A stretch of DNA of 51,159 nt from Nocardia pseudovaccinii NBRC 100343. Lineage in GTDB: Bacteria > Actinomycetota > Actinomycetes > Mycobacteriales > Mycobacteriaceae. The DNA lies in contig NZ_BDBY01000024.1 in the NCBI RefSeq assembly GCF_001613225.1, positions 1 through 51,159 of the forward strand, read 5' to 3'. A model generated the notes under the pieces. That model made no database searches. It saw only the letters and a list, made by a program, of their open reading frames with translations, and was not told where the DNA came from. Below, in pieces: positions 1-51,159 of this stretch (the first letter of the stretch is position 1; the number at the start of each line of letters is the position of its first letter). A program made the position numbers and the translations under genes.

Positions 1-1532
1 AAGCGGTCGGCGAGGCCGTTCTCGATGGCCTGTTCGGAGACGAAGTGCAACGAGGTCGCGGCGGCGGCCAGCGGTGCGGCACCGAACATGGGGCGCGGCA
101 ACACCGGCTGCGGCGTGGGGATGGAGGCGTTGGCATCGCCCATGGCGGCCCAGGCGATCGCGCCGCCCTTGAGGACGGCATGCGGGCGGACACCGAAGAA
201 CGCCGGATCCCACAGCACGAGGTCGGCGAGCTTGCCCACCTCCACCGAACCGATTTCGTGGTCGAGTCCGTGGGCAATGGCCGGGCAGATGGTGTATTTC
301 GCGATGTAGCGCCGCACGCGGGCGTTGTCGGCGGCGCCGTCGCCGGCCAGCGCACCGCGGCGGCGCTTCATGACGTGCGCGGTCTGCCAGGTGCGCATGA
401 CGACCTCGCCGATGCGGCCCATGGCCTGGGAGTCGCTGCCGATCATGGAAATCGCGCCGAGATCGTGCAGCAGATCCTCGGCGGCGATGGTGGAGGGTCG
501 AATTCGACTCTCCGCGAAGGCGAGATCCTCCGGGATGGACGCGCTGAGGTGATGGCACACCATGAGCATGTCCAGGTGCTCGTCCAAGGTATTGACGGTA
601 TGCGGACGGGTCGGGTTGGTCGAACTGGGCAGCACATTGAGATGTGCGGCGACGGTGATGATGTCGGGTGCGTGCCCGCCGCCCGCGCCCTCGGTGTGGT
701 ACGCGTGGATGCCGCGGCCCGCGATGGCGGCGAGCGTGTCCTCGACGAATCCGGCTTCGTTCAAGGTGTCCGAGTGCAGCGCCACTTGTACACCCGCCGC
801 ATCGGCGACGGTGAGGCAGGCATCGATGGCGGCCGGAGTGGAACCCCAGTCCTCGTGCAGCTTGAAACCCGCCGCGCCACCGCGCAATTGCTCCCACATG
901 GATTCGGCGCTGACGGTATTGCCCTTGCCCAGCAACACGATATTCATCGGCCAGGCGTCGGTGGCCTCCAACATCCGGGCCAGATGCCAGGATCCGGGCG
1001 TCACGGTGGTCGCCTTGCTGCCCTCGGCCGGGCCGGTGCCGCCGCCGATCAATGTAGTGATGCCGCCGCCGAGTGCCTCGTCCATCAGCTGCGGACAGAT
1101 GAAGTGCACATGACAGTCGATGGCGCCCGCGGTGAGGATCCGGCCGTTGCCCGCGATGATCTCGGTATTCGGGCCGACCACCAGATCCGGATGCACTCCG
1201 TTCATGGTGTCCGGATTGCCCGCCTTGCCGACGGCACTGATGCGGCCGTCGCGAATTCCCACGTCGGCCTTGATGATTCCCCAGTGATCGATGATGACCA
1301 CGCCGGTGATGACGGTGTCGGGGGTGCCGTCGGCGCGGGTCGCGCGGGCCTGGCCCATGGATTCGCGCAGCACCTTGCCGCCGCCGAAGACGGCCTCATC
1401 GCCGGCGAGTCCCGGTCCGCCGCTGCGGTCTTCGGTGATCTCGATCAGCAGATCGGTATCCGCCAGGCGAATTCGGTCGCCGGTGGTCGGGCCGAACAGC
1501 TCGGCGTAGCGCGCGCGGCTCAGCTCACTCAA
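1..1532 (-). CDS. ureC: Urease subunit alpha, 3' end beyond the window
   Basis: Catalytic nickel subunit of urease, hydrolysing urea to ammonia and carbamate in the cytoplasm. Reading the minus strand I see the nickel-site motif [13 protein letters not shown] (near 1087-1128), the carbamylated-lysine motif [12 protein letters not shown] (near 840-885) and the active-site flap region MVCHHLSAS (near 540-565). About 510 codons are present; the family has about 570, so roughly 60 C-terminal codons lie left of base 1. The chosen start is TTG at 1532, overlapping the ureB stop (TTGA) and giving the N-terminus [20 protein letters not shown], normal for UreC. It is the third gene of ureA-ureB-ureC. 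The accessory genes (ureF, ureG, ureD) are not visible and probably follow to the left. Identification is secure. Confidence 0.96.
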
Positions 1533-1846
1533 GACGCACCGTCCAAACGTCCGGGGGGATTCAGGCCGATGCCGTGCACCTCGCGCGCACCGCCCAGCGG
1601 AATCAGCGAAACCCTTTGGCCGAGACCGGGTTCGAAGCGCACTGCGGTACCGGCGGGAATATCGAGCCGACGTCCGTGCGCGGCGTGTCGATCGAAACGC
1701 AGCACGGCATTGGCCTGCGGGAAATGCACATGGCTGCCGACCTGGACCGGTCGGTCACCGGTATTCACGACATCGAGCTCGATGCGGTCGGCGCCCGCGT
1801 TCAGCTCGATAGTGCCCTCGGCGCAGAGGTATTCACCCGGAATCAT
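1529..1846 (-). CDS. ureB: Urease subunit beta
   Basis: Small structural subunit of urease, 105 residues, close to the usual length. It starts [18 protein letters not shown] and carries the conserved block [20 protein letters not shown], typical of UreB. ATG at 1846 is preferred over an upstream in-frame ATG because it matches the family N-terminus and lies 7 bases after the ureA stop. Its stop overlaps the TTG start of ureC, so the three subunits are translationally coupled. The C-terminus ends shortly after a [12 protein letters not shown] segment. Confidence 0.96.
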
Positions 1847-1853
1847 GGTCGCC

Positions 1854-2156
1854 CTAGCCGATCGGATGGTGGACGGTGACCAGCTTGGTGCCATCCGGGA
1901 AGGTGGCCTCGACCTGCACGTCGTGGATCATCTCCGGCACCCCTTCCATCACATCGGCACGCGTGAGAACCGTTCGCCCCGAAGACATCAGCTCCGCGAC
2001 CGTGCGCCCGTCGCGCGCACCCTCGAGCACATGATCGGTGATCAGCGCGACCGCCTCCGGATGGTTCAGCTCGAGCCCGCGCGCCTGCCTGCGTCGGGCC
2101 AGTTCGGCCGCGTAGCTCAGCAGCAGCCGTTCCTGCTCGTGCGGCGACAGTCGCAT
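1854..2156 (-). CDS. ureA: Urease subunit gamma
   Basis: Gamma subunit of urease, 100 residues, full length for the family. Recognisable blocks are [20 protein letters not shown] at the N-terminus, [20 protein letters not shown] in the middle, and [20 protein letters not shown] at the end. A GAGGAG ribosome binding site sits just upstream of the ATG. It is the first urease gene, 67 bases downstream of the thioesterase gene on the same strand, an arrangement shared with M. tuberculosis Rv1847-ureA. Confidence 0.97.
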
Positions 2157-2223
2157 CCGGGCTCCTCAGCGCTCATGGATCGGGGTGACGGTAATTCTGG
2201 CACGCCCGTTCCGGGAGCGCCGA

Positions 2224-2679
2224 TCAATCCCGGGCGGGCAGGTTCTGCAGCCGCACCTGGCCACGCGCCACCGTGCGACCCTCGCCATCGGTGAGCACGA
2301 CCTGCCACAGCTGCTGCAAGCGGCCGCGGTGCAGCGGCGTCGCCTCGCCGAAGACCTTGCCCTCGCGGACCGAGCGCAGGAAGTCGGTGTTGTTGTTCAC
2401 CCCGACCACGGTGCCCTTATTGCCCTGGGCGTTGTACCAGACCCCACCCCCGACGCTTGCCAGCGTTTCGACAACCGTGCAGTACACGCCGCCGTTGACA
2501 ATGCCTGCCAGCTGCAGCAACTGCGGCCCCGCGGTCAACTCGCCGCGCACCCGATCCGGCGTCACCTCGGTGAATTCGAGGCCGATCAGATCGGTGAAGG
2601 TGTTCTTGCTGAGCTCGGTCATCAGCTCGGGCGTCACGTCGGCCAGCGACTCGAACTGGGCAACTTCCTGCTGTGTCAT
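2224..2679 (-). CDS. PaaI-family hotdog-fold thioesterase (Rv1847-like)
   Basis: A 151-residue single-domain hotdog protein predicted to hydrolyse acyl-CoA thioesters in the cytoplasm; the substrate is unknown. The diagnostic part is the helix and turn around residues 55-75 (LLQLAGIVNGGVYCTVVETLASVGG), matching the PaaI pattern in which an H/N-G-G turn precedes a catalytic acid. The remainder is beta-rich (GTVVGVNNNTDFLRSVREGK). An AAGGTG ribosome binding site precedes the ATG. It lies 67 bases upstream of ureA on the same strand, as Rv1847 does in M. tuberculosis, so it may be the first annotated gene of the urease transcript. A small ORF ends inside its start codon, and an iron-box promoter lies further upstream. 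Confidence 0.88.
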   Translation of the reverse strand: MTQQEVAQFESLADVTPELMTELSKNTFTDLIGLEFTEVTPDRVRGELTAGPQLLQLAGIVNGGVYCTVVETLASVGGGVWYNAQGNKGTVVGVNNNTDFLRSVREGKVFGEATPLHRGRLQQLWQVVLTDGEGRTVARGQVRLQNLPARD

Positions 2680-2807
2680 GCATTCACCTTGACACAGGGC
2701 ATCCTGGCCCTCGCACGACGGCTACTTCCCGGCGTTCGCTCGCCGAGACAGAGCGGCGGGCTCCACACGCACATGGAGCCCGCCGCGGCAGTGGATCGGG
2801 GGTTCAC
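2676..2807 (-). CDS. Possible 43-residue leader ORF overlapping the thioesterase start
   Basis: GTG at 2807 is preceded by a good GGAGGG ribosome binding site. The frame runs 43 codons and ends at a TGA overlapping the thioesterase ATG (ATGA), which would couple translation. The peptide begins MNPRSTAAAGSMCVWSPPLC and has four cysteines. It contains no recognised domain. Its coding sequence includes the strong 2753-2786 hairpin, so it could be a leader peptide or a chance frame. Confidence 0.3.
   Translation of the reverse strand: MNPRSTAAAGSMCVWSPPLCLGERTPGSSRRARARMPCVKVNA
2753..2786 (-). terminator. Strong 13-bp hairpin downstream of an iron-box promoter
   Basis: Perfect inverted repeat GCGGCGGGCTCCA / TGGAGCCCGCCGC with an 8-base loop. 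On the minus strand it is followed by TCTGTCTC, a weak pyrimidine tail. It lies about 55-90 bases downstream of the predicted start of the minus-strand iron-regulated promoter. It could be a terminator, an attenuator or the 3' end of a small RNA. Confidence 0.5.
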
Positions 2808-2849
2808 GGCAGCCCTCCGGAACACTCGGCCGATCCCAACGCCGAAATT

Positions 2850-2879
2850 ATTATAGGTCAGGCTTACCTAAGTAGGCAA
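2850..2879 (-). promoter_or_regulatory. Predicted minus-strand promoter under an iron box
   Basis: On the minus strand there is a perfect TATAAT -10 (2855-2850) with TTGCCT (2879-2874) 18 bases upstream as a possible -35. A consensus -10 is unusual in DNA this GC-rich. The IdeR-like box at 2853-2871 fills the spacer and most of the -10, the classic position for repression. The predicted start is near 2842, reading toward the thioesterase and urease genes. Confidence 0.6.
2853..2871. promoter_or_regulatory. IdeR/DtxR-type iron box 1
   Basis: ATAGGTCAGGCTTACCTAA matches the mycobacterial IdeR consensus TTAGGTTAGGCTAACCTAA at 16 of 19 positions. Family knowledge: Fe2+-IdeR binds such boxes and usually represses iron-acquisition genes. 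The gene-free stretch 2880-3103 to its right holds no convincing plus-strand gene, so the likely target is the minus strand to the left. Confidence 0.72.
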
Positions 2880-3103
2880 CTCTTGCCGGATCGGACTGCG
2901 CACGCGATGGCGCATTCGACCAAGGCCGCGCGGACGGCCAGACACTTTCTGCCATAACCCATTCCACGCGCGACTAGCGTGCCCGATCGTCGTCACGGCC
3001 AGGTGGACCGGCTCGGCACGCGACCGGCAACCACGACAATTCGTTCGCCGCGCCCCCCGAGACGCCGCGGGTAGAGCCGAGCAAACCGCCCACTGATAGG
3101 GCC

Positions 3104-3817
3104 TTATCGAACCAAGCAACCCACAACGCGTCGCACGGGCAAACCACGCTCTTCCAGCGTCGACAGCAACCCCTCACCCCGGCGCGCACCGACCAGCGAA
3201 TCCGTCCGCGCCAGATCCGGCACGTAAGTGGCTGCGCCCACAATCGATTCACCGACCAGCGACCAGAACCGACGCTCACCGAGGCCCGCGCAACCCGCCA
3301 ATGTCCGCTGGATCAACCGCAACGACGGCTCACACCGATGCGCGAGCCAGACGTACATCGCCCGCTCGCACGGCAACGTGACCACACCAGCCTCCCCTAC
3401 CAGCCGATCACCGTCGAGCACCCGAATCGTGGTATCCGCCAGGCCCGCCCAGTCGATGCCGCCGTCATTGTCGGTGTGCAGCCACAGATTCTCGAGACCC
3501 GGATCCCAGACCCGCCCCTCGGCCACCAGGAGCGCGACCACCCGGCCGATCACCGCGTGGATCAGCGCGGTCGCCACCACCTCGGCGGCGGTATCGGCGC
3601 TGATCATCTCCGCGGCATGCCGCCGATACATCAGCTCGATCCGTCCCTCGCGCAATCCGTCGGCCAGCCGCCACCAGCGCCGTTTGCCCTGTTCAGACAT
3701 GGCGGCGACGGCATATACCCGCGGATGTTCGGGTTGCAACGAGCGCAACCGGGCACAGGCCCTACCGAATGCCACCTGGGACTGGCGAGGCATGTAGGTC
3801 GTGACTGGCTCGGACAT
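3104..3817 (-). CDS. FhuF-like ferric/siderophore reductase family protein, iron-sulfur motif apparently missing
   Basis: A 237-residue protein of the FhuF/IucA-IucC C-terminal type, which in other bacteria reduces ferric siderophores in the cytoplasm with a C-terminal 2Fe-2S cluster. The body shows family-like stretches such as LIHAVIGRVVALLVAEGRV and ENLWLHTDNDGGIDWAGL. The family normally ends with a CC-x10-C-x2-C cluster beginning like RRxxCCLYYR. Here it ends LPVRRVVGCLVR followed by TAA: one cysteine of the pair is glycine and the remainder is absent. A CxxC lies about 85 bases beyond the stop, in another frame. GAGGAGG precedes the ATG. It is divergent from the FecCD genes across iron box 2, which supports an iron-uptake role. 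Family assignment is moderate and activity is doubtful. Confidence 0.7.
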   Translation of the reverse strand: MSEPVTTYMPRQSQVAFGRACARLRSLQPEHPRVYAVAAMSEQGKRRWWRLADGLREGRIELMYRRHAAEMISADTAAEVVATALIHAVIGRVVALLVAEGRVWDPGLENLWLHTDNDGGIDWAGLADTTIRVLDGDRLVGEAGVVTLPCERAMYVWLAHRCEPSLRLIQRTLAGCAGLGERRFWSLVGESIVGAATYVPDLARTDSLVGARRGEGLLSTLEERGLPVRRVVGCLVR

Positions 3818-3860
3818 CGAACCTCCTCGGGTCGGCTCCGTGATGGGTCGGATTGAAAAG

Positions 3861-3879
3861 ATAGGTTAGGCTTACCAGA
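3861..3879. promoter_or_regulatory. IdeR/DtxR-type iron box 2 in a divergent promoter
   Basis: ATAGGTTAGGCTTACCAGA matches the IdeR consensus at 15 of 19 positions, with an intact left half. It sits between the FhuF-like gene (minus) and the permease gene (plus). On the minus strand TTGCTA and TATCTT, 18 bases apart, flank it as a possible promoter, the same geometry as box 1. Likely iron-dependent control of both directions. Confidence 0.72.
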
Positions 3880-3925
3880 CCTAGCAATCGGATACCAGCT
3901 ATCCAGTCAGGAGTAGTTCGTCGCC

Positions 3926-4999
3926 GTGACGGCATCAGGCACCATCGCGCCGGGGGCGCGACGAACGAACACGGCGCGCCATCGTCGGCTCGGACTCGTC
4001 GCGTTGACCGCACTGCTCCTCATCGCCACCGTGGCCAGCATCGCCATCGGCACCCGATCACTGTCGCCCGGCACCGTCTACGACGCCGTGCACGATGCCC
4101 TCAGCTGCCCGGGCGGGCCGTTCACCTGTCCCGCCGGGTCGACCGCGGAGGAGATCGTGCGCGGACTTCGCTTGCCGCGCACCGCACTCGGGCTGGTCAC
4201 CGGGCTCGCGCTCGGCATCGCGGGCGCGCTGATCCAGGGCTACACCCGCAACCCACTCGCCGACGCGGGCCTGCTCGGTCTGAACGCGGGCGCGGCCTTC
4301 CTTGCGGCACTGAGCATTTACCTTTTCGCGCTGACCGCACCTGAGCAGTACATCTGGTTCGCCTTCGCGGGTGCGCTGATCGCCGGGCTGGTGGTGTTCG
4401 GCGTGTCCGCGATCGGCGGTGGCAAGGCGAGTCCGCTCAGCCTGGTGCTGGCCGGCGCCGCGGTGACCGCATTCCTGCAGGCGATGACGAATGCCATTGT
4501 GCTCATGGACAATGCCGCGCTGGACACCTACCGATTCTGGGTGGTCGGAACGGTGAACGGGCGCGACGCCGAGGTGTTCTGGCAGGTGCTGCCGTTCTTG
4601 GCGAGCGGCGTCGTGCTGGCCGTCGCGGCTGCGCCGGGCCTGAATCTGCTGAGCCTCGGTGACGAGGTCGCGCGTGGACTCGGGGTGCATATCGGACGCA
4701 GCCGCGCGCTCGGCCTGGCGGCGATCGTATTGCTGTGCGGCGCCGCGACAGCGGCGGTCGGCCCGATCGCGTTCATCGGATTGATAGTGCCGCATGTCGC
4801 AAGGGTTTTCACCGGTCCCGACTATCGCTGGCTGATCCCGTACTCCGGACTGCTCGGAGCATTGCTGCTGCTCGTCGCCGATGTGGTCGGGCGAATTGTG
4901 GCGCGACCGGGCGAAGTACAGGTCGGCGTGATGATCTCGGCCCTGGGTGCACCGTTCTTCATTCTGCTCGTTCGTCGCAAGAAGTTGGTGAGCCTGTGA
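3926..4999 (+). CDS. FecCD-family ABC transporter permease 1 (iron-siderophore)
   Basis: A 357-residue polytopic membrane protein of the FecCD/BtuC permease family. It forms half of the channel that imports ferric siderophore (or a related chelate) across the plasma membrane. Features are an N-terminal membrane segment near residues 18-40, the family block LRLPRTALGLVTGLALGIAGALIQ near residue 80, and the ending PFFILLVRRKK. GTG at 3926 follows iron box 2 by about 45 bases, giving the basic N-terminus MTASGTIAPGARRTN. The second permease follows after 55 bases. No substrate-binding lipoprotein gene is nearby. Confidence 0.93.
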   Translation: MTASGTIAPGARRTNTARHRRLGLVALTALLLIATVASIAIGTRSLSPGTVYDAVHDALSCPGGPFTCPAGSTAEEIVRGLRLPRTALGLVTGLALGIAGALIQGYTRNPLADAGLLGLNAGAAFLAALSIYLFALTAPEQYIWFAFAGALIAGLVVFGVSAIGGGKASPLSLVLAGAAVTAFLQAMTNAIVLMDNAALDTYRFWVVGTVNGRDAEVFWQVLPFLASGVVLAVAAAPGLNLLSLGDEVARGLGVHIGRSRALGLAAIVLLCGAATAAVGPIAFIGLIVPHVARVFTGPDYRWLIPYSGLLGALLLLVADVVGRIVARPGEVQVGVMISALGAPFFILLVRRKKLVSL

Positions 5000-5054
5000 G
5001 GGAGATGTCACCGCGATCGCCGCGCACGAATTCGCGGGCCACCGGGGAGCATCC

Positions 5055-6206
5055 ATGAGCGAACGAATCATGGACGCAATCTCCCCGGACAGCACCGCGA
5101 CCGGGCCTGGCGGTACTCCGTCGGCAGCGCCGTTGCGCCGCCTCCGCCCCGCCTTGCGCCTCGGTCCGGTGTCGATTGTGTCGCGCCCCACCATGGCGCT
5201 CATCATTCTGGCGCTCGCCGCGACTGTGCTCACGCTGTTCTGCCTCGATATCGCCTTCGGCGACACCCACATTCCGATCGGCCGAGTACTCGATGTCCTC
5301 GGCGGCGGCGGCACTCGATCCCAGCGCTTCATCGTGCTGGAGTCTCGATTGCCGCGCGCGCTCACCGCCGCGGTCGTCGGTGCGGCACTCGGCATCGCGG
5401 GTGCGATCACCCAATCGATCCTGCACAACCCGCTCGCCGCACCGGATATGCTCGGCATCACCACCGGCTCGAGCCTCGGGGCGGTCGCGGTACTGGTCGG
5501 AACCGGCGGCGCGACAACGGGACTCGCCGCGAGCGTCGGCACACCACTGGCAGCGCTGACCGGCGGTCTGCTCACCGCGATCGTGATCTACCTCCTCGCC
5601 TGGGGTCGCAGCGTGACCGGCGACCGCGGCGTCACGCCGATGCGACTGGTGCTGATCGGCATCGGTGTGAACGCACTCTTGTTGTCCGGCATCAGCTTTC
5701 TGCTCACCCGCGCCAGCCTGCAGGACGCGGCACGCGCGCAACTCTGGCTCAATGGCTCGCTCAACAGCGCGGACCGCACGAAACTCGTCCCGGCCGCGCT
5801 GGCCCTGGCCACAGTCGTCGTGGTCGCGGTGGGCTCCGCGCGAACCCTTGCCGCACTCCGTCTCGGCACCGACACTACCCGCGTGCTCGGCGTGCGGATC
5901 CAGACCCAGCAGACGCTATTGATCGGCGCAGCCGTCGTGGCCGCGTCCGTCGCCACGGCGGCTGTCGGCCCGGTCACTTTTGTGGCGCTCGCCGCACCGC
6001 AGATCGCACGCCGACTGCTGCGAACTCCCGGCGAACCACTCATCGGCTCCGCGCTCATCGGTGCCATCCTGGTAGTCGGCGCGGATGTGGCCTCGCGCAC
6101 GCTTTTCCCGGTCGATCTGCCGGTCGGTGTGGTGACCGCGGCCTTCGGCGGACCGTTCCTGCTCTACCTGCTCGTGCGTATGAATCGGAAGGCGACCCTG
6201 TCATGA
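5055..6206 (+). CDS. FecCD-family ABC transporter permease 2 (iron-siderophore)
   Basis: A 383-residue second permease of the same importer, predicted to pair with the product of 3926-4999. It has a hydrophilic N-terminus of about 45 residues, then about ten membrane segments. The FecCD signature appears as LESRLPRALTAAVVGAALGI and GAITQSILHNPLAAPDMLG, and it ends GGPFLLYLLVRMNRK. ATG at 5055 follows a GGGGAGC motif. Its stop overlaps the ATPase start (ATGA), showing coupled translation. Confidence 0.93.
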   Translation: MSERIMDAISPDSTATGPGGTPSAAPLRRLRPALRLGPVSIVSRPTMALIILALAATVLTLFCLDIAFGDTHIPIGRVLDVLGGGGTRSQRFIVLESRLPRALTAAVVGAALGIAGAITQSILHNPLAAPDMLGITTGSSLGAVAVLVGTGGATTGLAASVGTPLAALTGGLLTAIVIYLLAWGRSVTGDRGVTPMRLVLIGIGVNALLLSGISFLLTRASLQDAARAQLWLNGSLNSADRTKLVPAALALATVVVVAVGSARTLAALRLGTDTTRVLGVRIQTQQTLLIGAAVVAASVATAAVGPVTFVALAAPQIARRLLRTPGEPLIGSALIGAILVVGADVASRTLFPVDLPVGVVTAAFGGPFLLYLLVRMNRKATLS

Positions 6207-7018
6207 CCAGCGATGCGCGGCTCTCCGCACAGGAAGTCACCCTCGGCTACGGCGACCGCGTCATCGTCGACGGCCTCGATATCGATATCGCACCCGGCGT
6301 CGTCACCACCGTCATCGGCCCCAACGGCTGTGGCAAGTCGACCATGCTGCGCTCGCTCGGGCGACTGCTGCGTCCGCGGCAGGGGCGAATCCTGTTGGAC
6401 GGCAAGGCGATTTCGACGATGAAGACCAAGGATGTGGCACGCGTCATCGGCATGCTCCCGCAGTCGCCGGTCGCGCCCGAGGGCCTCACCGTCGCGGATC
6501 TCGTTGCGCGCGGGCGTCATCCGCATCAGTCCTGGATAAGGCAGTGGTCGGTCACCGACGAGGCCGAGGTCATGTCCGCACTCGCGGCGACGGGCATCGC
6601 CGACCTGGCCGATCGTTCACTCGACGAGTTGTCCGGCGGTCAGCGCCAGCGCGCCTGGATCTCCATGGCATTGGCCCAGGGCACCGATATCTTGCTGCTC
6701 GACGAGCCGACCACCTACCTCGACCTCGCCCATTCGGTCGAGGTACTGGACCTGATCGACCGGCTGCACGACGACCTCGGCCGCACCGTGGTGATGGTGC
6801 TGCACGATCTCAACCTGGCCATTCGCTACAGCGACCGACTCATCGTCATGCGCGACGGGCGCATCGTCGCCCAGGGCGCGCCCGCCGATATCATCGATGC
6901 CGCCCTGCTGCGCGAGGTCTTCGATCTCGACGCCTCGGTCCTCGAGGATCCGGTCTCCGGCCGTCCGATGATCGTGCCCATCGGAACCCGGCACGTTTTG
7001 CCCGGGTATGACAAATGA
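6203..7018 (+). CDS. ABC transporter ATP-binding protein (FecE/FepC-like)
   Basis: A 271-residue cytoplasmic ATPase that powers the FecCD importer. It has a complete motif set: Walker A GPNGCGKST near residue 39, signature LSGGQRQRAWI near 145, Walker B ILLLDEPTTYLDLA near 168, and the switch-region motif MVLHDLNLA near 200. Length and order are typical of FepC/FecE. It is coupled to the second permease by a 4-base overlap and is the last gene of the iron-box operon; the BlaI gene follows after 71 bases with its own promoter. Confidence 0.94.
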   Translation: MTSDARLSAQEVTLGYGDRVIVDGLDIDIAPGVVTTVIGPNGCGKSTMLRSLGRLLRPRQGRILLDGKAISTMKTKDVARVIGMLPQSPVAPEGLTVADLVARGRHPHQSWIRQWSVTDEAEVMSALAATGIADLADRSLDELSGGQRQRAWISMALAQGTDILLLDEPTTYLDLAHSVEVLDLIDRLHDDLGRTVVMVLHDLNLAIRYSDRLIVMRDGRIVAQGAPADIIDAALLREVFDLDASVLEDPVSGRPMIVPIGTRHVLPGYDK

Positions 7019-7048
7019 CACACCAGCTATCAGGCAGTTACGACGGGG

Positions 7049-7083
7049 TGTAGTACGCAATTGTGTCGTTGAGTCCGTAAACT
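7049..7083 (+). promoter_or_regulatory. blaI promoter, probably leaderless, with a possible BlaI half-site
   Basis: TAAACT at 7078-7083 fits the actinobacterial TANNNT -10, and only 6 bases separate it from the ATG at 7090, so the transcript probably starts at or next to the start codon. TGTAGTA at 7049-7055 resembles the TGTA/TACA cores of bla/mec operators. A loose ACGAC/GTCGT dyad spans 7040-7069. Autoregulation by BlaI is inferred, not shown. Confidence 0.45.
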
Positions 7084-7089
7084 TGTGGA

Positions 7090-7482
7090 ATGGCAGGACT
7101 TGGTGAACTCGAGAAAGCGGTCATGGACCAGCTGTGGTCCAGTGACGAGCCGCAGACCGTCCGGCAGGTACACGAGGCTTTGGCCGCCCGCCGTGAGCTC
7201 GCGTACACCACGGTGATGACGGTGCTGCAACGGCTGGCGAAGAAGAATCTGGTGGTCCAGCGCCGCGACGACCGCGCCCACCGCTACGCCCCGGTGCACA
7301 CCCGTGACGAACTGGTGGCCAGCTTGATGGTCGACGCATTGCAGCAGGCCGATGTGGCGGGCAGCCGCGCGGCGGCGCTCGTGCATTTCGTCGAACAGGT
7401 CGGCAGGGACGATACGGACGCGTTGCGAGAAGCACTCGCTAAGCTCGAGGCATCCGAAGATACTGCGTCGCCGAAGCAGTAG
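7090..7482 (+). CDS. blaI: BlaI/MecI/CopY-family transcriptional repressor
   Basis: A 130-residue winged-helix repressor. The DNA-binding domain covers about residues 1-75, with hallmarks LGELEKAVMDQLWSSDEPQT and LAYTTVMTVLQRLAKKNLVVQ. The C-terminal helices form the dimer domain that is cleaved or released on beta-lactam signalling in staphylococci. It is followed after 63 bases by an M56 metallopeptidase, the usual BlaR-type partner, matching Rv1846c-Rv1845c in M. tuberculosis. The product of Rv1846c is the BlaI that controls blaC; no beta-lactamase gene is in this window, so targets must lie elsewhere. Confidence 0.93.
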   Translation: MAGLGELEKAVMDQLWSSDEPQTVRQVHEALAARRELAYTTVMTVLQRLAKKNLVVQRRDDRAHRYAPVHTRDELVASLMVDALQQADVAGSRAAALVHFVEQVGRDDTDALREALAKLEASEDTASPKQ

Positions 7483-7491
7483 TCTTGGGAT

Positions 7492-7538
7492 CCTGGCCTC
7501 ACAACGAGGTGAGACCCTGGCCCCACAACGCAGTGAGC
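7492..7538 (+). repeat. Two 23-bp imperfect direct repeats with hairpins between blaI and the M56 gene
   Basis: CCTGGCCTCACAACGAGGTGAGA (first 20: 7492-7511) is repeated at 7516-7538 with 19 of 23 bases identical, at a 24-base period. The first unit contains the inverted repeat GGCCTCAC / GTGAGACC. The pair fills most of the 63-base gap and could modulate readthrough or mRNA stability. Confidence 0.6.
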
Positions 7539-7545
7539 TGAGTCG

Positions 7546-8484
7546 ATGAACGCAACCGCGCCGGTCTTCGCCGGTCTCGCTTTGCTTCTCGCGGGGCCTG
7601 CCCCAGCGCTGCTGAGCCGCGCGACCTGGCCGTATCGGACTCCGCGCGCCGCGCTCGTGTTATGGCAGGCCATCGCGCTCGCCGCCGTGCTCAGCGCATT
7701 CGGCTCGGGCCTGGCCATCGCCGCCCAACTACTCGTCCCCGGACCGAACGGTCGCCCGACCACCTCCCCGGCCCGGGAAATCGACGCGCTCGGATTGCCG
7801 CTGTGGCTGGCCTATGTCTTCGTCTTCGCGCTGACCCTGCTGGTCGGCGCGCGACTGATGTACGCGATCGTGCGCGTCGGCGTGCACACCCGCAGGCGCC
7901 GGGCGCGCCACCGCATGCTCGTCGATCTGCTCGACCAGAGCGGACCGCAGCGCCGCGCCGCCGATATCCGGGTGCTCGCCTCGACCGAGCCGATCGCCTA
8001 CTGTCTGCCCGGCCTGCGCCAGCGGGTCGTACTGAGCGAAGGCACGCTGACCAGCCTGCAGGACGCCGAGGTCACCGCCATCGTCAGCCATGAGCGCTCG
8101 CACCTGCGCGCGCGGCACGATCTGGTGCTCGAGGCGTTCACGGCGGTGCACGAGGCCTTCCCCCGGGTGGTGCGCAGCAAGGCCGCGCTCGGATCGGTGA
8201 AGCTGCTGATCGAACTGCTCGCCGACGACTCGGCGGTGAAGGTGACCGGCCCGAAGCCGCTGGCCCGCGCGCTGGTGGCATGCGCCAAATCCACCGCTCC
8301 GCAGGGCGCGCTCGCCGCGGGCGGGCCGACCACCCTGATCCGCATCCAGCGCCTGGGGGGCCGAATCGGCGATATTCGGGTGGCCTCGGCGGCGTATCTG
8401 GGGTCGGCGGCCATCCTGGTGGTCCCGACCATGGCCGTCGCGGTACCCTGGCTGGTCGAACTGGATCGACTGCTGCGTAACTGA
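7546..8484 (+). CDS. M56-family membrane metallopeptidase (BlaR1-like, no penicillin sensor)
   Basis: A 312-residue integral membrane zinc protease. Predicted membrane segments are near residues 8-25, 40-62 and 85-108, plus a last one near 285-305. The HEXXH-type zinc motif is present as SHERSH near residue 181, followed by a downstream acidic helix. Unlike staphylococcal BlaR1 there is no C-terminal penicillin-binding domain, as in the mycobacterial homologue Rv1845c. It probably cleaves BlaI or another membrane signalling partner. It starts at ATG 7546 in an operon with blaI. Confidence 0.9.
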   Translation: MNATAPVFAGLALLLAGPAPALLSRATWPYRTPRAALVLWQAIALAAVLSAFGSGLAIAAQLLVPGPNGRPTTSPAREIDALGLPLWLAYVFVFALTLLVGARLMYAIVRVGVHTRRRRARHRMLVDLLDQSGPQRRAADIRVLASTEPIAYCLPGLRQRVVLSEGTLTSLQDAEVTAIVSHERSHLRARHDLVLEAFTAVHEAFPRVVRSKAALGSVKLLIELLADDSAVKVTGPKPLARALVACAKSTAPQGALAAGGPTTLIRIQRLGGRIGDIRVASAAYLGSAAILVVPTMAVAVPWLVELDRLLRN

Positions 8485-8607
8485 TTCCTCCGGTTCTCCC
8501 CGACACACCCGGTCCTACCGCATCCCGATGACCGGGCCCAACCATCTCGGCGGCACCACGCGTGCCCGGATCCGCCCGCGCCGAGACATGAAAGGCACAC
8601 AACCCCG

Positions 8608-10380
8608 TTGACCTCCTCCACCCCTGCCACCACCTTCGCGGATCTGGGCCTACCCGCCGTGCTCGTCCAGGCGCTGCGCCGCGACGGCATCGAGGCCCCG
8701 TTCCCGATCCAGGCCGCGACCGCGACCGATGCGCTGGCGGGTAAGGATGTGCTCGGACGCGGCCCGACCGGCTCCGGCAAGACCCTGGCCTTCGGGCTGC
8801 CGATGCTCGCGCTGCTGGCGGGCGCGCATGCCAAGCCGGGCCGTCCGCGCGGTCTGGTGCTGGTGCCGACCAGGGAACTGGCGGCCCAGATCGAAAAGGC
8901 ACTGGACAGTGCGGCATTGTCGCTCGGGCTGCGAGTCGCTTCGGTGGTCGGCGGCGCACCGATCAAGCGGCAGGCCGACCGGCTCGCGCGCGGGGTGGAC
9001 CTGCTGATCGCCACGCCCGGGCGGTTGGAAGATCTGATCAACCAGCGCTCCGCCGACCTGTCCGATGTGCGGATCACCGCACTGGACGAGGCCGACCACA
9101 TGGCCGACATGGGCTTCCTGCCGCAGGTCACCAAGCTGCTCGACCGGACGCCGAAAGATGGTCAGCGCCTGCTGTTTTCGGCCACTCTCGATGGTGAGGT
9201 CGACAAACTGGTCAAGCGTTACCTGCGCTCCCCCGTCACGCATTCCACCGCGCCGCCGTCGGCCTCGGTCGCGACGATGTCGCACCATCTGCTGTACCTG
9301 CGCAAGGCCGATAAGCGCGAGATCACCGCGCAGATCGCCGCCCGCGACGGGCTGACCATCATGTTCGTGCGCACCAAACACGGTGCGGACCGGCTCGCCA
9401 AGCAGTTGCGCGCGGCCGGAATCGCCGCAGGCGCGCTGCACGGCGGGAAGGCACAGAACAACCGCGTGCGGACGCTGGCCGCATTCGCCGACGGTACGAC
9501 ACCGGTGCTGGTGACCACCGACGTGGCCGCGCGCGGTATCCATGTAGACGGGATTTCCCTTGTCGTGCACGTGGATCCGCCCGCGGAATCCAAGGCGTAC
9601 CTGCATCGCGCGGGCCGCACCGCCCGTGCCGGTGAGGACGGCGTCGTCGTCACGCTGGTCACCGAGGAGGAACGCGCCGAGGTCGAGAAAATGACCCGCA
9701 AGGCGGGCGTCGATGTCGACGGTGTGCAGGTCCGTCCGGGCGATCGGCGCCTGATCCAGATCACCGGCGCGAAGCAGCCGTCGGGCGTACCGATCGTCGC
9801 GGCGAACTCGGCGGTCACGGTGGGTGACGAGGGTGAGTTGAACGTCGGTAGGTCGAGCCGCCGGTCTGGCCCGGGTTCCGGCGGTCGTGGTCGCGGCACA
9901 CGCTCCGGCGGTGCGGGCTCAGCTGGTGCCGGGCGGCGTAGTGCTGGTTCGAGTGGTCGCGCCGGAGGTGCGAAGAAGTCCTCGGGTGGTTCGTCGAGCT
10001 CCACCGCGACTTCGAATCGGCGCAGTGTCGCAACCTCCGGTCGGGGGCCGACGGCCGCCCCCGCAACGGGTCGGAACACAGCAGCAGCGGCGACGGCTGC
10101 CCGCGGCCGGAGCGCCGGGTCGGCGAACACGGCTCCGGGGCGGACCGCGAGCACGGCATCGGCCGCGCCGGGTCGGGCTGCCGGGTCCGCCAAGGCAGCC
10201 CACGGAACGGGCTCATCCGCGCGCGCTACCTCTGGCGGACATGGCGCAGGGGCCACTTCCGGTCGTGGTGCCGGGTCCGGTCGCACCGCTGCGACCAGCG
10301 GCGACACGCCCGGACGTACGCGTCGACGCGCCGGGCGGGCACAGGGGGTGCCGGGCAACCGCAATCGCGGGGCAAACTGA
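8608..10380 (+). CDS. DEAD-box ATP-dependent RNA helicase with long low-complexity tail
   Basis: A 590-residue RNA helicase. All core motifs are visible: Q-motif region GIEAPFPIQ, motif I GPTGSGKT, Ia PTRELAAQ, Ib TPGRLEDL, II LDEADHMADMGF, III SATLDG, IV FVRTKHGAD, V TTDVAARGI and VI HRAGRTARAG, all within the first 350 residues. From about residue 415 the protein becomes a Gly/Ser/Ala/Arg/Thr-rich disordered tail of about 175 residues, probably an RNA-binding or condensate-forming extension. The start is TTG at 8608 with AAAGG upstream. It probably acts in ribosome assembly or mRNA remodelling. It occupies the place where M. tuberculosis has gnd1. Confidence 0.95.
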   Translation: MTSSTPATTFADLGLPAVLVQALRRDGIEAPFPIQAATATDALAGKDVLGRGPTGSGKTLAFGLPMLALLAGAHAKPGRPRGLVLVPTRELAAQIEKALDSAALSLGLRVASVVGGAPIKRQADRLARGVDLLIATPGRLEDLINQRSADLSDVRITALDEADHMADMGFLPQVTKLLDRTPKDGQRLLFSATLDGEVDKLVKRYLRSPVTHSTAPPSASVATMSHHLLYLRKADKREITAQIAARDGLTIMFVRTKHGADRLAKQLRAAGIAAGALHGGKAQNNRVRTLAAFADGTTPVLVTTDVAARGIHVDGISLVVHVDPPAESKAYLHRAGRTARAGEDGVVVTLVTEEERAEVEKMTRKAGVDVDGVQVRPGDRRLIQITGAKQPSGVPIVAANSAVTVGDEGELNVGRSSRRSGPGSGGRGRGTRSGGAGSAGAGRRSAGSSGRAGGAKKSSGGSSSSTATSNRRSVATSGRGPTAAPATGRNTAAAATAARGRSAGSANTAPGRTASTASAAPGRAAGSAKAAHGTGSSARATSGGHGAGATSGRGAGSGRTAATSGDTPGRTRRRAGRAQGVPGNRNRGAN

Positions 10381-10384
10381 CCAG

Positions 10385-11230
10385 GTGGCGAATCATCAGG
10401 TGGGCGCGGTCGTCTGTGCGCTGATCGCGGCATTGCTCTTCGCGGTGGCCGCGGTCGCGCAGCAGCATGCGGCGGCCGCGGTGCCCGAGGACGAGTCGCT
10501 CATGCGTTCACTGCTGCGCAATCCGCGCTGGTGGGGCGGAATCATTGGAGATGCGGGCGGTTACGCCATGCAGGTCGCCGCACTGACTCTGGGTGCGGTG
10601 CTGCTCGTCCAGCCGATTCTGGTGAGCATGTTGGTCTTTGCGCTCCCGCTCTCGGCCCGCATAAACCGCCGCCGCATCACCCCGCGCACCTGGGCGACCG
10701 CCGTCGCACTCGCGGCAGCCCTTGCCGCCTTCTTGATCATCGGCGATCCGACCGAGGGCAATACCAATGCGCCCCTGCGTGATTGGATCCCGCCGCTCGC
10801 CGCGCTGCTCGGTGTGCTGGCAGTGGCCGTCGTGGTCGGCCTCGGGACCTCCGACCCGACCCGGCGCGCACTCCTGTTCGGCACCGCGGGCGGCGCCCTG
10901 TTCGGTCTGGCCGCCGCGCTCACCGAGTACGTGACCGAACTCTTCGACGGCGGCCTCATCCACGTGCTGGGCAGCTGGCAAACCTGGGCTCTGGTGGCCT
11001 CCGGTTTGACCGGCCTCTACCTCCAGCAACGCGCCTTCCAATCCGGCCCCCTCGTCGCATCGTTGCCCGCCGTCACCATCGCCGAACCGCTGGCCGCCGC
11101 CTTCATCGGCATTACCGTCCTCGACGAACGCCTGCGCACCGACCACATCGGATTCGCGGTGATCACCGTCGCCGTAATCATCATGTGCGCGACCACAATC
11201 CAACTCTCCCGTGCCCAAGCCGACGCGTGA
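10385..11230 (+). CDS. DMT-superfamily transporter-like membrane protein
   Basis: A 281-residue protein with about nine hydrophobic segments and little else, resembling DMT/EamA-type small-molecule exporters. Visible blocks are GAVVCALIAALLFAVAAVAQ at the N-terminus and LPAVTIAEPLAAAFIGITVL near residue 225, a PxxA/E-P pattern typical of the repeat units. The start is GTG at 10385, four bases after the helicase stop, so the two are probably cotranscribed. The substrate is unknown. Confidence 0.8.
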   Translation: MANHQVGAVVCALIAALLFAVAAVAQQHAAAAVPEDESLMRSLLRNPRWWGGIIGDAGGYAMQVAALTLGAVLLVQPILVSMLVFALPLSARINRRRITPRTWATAVALAAALAAFLIIGDPTEGNTNAPLRDWIPPLAALLGVLAVAVVVGLGTSDPTRRALLFGTAGGALFGLAAALTEYVTELFDGGLIHVLGSWQTWALVASGLTGLYLQQRAFQSGPLVASLPAVTIAEPLAAAFIGITVLDERLRTDHIGFAVITVAVIIMCATTIQLSRAQADA

Positions 11231-11282
11231 CACGCACGGCTCGAGATCAGGTGAACACTGGCACAGAGGGAATGCTGGGTGA

Positions 11283-11313
11283 TTGCACCGAACTGCGGCG
11301 CACCGGTTAGAAT
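11283..11313 (+). promoter_or_regulatory. guaB1 promoter, probably leaderless
   Basis: TAGAAT at 11308-11313 matches TATAAT at 5 of 6 positions and is followed 7 bases later by the GTG start at 11321. That spacing predicts transcription starting at the GTG itself. TTGCAC at 11283-11288 is a weak -35 with a long 19-base spacer. No Shine-Dalgarno sequence is present, consistent with a leaderless mRNA. Confidence 0.55.
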
Positions 11314-11320
11314 CGGTTAA

Positions 11321-12757
<1,437 letters not shown>

Positions 12758-13067
12758 CCCTACGCGGCGGCGGACAACAGTCGGAAGATTTCCACCCCGG
12801 CCGACGACTACGGAGCGAGTCTTACGAGCGACCGTTCGCGGCCCGTCTCGCATCCGAGGGGCCCAAGCGCATGCGCCGAAGGCGCGAGTCTCGGCCCCTC
12901 GGATGCGAGACACCAGGGGGCCGCGAACACGCCGCACCGCAGGCGCGGCCAATCAAACACACCAAATCCAACACAGCAATACCGGCCCACGCGGGCACGC
13001 GCGTGGGCCGGTAACATAGTGGTTGCCGGTTTCCGGTTTAACAAACCCATTTGCCGAGAGGAACAAG
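12758..13067. other. 310-bp intergenic region holding a large palindromic repeat
   Basis: No gene is supported here. The region contains the interspersed repeat at 12811-12928 and a possible promoter for the CNNM genes: TAACAT near 13011-13016 is a modest -10. The rest is unremarkable GC-rich sequence. Confidence 0.6.
12811..12928. repeat. Interspersed palindromic repeat, long copy
   Basis: The first 41 bases (12811-12851) recur at 43234-43273 with a single one-base difference. The long copy is a large nested inverted repeat: GTTCGCGGCCC (12834-12844) pairs with 12918-12928, and an 18-bp perfect arm TCTCGCATCCGAGGGGCC (12846-12863) pairs with 12893-12910. The loop holds a small GCGCC-GAA-GGCGC hairpin (12873-12885) also present in the other copy. 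It is intergenic in both places. Confidence 0.9.
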
Positions 13068-13196
13068 TTGTCACCCGCGTCCGAGGGCGCCACACAGGAG
13101 GGCTCCTCTACCGAGCCGGGTGACAAACCCGGCGCCCTCCTTCCCACAGCCGCCCGATCCGATTCAGCTCATCGCATGTCTCGCAGGTGGTGCTGA
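13068..13196 (+). CDS. Possible 42-residue leader ORF upstream of the CNNM genes
   Basis: TTG at 13068 is preceded by GAGAGG at good spacing. The frame begins MSPASEGATQEGSSTEPGDK and stops at 13194-13196, two bases before the first CNNM start codon, so translation could be coupled. The peptide has no recognised domain. A strong inverted repeat (13083-13139) lies within it. Confidence 0.35.
   Translation: MSPASEGATQEGSSTEPGDKPGALLPTAARSDSAHRMSRRWC
13083..13139 (+). promoter_or_regulatory. Structured leader with alternative hairpins
   Basis: A perfect 9-bp outer stem GAGGGCGCC (13083-13091) / GGCGCCCTC (13131-13139) competes for three bases with an inner stem GCCGGG (13115-13120) / CCCGGC (13128-13133). 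A third small AGGAG/CTCCT pair lies at 13096-13107. Mutually exclusive stems just upstream of a membrane-protein operon suggest an attenuator or riboswitch-like element. I do not recognise a known class. Confidence 0.4.
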
Positions 13197-13198
13197 CG

Positions 13199-14572
13199 AT
13201 GTCCGTCGTGCTCACCGTGCTCAGCCTGATCGGGTTCATCGCCCTCACCGTCGGCACCGCGTTGTTCGTTGCCGCCGAATTCTCGCTCACCGCTCTGGAA
13301 CGCAGCACCGTCGAATCGCATGTGCGCACAGTCGGGGACGCCCGCTCGCGCATGGTGCGGCAGGCGCACACCACCTTGTCGTTCCAGCTCTCCGGAGCCC
13401 AGCTCGGTATCACCATCACCACGCTGATCACGGGCTATATCGCCGAACCCGTCCTGGCCCGGCTGCTGTCGCCGCCGTTCACCGCGCTCGGTCTGAGCGC
13501 GGGTGCGGCGCATGGCATCTCACTCACGCTGGCGTTGGTGCTCGCCACCTCACTGTCGATGATCTACGGCGAGCTCGTCCCGAAGAACATCGCGATATCG
13601 AAGCCGCTCGGCACCGCCCGGGTGACCGCTGGCCCGATGATCGCGTTCTCGGTGGTGTTCAAGTGGATGATCCACTTCCTCAACGGCACCGCGAACTGGG
13701 TGGTCCGCCGCCTCGGCGTGGAACCGGCCGAGGAGCTGCGTTCGGCACGCTCCCCGCAGGAACTCGGCTCGCTGGTGCGCACCTCCGCACTGCGCGGCGC
13801 ACTGGACCACCGCACCGCGCAGCTGGTCGATCGCTCGCTGCAATTCGGTGAGCGCAGCGCCGAGGAGCTGATGACACCGCGGGTCAAGATCGAATCCCTG
13901 GACAAGTCCGACACCATCGCCGATCTGATCGCCGCCGCCAGCCGCACCGGTTACTCCCGCTTCCCGATCATCGATGGCGATCTGGACAACACCCTCGGCG
14001 TGGTGCACGTCAAACAGGCGTTCACCCACGCGGCGAATGTCCGCAACACCATCCCGCTGCATCTGCTCGCCCGGCCGGTCCCGATCGTGCCCGCCAGCCT
14101 CGACGGCGACGAGGTGCTCGAGCGGGTGCGCGCCGACGGCATGCAGGTCGCGCTGGTGGTCGACGAATACGGCGGCACCGCGGGCATCGTGACCATGGAG
14201 GATCTCATCGAGGAAATCCTCGGGGATGTCCGCGACGAGCACGATGAGGAAGAACGCGATGTCCGCCGGGTAGCCGACGGCTGGGACTGCTCGGGGCTGC
14301 TACGCATCGACGAGGTCTCCCGGGCCACCGGCTACGACGCGCCAGAGGGCGAATACGAAACCCTCGGCGGTCTGGTGCTCACCCGGCTCGGCCGTATCCC
14401 GGTTACCGGCGATGAGGTGATCCTGCCGAATCCGCGGTCCTCGCATCGCTATCCGAACGACGATGACGGGGGCTGGATCGCCAAGGTCGAACGGATGGAT
14501 GGGCGGCGTATCGATCGGATCCGGCTGGTTCCGGTGGCGGCCGCGGTGCTGAAGGAGAACAGCCATGGGTGA
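13199..14572 (+). CDS. CNNM/HlyC-CorC family membrane protein 1 (Rv1842c-like)
   Basis: A 457-residue protein with three parts: an N-terminal DUF21/CNNM membrane domain (residues 1-200; segments near 1-25, 55-80, 95-120 and 130-160), a CBS pair at about 210-335 (MTPRVKIESLDKSDTIADLI begins it), and a C-terminal CorC/HlyC domain. The family is often called hemolysin but is more likely involved in divalent-cation (Mg2+/Co2+) transport or membrane-stress control. ATG 13199 with AGGTGG upstream is preferred over in-frame GTGs at 13187 and 13190. Its end overlaps the next gene by 8 bases. Confidence 0.92.
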   Translation: MSVVLTVLSLIGFIALTVGTALFVAAEFSLTALERSTVESHVRTVGDARSRMVRQAHTTLSFQLSGAQLGITITTLITGYIAEPVLARLLSPPFTALGLSAGAAHGISLTLALVLATSLSMIYGELVPKNIAISKPLGTARVTAGPMIAFSVVFKWMIHFLNGTANWVVRRLGVEPAEELRSARSPQELGSLVRTSALRGALDHRTAQLVDRSLQFGERSAEELMTPRVKIESLDKSDTIADLIAAASRTGYSRFPIIDGDLDNTLGVVHVKQAFTHAANVRNTIPLHLLARPVPIVPASLDGDEVLERVRADGMQVALVVDEYGGTAGIVTMEDLIEEILGDVRDEHDEEERDVRRVADGWDCSGLLRIDEVSRATGYDAPEGEYETLGGLVLTRLGRIPVTGDEVILPNPRSSHRYPNDDDGGWIAKVERMDGRRIDRIRLVPVAAAVLKENSHG

Positions 14573-15629
14573 TCTCCTCGGTGTCCTGTTGACAGTGGTG
14601 CTGCTGGCTTGCAATGCCTTCTTCGTCGCCGCCGAATTCGCGCTCATCTCGGCCCGCCGTGACCGGCTCGAAGCGCTCGCCGCACAGGGGAAGCGCAAGG
14701 CGCACACGGTGATCCGGGCCGGTGAGAACCTGTCCATGATGCTGGCCGCCGCGCAGCTCGGCATCACCATCTGCTCGATCCTGCTCGGCCGGGTCGGCGA
14801 ACCCGCGGTGGCGCATTTGCTGGAGGGGCCGTTCGAGCTGGTCGGCCTGCCCGAACAGCTGCTGCATCCGGTGGCCTTCGCCATCGCGCTGGCGATCGTG
14901 GTGATCCTGCACATTCTGTTCGGCGAGATGATTCCGAAGAATATCGCGCTGGCCGGACCGGAACGCAGTGCGCTGCTGCTGGTTCCGGTGCATCTGATGT
15001 GGTTGCGCTTGGCGCGTCCGCTCATCGCCCTCTACAACCTGGCGGCGAATCTGTCGCTGCGCATGTTGCGGATCGAGCCGAAGGATGAGCTCGAGGCGAC
15101 GGTCTCGAGTGTCGAGCTCGCCGAGATGATCGGTGAATCCCGTTCGGAGGGCCTGCTCGACGAGGAAGAGCACCGCCGCCTCACCCAGGCGCTCGGCACC
15201 TCCGATCGGGTGGTGGGCGATGTGATGGTGCCGCTGGCGACGACCCGCTCGGTTCCGTTGCGCGGCAATGGCACCACGCTCGGCGATATCGAAACCGCGG
15301 TCGCCGAAACCGGTTTCTCCCGGTATCCGGTGCGCGCGAGTGACGGCTCGCTGGTCGGGTATCTGCATGTGAAGGACGTGCTCGACAAGGTCGCCGACGA
15401 AAGCGCCGGACCGAATACGCCCATCCCGCGCACGGATATCCGTCCACTGCCGACGGTGAGCGCCGGTACGCCCCTGTACGAGGCGCTGGCCCGCTTGCGC
15501 CGCACCAACTCCCACCTCGGCCGTGTCGTGGACACCCGTGGAAATACGGTGGGCATCGTGGCGCTCGAGGATCTGGTGGAAGAGTTCGTCGGCACCGTGC
15601 GCGACGGGACGCACCGGGTGATCGAATGA
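14565..15629 (+). CDS. CNNM/HlyC-CorC family membrane protein 2 (Rv1841c-like)
   Basis: A 354-residue paralogue of its upstream neighbour. It has a DUF21 membrane domain (VVLLACNAFFVAAEFALISA at the N-terminus, QLGITICSILLGRVGEPAVA near 65) and a CBS pair at about 200-345. It ends right after the CBS pair (VALEDLVEEFVGTVRDG), so it lacks the C-terminal CorC/HlyC domain of the first protein. The two probably form a heteromeric complex. ATG 14565 lies inside the end of the previous gene; its own end overlaps the next gene (ATGA). Confidence 0.92.
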   Translation: MGDLLGVLLTVVLLACNAFFVAAEFALISARRDRLEALAAQGKRKAHTVIRAGENLSMMLAAAQLGITICSILLGRVGEPAVAHLLEGPFELVGLPEQLLHPVAFAIALAIVVILHILFGEMIPKNIALAGPERSALLLVPVHLMWLRLARPLIALYNLAANLSLRMLRIEPKDELEATVSSVELAEMIGESRSEGLLDEEEHRRLTQALGTSDRVVGDVMVPLATTRSVPLRGNGTTLGDIETAVAETGFSRYPVRASDGSLVGYLHVKDVLDKVADESAGPNTPIPRTDIRPLPTVSAGTPLYEALARLRRTNSHLGRVVDTRGNTVGIVALEDLVEEFVGTVRDGTHRVIE

Positions 15630-16516
15630 TCGTGCTGGCCGAGTCCGAGTGGCGGACCAGGGCCGCCGCGCACCGGGCTCGGCTCGACGAGCTCGTCGGA
15701 CCGTATCTCGAGCGGCGCGCGGCGGGTTCGTCACATCCGGTGATCGACTTCCTGTTCACGTACTACGGACACAAGCCCGCCCAATTGCGGCGCTGGCACC
15801 CGGGATTCGGTGTCGCATTGGCGGGCGCGCGGGAGTACGACGGGGCTCGTGGGTATCACCGGCACGACATACGTTCCGGCGCGGGTGCCTATACCGCCGA
15901 CCCCGCGTTCATCGGGCGGCGCCGCGACACCGTCGAGTTCATCGCAAAACTGCTGCGCGCCACGGCCTCCCGCCCGGCGCAGCTGTCCTGCTTCGGCCTG
16001 CACGAGTGGGCAATGGTGTACAAGACCGACGAGGTCCGACACCAACAGGTGCCGCTGCGCCTGGGCAGCACCGGCACCGATGCGGTCGTCGAATCGATGT
16101 CTCTGCGCTGCACCCACTTCGACGCATTCCGCTTCTTCACCCCCGACGCGGTCGGTCGCAACGCGGACCCGTTGACCCGCGCCGATCAGGTCGTCCGCGA
16201 ACAGCCCGGCTGCCTGCACGCCAATATGGACCTCTACAAATGGGGTTTCAAACTGACCCCGCTCATCTCCTCCGGCCTGCTGCTCGACTATTTCGAATTC
16301 GCCTGCGCCGCACGCGAACTCGATATGCGCGCTAGCCCGTACGACCTCACCGACTACGGATACGAGCCGATCCGCATCGAAACACCGGCGGGGCGTGCCG
16401 AATACGTTCGGGCGCAGTCGGCATTGGCCGAGCGGTCGACGGGACTCAGACAGTCCCTGCTCGACGTTTGCGCATCGCTGCTGACCGGTGAGATCGAGGC
16501 ACTCTCCGCCAGCTGA
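15626..16516 (+). CDS. Conserved protein often named 3-methyladenine DNA glycosylase
   Basis: A 296-residue soluble protein conserved next to the CNNM genes in nocardioform actinomycetes and usually labelled 3-methyladenine DNA glycosylase. I do not see a helix-hairpin-helix or AlkA/Tag motif, so that name is weakly supported. Visible conserved-looking blocks are IDFLFTYYGHKPAQLRRWHP near residue 40, LSCFGLHEWAMVYKTDEVRH near 125, and CLHANMDLYKWGFKLTPLIS near 195, rich in His, Trp and Tyr. The ATGA overlap with the second CNNM gene indicates a three-gene operon. Confidence 0.75.
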   Translation: MIVLAESEWRTRAAAHRARLDELVGPYLERRAAGSSHPVIDFLFTYYGHKPAQLRRWHPGFGVALAGAREYDGARGYHRHDIRSGAGAYTADPAFIGRRRDTVEFIAKLLRATASRPAQLSCFGLHEWAMVYKTDEVRHQQVPLRLGSTGTDAVVESMSLRCTHFDAFRFFTPDAVGRNADPLTRADQVVREQPGCLHANMDLYKWGFKLTPLISSGLLLDYFEFACAARELDMRASPYDLTDYGYEPIRIETPAGRAEYVRAQSALAERSTGLRQSLLDVCASLLTGEIEALSAS

Positions 16517-16531
16517 GGGTAGCGGCGAGAC

Positions 16532-16549
16532 ATGCCAATTACCTGGCAT
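16532..16549 (+). terminator. Short hairpin after the CNNM operon
   Basis: ATGCCA (16532-16537) pairs with TGGCAT (16544-16549) around a 6-base loop, followed by TTTTC. It lies 16 bases after the stop of the preceding gene and is a plausible weak intrinsic terminator. Confidence 0.45.
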
Positions 16550-16658
16550 TTTCGCCAAAACCCAGCTGTAAGTTACTGCCTGTTACTACCATTCAGTCAG
16601 TTCTTACTCCGTCTGAGTCGGCGCGGTCTGTGCCCATGATGAGGAAAGTTGGGATGCA

Positions 16659-18236
16659 ATGACGCACCCGAAGCTGAGACTGTGTCGTGCCCGGCCCTTG
16701 GCATTGTTCGCCACCACGATCGTTGCCACAATGATGTTGCCCAGCAGCGCATCAGCCGATCTGCAATCCGATATCGCCACCGCGGTCCAGGAATTCCTCG
16801 ATGTCGGCCGGACCTCGGTACCCCGGGCGGACTGCGGACCGGGATCGATGCCGGAAACCGGGCTGCAGGGCGATGTTTCGGCCGCCGACCGCGACAGTCG
16901 GCGCAGCACCCAGGGCTACACCTGCAATATGTCGATGGTCGGCAATTACGCCGGACGCGGCGCGGGCATCACCTCCACCAGCTTCGACCACTGCGCCTAT
17001 ATGGGTTCGTTCTTCCCCGGTGACCTGATCAGCGAGGGCCGCGGCGTCCAGGTACTCGACGTCTCCGACCCGGCGCACCCGCGCCCGACGGTCACCCTGA
17101 CCGAACCCGCGATGCTCGCGGGCACCTGGGAGAGCCTCAAGGTCAATACCGAACGCAAATTGCTGGTCGGGACCGGTGTGCCGGTCGGCGAGGGCGTCGG
17201 CTATCTGTCGGTCTACGATGTCTCCGATTGCGCGTATCCGAAGCTGCTCAATCTCGGACCGGGCACAAATCTGCTGATGCCGCTGCCGATCACCACACAC
17301 GAGGGCGGCTGGTCACCCGACGGCCGCACCTACTGGGCCTCAGGCGTCGCGCCCGGTTTCGTCAGCGCGGTCGATCTCACCGATCCGGCCGATCCGCACG
17401 TCATCTGGCAGGGGCTGACCGGCATCGAGGCGCACGGCTTCGGCATCAGTCCGGACGGCAACCGCATGTACCTTTCCGCGCTCGGCGGATTCACCGTGCT
17501 CGATATCAGCGCGGTTCAGCGCCGCGACCCCAACCCGCAGGTCACCCATATCGGCCGAACCTTCTGGACCGACGGCTGGGCCACCCAGCACAGCATCCCG
17601 GTGACCTATGACGGCAAGCCCTACCTCTACACCGTCGACGAAGGCGGTTCCGGCGGTGTGAAACTCATCGACATCTCCAACGACACCGCACCGAAGGTGG
17701 CCGGGAAGGTGAAGCTGGAGATCAACCTGCTGCAGAACATCGACAGCAATATCGGTAGTTCGATGGGCGGTTCGGCCTTCGCGTACGAATCGCACTACTG
17801 TGCCGCCGACCGCCCGGACAACCCCACCGCCCTCGCGTGCGGTTGGATCTCCTCCGGCATCAGGATTTTCGATATCCGCGATCCACACGATATCCGCGAG
17901 ATCGCCTACTTCAATCCACCCGCACGAACCGGCCAGAACCTGAGCCTGTGGAACTCACCGCATGCACTCGCGTCGATCATCGGTGTGCCGTTGATGAGCA
18001 CACCACCGGCCGCACGCGCGGTGTTGGAGGGACAATTCGATCCGTTGGACGCGCTCACCCCGCGCACCGGCAACCTCGCCTTCGGCGATGTCTCCACCGA
18101 CTGGTGTTTCTCGCCGCCGGAGTGGCGCGGCGACCAGCTGTATGTCGCCTGCTCCGATAACGGATTCATGGTGCTGCAACTGGAGAACGGCGTATATACG
18201 GTGCCCGAGAATCAGCAATCGACCGTCGGGTCGTAG
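16659..18236 (+). CDS. Secreted LVIVD/beta-propeller repeat protein
   Basis: A 525-residue exported protein. A signal peptide spans residues 1-34 (basic start, hydrophobic LALFATTIVATMMLPSSASA, cleavage before D). The mature part has repeated blades of the LVIVD type, seen as GVQVLDVSDPAHPRPT, GYLSVYDVSDCAYPK, FVSAVDLTDPADPH and GVKLIDISNDTAPKV, suggesting a beta-propeller. Function is unknown; such proteins are often surface-associated. GGGA precedes ATG 16659. The DUF305 gene follows two bases after the stop, so the pair is cotranscribed. Confidence 0.85.
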   Translation: MTHPKLRLCRARPLALFATTIVATMMLPSSASADLQSDIATAVQEFLDVGRTSVPRADCGPGSMPETGLQGDVSAADRDSRRSTQGYTCNMSMVGNYAGRGAGITSTSFDHCAYMGSFFPGDLISEGRGVQVLDVSDPAHPRPTVTLTEPAMLAGTWESLKVNTERKLLVGTGVPVGEGVGYLSVYDVSDCAYPKLLNLGPGTNLLMPLPITTHEGGWSPDGRTYWASGVAPGFVSAVDLTDPADPHVIWQGLTGIEAHGFGISPDGNRMYLSALGGFTVLDISAVQRRDPNPQVTHIGRTFWTDGWATQHSIPVTYDGKPYLYTVDEGGSGGVKLIDISNDTAPKVAGKVKLEINLLQNIDSNIGSSMGGSAFAYESHYCAADRPDNPTALACGWISSGIRIFDIRDPHDIREIAYFNPPARTGQNLSLWNSPHALASIIGVPLMSTPPAARAVLEGQFDPLDALTPRTGNLAFGDVSTDWCFSPPEWRGDQLYVACSDNGFMVLQLENGVYTVPENQQSTVGS

Positions 18237-18238
18237 CT

Positions 18239-18880
18239 GTGTCCCGTTGGTTCCGGGTCGCGGCGCTCGCCTCGGTTGGGTTCGTCCTGGTTGTGCTCGG
18301 CGCGGCGCTGCGGCCGCTCGTATTGCCCGAACAGCATACGACCGCACCGGTTCTCAACGCGGTCGAGATCGGATTCGCGCAGGATATGACCGCGCATCAT
18401 CAGCAGGCGCTGATCATGGTGCAGCGCTTGGATCGTGACGTGGACCCGACCGTGCTGCGGCTGGCACAACAGCTTTCGGACGCGCAGAGCATCGAGATCG
18501 GGACCATGCTCGGATGGTTGCGGCTGGCCGATGCGTCGCCGCTGTCGTCGCATCCGATGGCGTGGATGCACGCCGATGCGGCTGTGTCGCAACATCATCC
18601 GGGCGCGGTCCAATCGAACGGCGATGCGATGCCTGGTATGGCTACTACCGCCGAACTAGACGCCCTGTCCGCAGCCCGCGGTCACGATGCCGAAATACTG
18701 TTCCTGCAATTGATGTTTCGTCATCATCAAGGCGGACTGGTGATGGCTCGTGCCGCCGACGAGCTTCTGACCTCGGGCCCGGTCAAGGAAACCGCGCGCT
18801 CGATGTTCCAGAGCCAGAGTCAGGAGGCCGGTGTGATCAGCGTGCTGCTCACCCAACTCGGCGGGCAGGCCACGCAATAG
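18239..18880 (+). CDS. DUF305 exported protein
   Basis: A 213-residue protein with one N-terminal hydrophobic segment (residues 5-27), then a DUF305 domain. The paired histidine motifs are clear: DMTAHHQQALIM near residue 45 and MFRHHQGGLVMARAADEL near 158. These His/Met-rich helices make an outer-face metal-binding role plausible, but no reaction is established for the family. The start is GTG 18239, immediately after the LVIVD protein stop. Confidence 0.88.
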   Translation: MSRWFRVAALASVGFVLVVLGAALRPLVLPEQHTTAPVLNAVEIGFAQDMTAHHQQALIMVQRLDRDVDPTVLRLAQQLSDAQSIEIGTMLGWLRLADASPLSSHPMAWMHADAAVSQHHPGAVQSNGDAMPGMATTAELDALSAARGHDAEILFLQLMFRHHQGGLVMARAADELLTSGPVKETARSMFQSQSQEAGVISVLLTQLGGQATQ

Positions 18881-18951
18881 CCGATCCGCCCCTCACCGGA
18901 TGCGGGTCGGCCACGCGGTGGGCAGCCCGGGGTTTCACCACGAAGATTCCG

Positions 18952-19731
18952 ATGCGCCCGAATCCGGAGGTACGGTCGATCCAGATCGACGGCACAGAAA
19001 GGCGCGCGCGACCCGTGATCCAGACCGAGACAGTCACCGTCCCCGAACACGTGCACGGATATCCCGACGTCGCGTTCGGCGGCTACGTCGCGGGCCTGCT
19101 GGCCGGGCCGTGCGAGGCCACCGAGATACGCGTCGACTTCCGTGCCAAGGTACCGTTGGAGACCCCGATGTCATTGCGCCCCACCAGATCCGGTGGATAT
19201 ACGCTGACCGATGCCAACGGCGCGCTACTCGCCGAATCCACTCCGGCGGTGCTCACCATCGATCCACCGCCCGCCCCGAGCTGGGTCGAGGCGAAGGCCG
19301 TCACCGATGCGGCCATGGTGTCGCGCCGCGTCACCGACTGCTATGGCTGCGGCGCCGCCTGCGCACCCGGCCGCGGCCTGCGCCTACTCACCTGGGACAC
19401 ACCGGATCACGACCTCGTCATCGCCGCCTGGACTCCGGATCCCGGCCTGGCCGACGAATCCGGCCAACTCCCGCCGGAAGTCGTGTGGTCCGCTCTCGAC
19501 TGCCCCGGCGGCTGGACCGCCATGCGAAAACAAGGTATGAGCTTCGGCGGCGTAACCGCGGCCCTCACCGCCACCCAACTCCTCCCCCTCTACCCCGGCT
19601 CCCCCTATATCTCCTACGCCTGGCCCATCAGCCACCAAGGCCGCAAACACACCGTCGGCATCGCCCTCGCCACGTCCTCCGGTGATCTCTGCGCCGTAGC
19701 CGAAGCCCTCTGGATCGAACCCAAACCCTGA
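18952..19731 (+). CDS. Hotdog-fold thioesterase-like protein
   Basis: A 259-residue protein resembling two-hotdog acyl-CoA thioesterase-like proteins. The first half reads YPDVAFGGYVAGLLAGPCEA then DFRAKVPLETPMSL and AESTPAVLTI, a normal hotdog helix-strand pattern. A Cys-containing linker follows (DCYGCGAACAPGRGL near residue 125), then a second half with strands DHDLVIAAW and ALDCPGGWTAM. ATG 18952 is chosen because upstream sequence in this frame runs into DUF305 coding sequence; a GTG near 19015 is an alternative. Convergent with the following minus-strand gene at 8 bases. Confidence 0.65.
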   Translation: MRPNPEVRSIQIDGTERRARPVIQTETVTVPEHVHGYPDVAFGGYVAGLLAGPCEATEIRVDFRAKVPLETPMSLRPTRSGGYTLTDANGALLAESTPAVLTIDPPPAPSWVEAKAVTDAAMVSRRVTDCYGCGAACAPGRGLRLLTWDTPDHDLVIAAWTPDPGLADESGQLPPEVVWSALDCPGGWTAMRKQGMSFGGVTAALTATQLLPLYPGSPYISYAWPISHQGRKHTVGIALATSSGDLCAVAEALWIEPKP

Positions 19732-19739
19732 ACCAGTGG

Positions 19740-20756
19740 TCACTTCATGGTGGCCAGGTTGTGCCAGAGGTTGCGGAGGCTGTCGGTCCCGCCGAACAGT
19801 GTGGTGAAGTTGGTGGAGTCGATCAGCACAATGTCACCGGCTCGTCTGTCGGCGGGCGGCATCCAGATCAACGTATTGAATTCCGTATTGCCTGCGGCGG
19901 TGAAGGGATGGGGTCGCTCGGGGTCGACACGCTGGCGGCCCAGGACACGAAGCGAGTCGGATTCCGGCGCGGTGAGTTCGTAGTGCGGTAGATGGGGGTG
20001 GAAGTTGAACGTCGTCACGTTGTCCAGCAGCCGGGGCGTGTCCAGATCGCGGAACCCTGTCAAGGGCGCGATCTCATTGGTGCCGTCCACAACCGCGGGG
20101 CGCAGGCCCCATTTGTTGTGCACCGGCACATCGAGGGCCCGCATGAGCGAGCGTGTGTACTGGCCGAATCGTTGCTGCCGCGGCACCAGTGGATCGCCGT
20201 GATGCTGGTATTCCATTTGTCGCTGCGCGTAGTCGTCGGTGCACCCGACGTCGTGGTGCGGCGCCAGCAGCAGGCAGGTGCCTTCGCGTTGCAGCCAGCC
20301 GCGGATCGCATCGATCTCGGCTGAGGCGGCTTGCTGCTCGGAAAGAACGTGATCGAGCCCGAACACCATCAGGGTGTCGGTGTCGGCCAGGATCCGCTCG
20401 TCGATCGGCAAGGTGTAGCCGGCCTGGTCGATGCGCTGGAACACCGCGACGGGGTGACCGGTGGCCTCTGCGGCCAACTGCTGAAACGCCAGCGTCGAGC
20501 GATGGAACAACTCCAGTGTGCCTGCGATGCCCTGCAGGAAGTGCGCGGCGTCGTATTCCGGAGTCTCGTAGCTCGGCCACAGTACGTTGCGCACCTCGGT
20601 CATCGTCGAGAAGCGGTTGTACATCTCGGCGGGATCGCGTTGGGCCTCCCATGGATAGCTCCATGTCCAATAGATGCTCATCCGCCGTCGCCCGTCGTGT
20701 TTGCGCGGAATGTGGTTCTGGTTGTAGGTGCGTGCCGACGGCAGGGTGCTGCTCAT
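19740..20756 (-). CDS. Uncharacterised protein of the DyP operon, possibly GATase1/ThuA-like
   Basis: A 338-residue protein I do not recognise by name. The stretch ILADTDTLMVFGLDHVLSEQ, then GWLQREGTCLLLAPHHDVGC, looks like the strand-helix-strand core of a class I glutamine-amidotransferase-like or ThuA-like fold. The C-terminus AGDIVLIDSTNFTTLFGG fits the last strand of that fold. I see no Cys-His-Glu triad in standard positions. The N-terminus has an unusual Trp/Tyr-rich segment (SIYWTWSYPW). ATG 20756 overlaps the DyP stop (ATGA), so it is translated with the peroxidase; the coupling makes a shared pathway likely. Confidence 0.6.
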   Translation of the reverse strand: MSSTLPSARTYNQNHIPRKHDGRRRMSIYWTWSYPWEAQRDPAEMYNRFSTMTEVRNVLWPSYETPEYDAAHFLQGIAGTLELFHRSTLAFQQLAAEATGHPVAVFQRIDQAGYTLPIDERILADTDTLMVFGLDHVLSEQQAASAEIDAIRGWLQREGTCLLLAPHHDVGCTDDYAQRQMEYQHHGDPLVPRQQRFGQYTRSLMRALDVPVHNKWGLRPAVVDGTNEIAPLTGFRDLDTPRLLDNVTTFNFHPHLPHYELTAPESDSLRVLGRQRVDPERPHPFTAAGNTEFNTLIWMPPADRRAGDIVLIDSTNFTTLFGGTDSLRNLWHNLATMK

Positions 20757-22102
20757 GGTGTCACCTCTCGACTGTCGAGCGTGGCCAGGTATCGGAGAGC
20801 GCTGATGCTCGGGAGGAAGAAGTACGCGCCGCCCCTGAGCGTGGTGAAGGCCGGCAGTCCCTTGTGCACCGTGCGGATGGGCCGCTTGGGGATCGTGAAA
20901 TCGAGGGTGCCGTCCTGGGTGCCGCAGATGGGGTCGTGTTCGTTGCCGAGTTCGTGGAATGTCTTGTCGTTGATCCAGACGTTCTGGGCGAACTCGAACT
21001 GGCGTACCAGGCTGGCGCAGATGATGAACGCGGCGATCCCGCGGTCCACTCCGTCGTCGGGGGCATCCTCGGGTAGCGCGGGCCCGTAGGTGGCGCCGCG
21101 GCGAATCATTCTGCGGCGGTTCATGTTCGGCGCGGTGTCACGGGGATTCAGACGCCGCGCGTGCGCGCCGAGTGGTACCGCGTAGCCGTGCGGATCCATT
21201 TCCTTGTAGTTGAAGTCGTTGTTGCGCATGGGATCCGCGCCCAGCGCCGGATCATCCCGGTCCGGCGCCAGCACCAGGGGGGCGCCGCTGCGCCAGCGCC
21301 CCATGATCTTCGCGGCGAGCAACTCCTGCTCCTCCGGGGTGTCCGAGTGCTCGCGCAGGTAGTTCCGAAACGCGCCGACGTGTTCCTGTAGCCGCCGGTA
21401 GGCCATATAGCTTCCGTTGCGGAACAACACCTCCGGCTGCGGCAGCGCTCGTGCCGGTCCCTCCTCGTCGGGGTAGCCCAGGATGAATTCCCCGGGTTGC
21501 AGCGGTGCCCCCGAACCTGGAGTCGGCGCTTCGCCGGATCCGGCGATCACCGGCTGGGACAACCGATCTCGGAACCCGAAATGATCGTGGGCGTAGTCGA
21601 AAGGCGGCGTCGCGTTCAGATCCAGGAACGACAACACGCGCACACCGGAGCAACGGGCGATCAGCTTGTGGTGTTCGGTGGTGCAGCGCTGGTGCTCGGC
21701 ATCGGTGCGGGCGAACAGGATCGCGATGGCGTGCACGTCGTCACCGGCCAGCCCACCCACCCAGTTGCCGGGAGCACAGGCGCCCGTGTCACCCAGGATG
21801 TCGGCGCGTGCGGCCATGCCTTCGCGGAACTCGTCCGGGAAGGTGGCGAGCGTTTCTTCCGGCACCCCGAGCGCCCGCAGCCCGCGCCAGGTGAAGGCCA
21901 GCGTGACCCAGCGGTCGGAACTGTCCATCGTGGCGCGCACGTCCGCGGCCGATTGCACACGGTCCACCAGCGGCGTCAACCAAGCCCGCGCCCCGACGGG
22001 ATCATCGAAGGACAGGAACTCGTAGCGGCCGGTCACCGCCGGGGTCCGGGTCAGCAGGATGTGCTGAATATCGTCGAGTTCGAGCATGGCCCAAGGGGTC
22101 AC
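20753..22102 (-). CDS. DyP-type heme peroxidase with variant GXXDG motif
   Basis: A 449-residue cytoplasmic dye-decolorising-type peroxidase. Family blocks are MLELDDIQHILLTR at the start, NGSYMAYRRLQEHVGAF near residue 250, the proximal-His region GAHARRLNPRDT with His near 314, RQFEFAQNVWIND near 370 and TLRGGAYFFLPSISALRYLA at the end. The distal motif, normally FGFRDGISQP, reads FGFRDRLSQP: Asp179 is kept but the following Gly is Arg180. GTG at 22102 overlaps the upstream stop (GTGA) and gives MTPWAMLELDD. There is no Tat or Sec signal. It is the middle gene of a three-gene operon. The peroxidase fold is secure; the activity of the variant is open. Confidence 0.88.
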   Translation of the reverse strand: MTPWAMLELDDIQHILLTRTPAVTGRYEFLSFDDPVGARAWLTPLVDRVQSAADVRATMDSSDRWVTLAFTWRGLRALGVPEETLATFPDEFREGMAARADILGDTGACAPGNWVGGLAGDDVHAIAILFARTDAEHQRCTTEHHKLIARCSGVRVLSFLDLNATPPFDYAHDHFGFRDRLSQPVIAGSGEAPTPGSGAPLQPGEFILGYPDEEGPARALPQPEVLFRNGSYMAYRRLQEHVGAFRNYLREHSDTPEEQELLAAKIMGRWRSGAPLVLAPDRDDPALGADPMRNNDFNYKEMDPHGYAVPLGAHARRLNPRDTAPNMNRRRMIRRGATYGPALPEDAPDDGVDRGIAAFIICASLVRQFEFAQNVWINDKTFHELGNEHDPICGTQDGTLDFTIPKRPIRTVHKGLPAFTTLRGGAYFFLPSISALRYLATLDSREVTP

Positions 22103-22659
22103 TGCATCTGGTCGAGCATGTCGGAGAACGCTGCTTTCAGCCGCAGCGCCTTTTTGATCTCGTCGGCGGTGACGTAGGGATACTCGCCGTATTCGAGAAA
22201 GCTCGGAAACTGGTGTTCGCGAACAAATTTCACGAACGCCTCCGGGTTTTCCTTCCAATCCTCCGGAAATCCCTCGAGATTGGTGAAAACCGTCGTGATG
22301 CCGGTCTGGGAGAACAGGGCAACGGCGTCCTCGGTGTATTTGTCGAAATCGGTGTCGAAAATTCCCTGATATTGGAAATGCAGTCCCGATCCGACGTCGA
22401 ACAAGACCCACCGCAGATAGTGCAGCCGCAGCGGCGCCAGCACATCCGGACCAGCTGCTATCGCATCCTGGATCTGCTTGCCGTATGCGCGAATAGCCTC
22501 CTCACGACCCGGCTTCACCTTGGCGATGATCGAGAACCCGTAGCAGGCCGGTGTCCGGGGATAGATCGGACCGTATCGTCCCCGCTCCAACTCGAAATAG
22601 CCTTCCGCCGGGATGGCCACGGCCGCCGGTTTACTCCAGTCGGGCTCGGTCGTCGTCAT
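22099..22659 (-). CDS. Probable dimeric alpha/beta-barrel partner protein, first gene of the DyP operon
   Basis: A 186-residue protein with blocks CYGFSIIAKVKPGREEAIRA near residue 40 and LHYLRWVLFDVGSGLHFQYQ near 75, consistent with ferredoxin-like (dimeric alpha/beta barrel) repeats, the same superfamily as DyP and chlorite dismutase. I cannot name a family. ATG 22659 follows GGTGGGTGAAG; an in-frame start further upstream is less likely. Its stop overlaps the DyP GTG. It may chaperone the peroxidase, bind its substrate or form a mixed barrel with it. Confidence 0.65.
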   Translation of the reverse strand: MTTTEPDWSKPAAVAIPAEGYFELERGRYGPIYPRTPACYGFSIIAKVKPGREEAIRAYGKQIQDAIAAGPDVLAPLRLHYLRWVLFDVGSGLHFQYQGIFDTDFDKYTEDAVALFSQTGITTVFTNLEGFPEDWKENPEAFVKFVREHQFPSFLEYGEYPYVTADEIKKALRLKAAFSDMLDQMQ

Positions 22660-22869
22660 ATCTTCACCCACCTTCCGCGCGGCAGTAAGCTGGACTTTCA
22701 ATATGCTATGCCTCGGCCGATCTCGCCGAAACCCACACAGCACCGGCAACTAGGACGGAATTCGAGCTACGACGTCGGTGCGTTGAATTGTGCGCCGGGA
22801 GCCCCACGAGGAAAACAGACCTGGCCGGAAATCCAGCCCACCGGCGTTCGGATTTGACACGATGACGTC

Positions 22870-23538
22870 ATGTCCACATCGCCGCAAAACACCGAGCGGG
22901 CGCCGACGCCGCGCCAGTTGTCGACACCGCGAGCGGCCGCCCTGGCCGGAGTGGTCTTCGCAGTGTTGTTCGGCACAACACTGATCTTGATCCGCATCGA
23001 CATGCCTGACGGCATCGAAGGCTCGACTCACTGGCTGAACAGTCAGCAGAATGCGATCAGAACAGCGACGGTGCTCATGCCCTTCGCCGGAATCAGCTTC
23101 CTATGGTTCGTCGGCGTCGTCCGCGACGGATTCGGCCGCTACGAAGACCGGTTCTTCCTATCGGTATTCCTCGGCAGCGGGCTGCTGTTCCTGGCGATGA
23201 TGTTCGTCGGCACCGCCGTCGCTGCCGGTCTGGTGTCCAGCAACACCGAAGTCACCGACCCGGCCGCGCGGGCCGCGGTGGTCGACTTCGGCAAGATGAT
23301 CGTGGTTTCGGCATGCCAGACCTACGCACTGCGGATGGCGGCCGTGTTCATGATCTCGCTCGCGACGATTTGGCTGAAGACCGGGCTGATGCCCCGCTGG
23401 CTCGCCGGTCTCAGCTATCTGGCGGCCCTGGCACTCCTGGTGGCCAGCGAAACGAGCAGATGGATGACGCTGGCTTTCCCGGCGTGGGTGCTCCTGGTCA
23501 GCATCCTCATCTTGGTTCGCTCCACATCCCGAACGTGA
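22870..23538 (+). CDS. Four-segment membrane protein of unknown function
   Basis: A 222-residue protein with a 25-residue polar N-terminus and hydrophobic segments near residues 25-43, 65-85, 98-120, 140-165, 172-192 and 198-215. A soluble loop (NTEVTDPAARAAVVDFGKM) lies between them. No catalytic motif is seen. It is divergent from the DyP operon across 210 bases, so a shared regulator is possible. ATG 22870 is the only good start. Confidence 0.75.
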   Translation: MSTSPQNTERAPTPRQLSTPRAAALAGVVFAVLFGTTLILIRIDMPDGIEGSTHWLNSQQNAIRTATVLMPFAGISFLWFVGVVRDGFGRYEDRFFLSVFLGSGLLFLAMMFVGTAVAAGLVSSNTEVTDPAARAAVVDFGKMIVVSACQTYALRMAAVFMISLATIWLKTGLMPRWLAGLSYLAALALLVASETSRWMTLAFPAWVLLVSILILVRSTSRT

Positions 23539-23581
23539 CAAACACCCACCAGGTCTGCGCGACTGTGCGACAGTACCCCTT

Positions 23582-24067
23582 GTGGACGAGCCAGCTCCCC
23601 GCCGTCCGGCCGATCTGGAGATGGTCTACCGGACCGTGTCGGACCGACGCCTGCAATACGAGAACCTCCTCTGGCAGGTTCCCGCCCTCAGCCTGACTGC
23701 CCAGGCATTCCTGTTCAGCATCTCGATGGGAGCCGACAACGATTCCGTCGCGCGCATAGCCTCGTCGCTACTCGCGCTGATCGTGTCGTTCATTTCGATC
23801 ATGCTCATGGCCAGCCATCGCCTTGCCGAGCGCAGGGACGCGCTGTGGCTGGAGCAGTTCGAACAGCAGCAGATCGGCGCGGGCACCTGGGGTTCACATG
23901 GCCCTGTCTTCGAGACGCAACTTCAGAGCGTCGATCTCGACGTCCCCTGGCTGGACAAGCTGATACCGATGCGGCAGATGTTCACCGTATGGGTCATCGG
24001 ACTGGCCTGTTTCGGCGTGGCCGCAATCTTCATGATCATCCGAACACTGGTTGCTGTCGGGCACTGA
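23582..24067 (+). CDS. Small membrane protein with two or three helices
   Basis: A 161-residue protein. A cytoplasmic start (PRRPADLEMVYRTVSDRRLQ) is followed by a hydrophobic pair near residues 35-78 (LTAQAFLFSISM, LLALIVSFISIMLMA), a soluble middle, and a last helix near 135-157 (WVIGLACFGVAAIFMIIRTL). No family is recognised; the overall plan resembles SMODS/SLATT-like or RipA-like small membrane proteins, but I cannot support that. The start is GTG 23582. Confidence 0.65.
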   Translation: MDEPAPRRPADLEMVYRTVSDRRLQYENLLWQVPALSLTAQAFLFSISMGADNDSVARIASSLLALIVSFISIMLMASHRLAERRDALWLEQFEQQQIGAGTWGSHGPVFETQLQSVDLDVPWLDKLIPMRQMFTVWVIGLACFGVAAIFMIIRTLVAVGH

Positions 24068-24101
24068 GCTCTACAGCGACGGCGGGCCTCGGCCGATCCG
24101 G

Positions 24102-24659
24102 TCAGGTGTTCTCGACGAAGCGGTACCAGCGATCGTGGAAGGGTTCGTAGCCGATACTGCCCGGTCCGGCGGGTCCGATGCTCGGGGCGCTGTCCGGGAA
24201 GTAGGCGAAGCCTTCGGAATTGGTGGCTCCGCCACTGACGTAGAACAGACAGGCGCCGTCGCGACGGGTGATGTAGGTGACGGTGTAGACACCAAGGCGG
24301 GTGCGATGGCCCGGATTGGCGCAGGCGGTGGCCTGATCTTCGAGGATGGGGCGGGACAGACGCCAACCGGTGGTTTCGGGCACTTCGTACCACACCAGCG
24401 CGGCGAGCGCAGCGATCAGTAGCGGTGCGGTAAGGCTCACCAGGACAGCGTGATAGCGGATCAGGCCCAGGATGGCGAAGACGATCGCGACCAGCCCGAC
24501 CACCGAAAGTCCCACCCACAGTAGCACTTTGGCTGGAAAGCTGCCCTGAGCAGCCAATTCCCAGCACAGCGCGGCACAGAGCAACGCGATGACGGTGGTG
24601 ATGGCGCCCATCCAGAGCTCGAACCACAACGGTGTCGGTCGGGGGCGGCCGCTGCTCAT
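24102..24659 (-). CDS. Membrane-anchored protein with extracytoplasmic domain
   Basis: A 185-residue protein with three hydrophobic helices (near residues 14-36, 43-65 and 70-90) followed by about 95 polar residues predicted outside the membrane. The outer part has two cysteines (QATACANPGHRT, DGACLFYVSGG) that could form a disulfide. Function is unknown. It is convergent with its left neighbour with 34 bases between them. Confidence 0.7.
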   Translation of the reverse strand: MSSGRPRPTPLWFELWMGAITTVIALLCAALCWELAAQGSFPAKVLLWVGLSVVGLVAIVFAILGLIRYHAVLVSLTAPLLIAALAALVWYEVPETTGWRLSRPILEDQATACANPGHRTRLGVYTVTYITRRDGACLFYVSGGATNSEGFAYFPDSAPSIGPAGPGSIGYEPFHDRWYRFVENT

Positions 24660-24811
24660 GCCAAAGAAGATACGTCGATCCGACCTGTCCCCGAAGGGAA
24701 TCGGCTCACCGTCTGTGGAGATATCTCACCGGGCAAAGGAAACCCCCGGACTCGGCGTCCCATCGAGGGGCCGGGACCGGGGGTCGTCGTACCAGACGTT
24801 CAGCTCGGCTA

Positions 24812-24913
24812 TTACAGCGGCGGAAAACCGGCCGAACCGGTGGCCATCCAGTTCCAGAACATCGCCGCGCGATTCACAACCAGGGCGAATACATCAAGGA
24901 CAACGCTTCCCAT
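24812..24913 (-). CDS. 33-residue hydrophobic microprotein
   Basis: ATG at 24913 has a textbook GAGGAAG ribosome binding site and ends at TAA 24812. The peptide begins MGSVVLDVFALVVNRAAMFW and ends GSAGFPPL; it is hydrophobic and aromatic-rich, so probably membrane- or envelope-associated. It lies alone in the 423-base gap between the membrane protein at 24659 and glcB; otherwise that gap holds only the glcB terminator. I do not recognise a family. The strong ribosome site is the main evidence. Confidence 0.5.
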   Translation of the reverse strand: MGSVVLDVFALVVNRAAMFWNWMATGSAGFPPL

Positions 24914-25021
24914 AAAACTTCCTCACATCCGACTGTCTCGTGCAGCGCCCAGGGTAACGGATCGTTATGCGGGTCGAAACCAGTCATCTGCCCCGTCGAC
25001 GGCCGTCATGTGGTAAAGGAA

Positions 25022-25054
25022 TCCCCCCGCCCGGCAAGCGCCCGGGCGGGGGGA
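25022..25054 (-). terminator. Intrinsic terminator of glcB
   Basis: A 12-bp perfect GC stem, CCCCCCGCCCGG / CCGGGCGGGGGG, with a 7-base loop. It sits 29 bases past the glcB stop and is followed on the minus strand by ATTCCTTTACC. It is one of the strongest hairpins in the window. Confidence 0.75.
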
Positions 25055-25082
25055 TTCACGAGTTACTCAGACGCGCAACGCC

Positions 25083-27266
25083 TTAGACGCAAGCCAGCGC
25101 CTTGGCCTCGCGGCGGCGGCGGTGCAGGATCGGCTCGGTGTAGCCGTTGGGCTGCTTGGTCCCGTCCAGCACCAGCTCCTTCGCGGCCTGGAACGCAATG
25201 CTGCCCGCGAAGTCCGTCGCCATCGGACGGTAGTTCGGATCGCCCGCATTCTGCTTGTCGACCACCGGTGCCATCCGCTCCAGACTGGCCACCACCTCAT
25301 CGGCGGTGACCACGCCGTGACGCAGCCAGTTCGCCATCAGCTGGCTCGAAATGCGCAGGGTCGCACGGTCTTCCATGAGACCGATATCCCGGATGTCGGG
25401 CACCTTGGAGCAGCCGACGCCCTGGTCGATCCAGCGCACCACGTAGCCGAGGATGCCCTGGGAGTTGTTGTCCAGCTCCTGGCGCTTCTCCTCGTCGGTC
25501 CAGTTCGGGTCGGCCGCGAGCGGGATCTCCAGGATCTGATCGACGGTGGCGCGACGGCCACCGGCGGCGATCTCCTGCTGCCGCTCGAACACATCGACCT
25601 GGTGGTAGTGCGTCGCATGCAGTGTGGCCGCGGTCGGCGAGGGCACCCAGGCGGTGTTGGCGCCCGCGCGCGGGTGGCCGATCTTCTGCTCGAGCATGTC
25701 GTGCATCAGATCCGGCATCGCCCACATGCCCTTGCCGATCTGCGCCTTACCGGGCAGTCCGGCGGCCAGACCGGTATCGACGTTCCAGTCCTCGTAGGAC
25801 AGGATCCACTGCTGGGTCTTCATCTCGGCCTTGCGGACCATCGGCCCGGCCTCCATGGAGGTGTGGATCTCGTCGCCGGTGCGGTCCAGGAAGCCGGTGT
25901 TGATGAACACCACGCGCTCGGCGGCCGCCTGGATACAAGCCTTCAGATTGACCGTGGTGCGGCGCTCCTCGTCCATGATGCCGACCTTGAGGGTGTTGCG
26001 GGTCAAACCGAGGACGTCCTCGATCCGGCCGAACAGCTCGTTGGTGAAGGCGACCTCGTCCGGACCGTGCATCTTCGGCTTCACGATGTAGACCGAACCG
26101 GTGCGGCTGTTCTTCAATTTCGTATCGCCGAGCAGGCTGTGCTTGGCGATCAGCGAGGTGATCAGGCCGTCCATGATGCCCTCGGGCACCTCGTTGCCCT
26201 CGGCGTCGATGATCGCGTCGGAGGTCATCAGGTGACCGACATTGCGCACGAACAGCAGCGACCGGCCGTGCAGCACCAGCTCACCACCGCCGAGCGCGGT
26301 GTAGACGCGGTCCGGGTTCATGGTGCGGGTGAAGGTCTTCTCGCCCTTGGTCACCTTCTCCGCCAGCTCGCCCTTCATCAGGCCGAGCCAGTTGTGGTAG
26401 CAAAGCACCTTGTCCTCGGCATCCACCGCGGCGACCGAATCCTCGAAGTCCATGATCGTGGTGACCGCGGACTCCAGCACCACATCCTTGACACCCGCCG
26501 GATCGGTCTTGCCGATCGGCGAGGCGGCGTCGATCTGGATGTCGATGTGCAATCCGTTGTGCTTCAGCAGGATCGAGGTCGGCGAGGCCGGGTCACCGAG
26601 GTAGCCGACCAGTTCCGCGCCATCGGCGGCCAGCGTGGTGACGCCGTCGTTGCTCAGCGTGACCGCAAGTTTGCCGCCATCGATCGCGTAGTGCGTCGAG
26701 GACCGGTGCGAGCCGTTGGCCAGCGGGGCGGCGGTATCGAGGAACTTGCGCGCGAACTCGATCACGCGACCGCCGCGGACCGGGTTGTAGCCGGTGCCCT
26801 TCTCCCCGCCGTCGGCCTCGGAGATGGCGTCGGTGCCGTAAAGGGCGTCGTAGAGCGAACCCCAGCGCGCGTTCGCGGCGTTGATCGCGAAGCGCGCGTT
26901 CATCACCGGTACCACCAGCTGCGGGCCCGCGGTGGTGGCGATCTCGTCGTCCACATTCTGGGTGGCGATCTCGAAGTCGGCTGGTTGCGCGCGCAGGTAG
27001 CCGATATCGCCGAGGAAGCTCTTGTAGGCGGCCTTGTCGTAGTTCGCGCCGGGGTGCTCGGCGTGCCAGGCATCGAGCTTGCCCTGGATCTCGTCGCGTT
27101 CGGCCAGCAGGGCGCGGTTGCGCGGAGCCAGGTCGTTGATGACCTGCTCAGCTCCGGCCCAGAACGCGGCGGAATCTACGCCGGTTCCGGGGAGCGCCTC
27201 GTTCTCGATGAACTCGTGGAGAACGCTGGCCACCTGGAGCCCGCCGACCTGAATCCGCTCTGTCAT
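25083..27266 (-). CDS. glcB: Malate synthase G
   Basis: A 727-residue enzyme, full length, condensing glyoxylate with acetyl-CoA to malate in the glyoxylate shunt. Isoform-G blocks are visible: [20 protein letters not shown] near residue 270, the glyoxylate/Mg2+ region [18 protein letters not shown] near 430, [20 protein letters not shown] near 455 and [20 protein letters not shown] near 540. ATG 27266 is a normal family start. The gene is transcribed opposite to its M. tuberculosis counterpart relative to the conserved neighbours (memory-based comparison). GcvP and GarA in the same window also feed C2/C1 and TCA flux. Confidence 0.97.
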
Positions 27267-27375
27267 CTACTGCCTCACTTTTGAGAAAGCCGGGTGGGAA
27301 AAATCGCAACCAATGTTACCCATCGGTAGTGATGTGACGGTGTGTCGGGGCCTTGATTGTATCGTCCGGCGGAAT

Positions 27376-27397
27376 TAATGTACTGATTGGAACATTA
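27376..27397. promoter_or_regulatory. Palindromic operator upstream of the SDR-ADH-TetR-ACAD operon
   Basis: TAATGT-N10-ACATTA is a perfect 6-bp inverted repeat of 22 bp in total, centred 36 bases upstream of the SDR start. A-T-rich arms stand out in this GC-rich DNA. The size fits a TetR-family operator, and a TetR gene lies in the operon. A related AATGTTACC occurs upstream near 27313. Confidence 0.55.
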
Positions 27398-27422
27398 CCG
27401 GCAGCCGGAGCAATGGAGCGCT

Positions 27423-28172
27423 ATGCCAGGACAGTCGTTAGCGGATAAGGTCGCGCTGGTCACGGGCGGTAGCCGCGGGCTCGGCCGGGAGATGGTGCTG
27501 GCCTTCGCCGCGGCCGGTGCGGATGTGGTGATCGCGAGTCGCAAACTCGACAGGTGTGCCGAGCTGGCCGATGAGGTGAAGAACACCCATGGACGGCGCG
27601 CATTGCCGGTGGCGTGCAATGTCAGCGATTGGGCGCAGTGCGATGCGCTGGTCGAGGCGGCCTATGCGGAGTTCGGCAAGGTCGACGTGCTGGTCAACAA
27701 TGCCGGGATGTCGCTGCTGTATCCGAGCCTGGATCAGGTGAGCGAGGACATGTTCGACAAGGTGATCGCGGTCAATCTCAAGGGCCCGTTCCGTTTGTCG
27801 ACCTTGATCGGTACCCGGATGGCCGCCACCGGTGGCGGTTCGATCATCAATATCTCCTCGATCGAGGCCGAACGGCCGGAACCGCTCGCGGTGCCCTATG
27901 CGGCCGCCAAGGCCGGATTGGCCAATCTCACCGGCGGACTCGCGCAGAGTTTCGCGCCGACGGTGCGGGTCAACACGATCCAATGCGGTCCGTTCGAGAC
28001 GGATATTTCCAAGGCGTGGCCCGATGAGTTGCGCACCGAGCTGACTCGGCATCTGGCGCTCGGGCGGATCGGCCGCCCGGATGAGATCGTGGGCGCGGCA
28101 CTGTACTTCGCGACGGATGCTTCGGCGTATTGCACCGGCGCAACTCTGGCACTGGACGGCGGTTGGCGATGA
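27423..28172 (+). CDS. Short-chain dehydrogenase/reductase
   Basis: A 249-residue classical SDR oxidoreductase using NAD(P). Motifs are cofactor-binding TGGSRGLG near residue 15, NNAG near 92, and catalytic Ser in INISSIE with YAAAK near 158. The C-terminal YCTGATLALDGGW is typical of the family. ATG 27423 is preferred over an upstream TTG because it starts just before the Rossmann fold and has GGAG upstream. It is the first gene of a four-gene operon; its stop overlaps the ADH start. Substrate unknown; the acyl-CoA dehydrogenase partner suggests a lipid or cyclic alcohol pathway. Confidence 0.9.
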   Translation: MPGQSLADKVALVTGGSRGLGREMVLAFAAAGADVVIASRKLDRCAELADEVKNTHGRRALPVACNVSDWAQCDALVEAAYAEFGKVDVLVNNAGMSLLYPSLDQVSEDMFDKVIAVNLKGPFRLSTLIGTRMAATGGGSIINISSIEAERPEPLAVPYAAAKAGLANLTGGLAQSFAPTVRVNTIQCGPFETDISKAWPDELRTELTRHLALGRIGRPDEIVGAALYFATDASAYCTGATLALDGGWR

Positions 28173-29218
28173 AGGCACTGACTTACCAAGGACCGCAACA
28201 GATCTCGTACACCGAGGTGCCCGATCCGATGCTGCCGGGCCGCGACGGCGCAATCGTCCGGGTGACCGCCGCCGGAATCTGCGGTAGTGATCTGCACATC
28301 TATGCCGGGCACGGCTTCACCGACGGCACCGGATACAGCGTCGGCCACGAGGCCGTCGGCGAGATCGTCGAATTGGGTTCGGACATACAGGGATTCACCG
28401 TCGGTGACCGGGTGTTGGTCTCCGCTTCCGTCGGCTGTAACCGCTGCGCGAAGTGCAAGGCAGGCATCGTGGCGGCCTGTGAACGCCACCCGATGCCTGC
28501 CGACGCCTGCTATGGACTCGGCGGATCGCTCGCCGGTGCACAGGCGGAATATCTCGCGGTACCCCATGCCGAGGGGAATCTGGTACGGCTGCCCGATTCG
28601 GTCAGCGATGAGGCCGCGATCGTGCTTACCGACAACGCGCCCACCGCCTGGTACGGCGCGCGGCGCACCCGCATCGCACCCGGTGAGACCGTGGTGGTGA
28701 TCGGGCTGGGACCGGTCGGGCTGATGGCCGTGCAGTCGGCGTTCGCGATGGGCGCGGCGCGGGTGCTCGGGGTGGATCTGGTGGCCGACCGGCGCAAGCG
28801 CGCCGCCGAATTGGGCGCGGAAATAGTCGAATCCGACGAACCCAAGACCGTTATCCGCGAAATGCTCAGCGGTGGTGCGGATGTCGCGATCGAGGCGGTC
28901 GGCGCCGATGCGACCATCAAACTCGCCATCAGCGCCGTCGGGCATCGTGGCCGGGTCGGCGTGGTCGGCGTCAGTCATAATCGCGCCTTCCCGTTCCATA
29001 TGCAATTGGCGCAGGTCAAGGAGCTCGAATTCCATATCGGACTCTGCTCGATCCAATACGAGCTGCCCGCACTGCTGCGACTCACCGCCGCTGGTCGAAT
29101 TCGGCCCGAAGCCGTTGTCACACACCGATTCCCGATGTCGGACGGCGCGAACGCCTACCGCATGTTCGCCGACCGTGCCGACGGGGTTTCCAAGGTCGTC
29201 CTGGATCCGCGCAAATGA
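28169..29218 (+). CDS. Zinc-dependent alcohol dehydrogenase (MDR family)
   Basis: A 349-residue medium-chain dehydrogenase. The catalytic zinc region GICGSDLHIYAGHG lies near residue 37, with GHEAVGEI near 61. The structural zinc lobe is CNRCAKCKAGIVAAC near 91-105. The coenzyme fold GLGPVGLMAVQSA is near 175. ATG 28169 overlaps the SDR stop (ATGA) and its own stop overlaps the TetR start. Presumably oxidises an alcohol intermediate handled by the same operon. Confidence 0.92.
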   Translation: MKALTYQGPQQISYTEVPDPMLPGRDGAIVRVTAAGICGSDLHIYAGHGFTDGTGYSVGHEAVGEIVELGSDIQGFTVGDRVLVSASVGCNRCAKCKAGIVAACERHPMPADACYGLGGSLAGAQAEYLAVPHAEGNLVRLPDSVSDEAAIVLTDNAPTAWYGARRTRIAPGETVVVIGLGPVGLMAVQSAFAMGAARVLGVDLVADRRKRAAELGAEIVESDEPKTVIREMLSGGADVAIEAVGADATIKLAISAVGHRGRVGVVGVSHNRAFPFHMQLAQVKELEFHIGLCSIQYELPALLRLTAAGRIRPEAVVTHRFPMSDGANAYRMFADRADGVSKVVLDPRK

Positions 29219-29898
29219 CCGCAGTATCGCGCAGCGATTCCATGAGGGGTGGTGGCCGGGTGACGAGTGGGTCCGAGTTGGCCTCGCCTCGTCGCCGTGG
29301 TCGTCCACCGGCCGCGGAGACCACGGCCGAGGCGACCAGGGCGCGCATCGTGACGGCTGCGGTGGAACTGTTCGCGGAGCAGGGTTTCCACGGTACCGGC
29401 GTCGCGGAAATCGGTGATCGAGCGGGGGTTCAGCGGGGTGCGCTGTACTACCACATCGGTTCCAAGGAAGAACTGCTCTGGCAGATCCTGCGCGATTACA
29501 TCCAGCTCATGCTCACCGATGCCCAGCGGATCTCCCGCGGCATCGACGACCCGATCGTCAAGTTGCGCAAGCTGATCCACAGCCACGTCGGGCTGATCAT
29601 CGAGCACCGCCGCGAAGTCGCCATCCAATTGCGCGACGTCACCGCACTGACCGGTGAGCGCGGCGAAGAACTACAGGAAATGCGTGACGAAATACAGGCC
29701 TGCTGGCAGCGCGTCATCGACGCGGGTCATGCGGCGGGCCTGCTGCGCACCGACGACCACGTGGTCACCAACAGTGTGCTCGGCATGCTGAACATGGTGA
29801 CCTTCTGGTACCGCCCACACGGCGGGCGCTCCCCCGACGAAATCGCCGACATTGTGGCATCCACCGTTCTCGACGGCATCACCGACACGAAAGGCTGA
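29215..29898 (+). CDS. TetR-family transcriptional regulator
   Basis: A 227-residue regulator. After a basic lead (ASPRRRGRPPAAETT) the HTH domain reads IVTAAVELFAEQGFHGTGVA and RAGVQRGALYYHIGSKEELL, at about residues 43-90. The C-terminal ligand domain is helical. ATG 29215 overlaps the ADH stop; a GTG near 29260 is possible. It is probably the local repressor that binds the 27376-27397 palindrome and responds to an acyl-CoA or aromatic ligand, as KstR/FadR-type TetRs do. Confidence 0.9.
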   Translation: MTAVSRSDSMRGGGRVTSGSELASPRRRGRPPAAETTAEATRARIVTAAVELFAEQGFHGTGVAEIGDRAGVQRGALYYHIGSKEELLWQILRDYIQLMLTDAQRISRGIDDPIVKLRKLIHSHVGLIIEHRREVAIQLRDVTALTGERGEELQEMRDEIQACWQRVIDAGHAAGLLRTDDHVVTNSVLGMLNMVTFWYRPHGGRSPDEIADIVASTVLDGITDTKG

Positions 29899-29900
29899 CC

Positions 29901-31190
29901 ATGGCTTGGGATTTCGAAACCGACCCGGAATACCAGCGGAAGTTGGACTGGGCGGCGGAGTTCGTCCGCACCGAGGTGGAGCCCCTCGATCTGCTCTACC
30001 CGAATCCCTACGACCGCACCGATACCGAGGCGATGGCGTTGATGCGGCCGCTGAAGGAGAAGGTGAAGGAACATGGACTGTGGGCCTGCCATCTCGGACC
30101 GGAACTGGGCGGCCCCGGCTACGGGCAGCTGAAGCTCGGGCTGCTCAACGAGGTGCTCGGCACTTCGGTGTGGGCACCGTCGGTATTCGGTTGCCAGGCA
30201 CCGGATTCCGGTAACGCGGAAATCCTCGCGCACTATGGCACCGAGGAACAGAAGGCCAGGTACCTGGAGCCGCTGCTGGCCGGTGAGATCGGTTCCTGCT
30301 ATGTCATGACCGAACCCACCGGCGGCTCGGATCCGACGTTGTTCAAGACCCGCGCCGTGCGCGACGGCGACTCCTGGGTCATCAACGGCGAGAAGTGGTT
30401 CAACTCGAACGCGCAGTTCGCCAGCTTCCATATCGTCATGGTGGTCACCGATCCGGATGTCAGCCCGTACCAGGGCATGTCGATGTTCATCGTGCCCGCC
30501 GACACCCCAGGCCTGGAGATCGTCAAGAACTTCCACGTGCACGGTTTCAGCGAGCACGAGGGACATCTGCGCTTCACCGATGTCCGGGTACCCGCCGACC
30601 ACCTGCTCGGCCAGGAGGGTATGGGCTTCATCGTGGCACAGACCCGCCTCGGCGGCGGCCGGGTGCACCACGCGATGCGCACAGTCGCGTTGGTACGCAA
30701 GGCCTTCGACATGATGGCCGAACGCGCGGTCTCCCGGCCGATGCGCAAGGGGGCCCTCGCGGGTTTGCAGATGACCCAGGAACGCATCGCCGACAGTTGG
30801 ATCGAGATGGAGCAGTTCCGCCTGCTCGTCCTGCGCACGGCCTGGCGCATCGATAAGGAACAGGACTATCTGAAGGTCCGCAAGGACATTGCCGCCATCA
30901 AGGTGGCGATGCCGAAGGTGATGCACGATATCGCTCAGCGCGCACTGCATCTGCACGGCGCCATCGGCGTCAGCCAGGACCTCCCGTTCGTCGACATGAT
31001 GAATTACGCCGAGGTCATGGCAATTGCCGACGGCCCCACCGAGGTCCACAAGATCACCCTCGCCAAGGAAGTCCTGAAGGATTACACCCCGGGCGATCCG
31101 GTGTACCCGAGCGGCTACCGCCCCGCTCTGCGCGAACAGGCCCGTGAACTGGTGGCGCGCCGCCTGGAACACATTGTCGGCAACCTCTGA
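29901..31190 (+). CDS. Acyl-CoA dehydrogenase (ACAD10/11-like length)
   Basis: A 429-residue FAD-dependent acyl-CoA dehydrogenase. The FAD/substrate region CYVMTEPTGGSDPTLFKTRA is near residue 135 and INGEKWFNSNAQFASFHIVM near 160. The C-terminal helical bundle contains LHLHGAIGVSQDLPFVDMMN near 350. AAAGG precedes ATG 29901, two bases after the TetR stop. It catalyses the first step of beta-oxidation of an unknown acyl-CoA and belongs to the same operon as the SDR and ADH. Confidence 0.92.
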   Translation: MAWDFETDPEYQRKLDWAAEFVRTEVEPLDLLYPNPYDRTDTEAMALMRPLKEKVKEHGLWACHLGPELGGPGYGQLKLGLLNEVLGTSVWAPSVFGCQAPDSGNAEILAHYGTEEQKARYLEPLLAGEIGSCYVMTEPTGGSDPTLFKTRAVRDGDSWVINGEKWFNSNAQFASFHIVMVVTDPDVSPYQGMSMFIVPADTPGLEIVKNFHVHGFSEHEGHLRFTDVRVPADHLLGQEGMGFIVAQTRLGGGRVHHAMRTVALVRKAFDMMAERAVSRPMRKGALAGLQMTQERIADSWIEMEQFRLLVLRTAWRIDKEQDYLKVRKDIAAIKVAMPKVMHDIAQRALHLHGAIGVSQDLPFVDMMNYAEVMAIADGPTEVHKITLAKEVLKDYTPGDPVYPSGYRPALREQARELVARRLEHIVGNL

Positions 31191-31195
31191 ATTCG

Positions 31196-31825
31196 CTACT
31201 GGGCGGTCACCGGGTGAACGCTCAGCGTGCAGGTGTCGATGGTGGCGCTGACCGCGTGCGTGTCAGTGGTGTTCGGGGCGGTGACCAAAAGCTTCGTATA
31301 CGTCGGGCACTGGTTGCCTTCCGCATCCACCGCGCCGCCCTCGACCACTGCCTCGGCATTGTGGTCGTGGTCCAGGACCACGGTCGGTGGCGTATCGATA
31401 TCGGCCGGGAGACCGCCCAGATAGCCGCGCAATGTGCGCTCGGCGTGCAGGAGCGGCCCGCCGGGGCCGGTATCCACGCCCGGGTATCCGGTCAGCGTGC
31501 ACGCACCGCTGGCACCCACGACCGAGAAATGCACGCGCACACCGCGGTGGCCCGCGCCGGGCGACATCGGTTCCACGCCGACGATGAGCTGGCTGCCGAC
31601 GCACGCCGGTATCGGCGGCAACGGCGAAGCCGGTTCGCCGGTCGCTCCAGTCGGCTGGTCTGTGGCTACCGCGCTCGGCCCCGGCACGCGGCTACCGGTG
31701 CTGGTGGGCACTGCGCTCGTGCCTATGGCCGTACCGTGGCCATGATCACCGCCCGCGCAACCGGCCAACGCGAGAACCGCGCAGCAGCCCAGCGGCACCA
31801 GATATTTCACCGTCGATATCGACAT
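31196..31825 (-). CDS. DUF4232 lipoprotein
   Basis: A 209-residue predicted lipoprotein. The lipobox LALAGC lies at about residues 18-23 after a hydrophobic stretch (KYLVPLGCCAVLALAG). A Pro/Ser/Thr-rich linker leads to a DUF4232 beta domain (CVGSQLIVGVEPMSPGAGHR to the end) with two probable disulfides. ATG 31825 is chosen because it puts the lipobox at the right distance; an upstream in-frame ATG would bury it. Outer-surface protein of unknown role. Its end is convergent with the acyl-CoA dehydrogenase, 5 bases apart. Confidence 0.85.
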   Translation of the reverse strand: MSISTVKYLVPLGCCAVLALAGCAGGDHGHGTAIGTSAVPTSTGSRVPGPSAVATDQPTGATGEPASPLPPIPACVGSQLIVGVEPMSPGAGHRGVRVHFSVVGASGACTLTGYPGVDTGPGGPLLHAERTLRGYLGGLPADIDTPPTVVLDHDHNAEAVVEGGAVDAEGNQCPTYTKLLVTAPNTTDTHAVSATIDTCTLSVHPVTAQ

Positions 31826-32024
31826 CGGAACACATCCCTTGCGTATTCGATTCGAACTGGTGCCCCACCGATTCTTTGCGGACGCCACTTCCGGAACTCC
31901 CCCGTTCGACACGCGGTCCCCCGAGCGGACGAGCCTGTCGAGCTGTTTATCGGCCGCACCCGTCGAACGTTATCGGTGCACACCCGAATAACCAGGTCTA
32001 ACCTGGATGCCCGGAGGTAACCGA

Positions 32025-32255
32025 GTGATCGCATACGAGGTGCGGCGGGTGCACAGCTGCGAGTTCTGCGGTACCGACGACCAGGCCCTCGGCACCGACA
32101 GCTCGTTGGACCGGGCCAAGTCGATCGCCGAACGCGACGCGGGCCTCGCTCTCGAATGGGCATGGTTCATCGCCGACGGCGAGTGGCCGCTGAGCGCCGA
32201 CCCCGGGGATGGCGTCTACCGTTACTACATCTACGCGCGAGACACGACTGCGTAA
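32025..32255 (+). CDS. Small CxxC protein of unknown function
   Basis: A 76-residue protein with one possible metal-binding motif, HSCEFCGTDDQ, near residues 10-20; the remainder (ALEWAWFIADGEWPLSAD) is Trp-rich. The GGAGGT ribosome site at 32013-32018 decides for GTG 32025 over an upstream ATG at 32007. It is convergent with the HxlR gene (3 bases between stops). No family recognised. Confidence 0.65.
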   Translation: MIAYEVRRVHSCEFCGTDDQALGTDSSLDRAKSIAERDAGLALEWAWFIADGEWPLSADPGDGVYRYYIYARDTTA

Positions 32256-32258
32256 TGG

Positions 32259-32945
32259 TCACGAGGCGCGGACGACCGGATCCGCATATCCCGCAACGGG
32301 ACTCAGTTGCAGTACCGACGGCATCCGCCGGGTCAGCGCGGTCGGCCCGGTGAATTCCACTCGGCCGGTTCGCATTGCGTGCGAGAGCGGAATACGTCCC
32401 AGCCAAACCTGGTACAGCGATTCGACATCGGAGCTGATGGTGACGTCGACCGGATAGCCGGGATCGGCATCGCACACCGAGGGCACACCCGATTCGACGA
32501 CGATCCAATAACGCCGCAAGTCGTCGGTGAACCGCACGCACAACACATGACGCTTACCGGGAAACGTGGATGTATCCAGCCGGGAGTGCATCCACCACAC
32601 CAGCAGCCCGGCATCCAGTTCCTCGGGCCGCGGTTCGCCGAAGGTCCAGCGTGCACCCCATTCGCCCAGCCCGAACAGGATCGGCTCCAATTCCCGACCG
32701 GCGGCGGTGAGCAGGTATTCGCTGCCCACCTTGTCGATCAATCCCGCCCGCTCGAATTGGCGCAGCCGCTTGGCGAGCAGACTGCGCGAGAGCCCGGGCA
32801 GACCGCGCGCCAGATCGTTGAAGCGCGTCGTGCCGATGAGCAGATCGCGCAGGATGAGCAGCGACCAGCGCTCGCCGAGCACGTCGAGCGCACGGGAGAT
32901 CGGACAATATTGGCCATAGCTTGCGGTCGTGCTGGTCATGGTCAC
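32259..32945 (-). CDS. HxlR-family transcriptional regulator with C-terminal SCP2-like domain
   Basis: A 228-residue regulator. The HxlR winged helix (residues 10-105) shows YCPISRALDVLGERWSLLIL and LARGLPGLSRSLLAKRLRQF, then GLIDKVGSEYLLTAAGREL. The C-terminal half (WIVVESGVPSVCDADPGYPV, then DVTISSD) looks like a sterol-carrier-like ligand-binding domain common in actinobacterial HxlR proteins. It is divergent from an acyl-CoA dehydrogenase, with twin palindromes in the shared promoter. GAGGTGACC precedes ATG 32945. Confidence 0.9.
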   Translation of the reverse strand: MTMTSTTASYGQYCPISRALDVLGERWSLLILRDLLIGTTRFNDLARGLPGLSRSLLAKRLRQFERAGLIDKVGSEYLLTAAGRELEPILFGLGEWGARWTFGEPRPEELDAGLLVWWMHSRLDTSTFPGKRHVLCVRFTDDLRRYWIVVESGVPSVCDADPGYPVDVTISSDVESLYQVWLGRIPLSHAMRTGRVEFTGPTALTRRMPSVLQLSPVAGYADPVVRAS

Positions 32946-32958
32946 CTCGCGAACCGGG

Positions 32959-32995
32959 GTCCATTTTCTGGACCGTGGGAGTCCACTTTCTGGAC
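32959..32995. promoter_or_regulatory. Twin 15-bp palindromic operators in the HxlR/ACAD promoter
   Basis: GTCCATTTTCTGGAC (32959-32973) and GTCCACTTTCTGGAC (32981-32995) are near-identical palindromes (GTCCA-N5-TGGAC), 22 bases centre to centre, about two helical turns. They lie between the HxlR start and the divergent acyl-CoA dehydrogenase start. They are very likely HxlR binding sites controlling both genes. Confidence 0.75.
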
Positions 32996-33030
32996 TATTC
33001 GGTTATCGCGGCCGTTCCTAACTTCGAAAC

Positions 33031-34164
33031 ATGACAGCTATCGCCCATGACATCACCACCACCGACTGGATCGCCCTGGCACGCCGGGTAGGGGTAAACC
33101 TGCGCGCCGATGTGGCCGCCCGCGACCGCACCGGCGAGATCTCCATCGCCGCCTTCGACCTGCTGCGGACCACTGGACTGTCCGCGGCACTCGTTCCCGT
33201 CGAGTTCGGCGGCGGCGGTGTGTCGCACCGCGAGATGGGCGAGATCCTGCGCGAACTCGGCCGCCACGACCCGTCGACCGCCGTCGCGTTCGCCATGCAC
33301 ACCCATCTGGTGGCCGCGCAGGTCTGGCGGCACAACCACGGCATCGACGCCTCGGCGGTCTTCGGCAAGGTGGCGGCGGGCGCGATACTGGTCAGCACCG
33401 GCGCGTCGGACTGGGTCGAATCCAACGGCTGGGCCGAGCACGTCGACGGCGGCTTCCGGGTGACTGCACGCAAGGCGCCCGCCAGTGGCTGTGAGGTCGG
33501 CGATGTGGTGGTGACCAGCATCCGCCGCGGCGATGCGCCGGAGGGACCTCAGGTGCTGCACTTCGCGGTGCCATTGGTCTCCCCCGGCATTCGCATCGAA
33601 AAGACCTGGGACACTATTGGTTTGCGGGCCAGCGGCTCCCACACGGTGGTCTTCGAGGATGTCTTCGTTCCCGATGCCGCGATCTCGCTGACCCGCCCCG
33701 CCGACGTCTGGCCTCCCGTGCTGAATGTGGTGATCGGCGCGGCCATGCCGCTGGTCATGGCGGCCTATCTCGGCATCGCCGACGCCGCGGTCGAATCGAC
33801 CGCCGCACTTGTCGCCGACCGCGGCGAACCACATACTTTCCAGCTCGCGGGCGAAATGATGAACGCCTACACCACCGCCGCGGATCTGATCGCGGCCATG
33901 TTCACCGATTCGGACAATCTGCACTTCGACAATACCGACAGCTATGGTGCCCGCACGCTCAGCCGCAAGACCGTGGCCGCCGGCGCACTCGTCGATACCG
34001 TCCGGCTGGCCATCGAAACCGCTGGCGGCGTGGGCTTTTCGCGCGGCTGCGAGCTGGAGATGTGGTACCGCGACATCCACGGCTGCCTGTTCCACCCGCT
34101 GCCGCGGGCCAAGCAGACCCGGTTCACCGGCCGAGTTCTGTTGGGCCACACGCCCATCGGCTGA
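33031..34164 (+). CDS. Acyl-CoA dehydrogenase-family protein
   Basis: A 377-residue flavoprotein of the acyl-CoA dehydrogenase superfamily, normal length. Seen are LVPVEFGGGGVSHREMGEIL near residue 52, TIGLRASGSHTVVFEDVFVP near 195, and AIETAGGVGFSRGCELEMWYR near 330. The middle domain lacks the usual TEP-x-GGSD motif (VSTGASDWVESNGW instead), so it may be a monooxygenase-like or atypical member. Target of the divergent HxlR regulator through the twin operators. Confidence 0.85.
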   Translation: MTAIAHDITTTDWIALARRVGVNLRADVAARDRTGEISIAAFDLLRTTGLSAALVPVEFGGGGVSHREMGEILRELGRHDPSTAVAFAMHTHLVAAQVWRHNHGIDASAVFGKVAAGAILVSTGASDWVESNGWAEHVDGGFRVTARKAPASGCEVGDVVVTSIRRGDAPEGPQVLHFAVPLVSPGIRIEKTWDTIGLRASGSHTVVFEDVFVPDAAISLTRPADVWPPVLNVVIGAAMPLVMAAYLGIADAAVESTAALVADRGEPHTFQLAGEMMNAYTTAADLIAAMFTDSDNLHFDNTDSYGARTLSRKTVAAGALVDTVRLAIETAGGVGFSRGCELEMWYRDIHGCLFHPLPRAKQTRFTGRVLLGHTPIG

Positions 34165-34535
34165 CCCGACCTTCTCGAACGACATATGCTCGAAGCCGGG
34201 ACGCACGCCTGTCGATCGGGTTCAATGGATGGGCACACGATGATGCACGGGAGGGAGTCATCGGTGTCCTGATAACCACCACAACCGTGGACGAGGCGGT
34301 GACTGCCCCTCGGACACGATGAAGGAGTCGCGCACCCCCTCGCCCGCGGCTCCTTCATCCCGCCGCGCCGGGCGAATCGTCGGCATTGTGCATTGTGTTA
34401 AAAATGTTCGGCGTTTGTCACGGGTTGTTCCCGCATCAACCCCTGGTCAGACCGTACGGTTGTCTCCGACGCGACGGCAGGCAGTCGCGTACGGCCCCCG
34501 GCCGCTTCGGACCTAGCAAAACCGAGGTGTGGACC
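34165..34535. other. 371-bp intergenic region before the cutinase gene
   Basis: I find no supported gene here. It holds a perfect 10-bp inverted repeat, GATGAAGGAG (34318-34327) / CTCCTTCATC (34350-34359), with a GC-rich 22-base loop, and an AT-rich TTAAAAATG stretch near 34398 that may be part of the cutinase promoter. Confidence 0.5.
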
Positions 34536-35441
34536 ATGTTTATGCGCAAGATGATCGGTGCTGTGGCGGGAACCGTCATGGTAGGTGCGGCGGGCACCGT
34601 CGGCGGTGCCGGCGCGGCGACGGCAGCGCCCGATGGCTGCCCCGACCTGTATGTCGTGGCGGTACCCGGCACGTGGGAGACCTCCGATGCCAATCCCGGC
34701 GAGGGCATGCTCGCGAGCGTCACCGATAACCTGCCGCGAAATACCAGGACCGACTACGTGACCTACGCGGCGACCGCTTTCCCCTGGGAGACCGATGTTT
34801 ACGGCCGGTCCAAGCGGCAGGCCATCGACAATGCTCGCGGCCTGGTCACAACCATGGCCCAGCAGTGCGCCGAGACCAAGATCGCGCTGATCGGCTACAG
34901 CCAGGGCGCGGATGCGGCAGGCGATCTCGCCGCCGAAATCGGCACCGGACTGAGTCCCGTTCGGCCCGAACGCATCGCCGCGGTCGGGCTCATCTCGGAT
35001 CCGCGCCGCTCCCCGGCCGACGCACTCATCGGCCCGCCGGTCGACGGCGCCGGTGCGGGCGGCCCGCGCATCGGCGGCTTCGGCTTCCTCACCCCGAAGA
35101 CCCGCACCATCTGCGCCGTCGGCGATCTCTACTGCGCCGCACCGCCCACCGACTTCGCGACCCGCGTCGCCGGCTTCCTGGCCCAGGCCTCCGATCCCGA
35201 CCCGGCACAGCTGTGGCGCTACCAGCAGGAGGCGTTCGCCATCTTCAACGACCTGATGGCGACCGGGGTGGCCCCGCTCGTCCAGAACCAGCTCGCCGAT
35301 CCGGAAATGAACGAGCGCAAACGGGAATTCGAGCGGTTCTACAACTCGTTCGTACACCAGAACTATCCGACCTACGTCGTCGATTCCAACGGCGCCACCG
35401 CCACCTCGTGGCTGCGGCAGTGGCTGGTCGGCCTGGCCTGA
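34536..35441 (+). CDS. Secreted cutinase-family esterase
   Basis: A 301-residue alpha/beta hydrolase of the cutinase/Culp family, acting outside the cell on lipid or polyester esters. The signal peptide spans about residues 1-31 and ends ATAAP before a Cys (DGCPDLYVVAVPGTWE). The nucleophile elbow is GYSQGAD near residue 120; the loop TICAVGDLYCA near 192, with two Cys, leads to the catalytic Asp, and the His candidate is in FVHQNYP near 270. ATG 34536 gives the signal peptide; upstream frame is excluded. Mycolic-acid actinomycetes carry many such enzymes. Confidence 0.9.
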   Translation: MFMRKMIGAVAGTVMVGAAGTVGGAGAATAAPDGCPDLYVVAVPGTWETSDANPGEGMLASVTDNLPRNTRTDYVTYAATAFPWETDVYGRSKRQAIDNARGLVTTMAQQCAETKIALIGYSQGADAAGDLAAEIGTGLSPVRPERIAAVGLISDPRRSPADALIGPPVDGAGAGGPRIGGFGFLTPKTRTICAVGDLYCAAPPTDFATRVAGFLAQASDPDPAQLWRYQQEAFAIFNDLMATGVAPLVQNQLADPEMNERKREFERFYNSFVHQNYPTYVVDSNGATATSWLRQWLVGLA

Positions 35442-35477
35442 AAAACCCTTCGCCAGCGGTGGGCACGCTGTGCCACC

Positions 35478-35624
35478 ATGGATTTCGATGATGATCACCT
35501 GATTCCGCGGGTGCTCACGAGCATGAGGAAGGAGGCGGCGGCCGTGACCATTGTCGTATCGAGCTTGCGTCGGTATGACGCGCGCGTCGGGCAGGAACTG
35601 CGCCGCCTCCCGGCCGGTAACTGA
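35478..35624 (+). CDS. Possible 48-residue small protein
   Basis: An open frame starting MDFDDDHLIPRVLTSMRKEA and ending RRYDARVGQELRRLPAGN. A GTG at 35544 has a better ribosome site (GGAGG) and would make only 26 residues. Acidic start and basic end, no domain. Support is weak. Confidence 0.25.
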   Translation: MDFDDDHLIPRVLTSMRKEAAAVTIVVSSLRRYDARVGQELRRLPAGN

Positions 35625-35663
35625 CCGGCCCCGCCTTCCGAATCCGCTCTGCTCTCTCGAAAC

Positions 35664-36221
35664 ATGGTGACTCCCATGATGTTCCACCGCGCCACCGATC
35701 CGGTGGTGTCTACTGTCGACAACTGGATACACACCCGGGTACTGGTATTGAACGCCAGCTACGAGGCGCTCACCGAGATCAGCGCCGACCGGGCCGTGGT
35801 GCTGCTCATGAGCGGCGCCGCGGAGTCGATCGCGGATCGGGAGCCGCACCTCCCGATCCGGTCCAAGCACCTCGAGCTCGCGCTGCCGGAGACGATCCGG
35901 CTGCTGCGGTACGTATACCTCGACCATGTGACGCGAATACACGACGACAGTCGTGCGACGCTGGCCGGGGTGCTGCGCCGAGACCACCACCGGTGCGGAT
36001 ACTGCGCGTCCTGGGCGCGCACCGTCGACCACATTCGGCCCCGCAGCAGGGGTGGTCCGAACACCTGGGACAACCTGATCGCCGCGTGCGCGCCGTGCAA
36101 CTCGAGCAAGGCCGACCGGACGCCGGAGGAAGCGGGCATGCGGTTGCTCTGGCAGCCGAAGGCGCCGGACCACCTGGCCAAACGGCAACAGCGGATCTGG
36201 AAGCAACTGGCCGCCACCTGA
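35664..36221 (+). CDS. HNH endonuclease-family protein
   Basis: A 185-residue HNH nuclease-fold protein. Residues 1-100 form an actinobacterial N-terminal region (RVLVLNASYEALTEISADRA). The HNH domain reads HHRCGYCASWARTVDHIRPR near 108, then WDNLIAACAPCNSSKADRTP, giving the zinc Cys pairs and the DH catalytic motif. Such proteins are conserved in mycobacteria and Nocardia; the DNA or RNA target is not established. The start may instead be the ATG at 35676 or 35679. The WhiB gene follows after 27 bases. Confidence 0.9.
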   Translation: MVTPMMFHRATDPVVSTVDNWIHTRVLVLNASYEALTEISADRAVVLLMSGAAESIADREPHLPIRSKHLELALPETIRLLRYVYLDHVTRIHDDSRATLAGVLRRDHHRCGYCASWARTVDHIRPRSRGGPNTWDNLIAACAPCNSSKADRTPEEAGMRLLWQPKAPDHLAKRQQRIWKQLAAT

Positions 36222-36248
36222 GCCGAGAAAGAAAGGAGAAGGCTCGAA

Positions 36249-36518
36249 ATGACCGTCGAATTGGAGACCAGCGCGGTTGTCGATCTGACCGACCTGCTCC
36301 CGCTCTCGGATTCCCGAGAGTGGCATCGGGCGGCCTGCCGCGGTGATCCGAATCACGAGGCGTGGTTCCCGTACCCGTCGCAGGACTTCGAGTACGCGCG
36401 TGCGGTTTGCGCGGGCTGCCCGATTCGGGACGCCTGCGGTGAATTCGCCGCGCGGACTGGACAGTCCGGAGTTTGGGGCGGACACGAGTTCGACCGCGGA
36501 CGGATGATCCGCGCCTGA
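36249..36518 (+). CDS. WhiB-family iron-sulfur transcription factor
   Basis: An 89-residue Wbl protein binding a 4Fe-4S cluster through Cys30, Cys54, Cys57 and Cys63 (RAACRGDP, then CAGCPIRDAC). The following turn GVWGG (near 74) and basic end RGRMIRA contact sigma factor and DNA in this family. AAAGGAGAAGG precedes ATG 36249. Expressed with the HNH gene. Wbl proteins respond to redox or nitric oxide; which WhiB subgroup it belongs to I cannot say. Confidence 0.95.
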   Translation: MTVELETSAVVDLTDLLPLSDSREWHRAACRGDPNHEAWFPYPSQDFEYARAVCAGCPIRDACGEFAARTGQSGVWGGHEFDRGRMIRA

Positions 36519-36536
36519 TCGGACGTTCACGCCACG

Positions 36537-36572
36537 CCGTGCCGGTGCGCCGCACCGGACACACCGGCACGG
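36537..36572 (+). terminator. Terminator hairpin after whiB
   Basis: CCGTGCCGGTG (36537-36547) pairs perfectly with CACCGGCACGG (36562-36572). An alternative inner GGTGC/GCACC pair also exists. It lies 18 bases past the WhiB stop and upstream of the VWA promoter. Confidence 0.6.
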
Positions 36573-36589
36573 CAAATCTCGCGTGAACA

Positions 36590-36595
36590 TACACT
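36590..36595 (+). promoter_or_regulatory. -10 element of the VWA gene, probably leaderless
   Basis: TACACT (TANNNT) ends 7 bases before the GTG start at 36603, the spacing expected for a leaderless transcript. A GAGGATC between them could still act as a ribosome site. Confidence 0.4.
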
Positions 36596-36602
36596 GAGGA
36601 TC

Positions 36603-38267
36603 GTGGGCACACATCGCAGCGGAACCAGGTCCCGGGGCGTCAGCAAAGGTCCGGTTATCGCAGTGGTTGCCGTTTTGCTGTCAGTCGCGGCGGTCTTCGC
36701 GTTTTTTCAACTCAGTGATCGCGCCGCGAACCGGGACAAGTCGGCCGCGGCGGAATGTAAGGAGGGGCCGTCGACGCTGTTCGTGACGGTCGATCCGGAT
36801 ATCGCCGATCCGGTGCGGGCCGCGGCGGAGCGCTACAACGCGACCAATCCGAAGGTGCGCGATCATTGCGCGAAGGTAGTGGTGACGGCCCAGCCGTCGG
36901 CGGCGATCGTCGCCGGATTCACCGCGGGCACGCCGTGGAACGGTGCGCTCGGTCCGCAGCCGGGGCTGTGGATCGCCGATTCGATGCGGTCCATCGAATC
37001 CATGCGGGTGCCCGGTCTGATCGAGGGCACCCCCGCGCCGGTTGCGATGAGTCCGATCGTGGTCGCCGTTCCCGAGGATCTGCGGGGTGCGCTCGAGCAG
37101 GCCAAGATCACCTGGGCGGATTTGCCACGGCTGCAACAGGGTTCGCTGGACGAACTCGGATTGTCCGGGTGGGGTGGGCTGCGGATGGCGCTGCCCGCCG
37201 GGGACTCGACCTTGGCGGCAGCAGCAGCGGTCGGCTCAGCGGTTTCGGGAACCGATCCGCTCACCGATCAAGTCGCGCAGTCCGGTCAGGTGGTCGCGGC
37301 GATCTCCGGGCTCGCCGCGAAAGCACCGCAGGCGGCCGACACCACGGCCGCCTTGGCCGCGATCGGTGGGACGAATTCGCCGATTCACGCAGTGGCGGCT
37401 ACCGAGCAGCAACTGAAAGCTGTTGGTAGTACATCGGAATTTCGGCCAATGGGGACCGCACCTGTTGCCGATCATCCCGCCGCGCTGATGTCCGGGGCGT
37501 GGGTGGACAAGACCCAGAATCTGATCGCGTCACTGTTCGCCGACTACCTGCGCGCACCCCAGCAGTCCTCGGCCTTCACCGCCGCCGGATTCGCCGCGGC
37601 ACCGGCCATCGCCGCACCCGCCGCGCCGCGGACCGCACTGGACAAGGTGCGTGCCACACTCGCCAATCCTGTTCTCGGCGTGCAGGCTACGGTGCTGCTC
37701 GACGTCTCGTCCTCGATGGGCAACAACGACGGATCCGTCACCCGGCTCTCGAATGCGCTCGGCGCGCTGCGCTCCACGATGAATGTGATGCCGCCGGACT
37801 TCGGACTCGGCGTGTGGACGTTCGGGAAGAACCTCGACGGGACAACGCCGTACAAGGTCCAAACGCCCACCGCGCCACTGAACAATCAGCAGCGCACCGC
37901 GTTGGATACGGCGCTGGAGGCGGTGAAGCCCACCGAATCCCGTACCGACCAGGCTTATCCGTCACTGATCGCCGCCTACAAGTCGGCTGTTCGCGGATAC
38001 ACTCCGGGGCTCACCAATTCGGTTCTGCTCATCACCGACGGCCCGGATGACGACTCCACCACCACCGGAGCCAAATTGCTGACCGAGCTGACCTCGGCCG
38101 CCGATCCGGCCCACCCGGTTCGCATCGATGTGATCGTCATCGGGGGCAATGGCACGGAGACCCTCCAGACCGCCGCTCAGCGGACCGGGGGCACGTACAC
38201 GCGACTGCCGACCTCGGACGATGTCAGCTTCGGGACCGCGGTTATGCACGCGTTGACGACGCCGTGA
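36603..38267 (+). CDS. Membrane-anchored VWA-domain protein (Rv1836c-like)
   Basis: A 554-residue protein. One membrane helix lies at about residues 16-38 (GPVIAVVAVLLSVAAVFAFF). Residues 50-330 resemble a periplasmic substrate-binding-like fold (TLFVTVDPDIADPVRAAAER at its start). A von Willebrand A domain covers about 358-554: MIDAS motif DVSSS near 367, a threonine region, and LLITDGPDDD near 475. It is therefore extracytoplasmic and probably metal-dependent for ligand binding. The start is GTG 36603. In M. tuberculosis the homologue lies next to glcB. Confidence 0.88.
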   Translation: MGTHRSGTRSRGVSKGPVIAVVAVLLSVAAVFAFFQLSDRAANRDKSAAAECKEGPSTLFVTVDPDIADPVRAAAERYNATNPKVRDHCAKVVVTAQPSAAIVAGFTAGTPWNGALGPQPGLWIADSMRSIESMRVPGLIEGTPAPVAMSPIVVAVPEDLRGALEQAKITWADLPRLQQGSLDELGLSGWGGLRMALPAGDSTLAAAAAVGSAVSGTDPLTDQVAQSGQVVAAISGLAAKAPQAADTTAALAAIGGTNSPIHAVAATEQQLKAVGSTSEFRPMGTAPVADHPAALMSGAWVDKTQNLIASLFADYLRAPQQSSAFTAAGFAAAPAIAAPAAPRTALDKVRATLANPVLGVQATVLLDVSSSMGNNDGSVTRLSNALGALRSTMNVMPPDFGLGVWTFGKNLDGTTPYKVQTPTAPLNNQQRTALDTALEAVKPTESRTDQAYPSLIAAYKSAVRGYTPGLTNSVLLITDGPDDDSTTTGAKLLTELTSAADPAHPVRIDVIVIGGNGTETLQTAAQRTGGTYTRLPTSDDVSFGTAVMHALTTP

Positions 38268-38404
38268 ACGATCGCCACGGCAATCTCCTCGCCGTGGCGC
38301 CGATCTACTACCGCTCGTTCATCACTCACGAACCGCTGACCACGCAAGACAGCCTCCGCACGGCCGGTGCCGCACCAGTCGCGGCATGTGCCGGTGCGAT
38401 CTGA
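38264..38404 (+). CDS. Possible 46-residue ORF coupled to the VWA gene
   Basis: GTG at 38264 overlaps the VWA stop (GTGA). The frame begins MNDRHGNLLAVAPIYYRSFI and has no recognised domain. A perfect 9-bp hairpin, CGCCACGGC / GCCGTGGCG (38273-38299), lies at its start and may instead be the VWA terminator. Low support. Confidence 0.25.
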   Translation: MNDRHGNLLAVAPIYYRSFITHEPLTTQDSLRTAGAAPVAACAGAI

Positions 38405-38452
38405 CGGCCGATCGGGGCACAGTGGAGCAGCCCGCAATGCAATGATGACCCG

Positions 38453-39133
38453 GTGACTTCCTGGCTTCCGCTTCTCAGCTCGCTCATCGTCGCCGCCGCG
38501 GCGCTCATCGGCGTCCTGATCAACAACCGGACGAACCGCGACGCGATCACCGCGGCCGACGAGCGCAACCGGACCACACTTGATGCCGCACAGGCCAATA
38601 TCGAGACGACCCATGCCGCCGCGCAACGCAATATCGACAACGCCAACGCCGCCGCGGAACGCCGCGAACAGGACAAATGGCGCCGCGACTCAATTCTGAC
38701 CGCGATCTCCTCGGTACTGCTCGCCGCCGCCGACGTCCGCCAAACCCTGTGGGACACCCTCGATTGGAAGGCCGAATCCGTCGAGGAGGTGGACAGTTTC
38801 GGCAAGGAAGTACAGCAGAGCATCTCCGCGTGCAACGGCTACATCACCCGCCTGCGCGTCTTGGCGAACCCTAAGATCCCGCAGCGCTGCGAGGACCTCC
38901 TGCGCACCCTCACCGCAGCCCAGAGCATCACCGTGCAACGCCTCAAGGTCGAACTCGACCACGAAGCAACCATGGACGACGTCAACGCGATCCGCGCATT
39001 GTGGCACAAGGCAATTGCCAACACCGTCCAAGACGAACGCGCCGTCATCGACGCGACGCGGTCGGAACTGGGCATCGAAGCCCTCAGCGAGATACCGGAA
39101 ATCGAACCTGAGGCCGTGCCGGCCCCGGCGTGA
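38453..39133 (+). CDS. Membrane-anchored coiled-coil protein of unknown function
   Basis: A 226-residue protein with an N-terminal hydrophobic helix (residues 3-23, WLPLLSSLIVAAAALIGVLI) followed by a charged, heptad-like coiled coil (NRDAITAADERNRTTLDAAQ onwards, to about residue 80) and a helical C-terminal domain. Related to the common actinobacterial membrane plus coiled-coil proteins with no assigned role. The start is GTG 38453. It is convergent with gcvP, 74 bases apart. Confidence 0.7.
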   Translation: MTSWLPLLSSLIVAAAALIGVLINNRTNRDAITAADERNRTTLDAAQANIETTHAAAQRNIDNANAAAERREQDKWRRDSILTAISSVLLAAADVRQTLWDTLDWKAESVEEVDSFGKEVQQSISACNGYITRLRVLANPKIPQRCEDLLRTLTAAQSITVQRLKVELDHEATMDDVNAIRALWHKAIANTVQDERAVIDATRSELGIEALSEIPEIEPEAVPAPA

Positions 39134-39207
39134 CTCGCCGCCCTCGGAACACGTCAGATGGGTACCGAACCGCACCCCCTACGGGTCGAGGTGCGGCTCG
39201 GTTGCCG

Positions 39208-42033
39208 TCAGTACGCGTCCAGCGGCGGGCAGGAGCAGACGAGGTTGCGGTCACCGTAGGCGCCGTCGATGCGCCGCACCGCGGGCCACACCTTGCCCCG
39301 CGCCGGATCCAACCCCTGCGGGTACACCGCGACCTCCCGGCTGTACGGGTGGTCCCATTCCCCGACCAGGCAGGCCGCGGTATGTGGCGCACCGCGCAGC
39401 GGGTTGTCCTCGACCGGCCACACACCCGCGGCTACCTGATCGATCTCGCCCCGGATCGCTGTCATCGCGAGGATGAAATCGTCCAGCTCGGCGAGGTTTT
39501 CGCTCTCGGTGGGCTCCACCATCAACGTGCCCGCCACCGGGAAGCTCATGGTCGGCGCGTGGAATCCGTAGTCCGCCAACCGCTTTGCCACATCGTCAAC
39601 GGTCACGCCGGTCCGCTTGGTGATCTCGCGCAGATCCAGAATGCACTCGTGCGCAACCATCGAGTTCTCACCGGTGTACAGCACCGGGAAGTGCTCGTTC
39701 AAGCGGCGGGCGATGTAGTTGGCTGACGCGATCGCGGTCAACGTGGCCTTACGCAATCCATCGGCCCCCATCATCCGGATATAGGCCCAGGTGATCGGCA
39801 GGATCGACGCCGAACCGTACTTCGCCGCCGACACCGCGTGCGAACCCGGCTCGAGCGGGTCACCGGGCAGATACGGCGCCAGATGCGAACGCACCGCCAC
39901 CGGGCCGACGCCCGGACCGCCGCCCCCGTGCGGAATGCAAAAGGTCTTGTGCAGGTTCAGATGGCTGACATCGCCACCGAACCGGCCCGGACGGGCAAGG
40001 CCCACAAGGGCATTCAGATTCGCGCCGTCGACGTACACCTGACCACCCGCATCGTGCACCAGCGCGCACAACTCGGCGACCTCGTGCTCGTACACGCCGT
40101 GCGTGGACGGGTAGGTGATCATGATGCAGGCCAGCCGGTCGGCGTGGTCGGCGATCTTGGCGCGCAGATCGTCGAGGTCCACATCGCCGTTCTCCCGGCA
40201 CTTCACGACCTCGACGCGCAGCCCCACCATGGTGGCCGAGGCCGCATTGGTGCCGTGCGCACTGGACGGAATGAGGCACGTATCCCGATGTGTATCACCA
40301 CGATCCAGGTGATAGCGCCGAATGGCCAGCAACCCGGCGTACTCACCCTGGCTGCCCGCATTCGGCTGCAGGCTCACCTGGTCGTATCCGGTGATGGCCG
40401 AGAGCCAGCCCTCCAGATCGGTGATCACCCGCAGCAGACCGGGCGCATCCTCGACCGGCGCGTACGGATGGACTCGCGCGAAACCGGGCCAGGTGATGGC
40501 CTCCATCTCGGCGGTGGCATTGAGCTTCATGGTGCAGGAGCCGAGCGGAATCATGCTGCGGTCCAATGCGATGTCCTTATCGGAGAGCCTGCGCAGATAG
40601 CGCAGCATCGCGGTTTCGGTGTGGTAGCTGGTGAAGGCCGGATGGGTGAGGAATTCCGAGGTGCGTGTCTCGATCGAAGCGCCGGTAACGCCCGGCGCAC
40701 CGCCCGGATCGCCGACGCCCGATGGCAGTCCGGTGCTGAAGGATTCGAGCACAGCGGTGACATGCGCCTCGGTGGTGGCCTCGTCACACGCGATGCCGAC
40801 ATGATCGGCATCCACCAGCCGCAGGTTGATCCCGCTCGACTTCGCCTTCGCGACAACCGATTCCGCGCCGCCGGGCACGCGCACCAGCAGGGTGTCGAAG
40901 AAGTTCTCGTGCACCACGACACCATCGAGCCCCGCCGCGATGGCGGCCGCGCGCGCATGAACGCGGCGGGCGATCGCCCGCAGTCCGTCGGCACCGTGGT
41001 AGCTCGCGTACATCGCGGCCACAATGGCCAGCAGCACCTGTGCGGTACAGATATTGGAGGTCGCCTTCTCCCGGCGAATGTGCTGCTCACGGGTCTGCAG
41101 CGCGAGCCGGTATGCCTTGTTGCCATCCGCGTCCACGGAGACGCCGACCAACCGGCCGGGCAGCTGCCGCGCATGTTTGGTGTGTACCGACAGATATCCG
41201 GCATGCGGACCGCCGAAGCCCATCGGCACCCCGAAACGCTGTGTGGTGCCGAAACATACGTCCGCACCCTGCTCCCCCGGCGGCGTAATCAATGTCAGCG
41301 CAAGCAGATCCGCGCCGACCGCCACCAATGCACCACGCTCGTGCGACGCCTCGATCACCGGCCGCCAGTCCACAATCCGCCCCGACGCACCCGGAACCTG
41401 AACCAGCACGCCGAAGAACTCGCCCTCGGGCAACTCCCCACCGGACAGATCCGCCGAGACGATCTCGATGCCAAGCGGCCCGGCCCGGGTGGACAGCACG
41501 GTCCTGGTCTGCGGGAAAAGATCGTCATCGATGAGCAGACGTGCGGACTTGGACTTGGACTTGCCCGCGCGACGCAGCAGCGTCATCGCCTCGGCGGCGG
41601 CGGTGGCCTCATCCAGCATGGACGCATTGGCCACCTCCATCCCGGTCAGATCCGACACCATGGTCTGGAAATTGAGCAACGCCTCGAGCCGCCCCTGGCT
41701 GATCTCCGGCTGGTACGGCGTGTAGGCGGTGTACCAGGCCGGATTCTCCAGCAGGCTGCGCACCAGCACCGGTGGAGTCAACGTGTCGTAGTAGCCGAGC
41801 CCGATCATCGAGGCGGCGACGGTATTGGAGTGCGCGAGCTCGGCGAGTTCGGCGAGCACCTCATGCTCGGTGGCCGCGGGCGGCAGCACCTCGAGCCCGG
41901 AGCCGTCCAGAATGCTCGCGGGCAGCGCCGCGGCGGCGAGCTCGTCCAGCGAGCCGACGCCGACGACGTCCAGAATCCGGGCGATTTCGTCCAGGTCGGG
42001 TCCGATGTGGCGGTCGGCGAATGATCGAGTCAC
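39208..42033 (-). CDS. gcvP: Glycine dehydrogenase (decarboxylating), P-protein
   Basis: A 941-residue PLP enzyme of the glycine cleavage system, releasing CO2 from glycine and passing the aminomethyl group to lipoyl-GcvH. The N-terminal half starts [18 protein letters not shown]; the PLP lysine is in [18 protein letters not shown] near residue 696, and the Gly-rich loop follows. Full length for a single-chain GcvP. GTG 42033 (with GGAG upstream) matches the family N-terminus; the upstream open frame is riboswitch. Controlled by the glycine riboswitch just upstream. gcvH is on the same strand 3.5 kb upstream; gcvT is not in the window. Confidence 0.97.
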
Positions 42034-42085
42034 GGCAGCTCCAAGGTCGGGCGGGGTCCACCAACAGTGGTCGACGGGTACCAGC

Positions 42086-42314
42086 CCTCCCCCTCTGTCG
42101 TGGAGCCTGAGAGATTCGGACGCCGCGACACCCTGCCTCGAACGGACAGGGCTCAGGACCCCTTTCCCCATGGGCGGGCGATCGCCGCGTTGTGCGCCAA
42201 ACACCACTTTCCAGAGACGTCGAAGCCCGTACGGTCCTTTTGCCTGAGAGATTGACGGGGAGGTGCTGCTCCTTCGGCGCCCGGACTCTTGTGAAGTCCG
42301 GAACTCTCCCGCAC
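42086..42314 (-). ncRNA. Glycine riboswitch, probable tandem aptamers, upstream of gcvP
   Basis: On the minus strand the first aptamer begins GCGGGAGAGTTCC and contains CGCCGAAGGAGCAGCACCTC, then AATCTCTCAGGCAAAAGGAC, the hallmark glycine-aptamer core. The second runs from CTGGAAAGTGG through CCATGGGGAAAGGGG to CCGAATCTCTCAGGCTCC. Family knowledge: glycine binding switches on gcv genes. It ends about 50 bases before the gcvP GTG, leaving room for the expression platform. First-aptamer assignment is very clear; the second is somewhat divergent. Confidence 0.9.
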
Positions 42315-42451
42315 GGCGGCGACGCATGGCTAGTTTATGCCGCGCGCGCAATAAATGACGCCACCGGACCACGGATGGGCGTGTAGCGCTCATCACTCCG
42401 GTGCATATGAGAAGTGCCCGCCGCAGCAGCGACGGGCACTCGACACGATCC

Positions 42452-43015
42452 CTAGCCGGTCTTCCGGTTCATCCGAGCCTTACGACGGAAGGACAGTTCG
42501 TCCTCCGGGCGTTCGCTCGCACTGCCGCTCACCGCCCGCTCGGCCGGGAAGTTGGCGATGGCTCCGGTCAGTTCCCGCATGGCGCCGCTGACCGCGATTC
42601 CGAAGACGCCCTGCCCACCCTGCAGTAAATCGACTACCTCCTCGGGCGAGGTGCATTCATACACCGAGGTGCCGTCGGAGAACAGCGTGATACCAGCCAG
42701 ATCCTGCACGCCCCGGCTGCGCAGATGATCGACCGCGATGCGGATGTTCTGCAGCGAGATGCCCGCGTCCAATAGTCGCTTCACGATTTTCAGGACCAGA
42801 ATGTCCTTGAACGAATACAACCGTTGGCTGCCCGAGCCCGCTGCACCTCGGATGGAGGGCACGACCAGTCCGGTCCGCGCCCAATAGTCGAGCTGCCGAT
42901 ACGTGATCCCGGCCACCTGGCATGCGCTGGGTACGCGGTAGCCGACCAAATCGTCGGGCACCGAATCATCCGGGAACAGGCCTGGCTGTACCACATCCTG
43001 CGATTGCTCTGCCAC
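42452..43015 (-). CDS. MerR-family regulator, Rv1830/ResR-like
   Basis: A 187-residue MerR-type regulator. The winged-helix part is at about residues 25-95: [40 protein letters not shown] and [20 protein letters not shown]. The C-terminal half ([20 protein letters not shown]) is the family effector/dimer region. GTG 43015 with GGGAGTGG upstream gives the family N-terminus. Order with the nuclease-family gene and the second MerR gene matches Rv1828-Rv1830; mutations in Rv1830 (resR) were linked to antibiotic resilience in M. tuberculosis. Confidence 0.88.
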
Positions 43016-43233
43016 TGACCACTCCCTTGCTTCGCCGACGCCTTGCCTCATCGATGACCCGGCTCCGTCACGACCAACGACCGGCCATAACGGACGTGGC
43101 CCAACTATCGAGATTACTCCCCCTGATTGTCCCGGGAGCGGCATCATCCGACCAAACGCGACGCGCGGTAAGAGTCTCGACCTTTCCTTTAGGGCCAGTA
43201 GAGAATTCGCGTTCTCCGCGAACTCGACCACCG

Positions 43234-43291
43234 CGGAGCGAGTCTTACGAGCGACGTTCGCGGCCCGTCTCGCGTCCGCGCCGAAGGCGCG
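43234..43291. repeat. Interspersed repeat, short copy
   Basis: The 40 bases 43234-43273 equal 12811-12851 except for one missing C. They are followed by GCGCCGAAGGCGCG (43278-43291), also in the long copy. The long palindromic arms of the 12.8-kb copy are missing. It is intergenic between the MerR start and the nuclease-family stop. Confidence 0.88.
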
Positions 43292-43300
43292 GCCAAAGAT

Positions 43301-43774
43301 TCAGCTATCGGTGGCCTTGAAATCGTCCGGCGAAACGGACTCGAGGAACTCCTTGAACTTCTCCACCTCGTCCTCGCGTTCGTCCGGCATGACCAGCCCC
43401 GCCTCCTCGAGCACCGGCTCCTCGGCATAGATGGGGCAACCCACCCGCAAGGCGATCGCTACCGAATCCGACGGCCGCGCCGAGATCCGCAGATCGTTCT
43501 CGAAGACCAGATCCGCGTAGAAGGTGCCCTCCTGCAGATCCACGATCCGTACTTCCTTGAGGGTGTGCCCGAGGTCGGCGATCAAGATCTTGATCAGATC
43601 GTGAGTCAGCGGACGGATCGGGGTCACCCCCTCTTGTTCGAGCACGATCGCGGTCGCCTCGGCCTGCCCGATCCAGATCGGCAGATACCTGTCTCCGGAC
43701 ACCTCGCGGAGCAACAGCACGGGCTGGTTCTGTGGCTGCTCGACACGAATGCCGATTACGCGCATCTCACTCAT
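43301..43774 (-). CDS. Bifunctional nuclease-family protein (DUF151, Rv1829-like)
   Basis: A 157-residue protein of the DUF151/bifunctional-nuclease family. Family blocks are VLLLREVSGDRYLPIWIGQA near residue 20, RPLTHDLIKILIADLG near 55, and SARPSDSVAIALRVGCPIYA near 100. An acidic C-terminal helix ends it. ATG 43774 with GGGAGGC upstream is chosen over an upstream in-frame start. It lies between two MerR genes, as in mycobacteria. The biochemical role in actinobacteria is not settled. Confidence 0.92.
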   Translation of the reverse strand: MSEMRVIGIRVEQPQNQPVLLLREVSGDRYLPIWIGQAEATAIVLEQEGVTPIRPLTHDLIKILIADLGHTLKEVRIVDLQEGTFYADLVFENDLRISARPSDSVAIALRVGCPIYAEEPVLEEAGLVMPDEREDEVEKFKEFLESVSPDDFKATDS

Positions 43775-43940
43775 CGCACTGCCTCCCAATGACTCGCCGG
43801 CCGCCCGGCATGACCGCTGCAGAGCTCGCCGTACCACGAGTCTAAGCGAACCTCGAGGCGTGCAGCATTCCCTGTGCACAGCCGAAATCGGCGTGTTGTC
43901 CGTCTGGAACGCAAGCGAACTTCGGATGCACCCGCCGAAC

Positions 43941-44777
43941 TCAGCCGCCGAGCGAGGACCGCACCGATGCTTTCACCAGGCAGGTATGCAAGGTCAGCGA
44001 CAATGCCGCCAACTCCCGCACCGTCTCCTCCGCACGTGCGCGCGCACCCGCATCGCGACTCTTGGCGATCGGGGCAGCGATCTGCGCGACCAGCGCGGCC
44101 TCGCGGTCCGCGGCCAGCTTGAAGGCACGCAAATGCCGTGCCTCCAAGCCGAATTCGGCCATCGCCTTGGCGGTTTTGGCCAGCGTCACCGCATCCTCGT
44201 CGAAGAAACCGGCGGCGCCGGGGGTGATCAGATTCGCTCGGATCAGATCGGCGAGGAATTTCTCATCGATCTCGGCCCTGGCAAGCAGATCCGCCCGGGT
44301 GAGCCGGATTTCGTGATCGAATCGCAGCTCATCGGGCGAGATCTCACCGGGCACGACGCCGAGTTTGCGCGGCGCCGCAGTGCGAGCCCCGTGGTGCGGC
44401 GCCGGTGTGGCGATGAGCTCGGAGTCGGGCGTGGCAAGCCCCGACTCCGGCGCACCGTTGCGGCCGGAGTGCGCCCGGGCGCGGGCTTCCCGCACACCGA
44501 GCGTCGCCGCACCGCTGTCGATCGCTTCGAGCTGCTCCTTGATCACCTTCAAGGGCAGGTACTGATCACGTTGTGCGGTCAGCACGAATCTGAGCCGCTC
44601 GCAGTCCGCGATCGAGAACCTGCGATAACCCGACGGTGTGCGCTCGGGTCGGATCAGCCCCTCTGCCTCGAGGAAACGGATCTTCGAGATGGTGATATCC
44701 GGAAAATCCGGTCGCAGCAGGTCCAGCACGGAGCCGATCGACATGCCTCCGCGAGCCCACTGCGCCGCGCCCGTCAT
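43941..44777 (-). CDS. MerR-family regulator, Rv1828/FtsR-like
   Basis: A 278-residue MerR-type regulator. The DNA-binding domain starts MSIGSVLDLLRPDFPDITIS and continues KIRFLEAEGLIRPERTPSGY and RLRFVLTAQRDQYLPL, within residues 12-85. The C-terminal part is helical (ARAEIDEKFLADLIRANLIT). Corynebacterial FtsR, its homologue, activates ftsZ and cell division. ATG 44777 gives a 12-residue lead; a second Met at residue 12 is a possible start. Position between garA and the nuclease-family gene supports the identity. Confidence 0.9.
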   Translation of the reverse strand: MTGAAQWARGGMSIGSVLDLLRPDFPDITISKIRFLEAEGLIRPERTPSGYRRFSIADCERLRFVLTAQRDQYLPLKVIKEQLEAIDSGAATLGVREARARAHSGRNGAPESGLATPDSELIATPAPHHGARTAAPRKLGVVPGEISPDELRFDHEIRLTRADLLARAEIDEKFLADLIRANLITPGAAGFFDEDAVTLAKTAKAMAEFGLEARHLRAFKLAADREAALVAQIAAPIAKSRDAGARARAEETVRELAALSLTLHTCLVKASVRSSLGG

Positions 44778-44850
44778 AGCACCGAGTCTTTCATGACACA
44801 GCGTTCTTCCCTGTCAACACTGCCGACACGCGAAATCCGTGCCGCTGATG

Positions 44851-45336
44851 TCACAGGCTGCCCGCACCCGCCGACGAATCGCTCTGCTGGACCCGGGGCC
44901 CAGTGAGGAAGACCAGACGGAACTTGCCGATCTGAACCTCGTCACCGTTCTGCAACTCCGAGGAGTCCACCGGCTCCCGGTTGACGTAGGTGCCGTTGAG
45001 GCTGCCCACATCGACCACCTGGAAGGAATCGTCGTCCTGCCGGAATTCGGCATGACGACGGCTGACGGTGACGTCATCGAGAAAGATGTCACTGTCGGGA
45101 TGGCGGCCCGCCGACGTGGTCGGCTGATCGAGCAGGAACCGCGAGCCCGCATTCGGGCCTCGCTTCACGACCAAGAGGGCAGCACCAACCGGCAGACCCT
45201 CGACCCCTTGGACCGGCTGTTCGCCGGTCGCCTCAGCGGAGCGCGACGCGTCGACCTCGTTCAGGAAATCCGCGCGGAAGACCGACGTCGTCTCGGCCGC
45301 GGTCTCCCCGTAACCCGGGTCTTTGTTCTCGCTCAC
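44851..45336 (-). CDS. garA: FHA-domain metabolic regulator GarA
   Basis: A 161-residue phospho-switch protein. The N-terminal kinase-target motif ETTSVF contains the two adjacent threonines (Thr16 and Thr17) that PknG and PknB phosphorylate in mycobacteria. The FHA domain, about residues 65-145, has TTSAGRHPDSDIFLDDVTVS, SRRHAEFR and VGSLNGTYVNREPV. Unphosphorylated GarA inhibits 2-oxoglutarate dehydrogenase and NAD-glutamate dehydrogenase and activates glutamate synthase. GGAGGAG precedes GTG 45336. It sits between gcvH and the FtsR-like gene as in M. tuberculosis. Confidence 0.95.
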   Translation of the reverse strand: MSENKDPGYGETAAETTSVFRADFLNEVDASRSAEATGEQPVQGVEGLPVGAALLVVKRGPNAGSRFLLDQPTTSAGRHPDSDIFLDDVTVSRRHAEFRQDDDSFQVVDVGSLNGTYVNREPVDSSELQNGDEVQIGKFRLVFLTGPRVQQSDSSAGAGSL

Positions 45337-45506
45337 CGTTTCTCTCCTCCTCGAACCTGATTATCCATGCAAGCAGGTGCTGCCTTCACCGCCACGACCT
45401 GGGGATCCTGACGCTAGAACACCGGCTGCCAAGCACCGGCACATCTGTTGGCATTGACCGTACCCTGCCAGGGCGTACCCGTGCAGGTAGAACTGGGAAG
45501 GCTGGG

Positions 45507-45905
45507 TCAGCCCCCGATAACTCCTTGATAACCTGCGGCATCCAGTAGTTCACCGAGCGCGGCATCCACACCGGCCTCGTCGCTCAATTCGAGCTCGAAG
45601 ATCCACCCATCGCCGTAGGGATCGGTGTTCAGCGTTTCCGGCTCCGTGTCCAGAACATTGTTCACCGCAACGACTTTCGCGGCCAGCGGAGCGTAGATGT
45701 CGGACACGCTCTTGGTCGATTCCACCTCGGCGATACTGTCTGCGGCCGCCACATCTTTGTCGACCTCCGGCAACTGCACGAACACAACGTCACCGAGTTG
45801 AGACTGGGCGTAGTCGGTGATGCCCACCCGAACCCGGGTCGGGCCGATCCGCCGCACCCATTCGTGCTCTTCGGTGTAGCGCAGATCCTCGGGGGTCTGG
45901 GTCAC
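45507..45905 (-). CDS. gcvH: Glycine cleavage system H protein
   Basis: A 132-residue lipoyl carrier of the glycine cleavage system. The lipoylation site is Lys65 in AEVESTKSVSDIYAPL. N-terminal block RYTEEHEWVRRIGPTRVRVG and C-terminal NTDPYGDGWIFELELSDEAG are classic. GTG 45905 after AAAGGACGG is preferred to the ATG five codons upstream, which would place the ribosome site inside the gene. It works with GcvP encoded 3.5 kb downstream, but has no visible glycine riboswitch of its own. Confidence 0.96.
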   Translation of the reverse strand: MTQTPEDLRYTEEHEWVRRIGPTRVRVGITDYAQSQLGDVVFVQLPEVDKDVAAADSIAEVESTKSVSDIYAPLAAKVVAVNNVLDTEPETLNTDPYGDGWIFELELSDEAGVDAALGELLDAAGYQGVIGG

Positions 45906-45982
45906 AGGCCGTCCTTTCATCGTGCTGACCTTCTCGAGCGACCAGCAAGCAGTCGCCAGCGGGTTCCACGCAACTCTAATCG

Positions 45983-46660
45983 CTACTCACTGCGGTGTGG
46001 CACAGCCGGTATCGCTCGCGCGACGGCGAAAGCCTTCCAGATGTAGAGCACGCCGGTCCACACATACACCGCCGTGCCCCAGACCAGGAATGCCCCGCCG
46101 AAGGCACGACCGAAACCTGCCAGCGCCCAATCCATCTGACCGGCCAGCAACCACGGCAGCGCCGACATCAGCGCGAAGGTGGCGGCTTTACCCAGGTAGA
46201 TGACCTCGGGTGGATCCAGTTGGCGGCGTTTGTACACCGAAAGAGTCAAGGTAAGGACGGCGTCGCGGCCGATCAGGATCACCGCGACCCACCAGGGCAG
46301 CAACCCGCGGATCACGAATGCGGCCAGCGTGGTCACCAGGTACAGCCGATCCACGAACGGATCGAGCAGTGCGCCGAGTCGCGACGACTGGTCGAGCAGC
46401 CGGGCCAGTTTGCCGTCCAGGAAGTCGGTGACGCCGCTGAGCACCAGCAGCGTGAAAGCCCAGCCGTCGGCACGCACCACCAGCAGCAACCACAGGAAAA
46501 GTGGCACACCGGCCAGTCGCAATACGCTCAGGACATTGGGAACGGTGAAGATGCGGTCGGCGAAGACGCCGCCCGCGGCCGGATCGCCCGCTTTTCCCGG
46601 GTTGCCCGCGCCGGAGCCGGCGCGTTCGCCCGGTTCCGTTTTCCCCGATTCGGTTGTCAC
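45983..46660 (-). CDS. CDP-alcohol phosphatidyltransferase, PgsA2-like
   Basis: A 225-residue membrane enzyme transferring a phosphatidyl group from CDP-diacylglycerol to an alcohol. The full signature is present: D79-x2-D82-G83-x2-A86-R87-x8-G96-x3-D100-x3-D104 (DFLDGKLAR then GALLDPFVD). Six hydrophobic segments follow the first at residue 45. A polar Gly-rich N-terminus of 35 residues is extra. GTG 46660 is chosen. Rv1822 (pgsA2) is the probable equivalent; the product could be phosphatidylglycerophosphate or cardiolipin. Confidence 0.92.
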   Translation of the reverse strand: MTTESGKTEPGERAGSGAGNPGKAGDPAAGGVFADRIFTVPNVLSVLRLAGVPLFLWLLLVVRADGWAFTLLVLSGVTDFLDGKLARLLDQSSRLGALLDPFVDRLYLVTTLAAFVIRGLLPWWVAVILIGRDAVLTLTLSVYKRRQLDPPEVIYLGKAATFALMSALPWLLAGQMDWALAGFGRAFGGAFLVWGTAVYVWTGVLYIWKAFAVARAIPAVPHRSE

Positions 46661-46822
46661 AGCCCGTGCATACCGCACCGACCCCGGTTCACGCCATCCG
46701 GGCACGCCGGTCGCGCAGACTTTCGGTACCTACCCGCTGTGCGATACACCGCACCGACCCGGGTGACAGAATGAGTGTGGAACCATCTCATACGGTTGCC
46801 GCACGGTTCAGAGAGGGAAACC

Positions 46823-48517
46823 ATGCCAGCATTCGACTACGACGTGGTAGTGATCGGCTCCGGATTCGGCGGCAGCGTCAGTGCGCTGCGCCTGACCGAG
46901 AAGGGCTACCGGGTCGGCGTGCTCGAGGCCGGACGGCGCTGGCCCGCCGAGGATATTCCGAAGACGAATTGGAATGTGCGCAAATCGATCTGGGCACCGC
47001 GGCTCGGTTTGACCGGACCGCAGCGGATCAGTGTGCTCGGTAAATGCGCGGTCTTTTCCGGCGCGGGCGTCGGTGGTGGTTCGCTCATCTACGGCAACAC
47101 CCTCTACGAGCCGCTGCCGAACTTCTACACCGATAAGCAGTGGGCCCATATCACCGACTGGAAGGCCGAACTGGCGCCGTACTACGACCAGGCGCAGCGC
47201 ATGCTCGGCGTGGCCCCGAATCCGCGGATGACACCCGCCGACGAGGTGATCAAGGAGATCGCCGACGATCTGGGCGTCGGCCATACCTTCCACCCGACCA
47301 ATGTGGGTGTTTTCTTCAACGAGACCGATCCGGGCGCCGAGGTCGAAGATCCCTACTTCGGCGGCGCGGGCCCGCACCGCCGCGGCTGCGTGCACTGCGC
47401 GCAATGTTTTACCGGCTGCCCGAACAACGCCAAGAACACCACCACGACGAATTACCTGTATCTGGCCGAAAAGGCAGGTGCCGAGGTACATCCGCTGACC
47501 ACCGCGACCGCGGTGCGGCCGCTGTCCGGCGGCGGATATGCGGTCGAGACCGAGCGCTCCGATCGCTGGATCCGCAAGCAGCGCAAGACATTTACCGCCG
47601 AGCAGGTGGTATTCGCCGGTGCGGCGCTCGGCACGCAGAAGTTGCTGCACAAGATGCGCGACGAGGCGATACTGCCGGATCTGTCGCCGCGCCTCGGTGA
47701 GCTGACCCGCAGCAATTCCGAGGCGATCCTCAATGTGGTGAGCCGCTCGCGCCGCGATTTCGCCGAGGGCATCGCGATCACCTCCTCGATCCATCCGGAG
47801 GCCGATACCCACATCGAGGTCTGTCACTACGGCAAGGGGCAGAACGCGCTGTTCCCGATGTCGGTGCCGATCGTGGACGGCGGGGCGTTCCGATTCCTGC
47901 GCTTCCTGCTGGCAATCGTGTTGCATCCGTTGGTCTTCCTGCGCAGCCTCAATGCCCGCCATGCCTCGGAGAAGTCGGTGATCCTGCTGGTGATGCAGTC
48001 ACTGGACAATTCGCTGACCTCCTACCGCAAGCGCGGTCAGTTGAAGACCAAACAGGGCACCGGCGAACCGAATCCGACCTGGATTCCGCTGGCGCACGAT
48101 ATCGGCCGCCGGTTCGGCGCCAAGGTGAACGGCGATACCCACGGCCTGATCATGGATGTGCTGAATATCCCGGCCACCGCGCATTACATCGGCGGTTGTG
48201 TGATCGGCGAGGGTCCGGAGGCCGGTGTGGTCGATCCATATCAGCGCGTATTCGGACATCCCGGGCTGCATGTCGCGGACGGTTCGGCGGTGACGGCGAA
48301 CCTCGGTGTCAATCCGTCGCTGACGATCACCGCACAGGCCGAGCGCGCAATGGCCTTCTGGCCCAATAGGAACGAGGCCGATCCGCGCCCCGAACTGGGC
48401 TCGGCATATCAGCGGATCTCCCCCGTCGCCCCGAACCATCCGACAGTGCCCGCAGCCGCCCCCGGCGCATTGCGATTGCCGATCGCACCCGTCGATCCCG
48501 CGGTGCCCGCTACCTGA
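46823..48517 (+). CDS. GMC-family oxidoreductase, ChoD/cholesterol-oxidase-like
   Basis: A 564-residue flavoprotein. The FAD-binding motif VVVIGSGFGGSVSALRL is at residues 7-23 and the second GMC block FSGAGVGGGSLIYGNTLYEP near 80. A Cys-rich segment GCVHCAQCFTGCPNNAKNT near 195 gives C-x2-C-x2-C-x3-C, like a ferredoxin iron-sulfur motif. The C-terminal GMC-type end VADGSAVTANLGVNPSLTIT contains the active-site Asn. No signal peptide. GAGAGGG precedes ATG 46823. Substrate probably a sterol or other alcohol. Divergent from the PgsA-like gene. Confidence 0.9.
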   Translation: MPAFDYDVVVIGSGFGGSVSALRLTEKGYRVGVLEAGRRWPAEDIPKTNWNVRKSIWAPRLGLTGPQRISVLGKCAVFSGAGVGGGSLIYGNTLYEPLPNFYTDKQWAHITDWKAELAPYYDQAQRMLGVAPNPRMTPADEVIKEIADDLGVGHTFHPTNVGVFFNETDPGAEVEDPYFGGAGPHRRGCVHCAQCFTGCPNNAKNTTTTNYLYLAEKAGAEVHPLTTATAVRPLSGGGYAVETERSDRWIRKQRKTFTAEQVVFAGAALGTQKLLHKMRDEAILPDLSPRLGELTRSNSEAILNVVSRSRRDFAEGIAITSSIHPEADTHIEVCHYGKGQNALFPMSVPIVDGGAFRFLRFLLAIVLHPLVFLRSLNARHASEKSVILLVMQSLDNSLTSYRKRGQLKTKQGTGEPNPTWIPLAHDIGRRFGAKVNGDTHGLIMDVLNIPATAHYIGGCVIGEGPEAGVVDPYQRVFGHPGLHVADGSAVTANLGVNPSLTITAQAERAMAFWPNRNEADPRPELGSAYQRISPVAPNHPTVPAAAPGALRLPIAPVDPAVPAT

Positions 48518-48556
48518 GCGCGAACCCGGGCTTCGGCGTTCCCGCACGCGTCTGAC

Positions 48557-48562
48557 TAATCT
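48557..48562 (+). promoter_or_regulatory. -10 element of the DUF2252 gene, probably leaderless
   Basis: TAATCT (TANNNT) ends 8 bases before the GTG start at 48571, and no Shine-Dalgarno sequence is seen between them. Leaderless transcription is likely. Confidence 0.4.
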
Positions 48563-48570
48563 GGACCGTT

Positions 48571-49962
48571 GTGTTGGACGGTGGTATTGATCTTCGCTCG
48601 TATCTTCCTGCCGAGGACGTCCGCGCCCGCGGGCGGGCGCTGCGGCAGCGGGTTCCGGTCGGTGCCCGGGATCGAGCGGTCACCTGGTCCACGCGACCGG
48701 ACGTGCTCGACTTCATCGCCGCGAGCAATGCCGGTCGGTTACCGCATCTGGTTCCGTTGCGGGTCGGTCGCATGCTCGCCTCGCCGTTCACCTTCTATCG
48801 CGGTGCGGCCGGGTTGATGGCCGCCGATCTCGCGGGCAGTCCGGACACCGGCGTGCCCGCGCAGATCTGCGGCGACGCGCACGCCGCGAATTTCGGTCTG
48901 TACGGGACGCCACGCGGCGAAATCGTCATGGACATCAACGATTTCGACGAAACGATCGTCGGCCCGTGGGAGTGGGATCTGGAGCGGCTCGCGGCCAGTC
49001 TGGTGCTGGCGGGCCGCGAAGGCGGTGCGGCCGAAGACGATTGCCTGCGGGCCGCGCGGGATGCGGCCCGCAGCTATCGCCTCGCCATCGATCATCTCGC
49101 CGAGCAACCGTTCATGGAATCGTGGAGCGCGCTGCCGGACGAGTCGATCATCGGCAGGGCAAGGGCCGATGATCTGCTCGACGACTTCAAGAAGGCTGCG
49201 AAGAAGGCGCGCAAGAACACCAGCGCCAAGGTGGTCGAAAAGTGGACCGAACATCTGGATGACCACCAGACCGGGATCAGCAAGCACCGATTCGTCAGTG
49301 ACCCACCGATTCTCACGGCGGTCGACGCAAAGGTCGCCGAGGAGATCATCGACGGGCTGGAGCGCTACGGCGACACCCTGCGCGAGTCCCGGCGCAATCT
49401 GCTGGCCCGATTCGCGGTGTCCGACACCGCCTTCCGCATTGTCGGAACCGGAAGCGTCGGACTGCACAGCTATGTCGCACTGTTGCACGGCAATGATGGC
49501 GAGGCTCTGGTACTGCAGCTGAAACAGGCCAACTCCTCGGCGCTCGCGCCATTCCTGCCCGCGCCGCCGCCCGCGCATGAGGGTGAGCGAATCGTGCGGG
49601 GCGCCAGGCTGGTTCAGTCCGAGACCGATATCCTGCTCGGCTGGACCACACTGCGCTTGGAGACCGGCGAACTACCGTTCACCGTGCGCCAGTTCCGCAA
49701 CATGAAGGGCAGTATCGATCCGGCCGAGCTGTCCTCGGACGATCTCGACGATTACGGCAGGCTGGCCGGTGCGCTACTGGCTCGCGCACATTCGCGTTCC
49801 CTCGATCCGCGCCTGCTCGCCGGGTATTTCGACAGTGACGAGGCCTTCGAGGATGCCGTCGCGCGGTTCGCGGCTCGCTATGCCGATCGGACCGAGGCCG
49901 ACCACGCCGAATTGGTCGATGCGGTGCGGGCTGGAAAGATCGCCGCGGAACAACCGCAGTGA
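48571..49962 (+). CDS. DUF2252 protein
   Basis: A 463-residue soluble protein of the DUF2252 family, of unknown reaction; the fold is thought to be kinase-like. Family blocks: FYRGAAGLMAADLAGSPDTG near residue 75, ICGDAHAANFGLYGTPRGEI near 98, DINDFDETIVGPWEWDLERL near 122, and GTGSVGLHSYVALLHGNDGE near 292. The GDAH...N and DFD patterns resemble the catalytic and metal sites of aminoglycoside-kinase-like enzymes. The start is GTG 48571. Confidence 0.9.
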   Translation: MLDGGIDLRSYLPAEDVRARGRALRQRVPVGARDRAVTWSTRPDVLDFIAASNAGRLPHLVPLRVGRMLASPFTFYRGAAGLMAADLAGSPDTGVPAQICGDAHAANFGLYGTPRGEIVMDINDFDETIVGPWEWDLERLAASLVLAGREGGAAEDDCLRAARDAARSYRLAIDHLAEQPFMESWSALPDESIIGRARADDLLDDFKKAAKKARKNTSAKVVEKWTEHLDDHQTGISKHRFVSDPPILTAVDAKVAEEIIDGLERYGDTLRESRRNLLARFAVSDTAFRIVGTGSVGLHSYVALLHGNDGEALVLQLKQANSSALAPFLPAPPPAHEGERIVRGARLVQSETDILLGWTTLRLETGELPFTVRQFRNMKGSIDPAELSSDDLDDYGRLAGALLARAHSRSLDPRLLAGYFDSDEAFEDAVARFAARYADRTEADHAELVDAVRAGKIAAEQPQ

Positions 49963-50052
49963 CACGCCGCGTCTGGTCATAGGCGCGGCGAACCGGGCAG
50001 AGTTGTCCGTATCCTTGCCACCATCGAGTGATGACGTGAAGGGCGGTCGCGA

Positions 50053-50955
50053 ATGCTCGTGCGAGTACAGAACCCGGCAGGCACCAATGCCGAGCGGGCG
50101 CTGATCGACTGGCTGCGCACCTGGAAGGATCCCGCTAGCCCGCATGGCGTCGCTACGGTGAATTGCAGTCTGTTCCACAACGATCGGCTGCATCAGTTCG
50201 ATGCGGTGGTCTGGACCCCGACCAGTTGCGTGGTGATCGAGGCCGAGGCGCTGGTCGCGCGTCAGGACGGCGTGCTGGAGGTGTCGCTCAGCGGTCCGTG
50301 GACCATCTCCGGCGCACCGATCGCCAGCGAGGCCCGCGATCGCCGCACCCCGCTGGACAGATCGCGCGAACACACACTCGCACTGCAGAATTGGCTTGCC
50401 GCGCGCGGTCTCGGTCAACGCGCGGTGCACGGTGTCGCGCTGATCGTGCCGCTGCGCGGCGCCGAGCTGTCGGTCAAACAGGAGTGGAGCGATCCGAGTT
50501 TCGATGTGATCCTCGGCAGCGATCCGGAACGGCTGCGGCATTATTTCGAGACGCTGGCCGATGCCGAAAAGAACATCCACCTGTGGACGGCCAACGATGT
50601 CGCGGTGGCCTTCCGCAGCCTGGGCATCCTGCCCGCCCTGCCGGCCCCGCAGGATCTGGTCAACGAGGGCTTCCTCGGCCCGATCGATATCACCCTGTGG
50701 CACGGCGGCCCGAACCAGGCGCAGGCGGAGGCCTATGCCGAGGAGCTGGCGCGGGCCGAAAAGGATGCCGACGCGTCGCCCCTGGTCATCGAGGCGCCGT
50801 GGTACAGCCCGTGGAAGCTGTATCCGCGACAGGCAGGCGATATGGATATGGGGCGGGCGTTCATGCGCATCACGCTGGCGGCGGGCATGCTCATCGCCTT
50901 CGCGTGGGTGATCTGGTTCGTGATCACCGCGGTATTGACCTACGGGCCGGGGTGA
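50053..50955 (+). CDS. NERD-like domain protein with C-terminal membrane helix
   Basis: A 300-residue protein. Residues 10-120 look like a NERD (nuclease-related) domain: TNAERALIDWLRTW, then HQFDAVVWTPTSCVVIEAEA. NERD domains normally have VIEVK at the last strand; here the Lys is replaced (VIEAEAL), so the nuclease-type site may be inactive. Residues 120-265 are soluble and unassigned. One membrane helix lies near residues 276-298 (GMLIAFAWVIWFVITAVLTY). GAAGGG precedes ATG 50053. Confidence 0.72.
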   Translation: MLVRVQNPAGTNAERALIDWLRTWKDPASPHGVATVNCSLFHNDRLHQFDAVVWTPTSCVVIEAEALVARQDGVLEVSLSGPWTISGAPIASEARDRRTPLDRSREHTLALQNWLAARGLGQRAVHGVALIVPLRGAELSVKQEWSDPSFDVILGSDPERLRHYFETLADAEKNIHLWTANDVAVAFRSLGILPALPAPQDLVNEGFLGPIDITLWHGGPNQAQAEAYAEELARAEKDADASPLVIEAPWYSPWKLYPRQAGDMDMGRAFMRITLAAGMLIAFAWVIWFVITAVLTYGPG

Positions 50956-51159
50956 GGACGGAGTACCGCACGTAGATGCCCGGCGGCGATGGTGAGCGTC
51001 GCGGCTTCGGTATCGCGGACGCCCGCGCTGCAGTAGGCCCGAGTGCAGCCCTCCAATGCGATGATCGCGGACAGCACATGTGCTGTCCGCTCGTCGTCTT
51101 CGAGCACCTCGCGATACAGCTCCTGGGCGCGCGCCGCGGTCTCGGCGCCGAGCTGGGCA
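50940..51159 (-). CDS. 3' end of an unidentified minus-strand gene
   Basis: An open frame enters from the right edge and ends at TAG 50940. The visible 72 residues are helical (AQLGAETAARAQELYREVLE, then RTAHVLSAIIALEGCTRAYC) with normal codon use. It overlaps the 3' end of the NERD-like gene by 16 bases, tail to tail. The start lies beyond the window; I do not recognise the family. Confidence 0.6.
   Translation of the reverse strand, partial: AQLGAETAARAQELYREVLEDDERTAHVLSAIIALEGCTRAYCSAGVRDTEAATLTIAAGHLRAVLRPHPGP

Follow-up and report, generated by a model that had tools for sequence, protein, structure and literature searches.

Positions 2742–2879 on the minus strand probably encode, together with its promoter, an independent MrsI-type small RNA about 100 nt long, which would be repressed by IdeR in the presence of iron and would lower aconitase through pairing of its loop. 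The window (the whole 51,159-nt stretch of Nocardia DNA analysed here) comes from a 9.9-Mb genome in 492 contigs. The sequence evidence consists of a promoter with an IdeR box, a single copy in each genome, independence of the neighbouring thioesterase gene, covarying stems, and a covarying hairpin in the acnA leader that carries the complement of the RNA's loop. Transcription, repression by IdeR, and loop–loop pairing are what we infer from it, and the direction of the effect (aconitase down) is likely by analogy with published mycobacterial MrsI. The MrsI kind, to which this RNA belongs, is already known. New here are its family-wide spread with no credible match outside, its independence from the thioesterase gene, a near-constant loop, a loop–loop site in an acnA hairpin, and leuC as a likely extra target.

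Two reviews describe MrsI (ncRv11846) of M. tuberculosis as a 100–106-nt RNA with an IdeR box, encoded between blaI and Rv1847; it has a 6–8-nt seed and a 7-nt apical loop, and lowers bfrA, fprA, and hypF (PMC8628891; PMC11188477). Neither Rv1846 nor Rv1847 is mentioned in the main text of a comparative study of actinobacteria from 2012 (PMC3388012). Within the open-licence literature, whose silence is weak evidence of absence, we found no paper that places MrsI in Nocardia or that describes loop–loop pairing for MrsI.

The promoter region of the window contains three elements:

2874..2879, minus strand: −35 element TTGCCT (promoter scan)
2853..2871, no strand assigned: IdeR box (16/19) lying across most of the spacer and three bases of the −10 element; kept in relatives
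2850..2855, minus strand: −10 element TATAAT (promoter scan)

The TTGCCT/TATAAT pair, with its 18-nt spacer, scores 10/12 (mean 0.0 in shuffles) and is the only promoter-like site that the scan found in 2600–2950, which bears out the original prediction of a minus-strand TATAAT with TTGCCT 18 bases upstream. The IdeR box has three mismatches to TTAGGTTAGGCTAACCTAA and is the sole match that good in the window. No box with three or fewer mismatches to TTAGGTTAGGCTAACCTAA appeared in 100 shuffles of the window, and in 60 equally long Markov windows the top box per window reached 11–14 of 19. The predicted 16/19 score and overlap with the spacer hold, the box covering most of the spacer; its claimed cover of most of the −10 element does not, as only half of that element (three bases) is overlapped.

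The box also recurs in related genomes, where nearly all readable loci have one of at least 13/19 upstream of the RNA. Of 30 genus loci tried, 28 could be read and 27 have such a box. In the family set, where five genomes are entered twice and some belong to the window's own genus, 48 loci were tried and all 47 readable ones have it; among the 80 named loci tried, from the matches listed, it is present in 76 of the 77 that could be read. A motif search found box and RNA body together in 27 of the first 30 genus loci, and the window shares its promoter wording with a named Nocardia locus (L102). Locus L017 retains the RNA with a shortened box, a natural variant that is three bases short. At L124 the box is interrupted by three extra bases, and the terminator hairpin looks lost.

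Downstream of the promoter lie the predicted RNA and its structural elements:

2742..2843, minus strand: predicted MrsI-type small RNA of about 100 nt (E 1.7e-13 with the covariance model)
2793..2836, minus strand: outer stem, 2836–2831 paired with 2798–2793 (covariation)
2802..2823, minus strand: inner hairpin with the apical loop AGGGCUG, the predicted seed, at 2816–2810 (covariation)
2753..2786, minus strand: terminator-like hairpin of 14 bp with a weak T tail (fold and compensatory changes)

The start at 2843 is predicted from the −10 element and the conservation of GGCGT. At E values up to 1, the covariance model matches its own genome at 2742..2843 only. For the leader, the folding energy is −81 kcal/mol; its shuffled versions average −71 (z −2.6). 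A strong minus-strand hairpin is present downstream, as had been claimed, though with 14 bp in the fold rather than 13; a terminator scan found no T run after it (2786–2753), and it carries compensatory changes within the genus. In much of the genus the 5′ arm of this hairpin (2753–2786) reads GCUCCAC, the complement of a GUGGAGC at the acnA ribosome site (L298–L317), and is buried in the strong stem.

Fifty sequences of the 5′ domain (alignment A2; 14 from the genus, 19 from other genera, and 17 named) share one structure, with an outer stem, an inner stem, and a 3-bp stem that closes the loop. Within A2, 95.3% of cells pair, compared with 27–47% in slid versions of the alignment, and no shuffle matches the observed covariation. 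The loop reads AGGGCUG across the rows (UGGGCUG in one). At the middle closing pair, 37 rows have UA, 11 have CG, and two have GC, the rare form that the window shows. The constancy of the loop and the 100% apical pairing are partly by construction, because the script that picked the rows demanded GGGCUGC with complementary closing triplets and the 17 named rows came through a pattern that fixes the loop. All 33 rows found by model or by neighbourhood nonetheless had the loop and triplets that the script demanded, and the kind of pair varies freely. In place of an inner helix proposed by RNAalifold on alignment A1, we adopted the stem indicated by variation across the family. Rfam 15 returned only sub-threshold matches at the RNA locus, none over the curated score, and no match at five leader loci of acnA, leuC, and bfrA. 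Conservation, covariation, MrsI synteny, and target complementarity strongly support the prediction that the promoter drives an iron-responsive small RNA, put at about 95 bases, ending at the hairpin.

Covariance model R1, built from 27 genus loci, has a single match per genome in 115 of the 118 genus genomes sampled, although in G004 and G086 the match is confined to the 5′ half. It finds nothing in G014 (78% complete), G031 (85% complete), and G054 (1340 contigs). Among 201 family genomes, those of the own genus included, R1 finds one copy each in 138, distributed over 20 of 31 genera, and a second model, R2, later found the RNA in genus g2. The MrsI-type RNA would thus reach at least 21 of the 31 genera of the family. 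Thirteen weak R2 matches in 30 genomes (E 0.1–5) were dropped; among the six looked at, the best upstream box reached 7–10 of 19. An order-level scan gave matches in 21 of 160 genomes. Nineteen were below 1e-7, all inside the family; two weak matches in other families (E 0.026 and 0.042) were read as chance on E-value, leaving no credible match outside the family among the 160. Named loci with the RNA number at least 80, from 116 stretches scanned, and the matches listed include Mycobacterium, Mycolicibacterium, Mycobacteroides, Gordonia, Williamsia, Rhodococcus, Prescottella, and Nocardia.

Three protein-coding neighbours follow the RNA in the window:

2224..2679, minus strand: 4HBT thioesterase gene
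1854..2156, minus strand: ureA
1529..1894, minus strand: ureB

The thioesterase gene starts about 60 nt past the 3′ end of the model, and the original prediction offered, as its second option, an attenuated transcript running into the thioesterase and urease genes. The region would then be an iron-controlled leader with the hairpin as attenuator and urease under iron control. In the window, as in 64 of the 113 genus genomes that can be compared, the thioesterase gene does follow on the same strand at no more than 400 bp, and a hairpin without a T run makes read-through possible. The remaining 49 of the 113 copies argue otherwise, with 35 on the same strand but 0.96–3.1 kb away and 14 on the opposite strand. 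Promoter and RNA body travel together across genus loci and are kept in those 49 as well, and the conserved parts are the RNA's own loop and stems. A leader role is therefore not the general function, which leaves that option unsupported as such; we rejected a urease leader or attenuator as the main role and hold this reading to be very improbable. Because so many copies lie 1–3 kb from the thioesterase or opposite to it, the RNA is a gene of its own, and the thioesterase and urease genes are likely only neighbours. These counts derive from the 115 genus copies, of which 113 share a contig with the thioesterase (itself detected, with E no higher than 1e-30, in 115 of the 118 genomes) and lie on its upstream side in all 113. 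The genomes of L024 and L026 carry the RNA more than 2 kb from it.

Both activities could also coexist, the stand-alone small RNA being accompanied by read-through that renders the thioesterase iron-responsive wherever the arrangement is close. The 64 close same-strand copies in the genus fit this, as do 73 of the 80 named loci listed, in which the thioesterase lies on the same strand within 1 kb. The observed conservation does not need read-through, and we consider this dual arrangement, in which the thioesterase would respond to iron, possible but doubtful.

In 19 other genera, represented by one locus each, the thioesterase is next on the same strand in 18, and g27 gave no match. blaR–blaI lies directly upstream and divergent in eight (g7, g9, g11, g13, g17, g19, g29, and g30), iron-uptake genes lie upstream of the RNA in the other 11, and ureA and ureB fall inside the 8-kb stretch in six of the 19. 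The 73 named loci with a close thioesterase have blaI divergent upstream in 32 and a FhuF-like gene upstream in 33; among the remaining named loci listed, five reach the edge of the stretch and two have the thioesterase farther off or absent. On the upstream side of the RNA, the window encodes a FhuF-like protein (weakly matched, under the Pfam cut-off) and a pair of FecCD permeases, together with an ABC ATPase, BlaI, and a protease of BlaR type. Here the first four, at 3104–7018, separate the RNA from blaI–blaR; this block was likely inserted or lost, because blaI adjoins the RNA directly in eight other genera. A second IdeR-like box (15/19) lies at 3861–3879, between the FhuF-like gene and a FecCD gene, which suggests that the uptake cluster next to the RNA is iron-controlled.

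One further feature overlaps the RNA:

2676..2807, minus strand: 43-codon GTG ORF, likely chance (ORF list; length across genus loci)

This ORF had been described as having a good ribosome site and overlapping the thioesterase ATG. It exists and overlaps as described, with stop and start sharing 2676–2679, and GGAGGG precedes its GTG, as a translated leader peptide would have it. The supposed ribosome site, though, falls mostly inside the conserved apical loop of the RNA. Across 27 genus loci the ORF varies in length between 21 and at least 121 codons, the readings being unrelated, and two loci have no start; besides the window, only L004 (99% identity in the thioesterase) keeps 43 codons. We rejected a leader peptide on this lack of a kept length and regard translation of the ORF as extremely improbable; it looks like a product of chance.

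The loop of the RNA points to aconitase. CAGCCC, the complement of AGGGCUG, occurs in 18 of 19 genus acnA leaders, against a mean of 1.7 over 210 permuted loops. Four of the 210 loop orders reach 18/19, namely the real one, one that shares GGGCUG, and two that read an adjacent AGCCCC. The control sets hold the loop complement in 0 of 30 thioesterase leaders and 1 of 22 ferritin leaders. A second aconitase-like gene (L302) was excluded from the acnA count, and the locus scored as a miss (L299) has its hairpin further upstream. The predicted contact between RNA and acnA comprises six pairs only, and duplex energies were uninformative for targets.

The acnA site lies about 42 nt before the start codon, mostly within an 8-nt loop on a 9-bp stem. 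In alignment A3 of this hairpin, whose rows were chosen by their CAGCCC, 95.6% of cells pair and six of the nine pairs show changes on both sides. CAGCCC is present in 46 of 60 scanned acnA loci, with an unpaired mean of 0.90 vs 0.42 (the best site being taken if there were several). A covariance model of the hairpin (R3) has its best place at the acnA leader in 15 of 15 genus genomes searched, 13 of which were not used to build it, and likewise in G167 (g29). In the RNA-less genomes G120, G134, and G169 and in G299 (g9), the best R3 hits looked at are not at acnA, and the part of the secondary R3 matches looked at gave no convincing further target.

RNA and acnA site also tend to occur together. 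Of 40 acnA loci read outside the genus, with g2 counted among those with the RNA after its R2 match, the site is present in 21 of 22 with the RNA vs 5 of 18 without it (Fisher p 8e-6, uncorrected for shared descent). These counts include L366 as having the site (AGCCCT at −63 and CAGCCU in a hairpin) and L377 as lacking it (no script-readable start and no CAGCCC in the stretch scanned). Genus g2 provided a small forward test, its acnA site having been noticed before its RNA was found. Neither RNA nor site was found at the loci of g3, g4, g5, g12, g14, and g18, and g19 has the RNA without the site. The converse, a site with no RNA found, occurs in g8 (twice), g15 (a genome 66% complete), g25, and g31. 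At five loci with an acnA site (L374, L375, L382, L383, and L384), neither RNA model gave a credible match. Such exceptions may reflect diverged or lost RNAs, the incomplete genome of g15, or another role of the hairpin. In the last case the acnA hairpin might be a protein-binding or self-regulatory element, with the loop match secondary or due to chance: hairpins with loops can bind proteins, and the hairpin stands without a detected RNA in g8, g15, g25, and g31. Against this, the site accompanies the RNA in 21 of 22 loci and stands without it in 5 of 18, and the same hexamer recurs in leuC leaders of the genus and bfrA leaders of mycobacteria (below). We judge a protein or self-regulatory element unlikely and favour the hairpin as partner of the RNA loop.

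The Fe–S enzyme gene leuC is likely a second target in the genus, judging from its leaders. CAGCCC occurs in 16 of 29 (permuted mean 1.3), that of the window's own genome included and L297 left out. Inspection by eye of L268–L296 shows that the leuC CAGCCC is often flanked by short complementary CCGCG/CGCGG arms. Outside the genus, five of 19 readable leaders (27 loci) hold the site.

Mycobacterial bfrA, a reported target of MrsI, served as a positive control. Each genome contributed a single 80-nt leader, and 30 of 31 genomes gave a match. Of these leaders, 19 of 30 hold CAGCCC or AGCCCT, against a mean of 2.2 over 210 loop orders; the only other order to reach 19/30 shares the hexamer. With G–U pairs allowed, the figures are 26 of 30 vs 11.8. 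The nine bfrA leaders read in the genus show no conserved site, and bfrA was rejected as a target there on that ground. By eye, the bfd–bfrA operons of the genus (L227–L235) carry one or two IdeR-like boxes of their own just upstream of bfd. Iron control of bfrA in the genus seems to be promoter-based, given these boxes and the lack of a seed complement, and bfrA is likely a target in mycobacteria and not in this genus.

The resemblance to MrsI as described in print includes an IdeR box at the promoter, a length of about 100 nt, a 7-nt apical loop (predicted here), and iron-enzyme targets (also predicted). Flanking BlaI-type and Rv1847-type thioesterase genes are shared in eight of 19 other genera and in 32 of the 80 named loci listed. 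This likeness is drawn from the published description rather than from the letters of the seed, and neither M. tuberculosis nor M. smegmatis is among the 80 named loci listed. The genus departs from MrsI in several respects. The thioesterase gene is adjacent in the window, but in the genus iron-uptake genes separate the RNA from blaI, and the RNA is often far from or opposite the thioesterase. The likely targets in the genus are acnA and leuC and not bfrA, and the acnA site sits in the loop of a covarying hairpin. As for the rho-independent terminator predicted for MrsI, the window has a strong, covarying hairpin, after which the scan found no T run.

In its predicted action the RNA also resembles RyhB, PrrF, FsrA, and IsrR, iron-repressed small RNAs directed against iron enzymes, aconitase included. 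According to the Staphylococcus IsrR paper, these RNAs share no synteny or sequence among themselves, and aconitase mRNA is a target of all the iron-sparing small RNAs discussed, MrsI included (PMC9410917). The present RNA differs in that the repressor would be IdeR and in that a 7-nt loop is predicted to meet the loop of a leader hairpin about 40 nt before the start codon.

We propose that iron-loaded IdeR would sit across the spacer and three bases of the −10 element and so shut the promoter, as the position of the box and the MrsI reports suggest. When iron is scarce, an RNA of about 100 nt, ending at the hairpin, would be made. Its loop AGGGCUG would meet CAGCCC in the loop of the acnA leader through six predicted pairs, and this pairing may lower aconitase output by blocked initiation or by decay. 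More broadly, we conjecture, at roughly even chances, that the family spares iron through a chaperone-free RNA kiss between the near-invariant 7-nt loop of one IdeR-controlled small RNA and the complementary loop of a dedicated hairpin in the aconitase leader, in which the stems drift and the contact stays fixed, while further targets such as leuC (Nocardia) and bfrA (mycobacteria) are gained and lost.

The analysis yields a covariance model for an RNA without an Rfam family and cautions that such loci are not to be taken for urease leaders. It takes MrsI beyond the mycobacteria, into no fewer than 21 of the family's 31 genera, with a near-constant seed loop and a structured partner in the acnA leader. 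According to the IsrR paper, M. tuberculosis is without Hfq (PMC9410917). Loop–loop pairing with a dedicated leader hairpin would offer a testable answer to how small RNAs find their targets in actinobacteria, where no Hfq is known.
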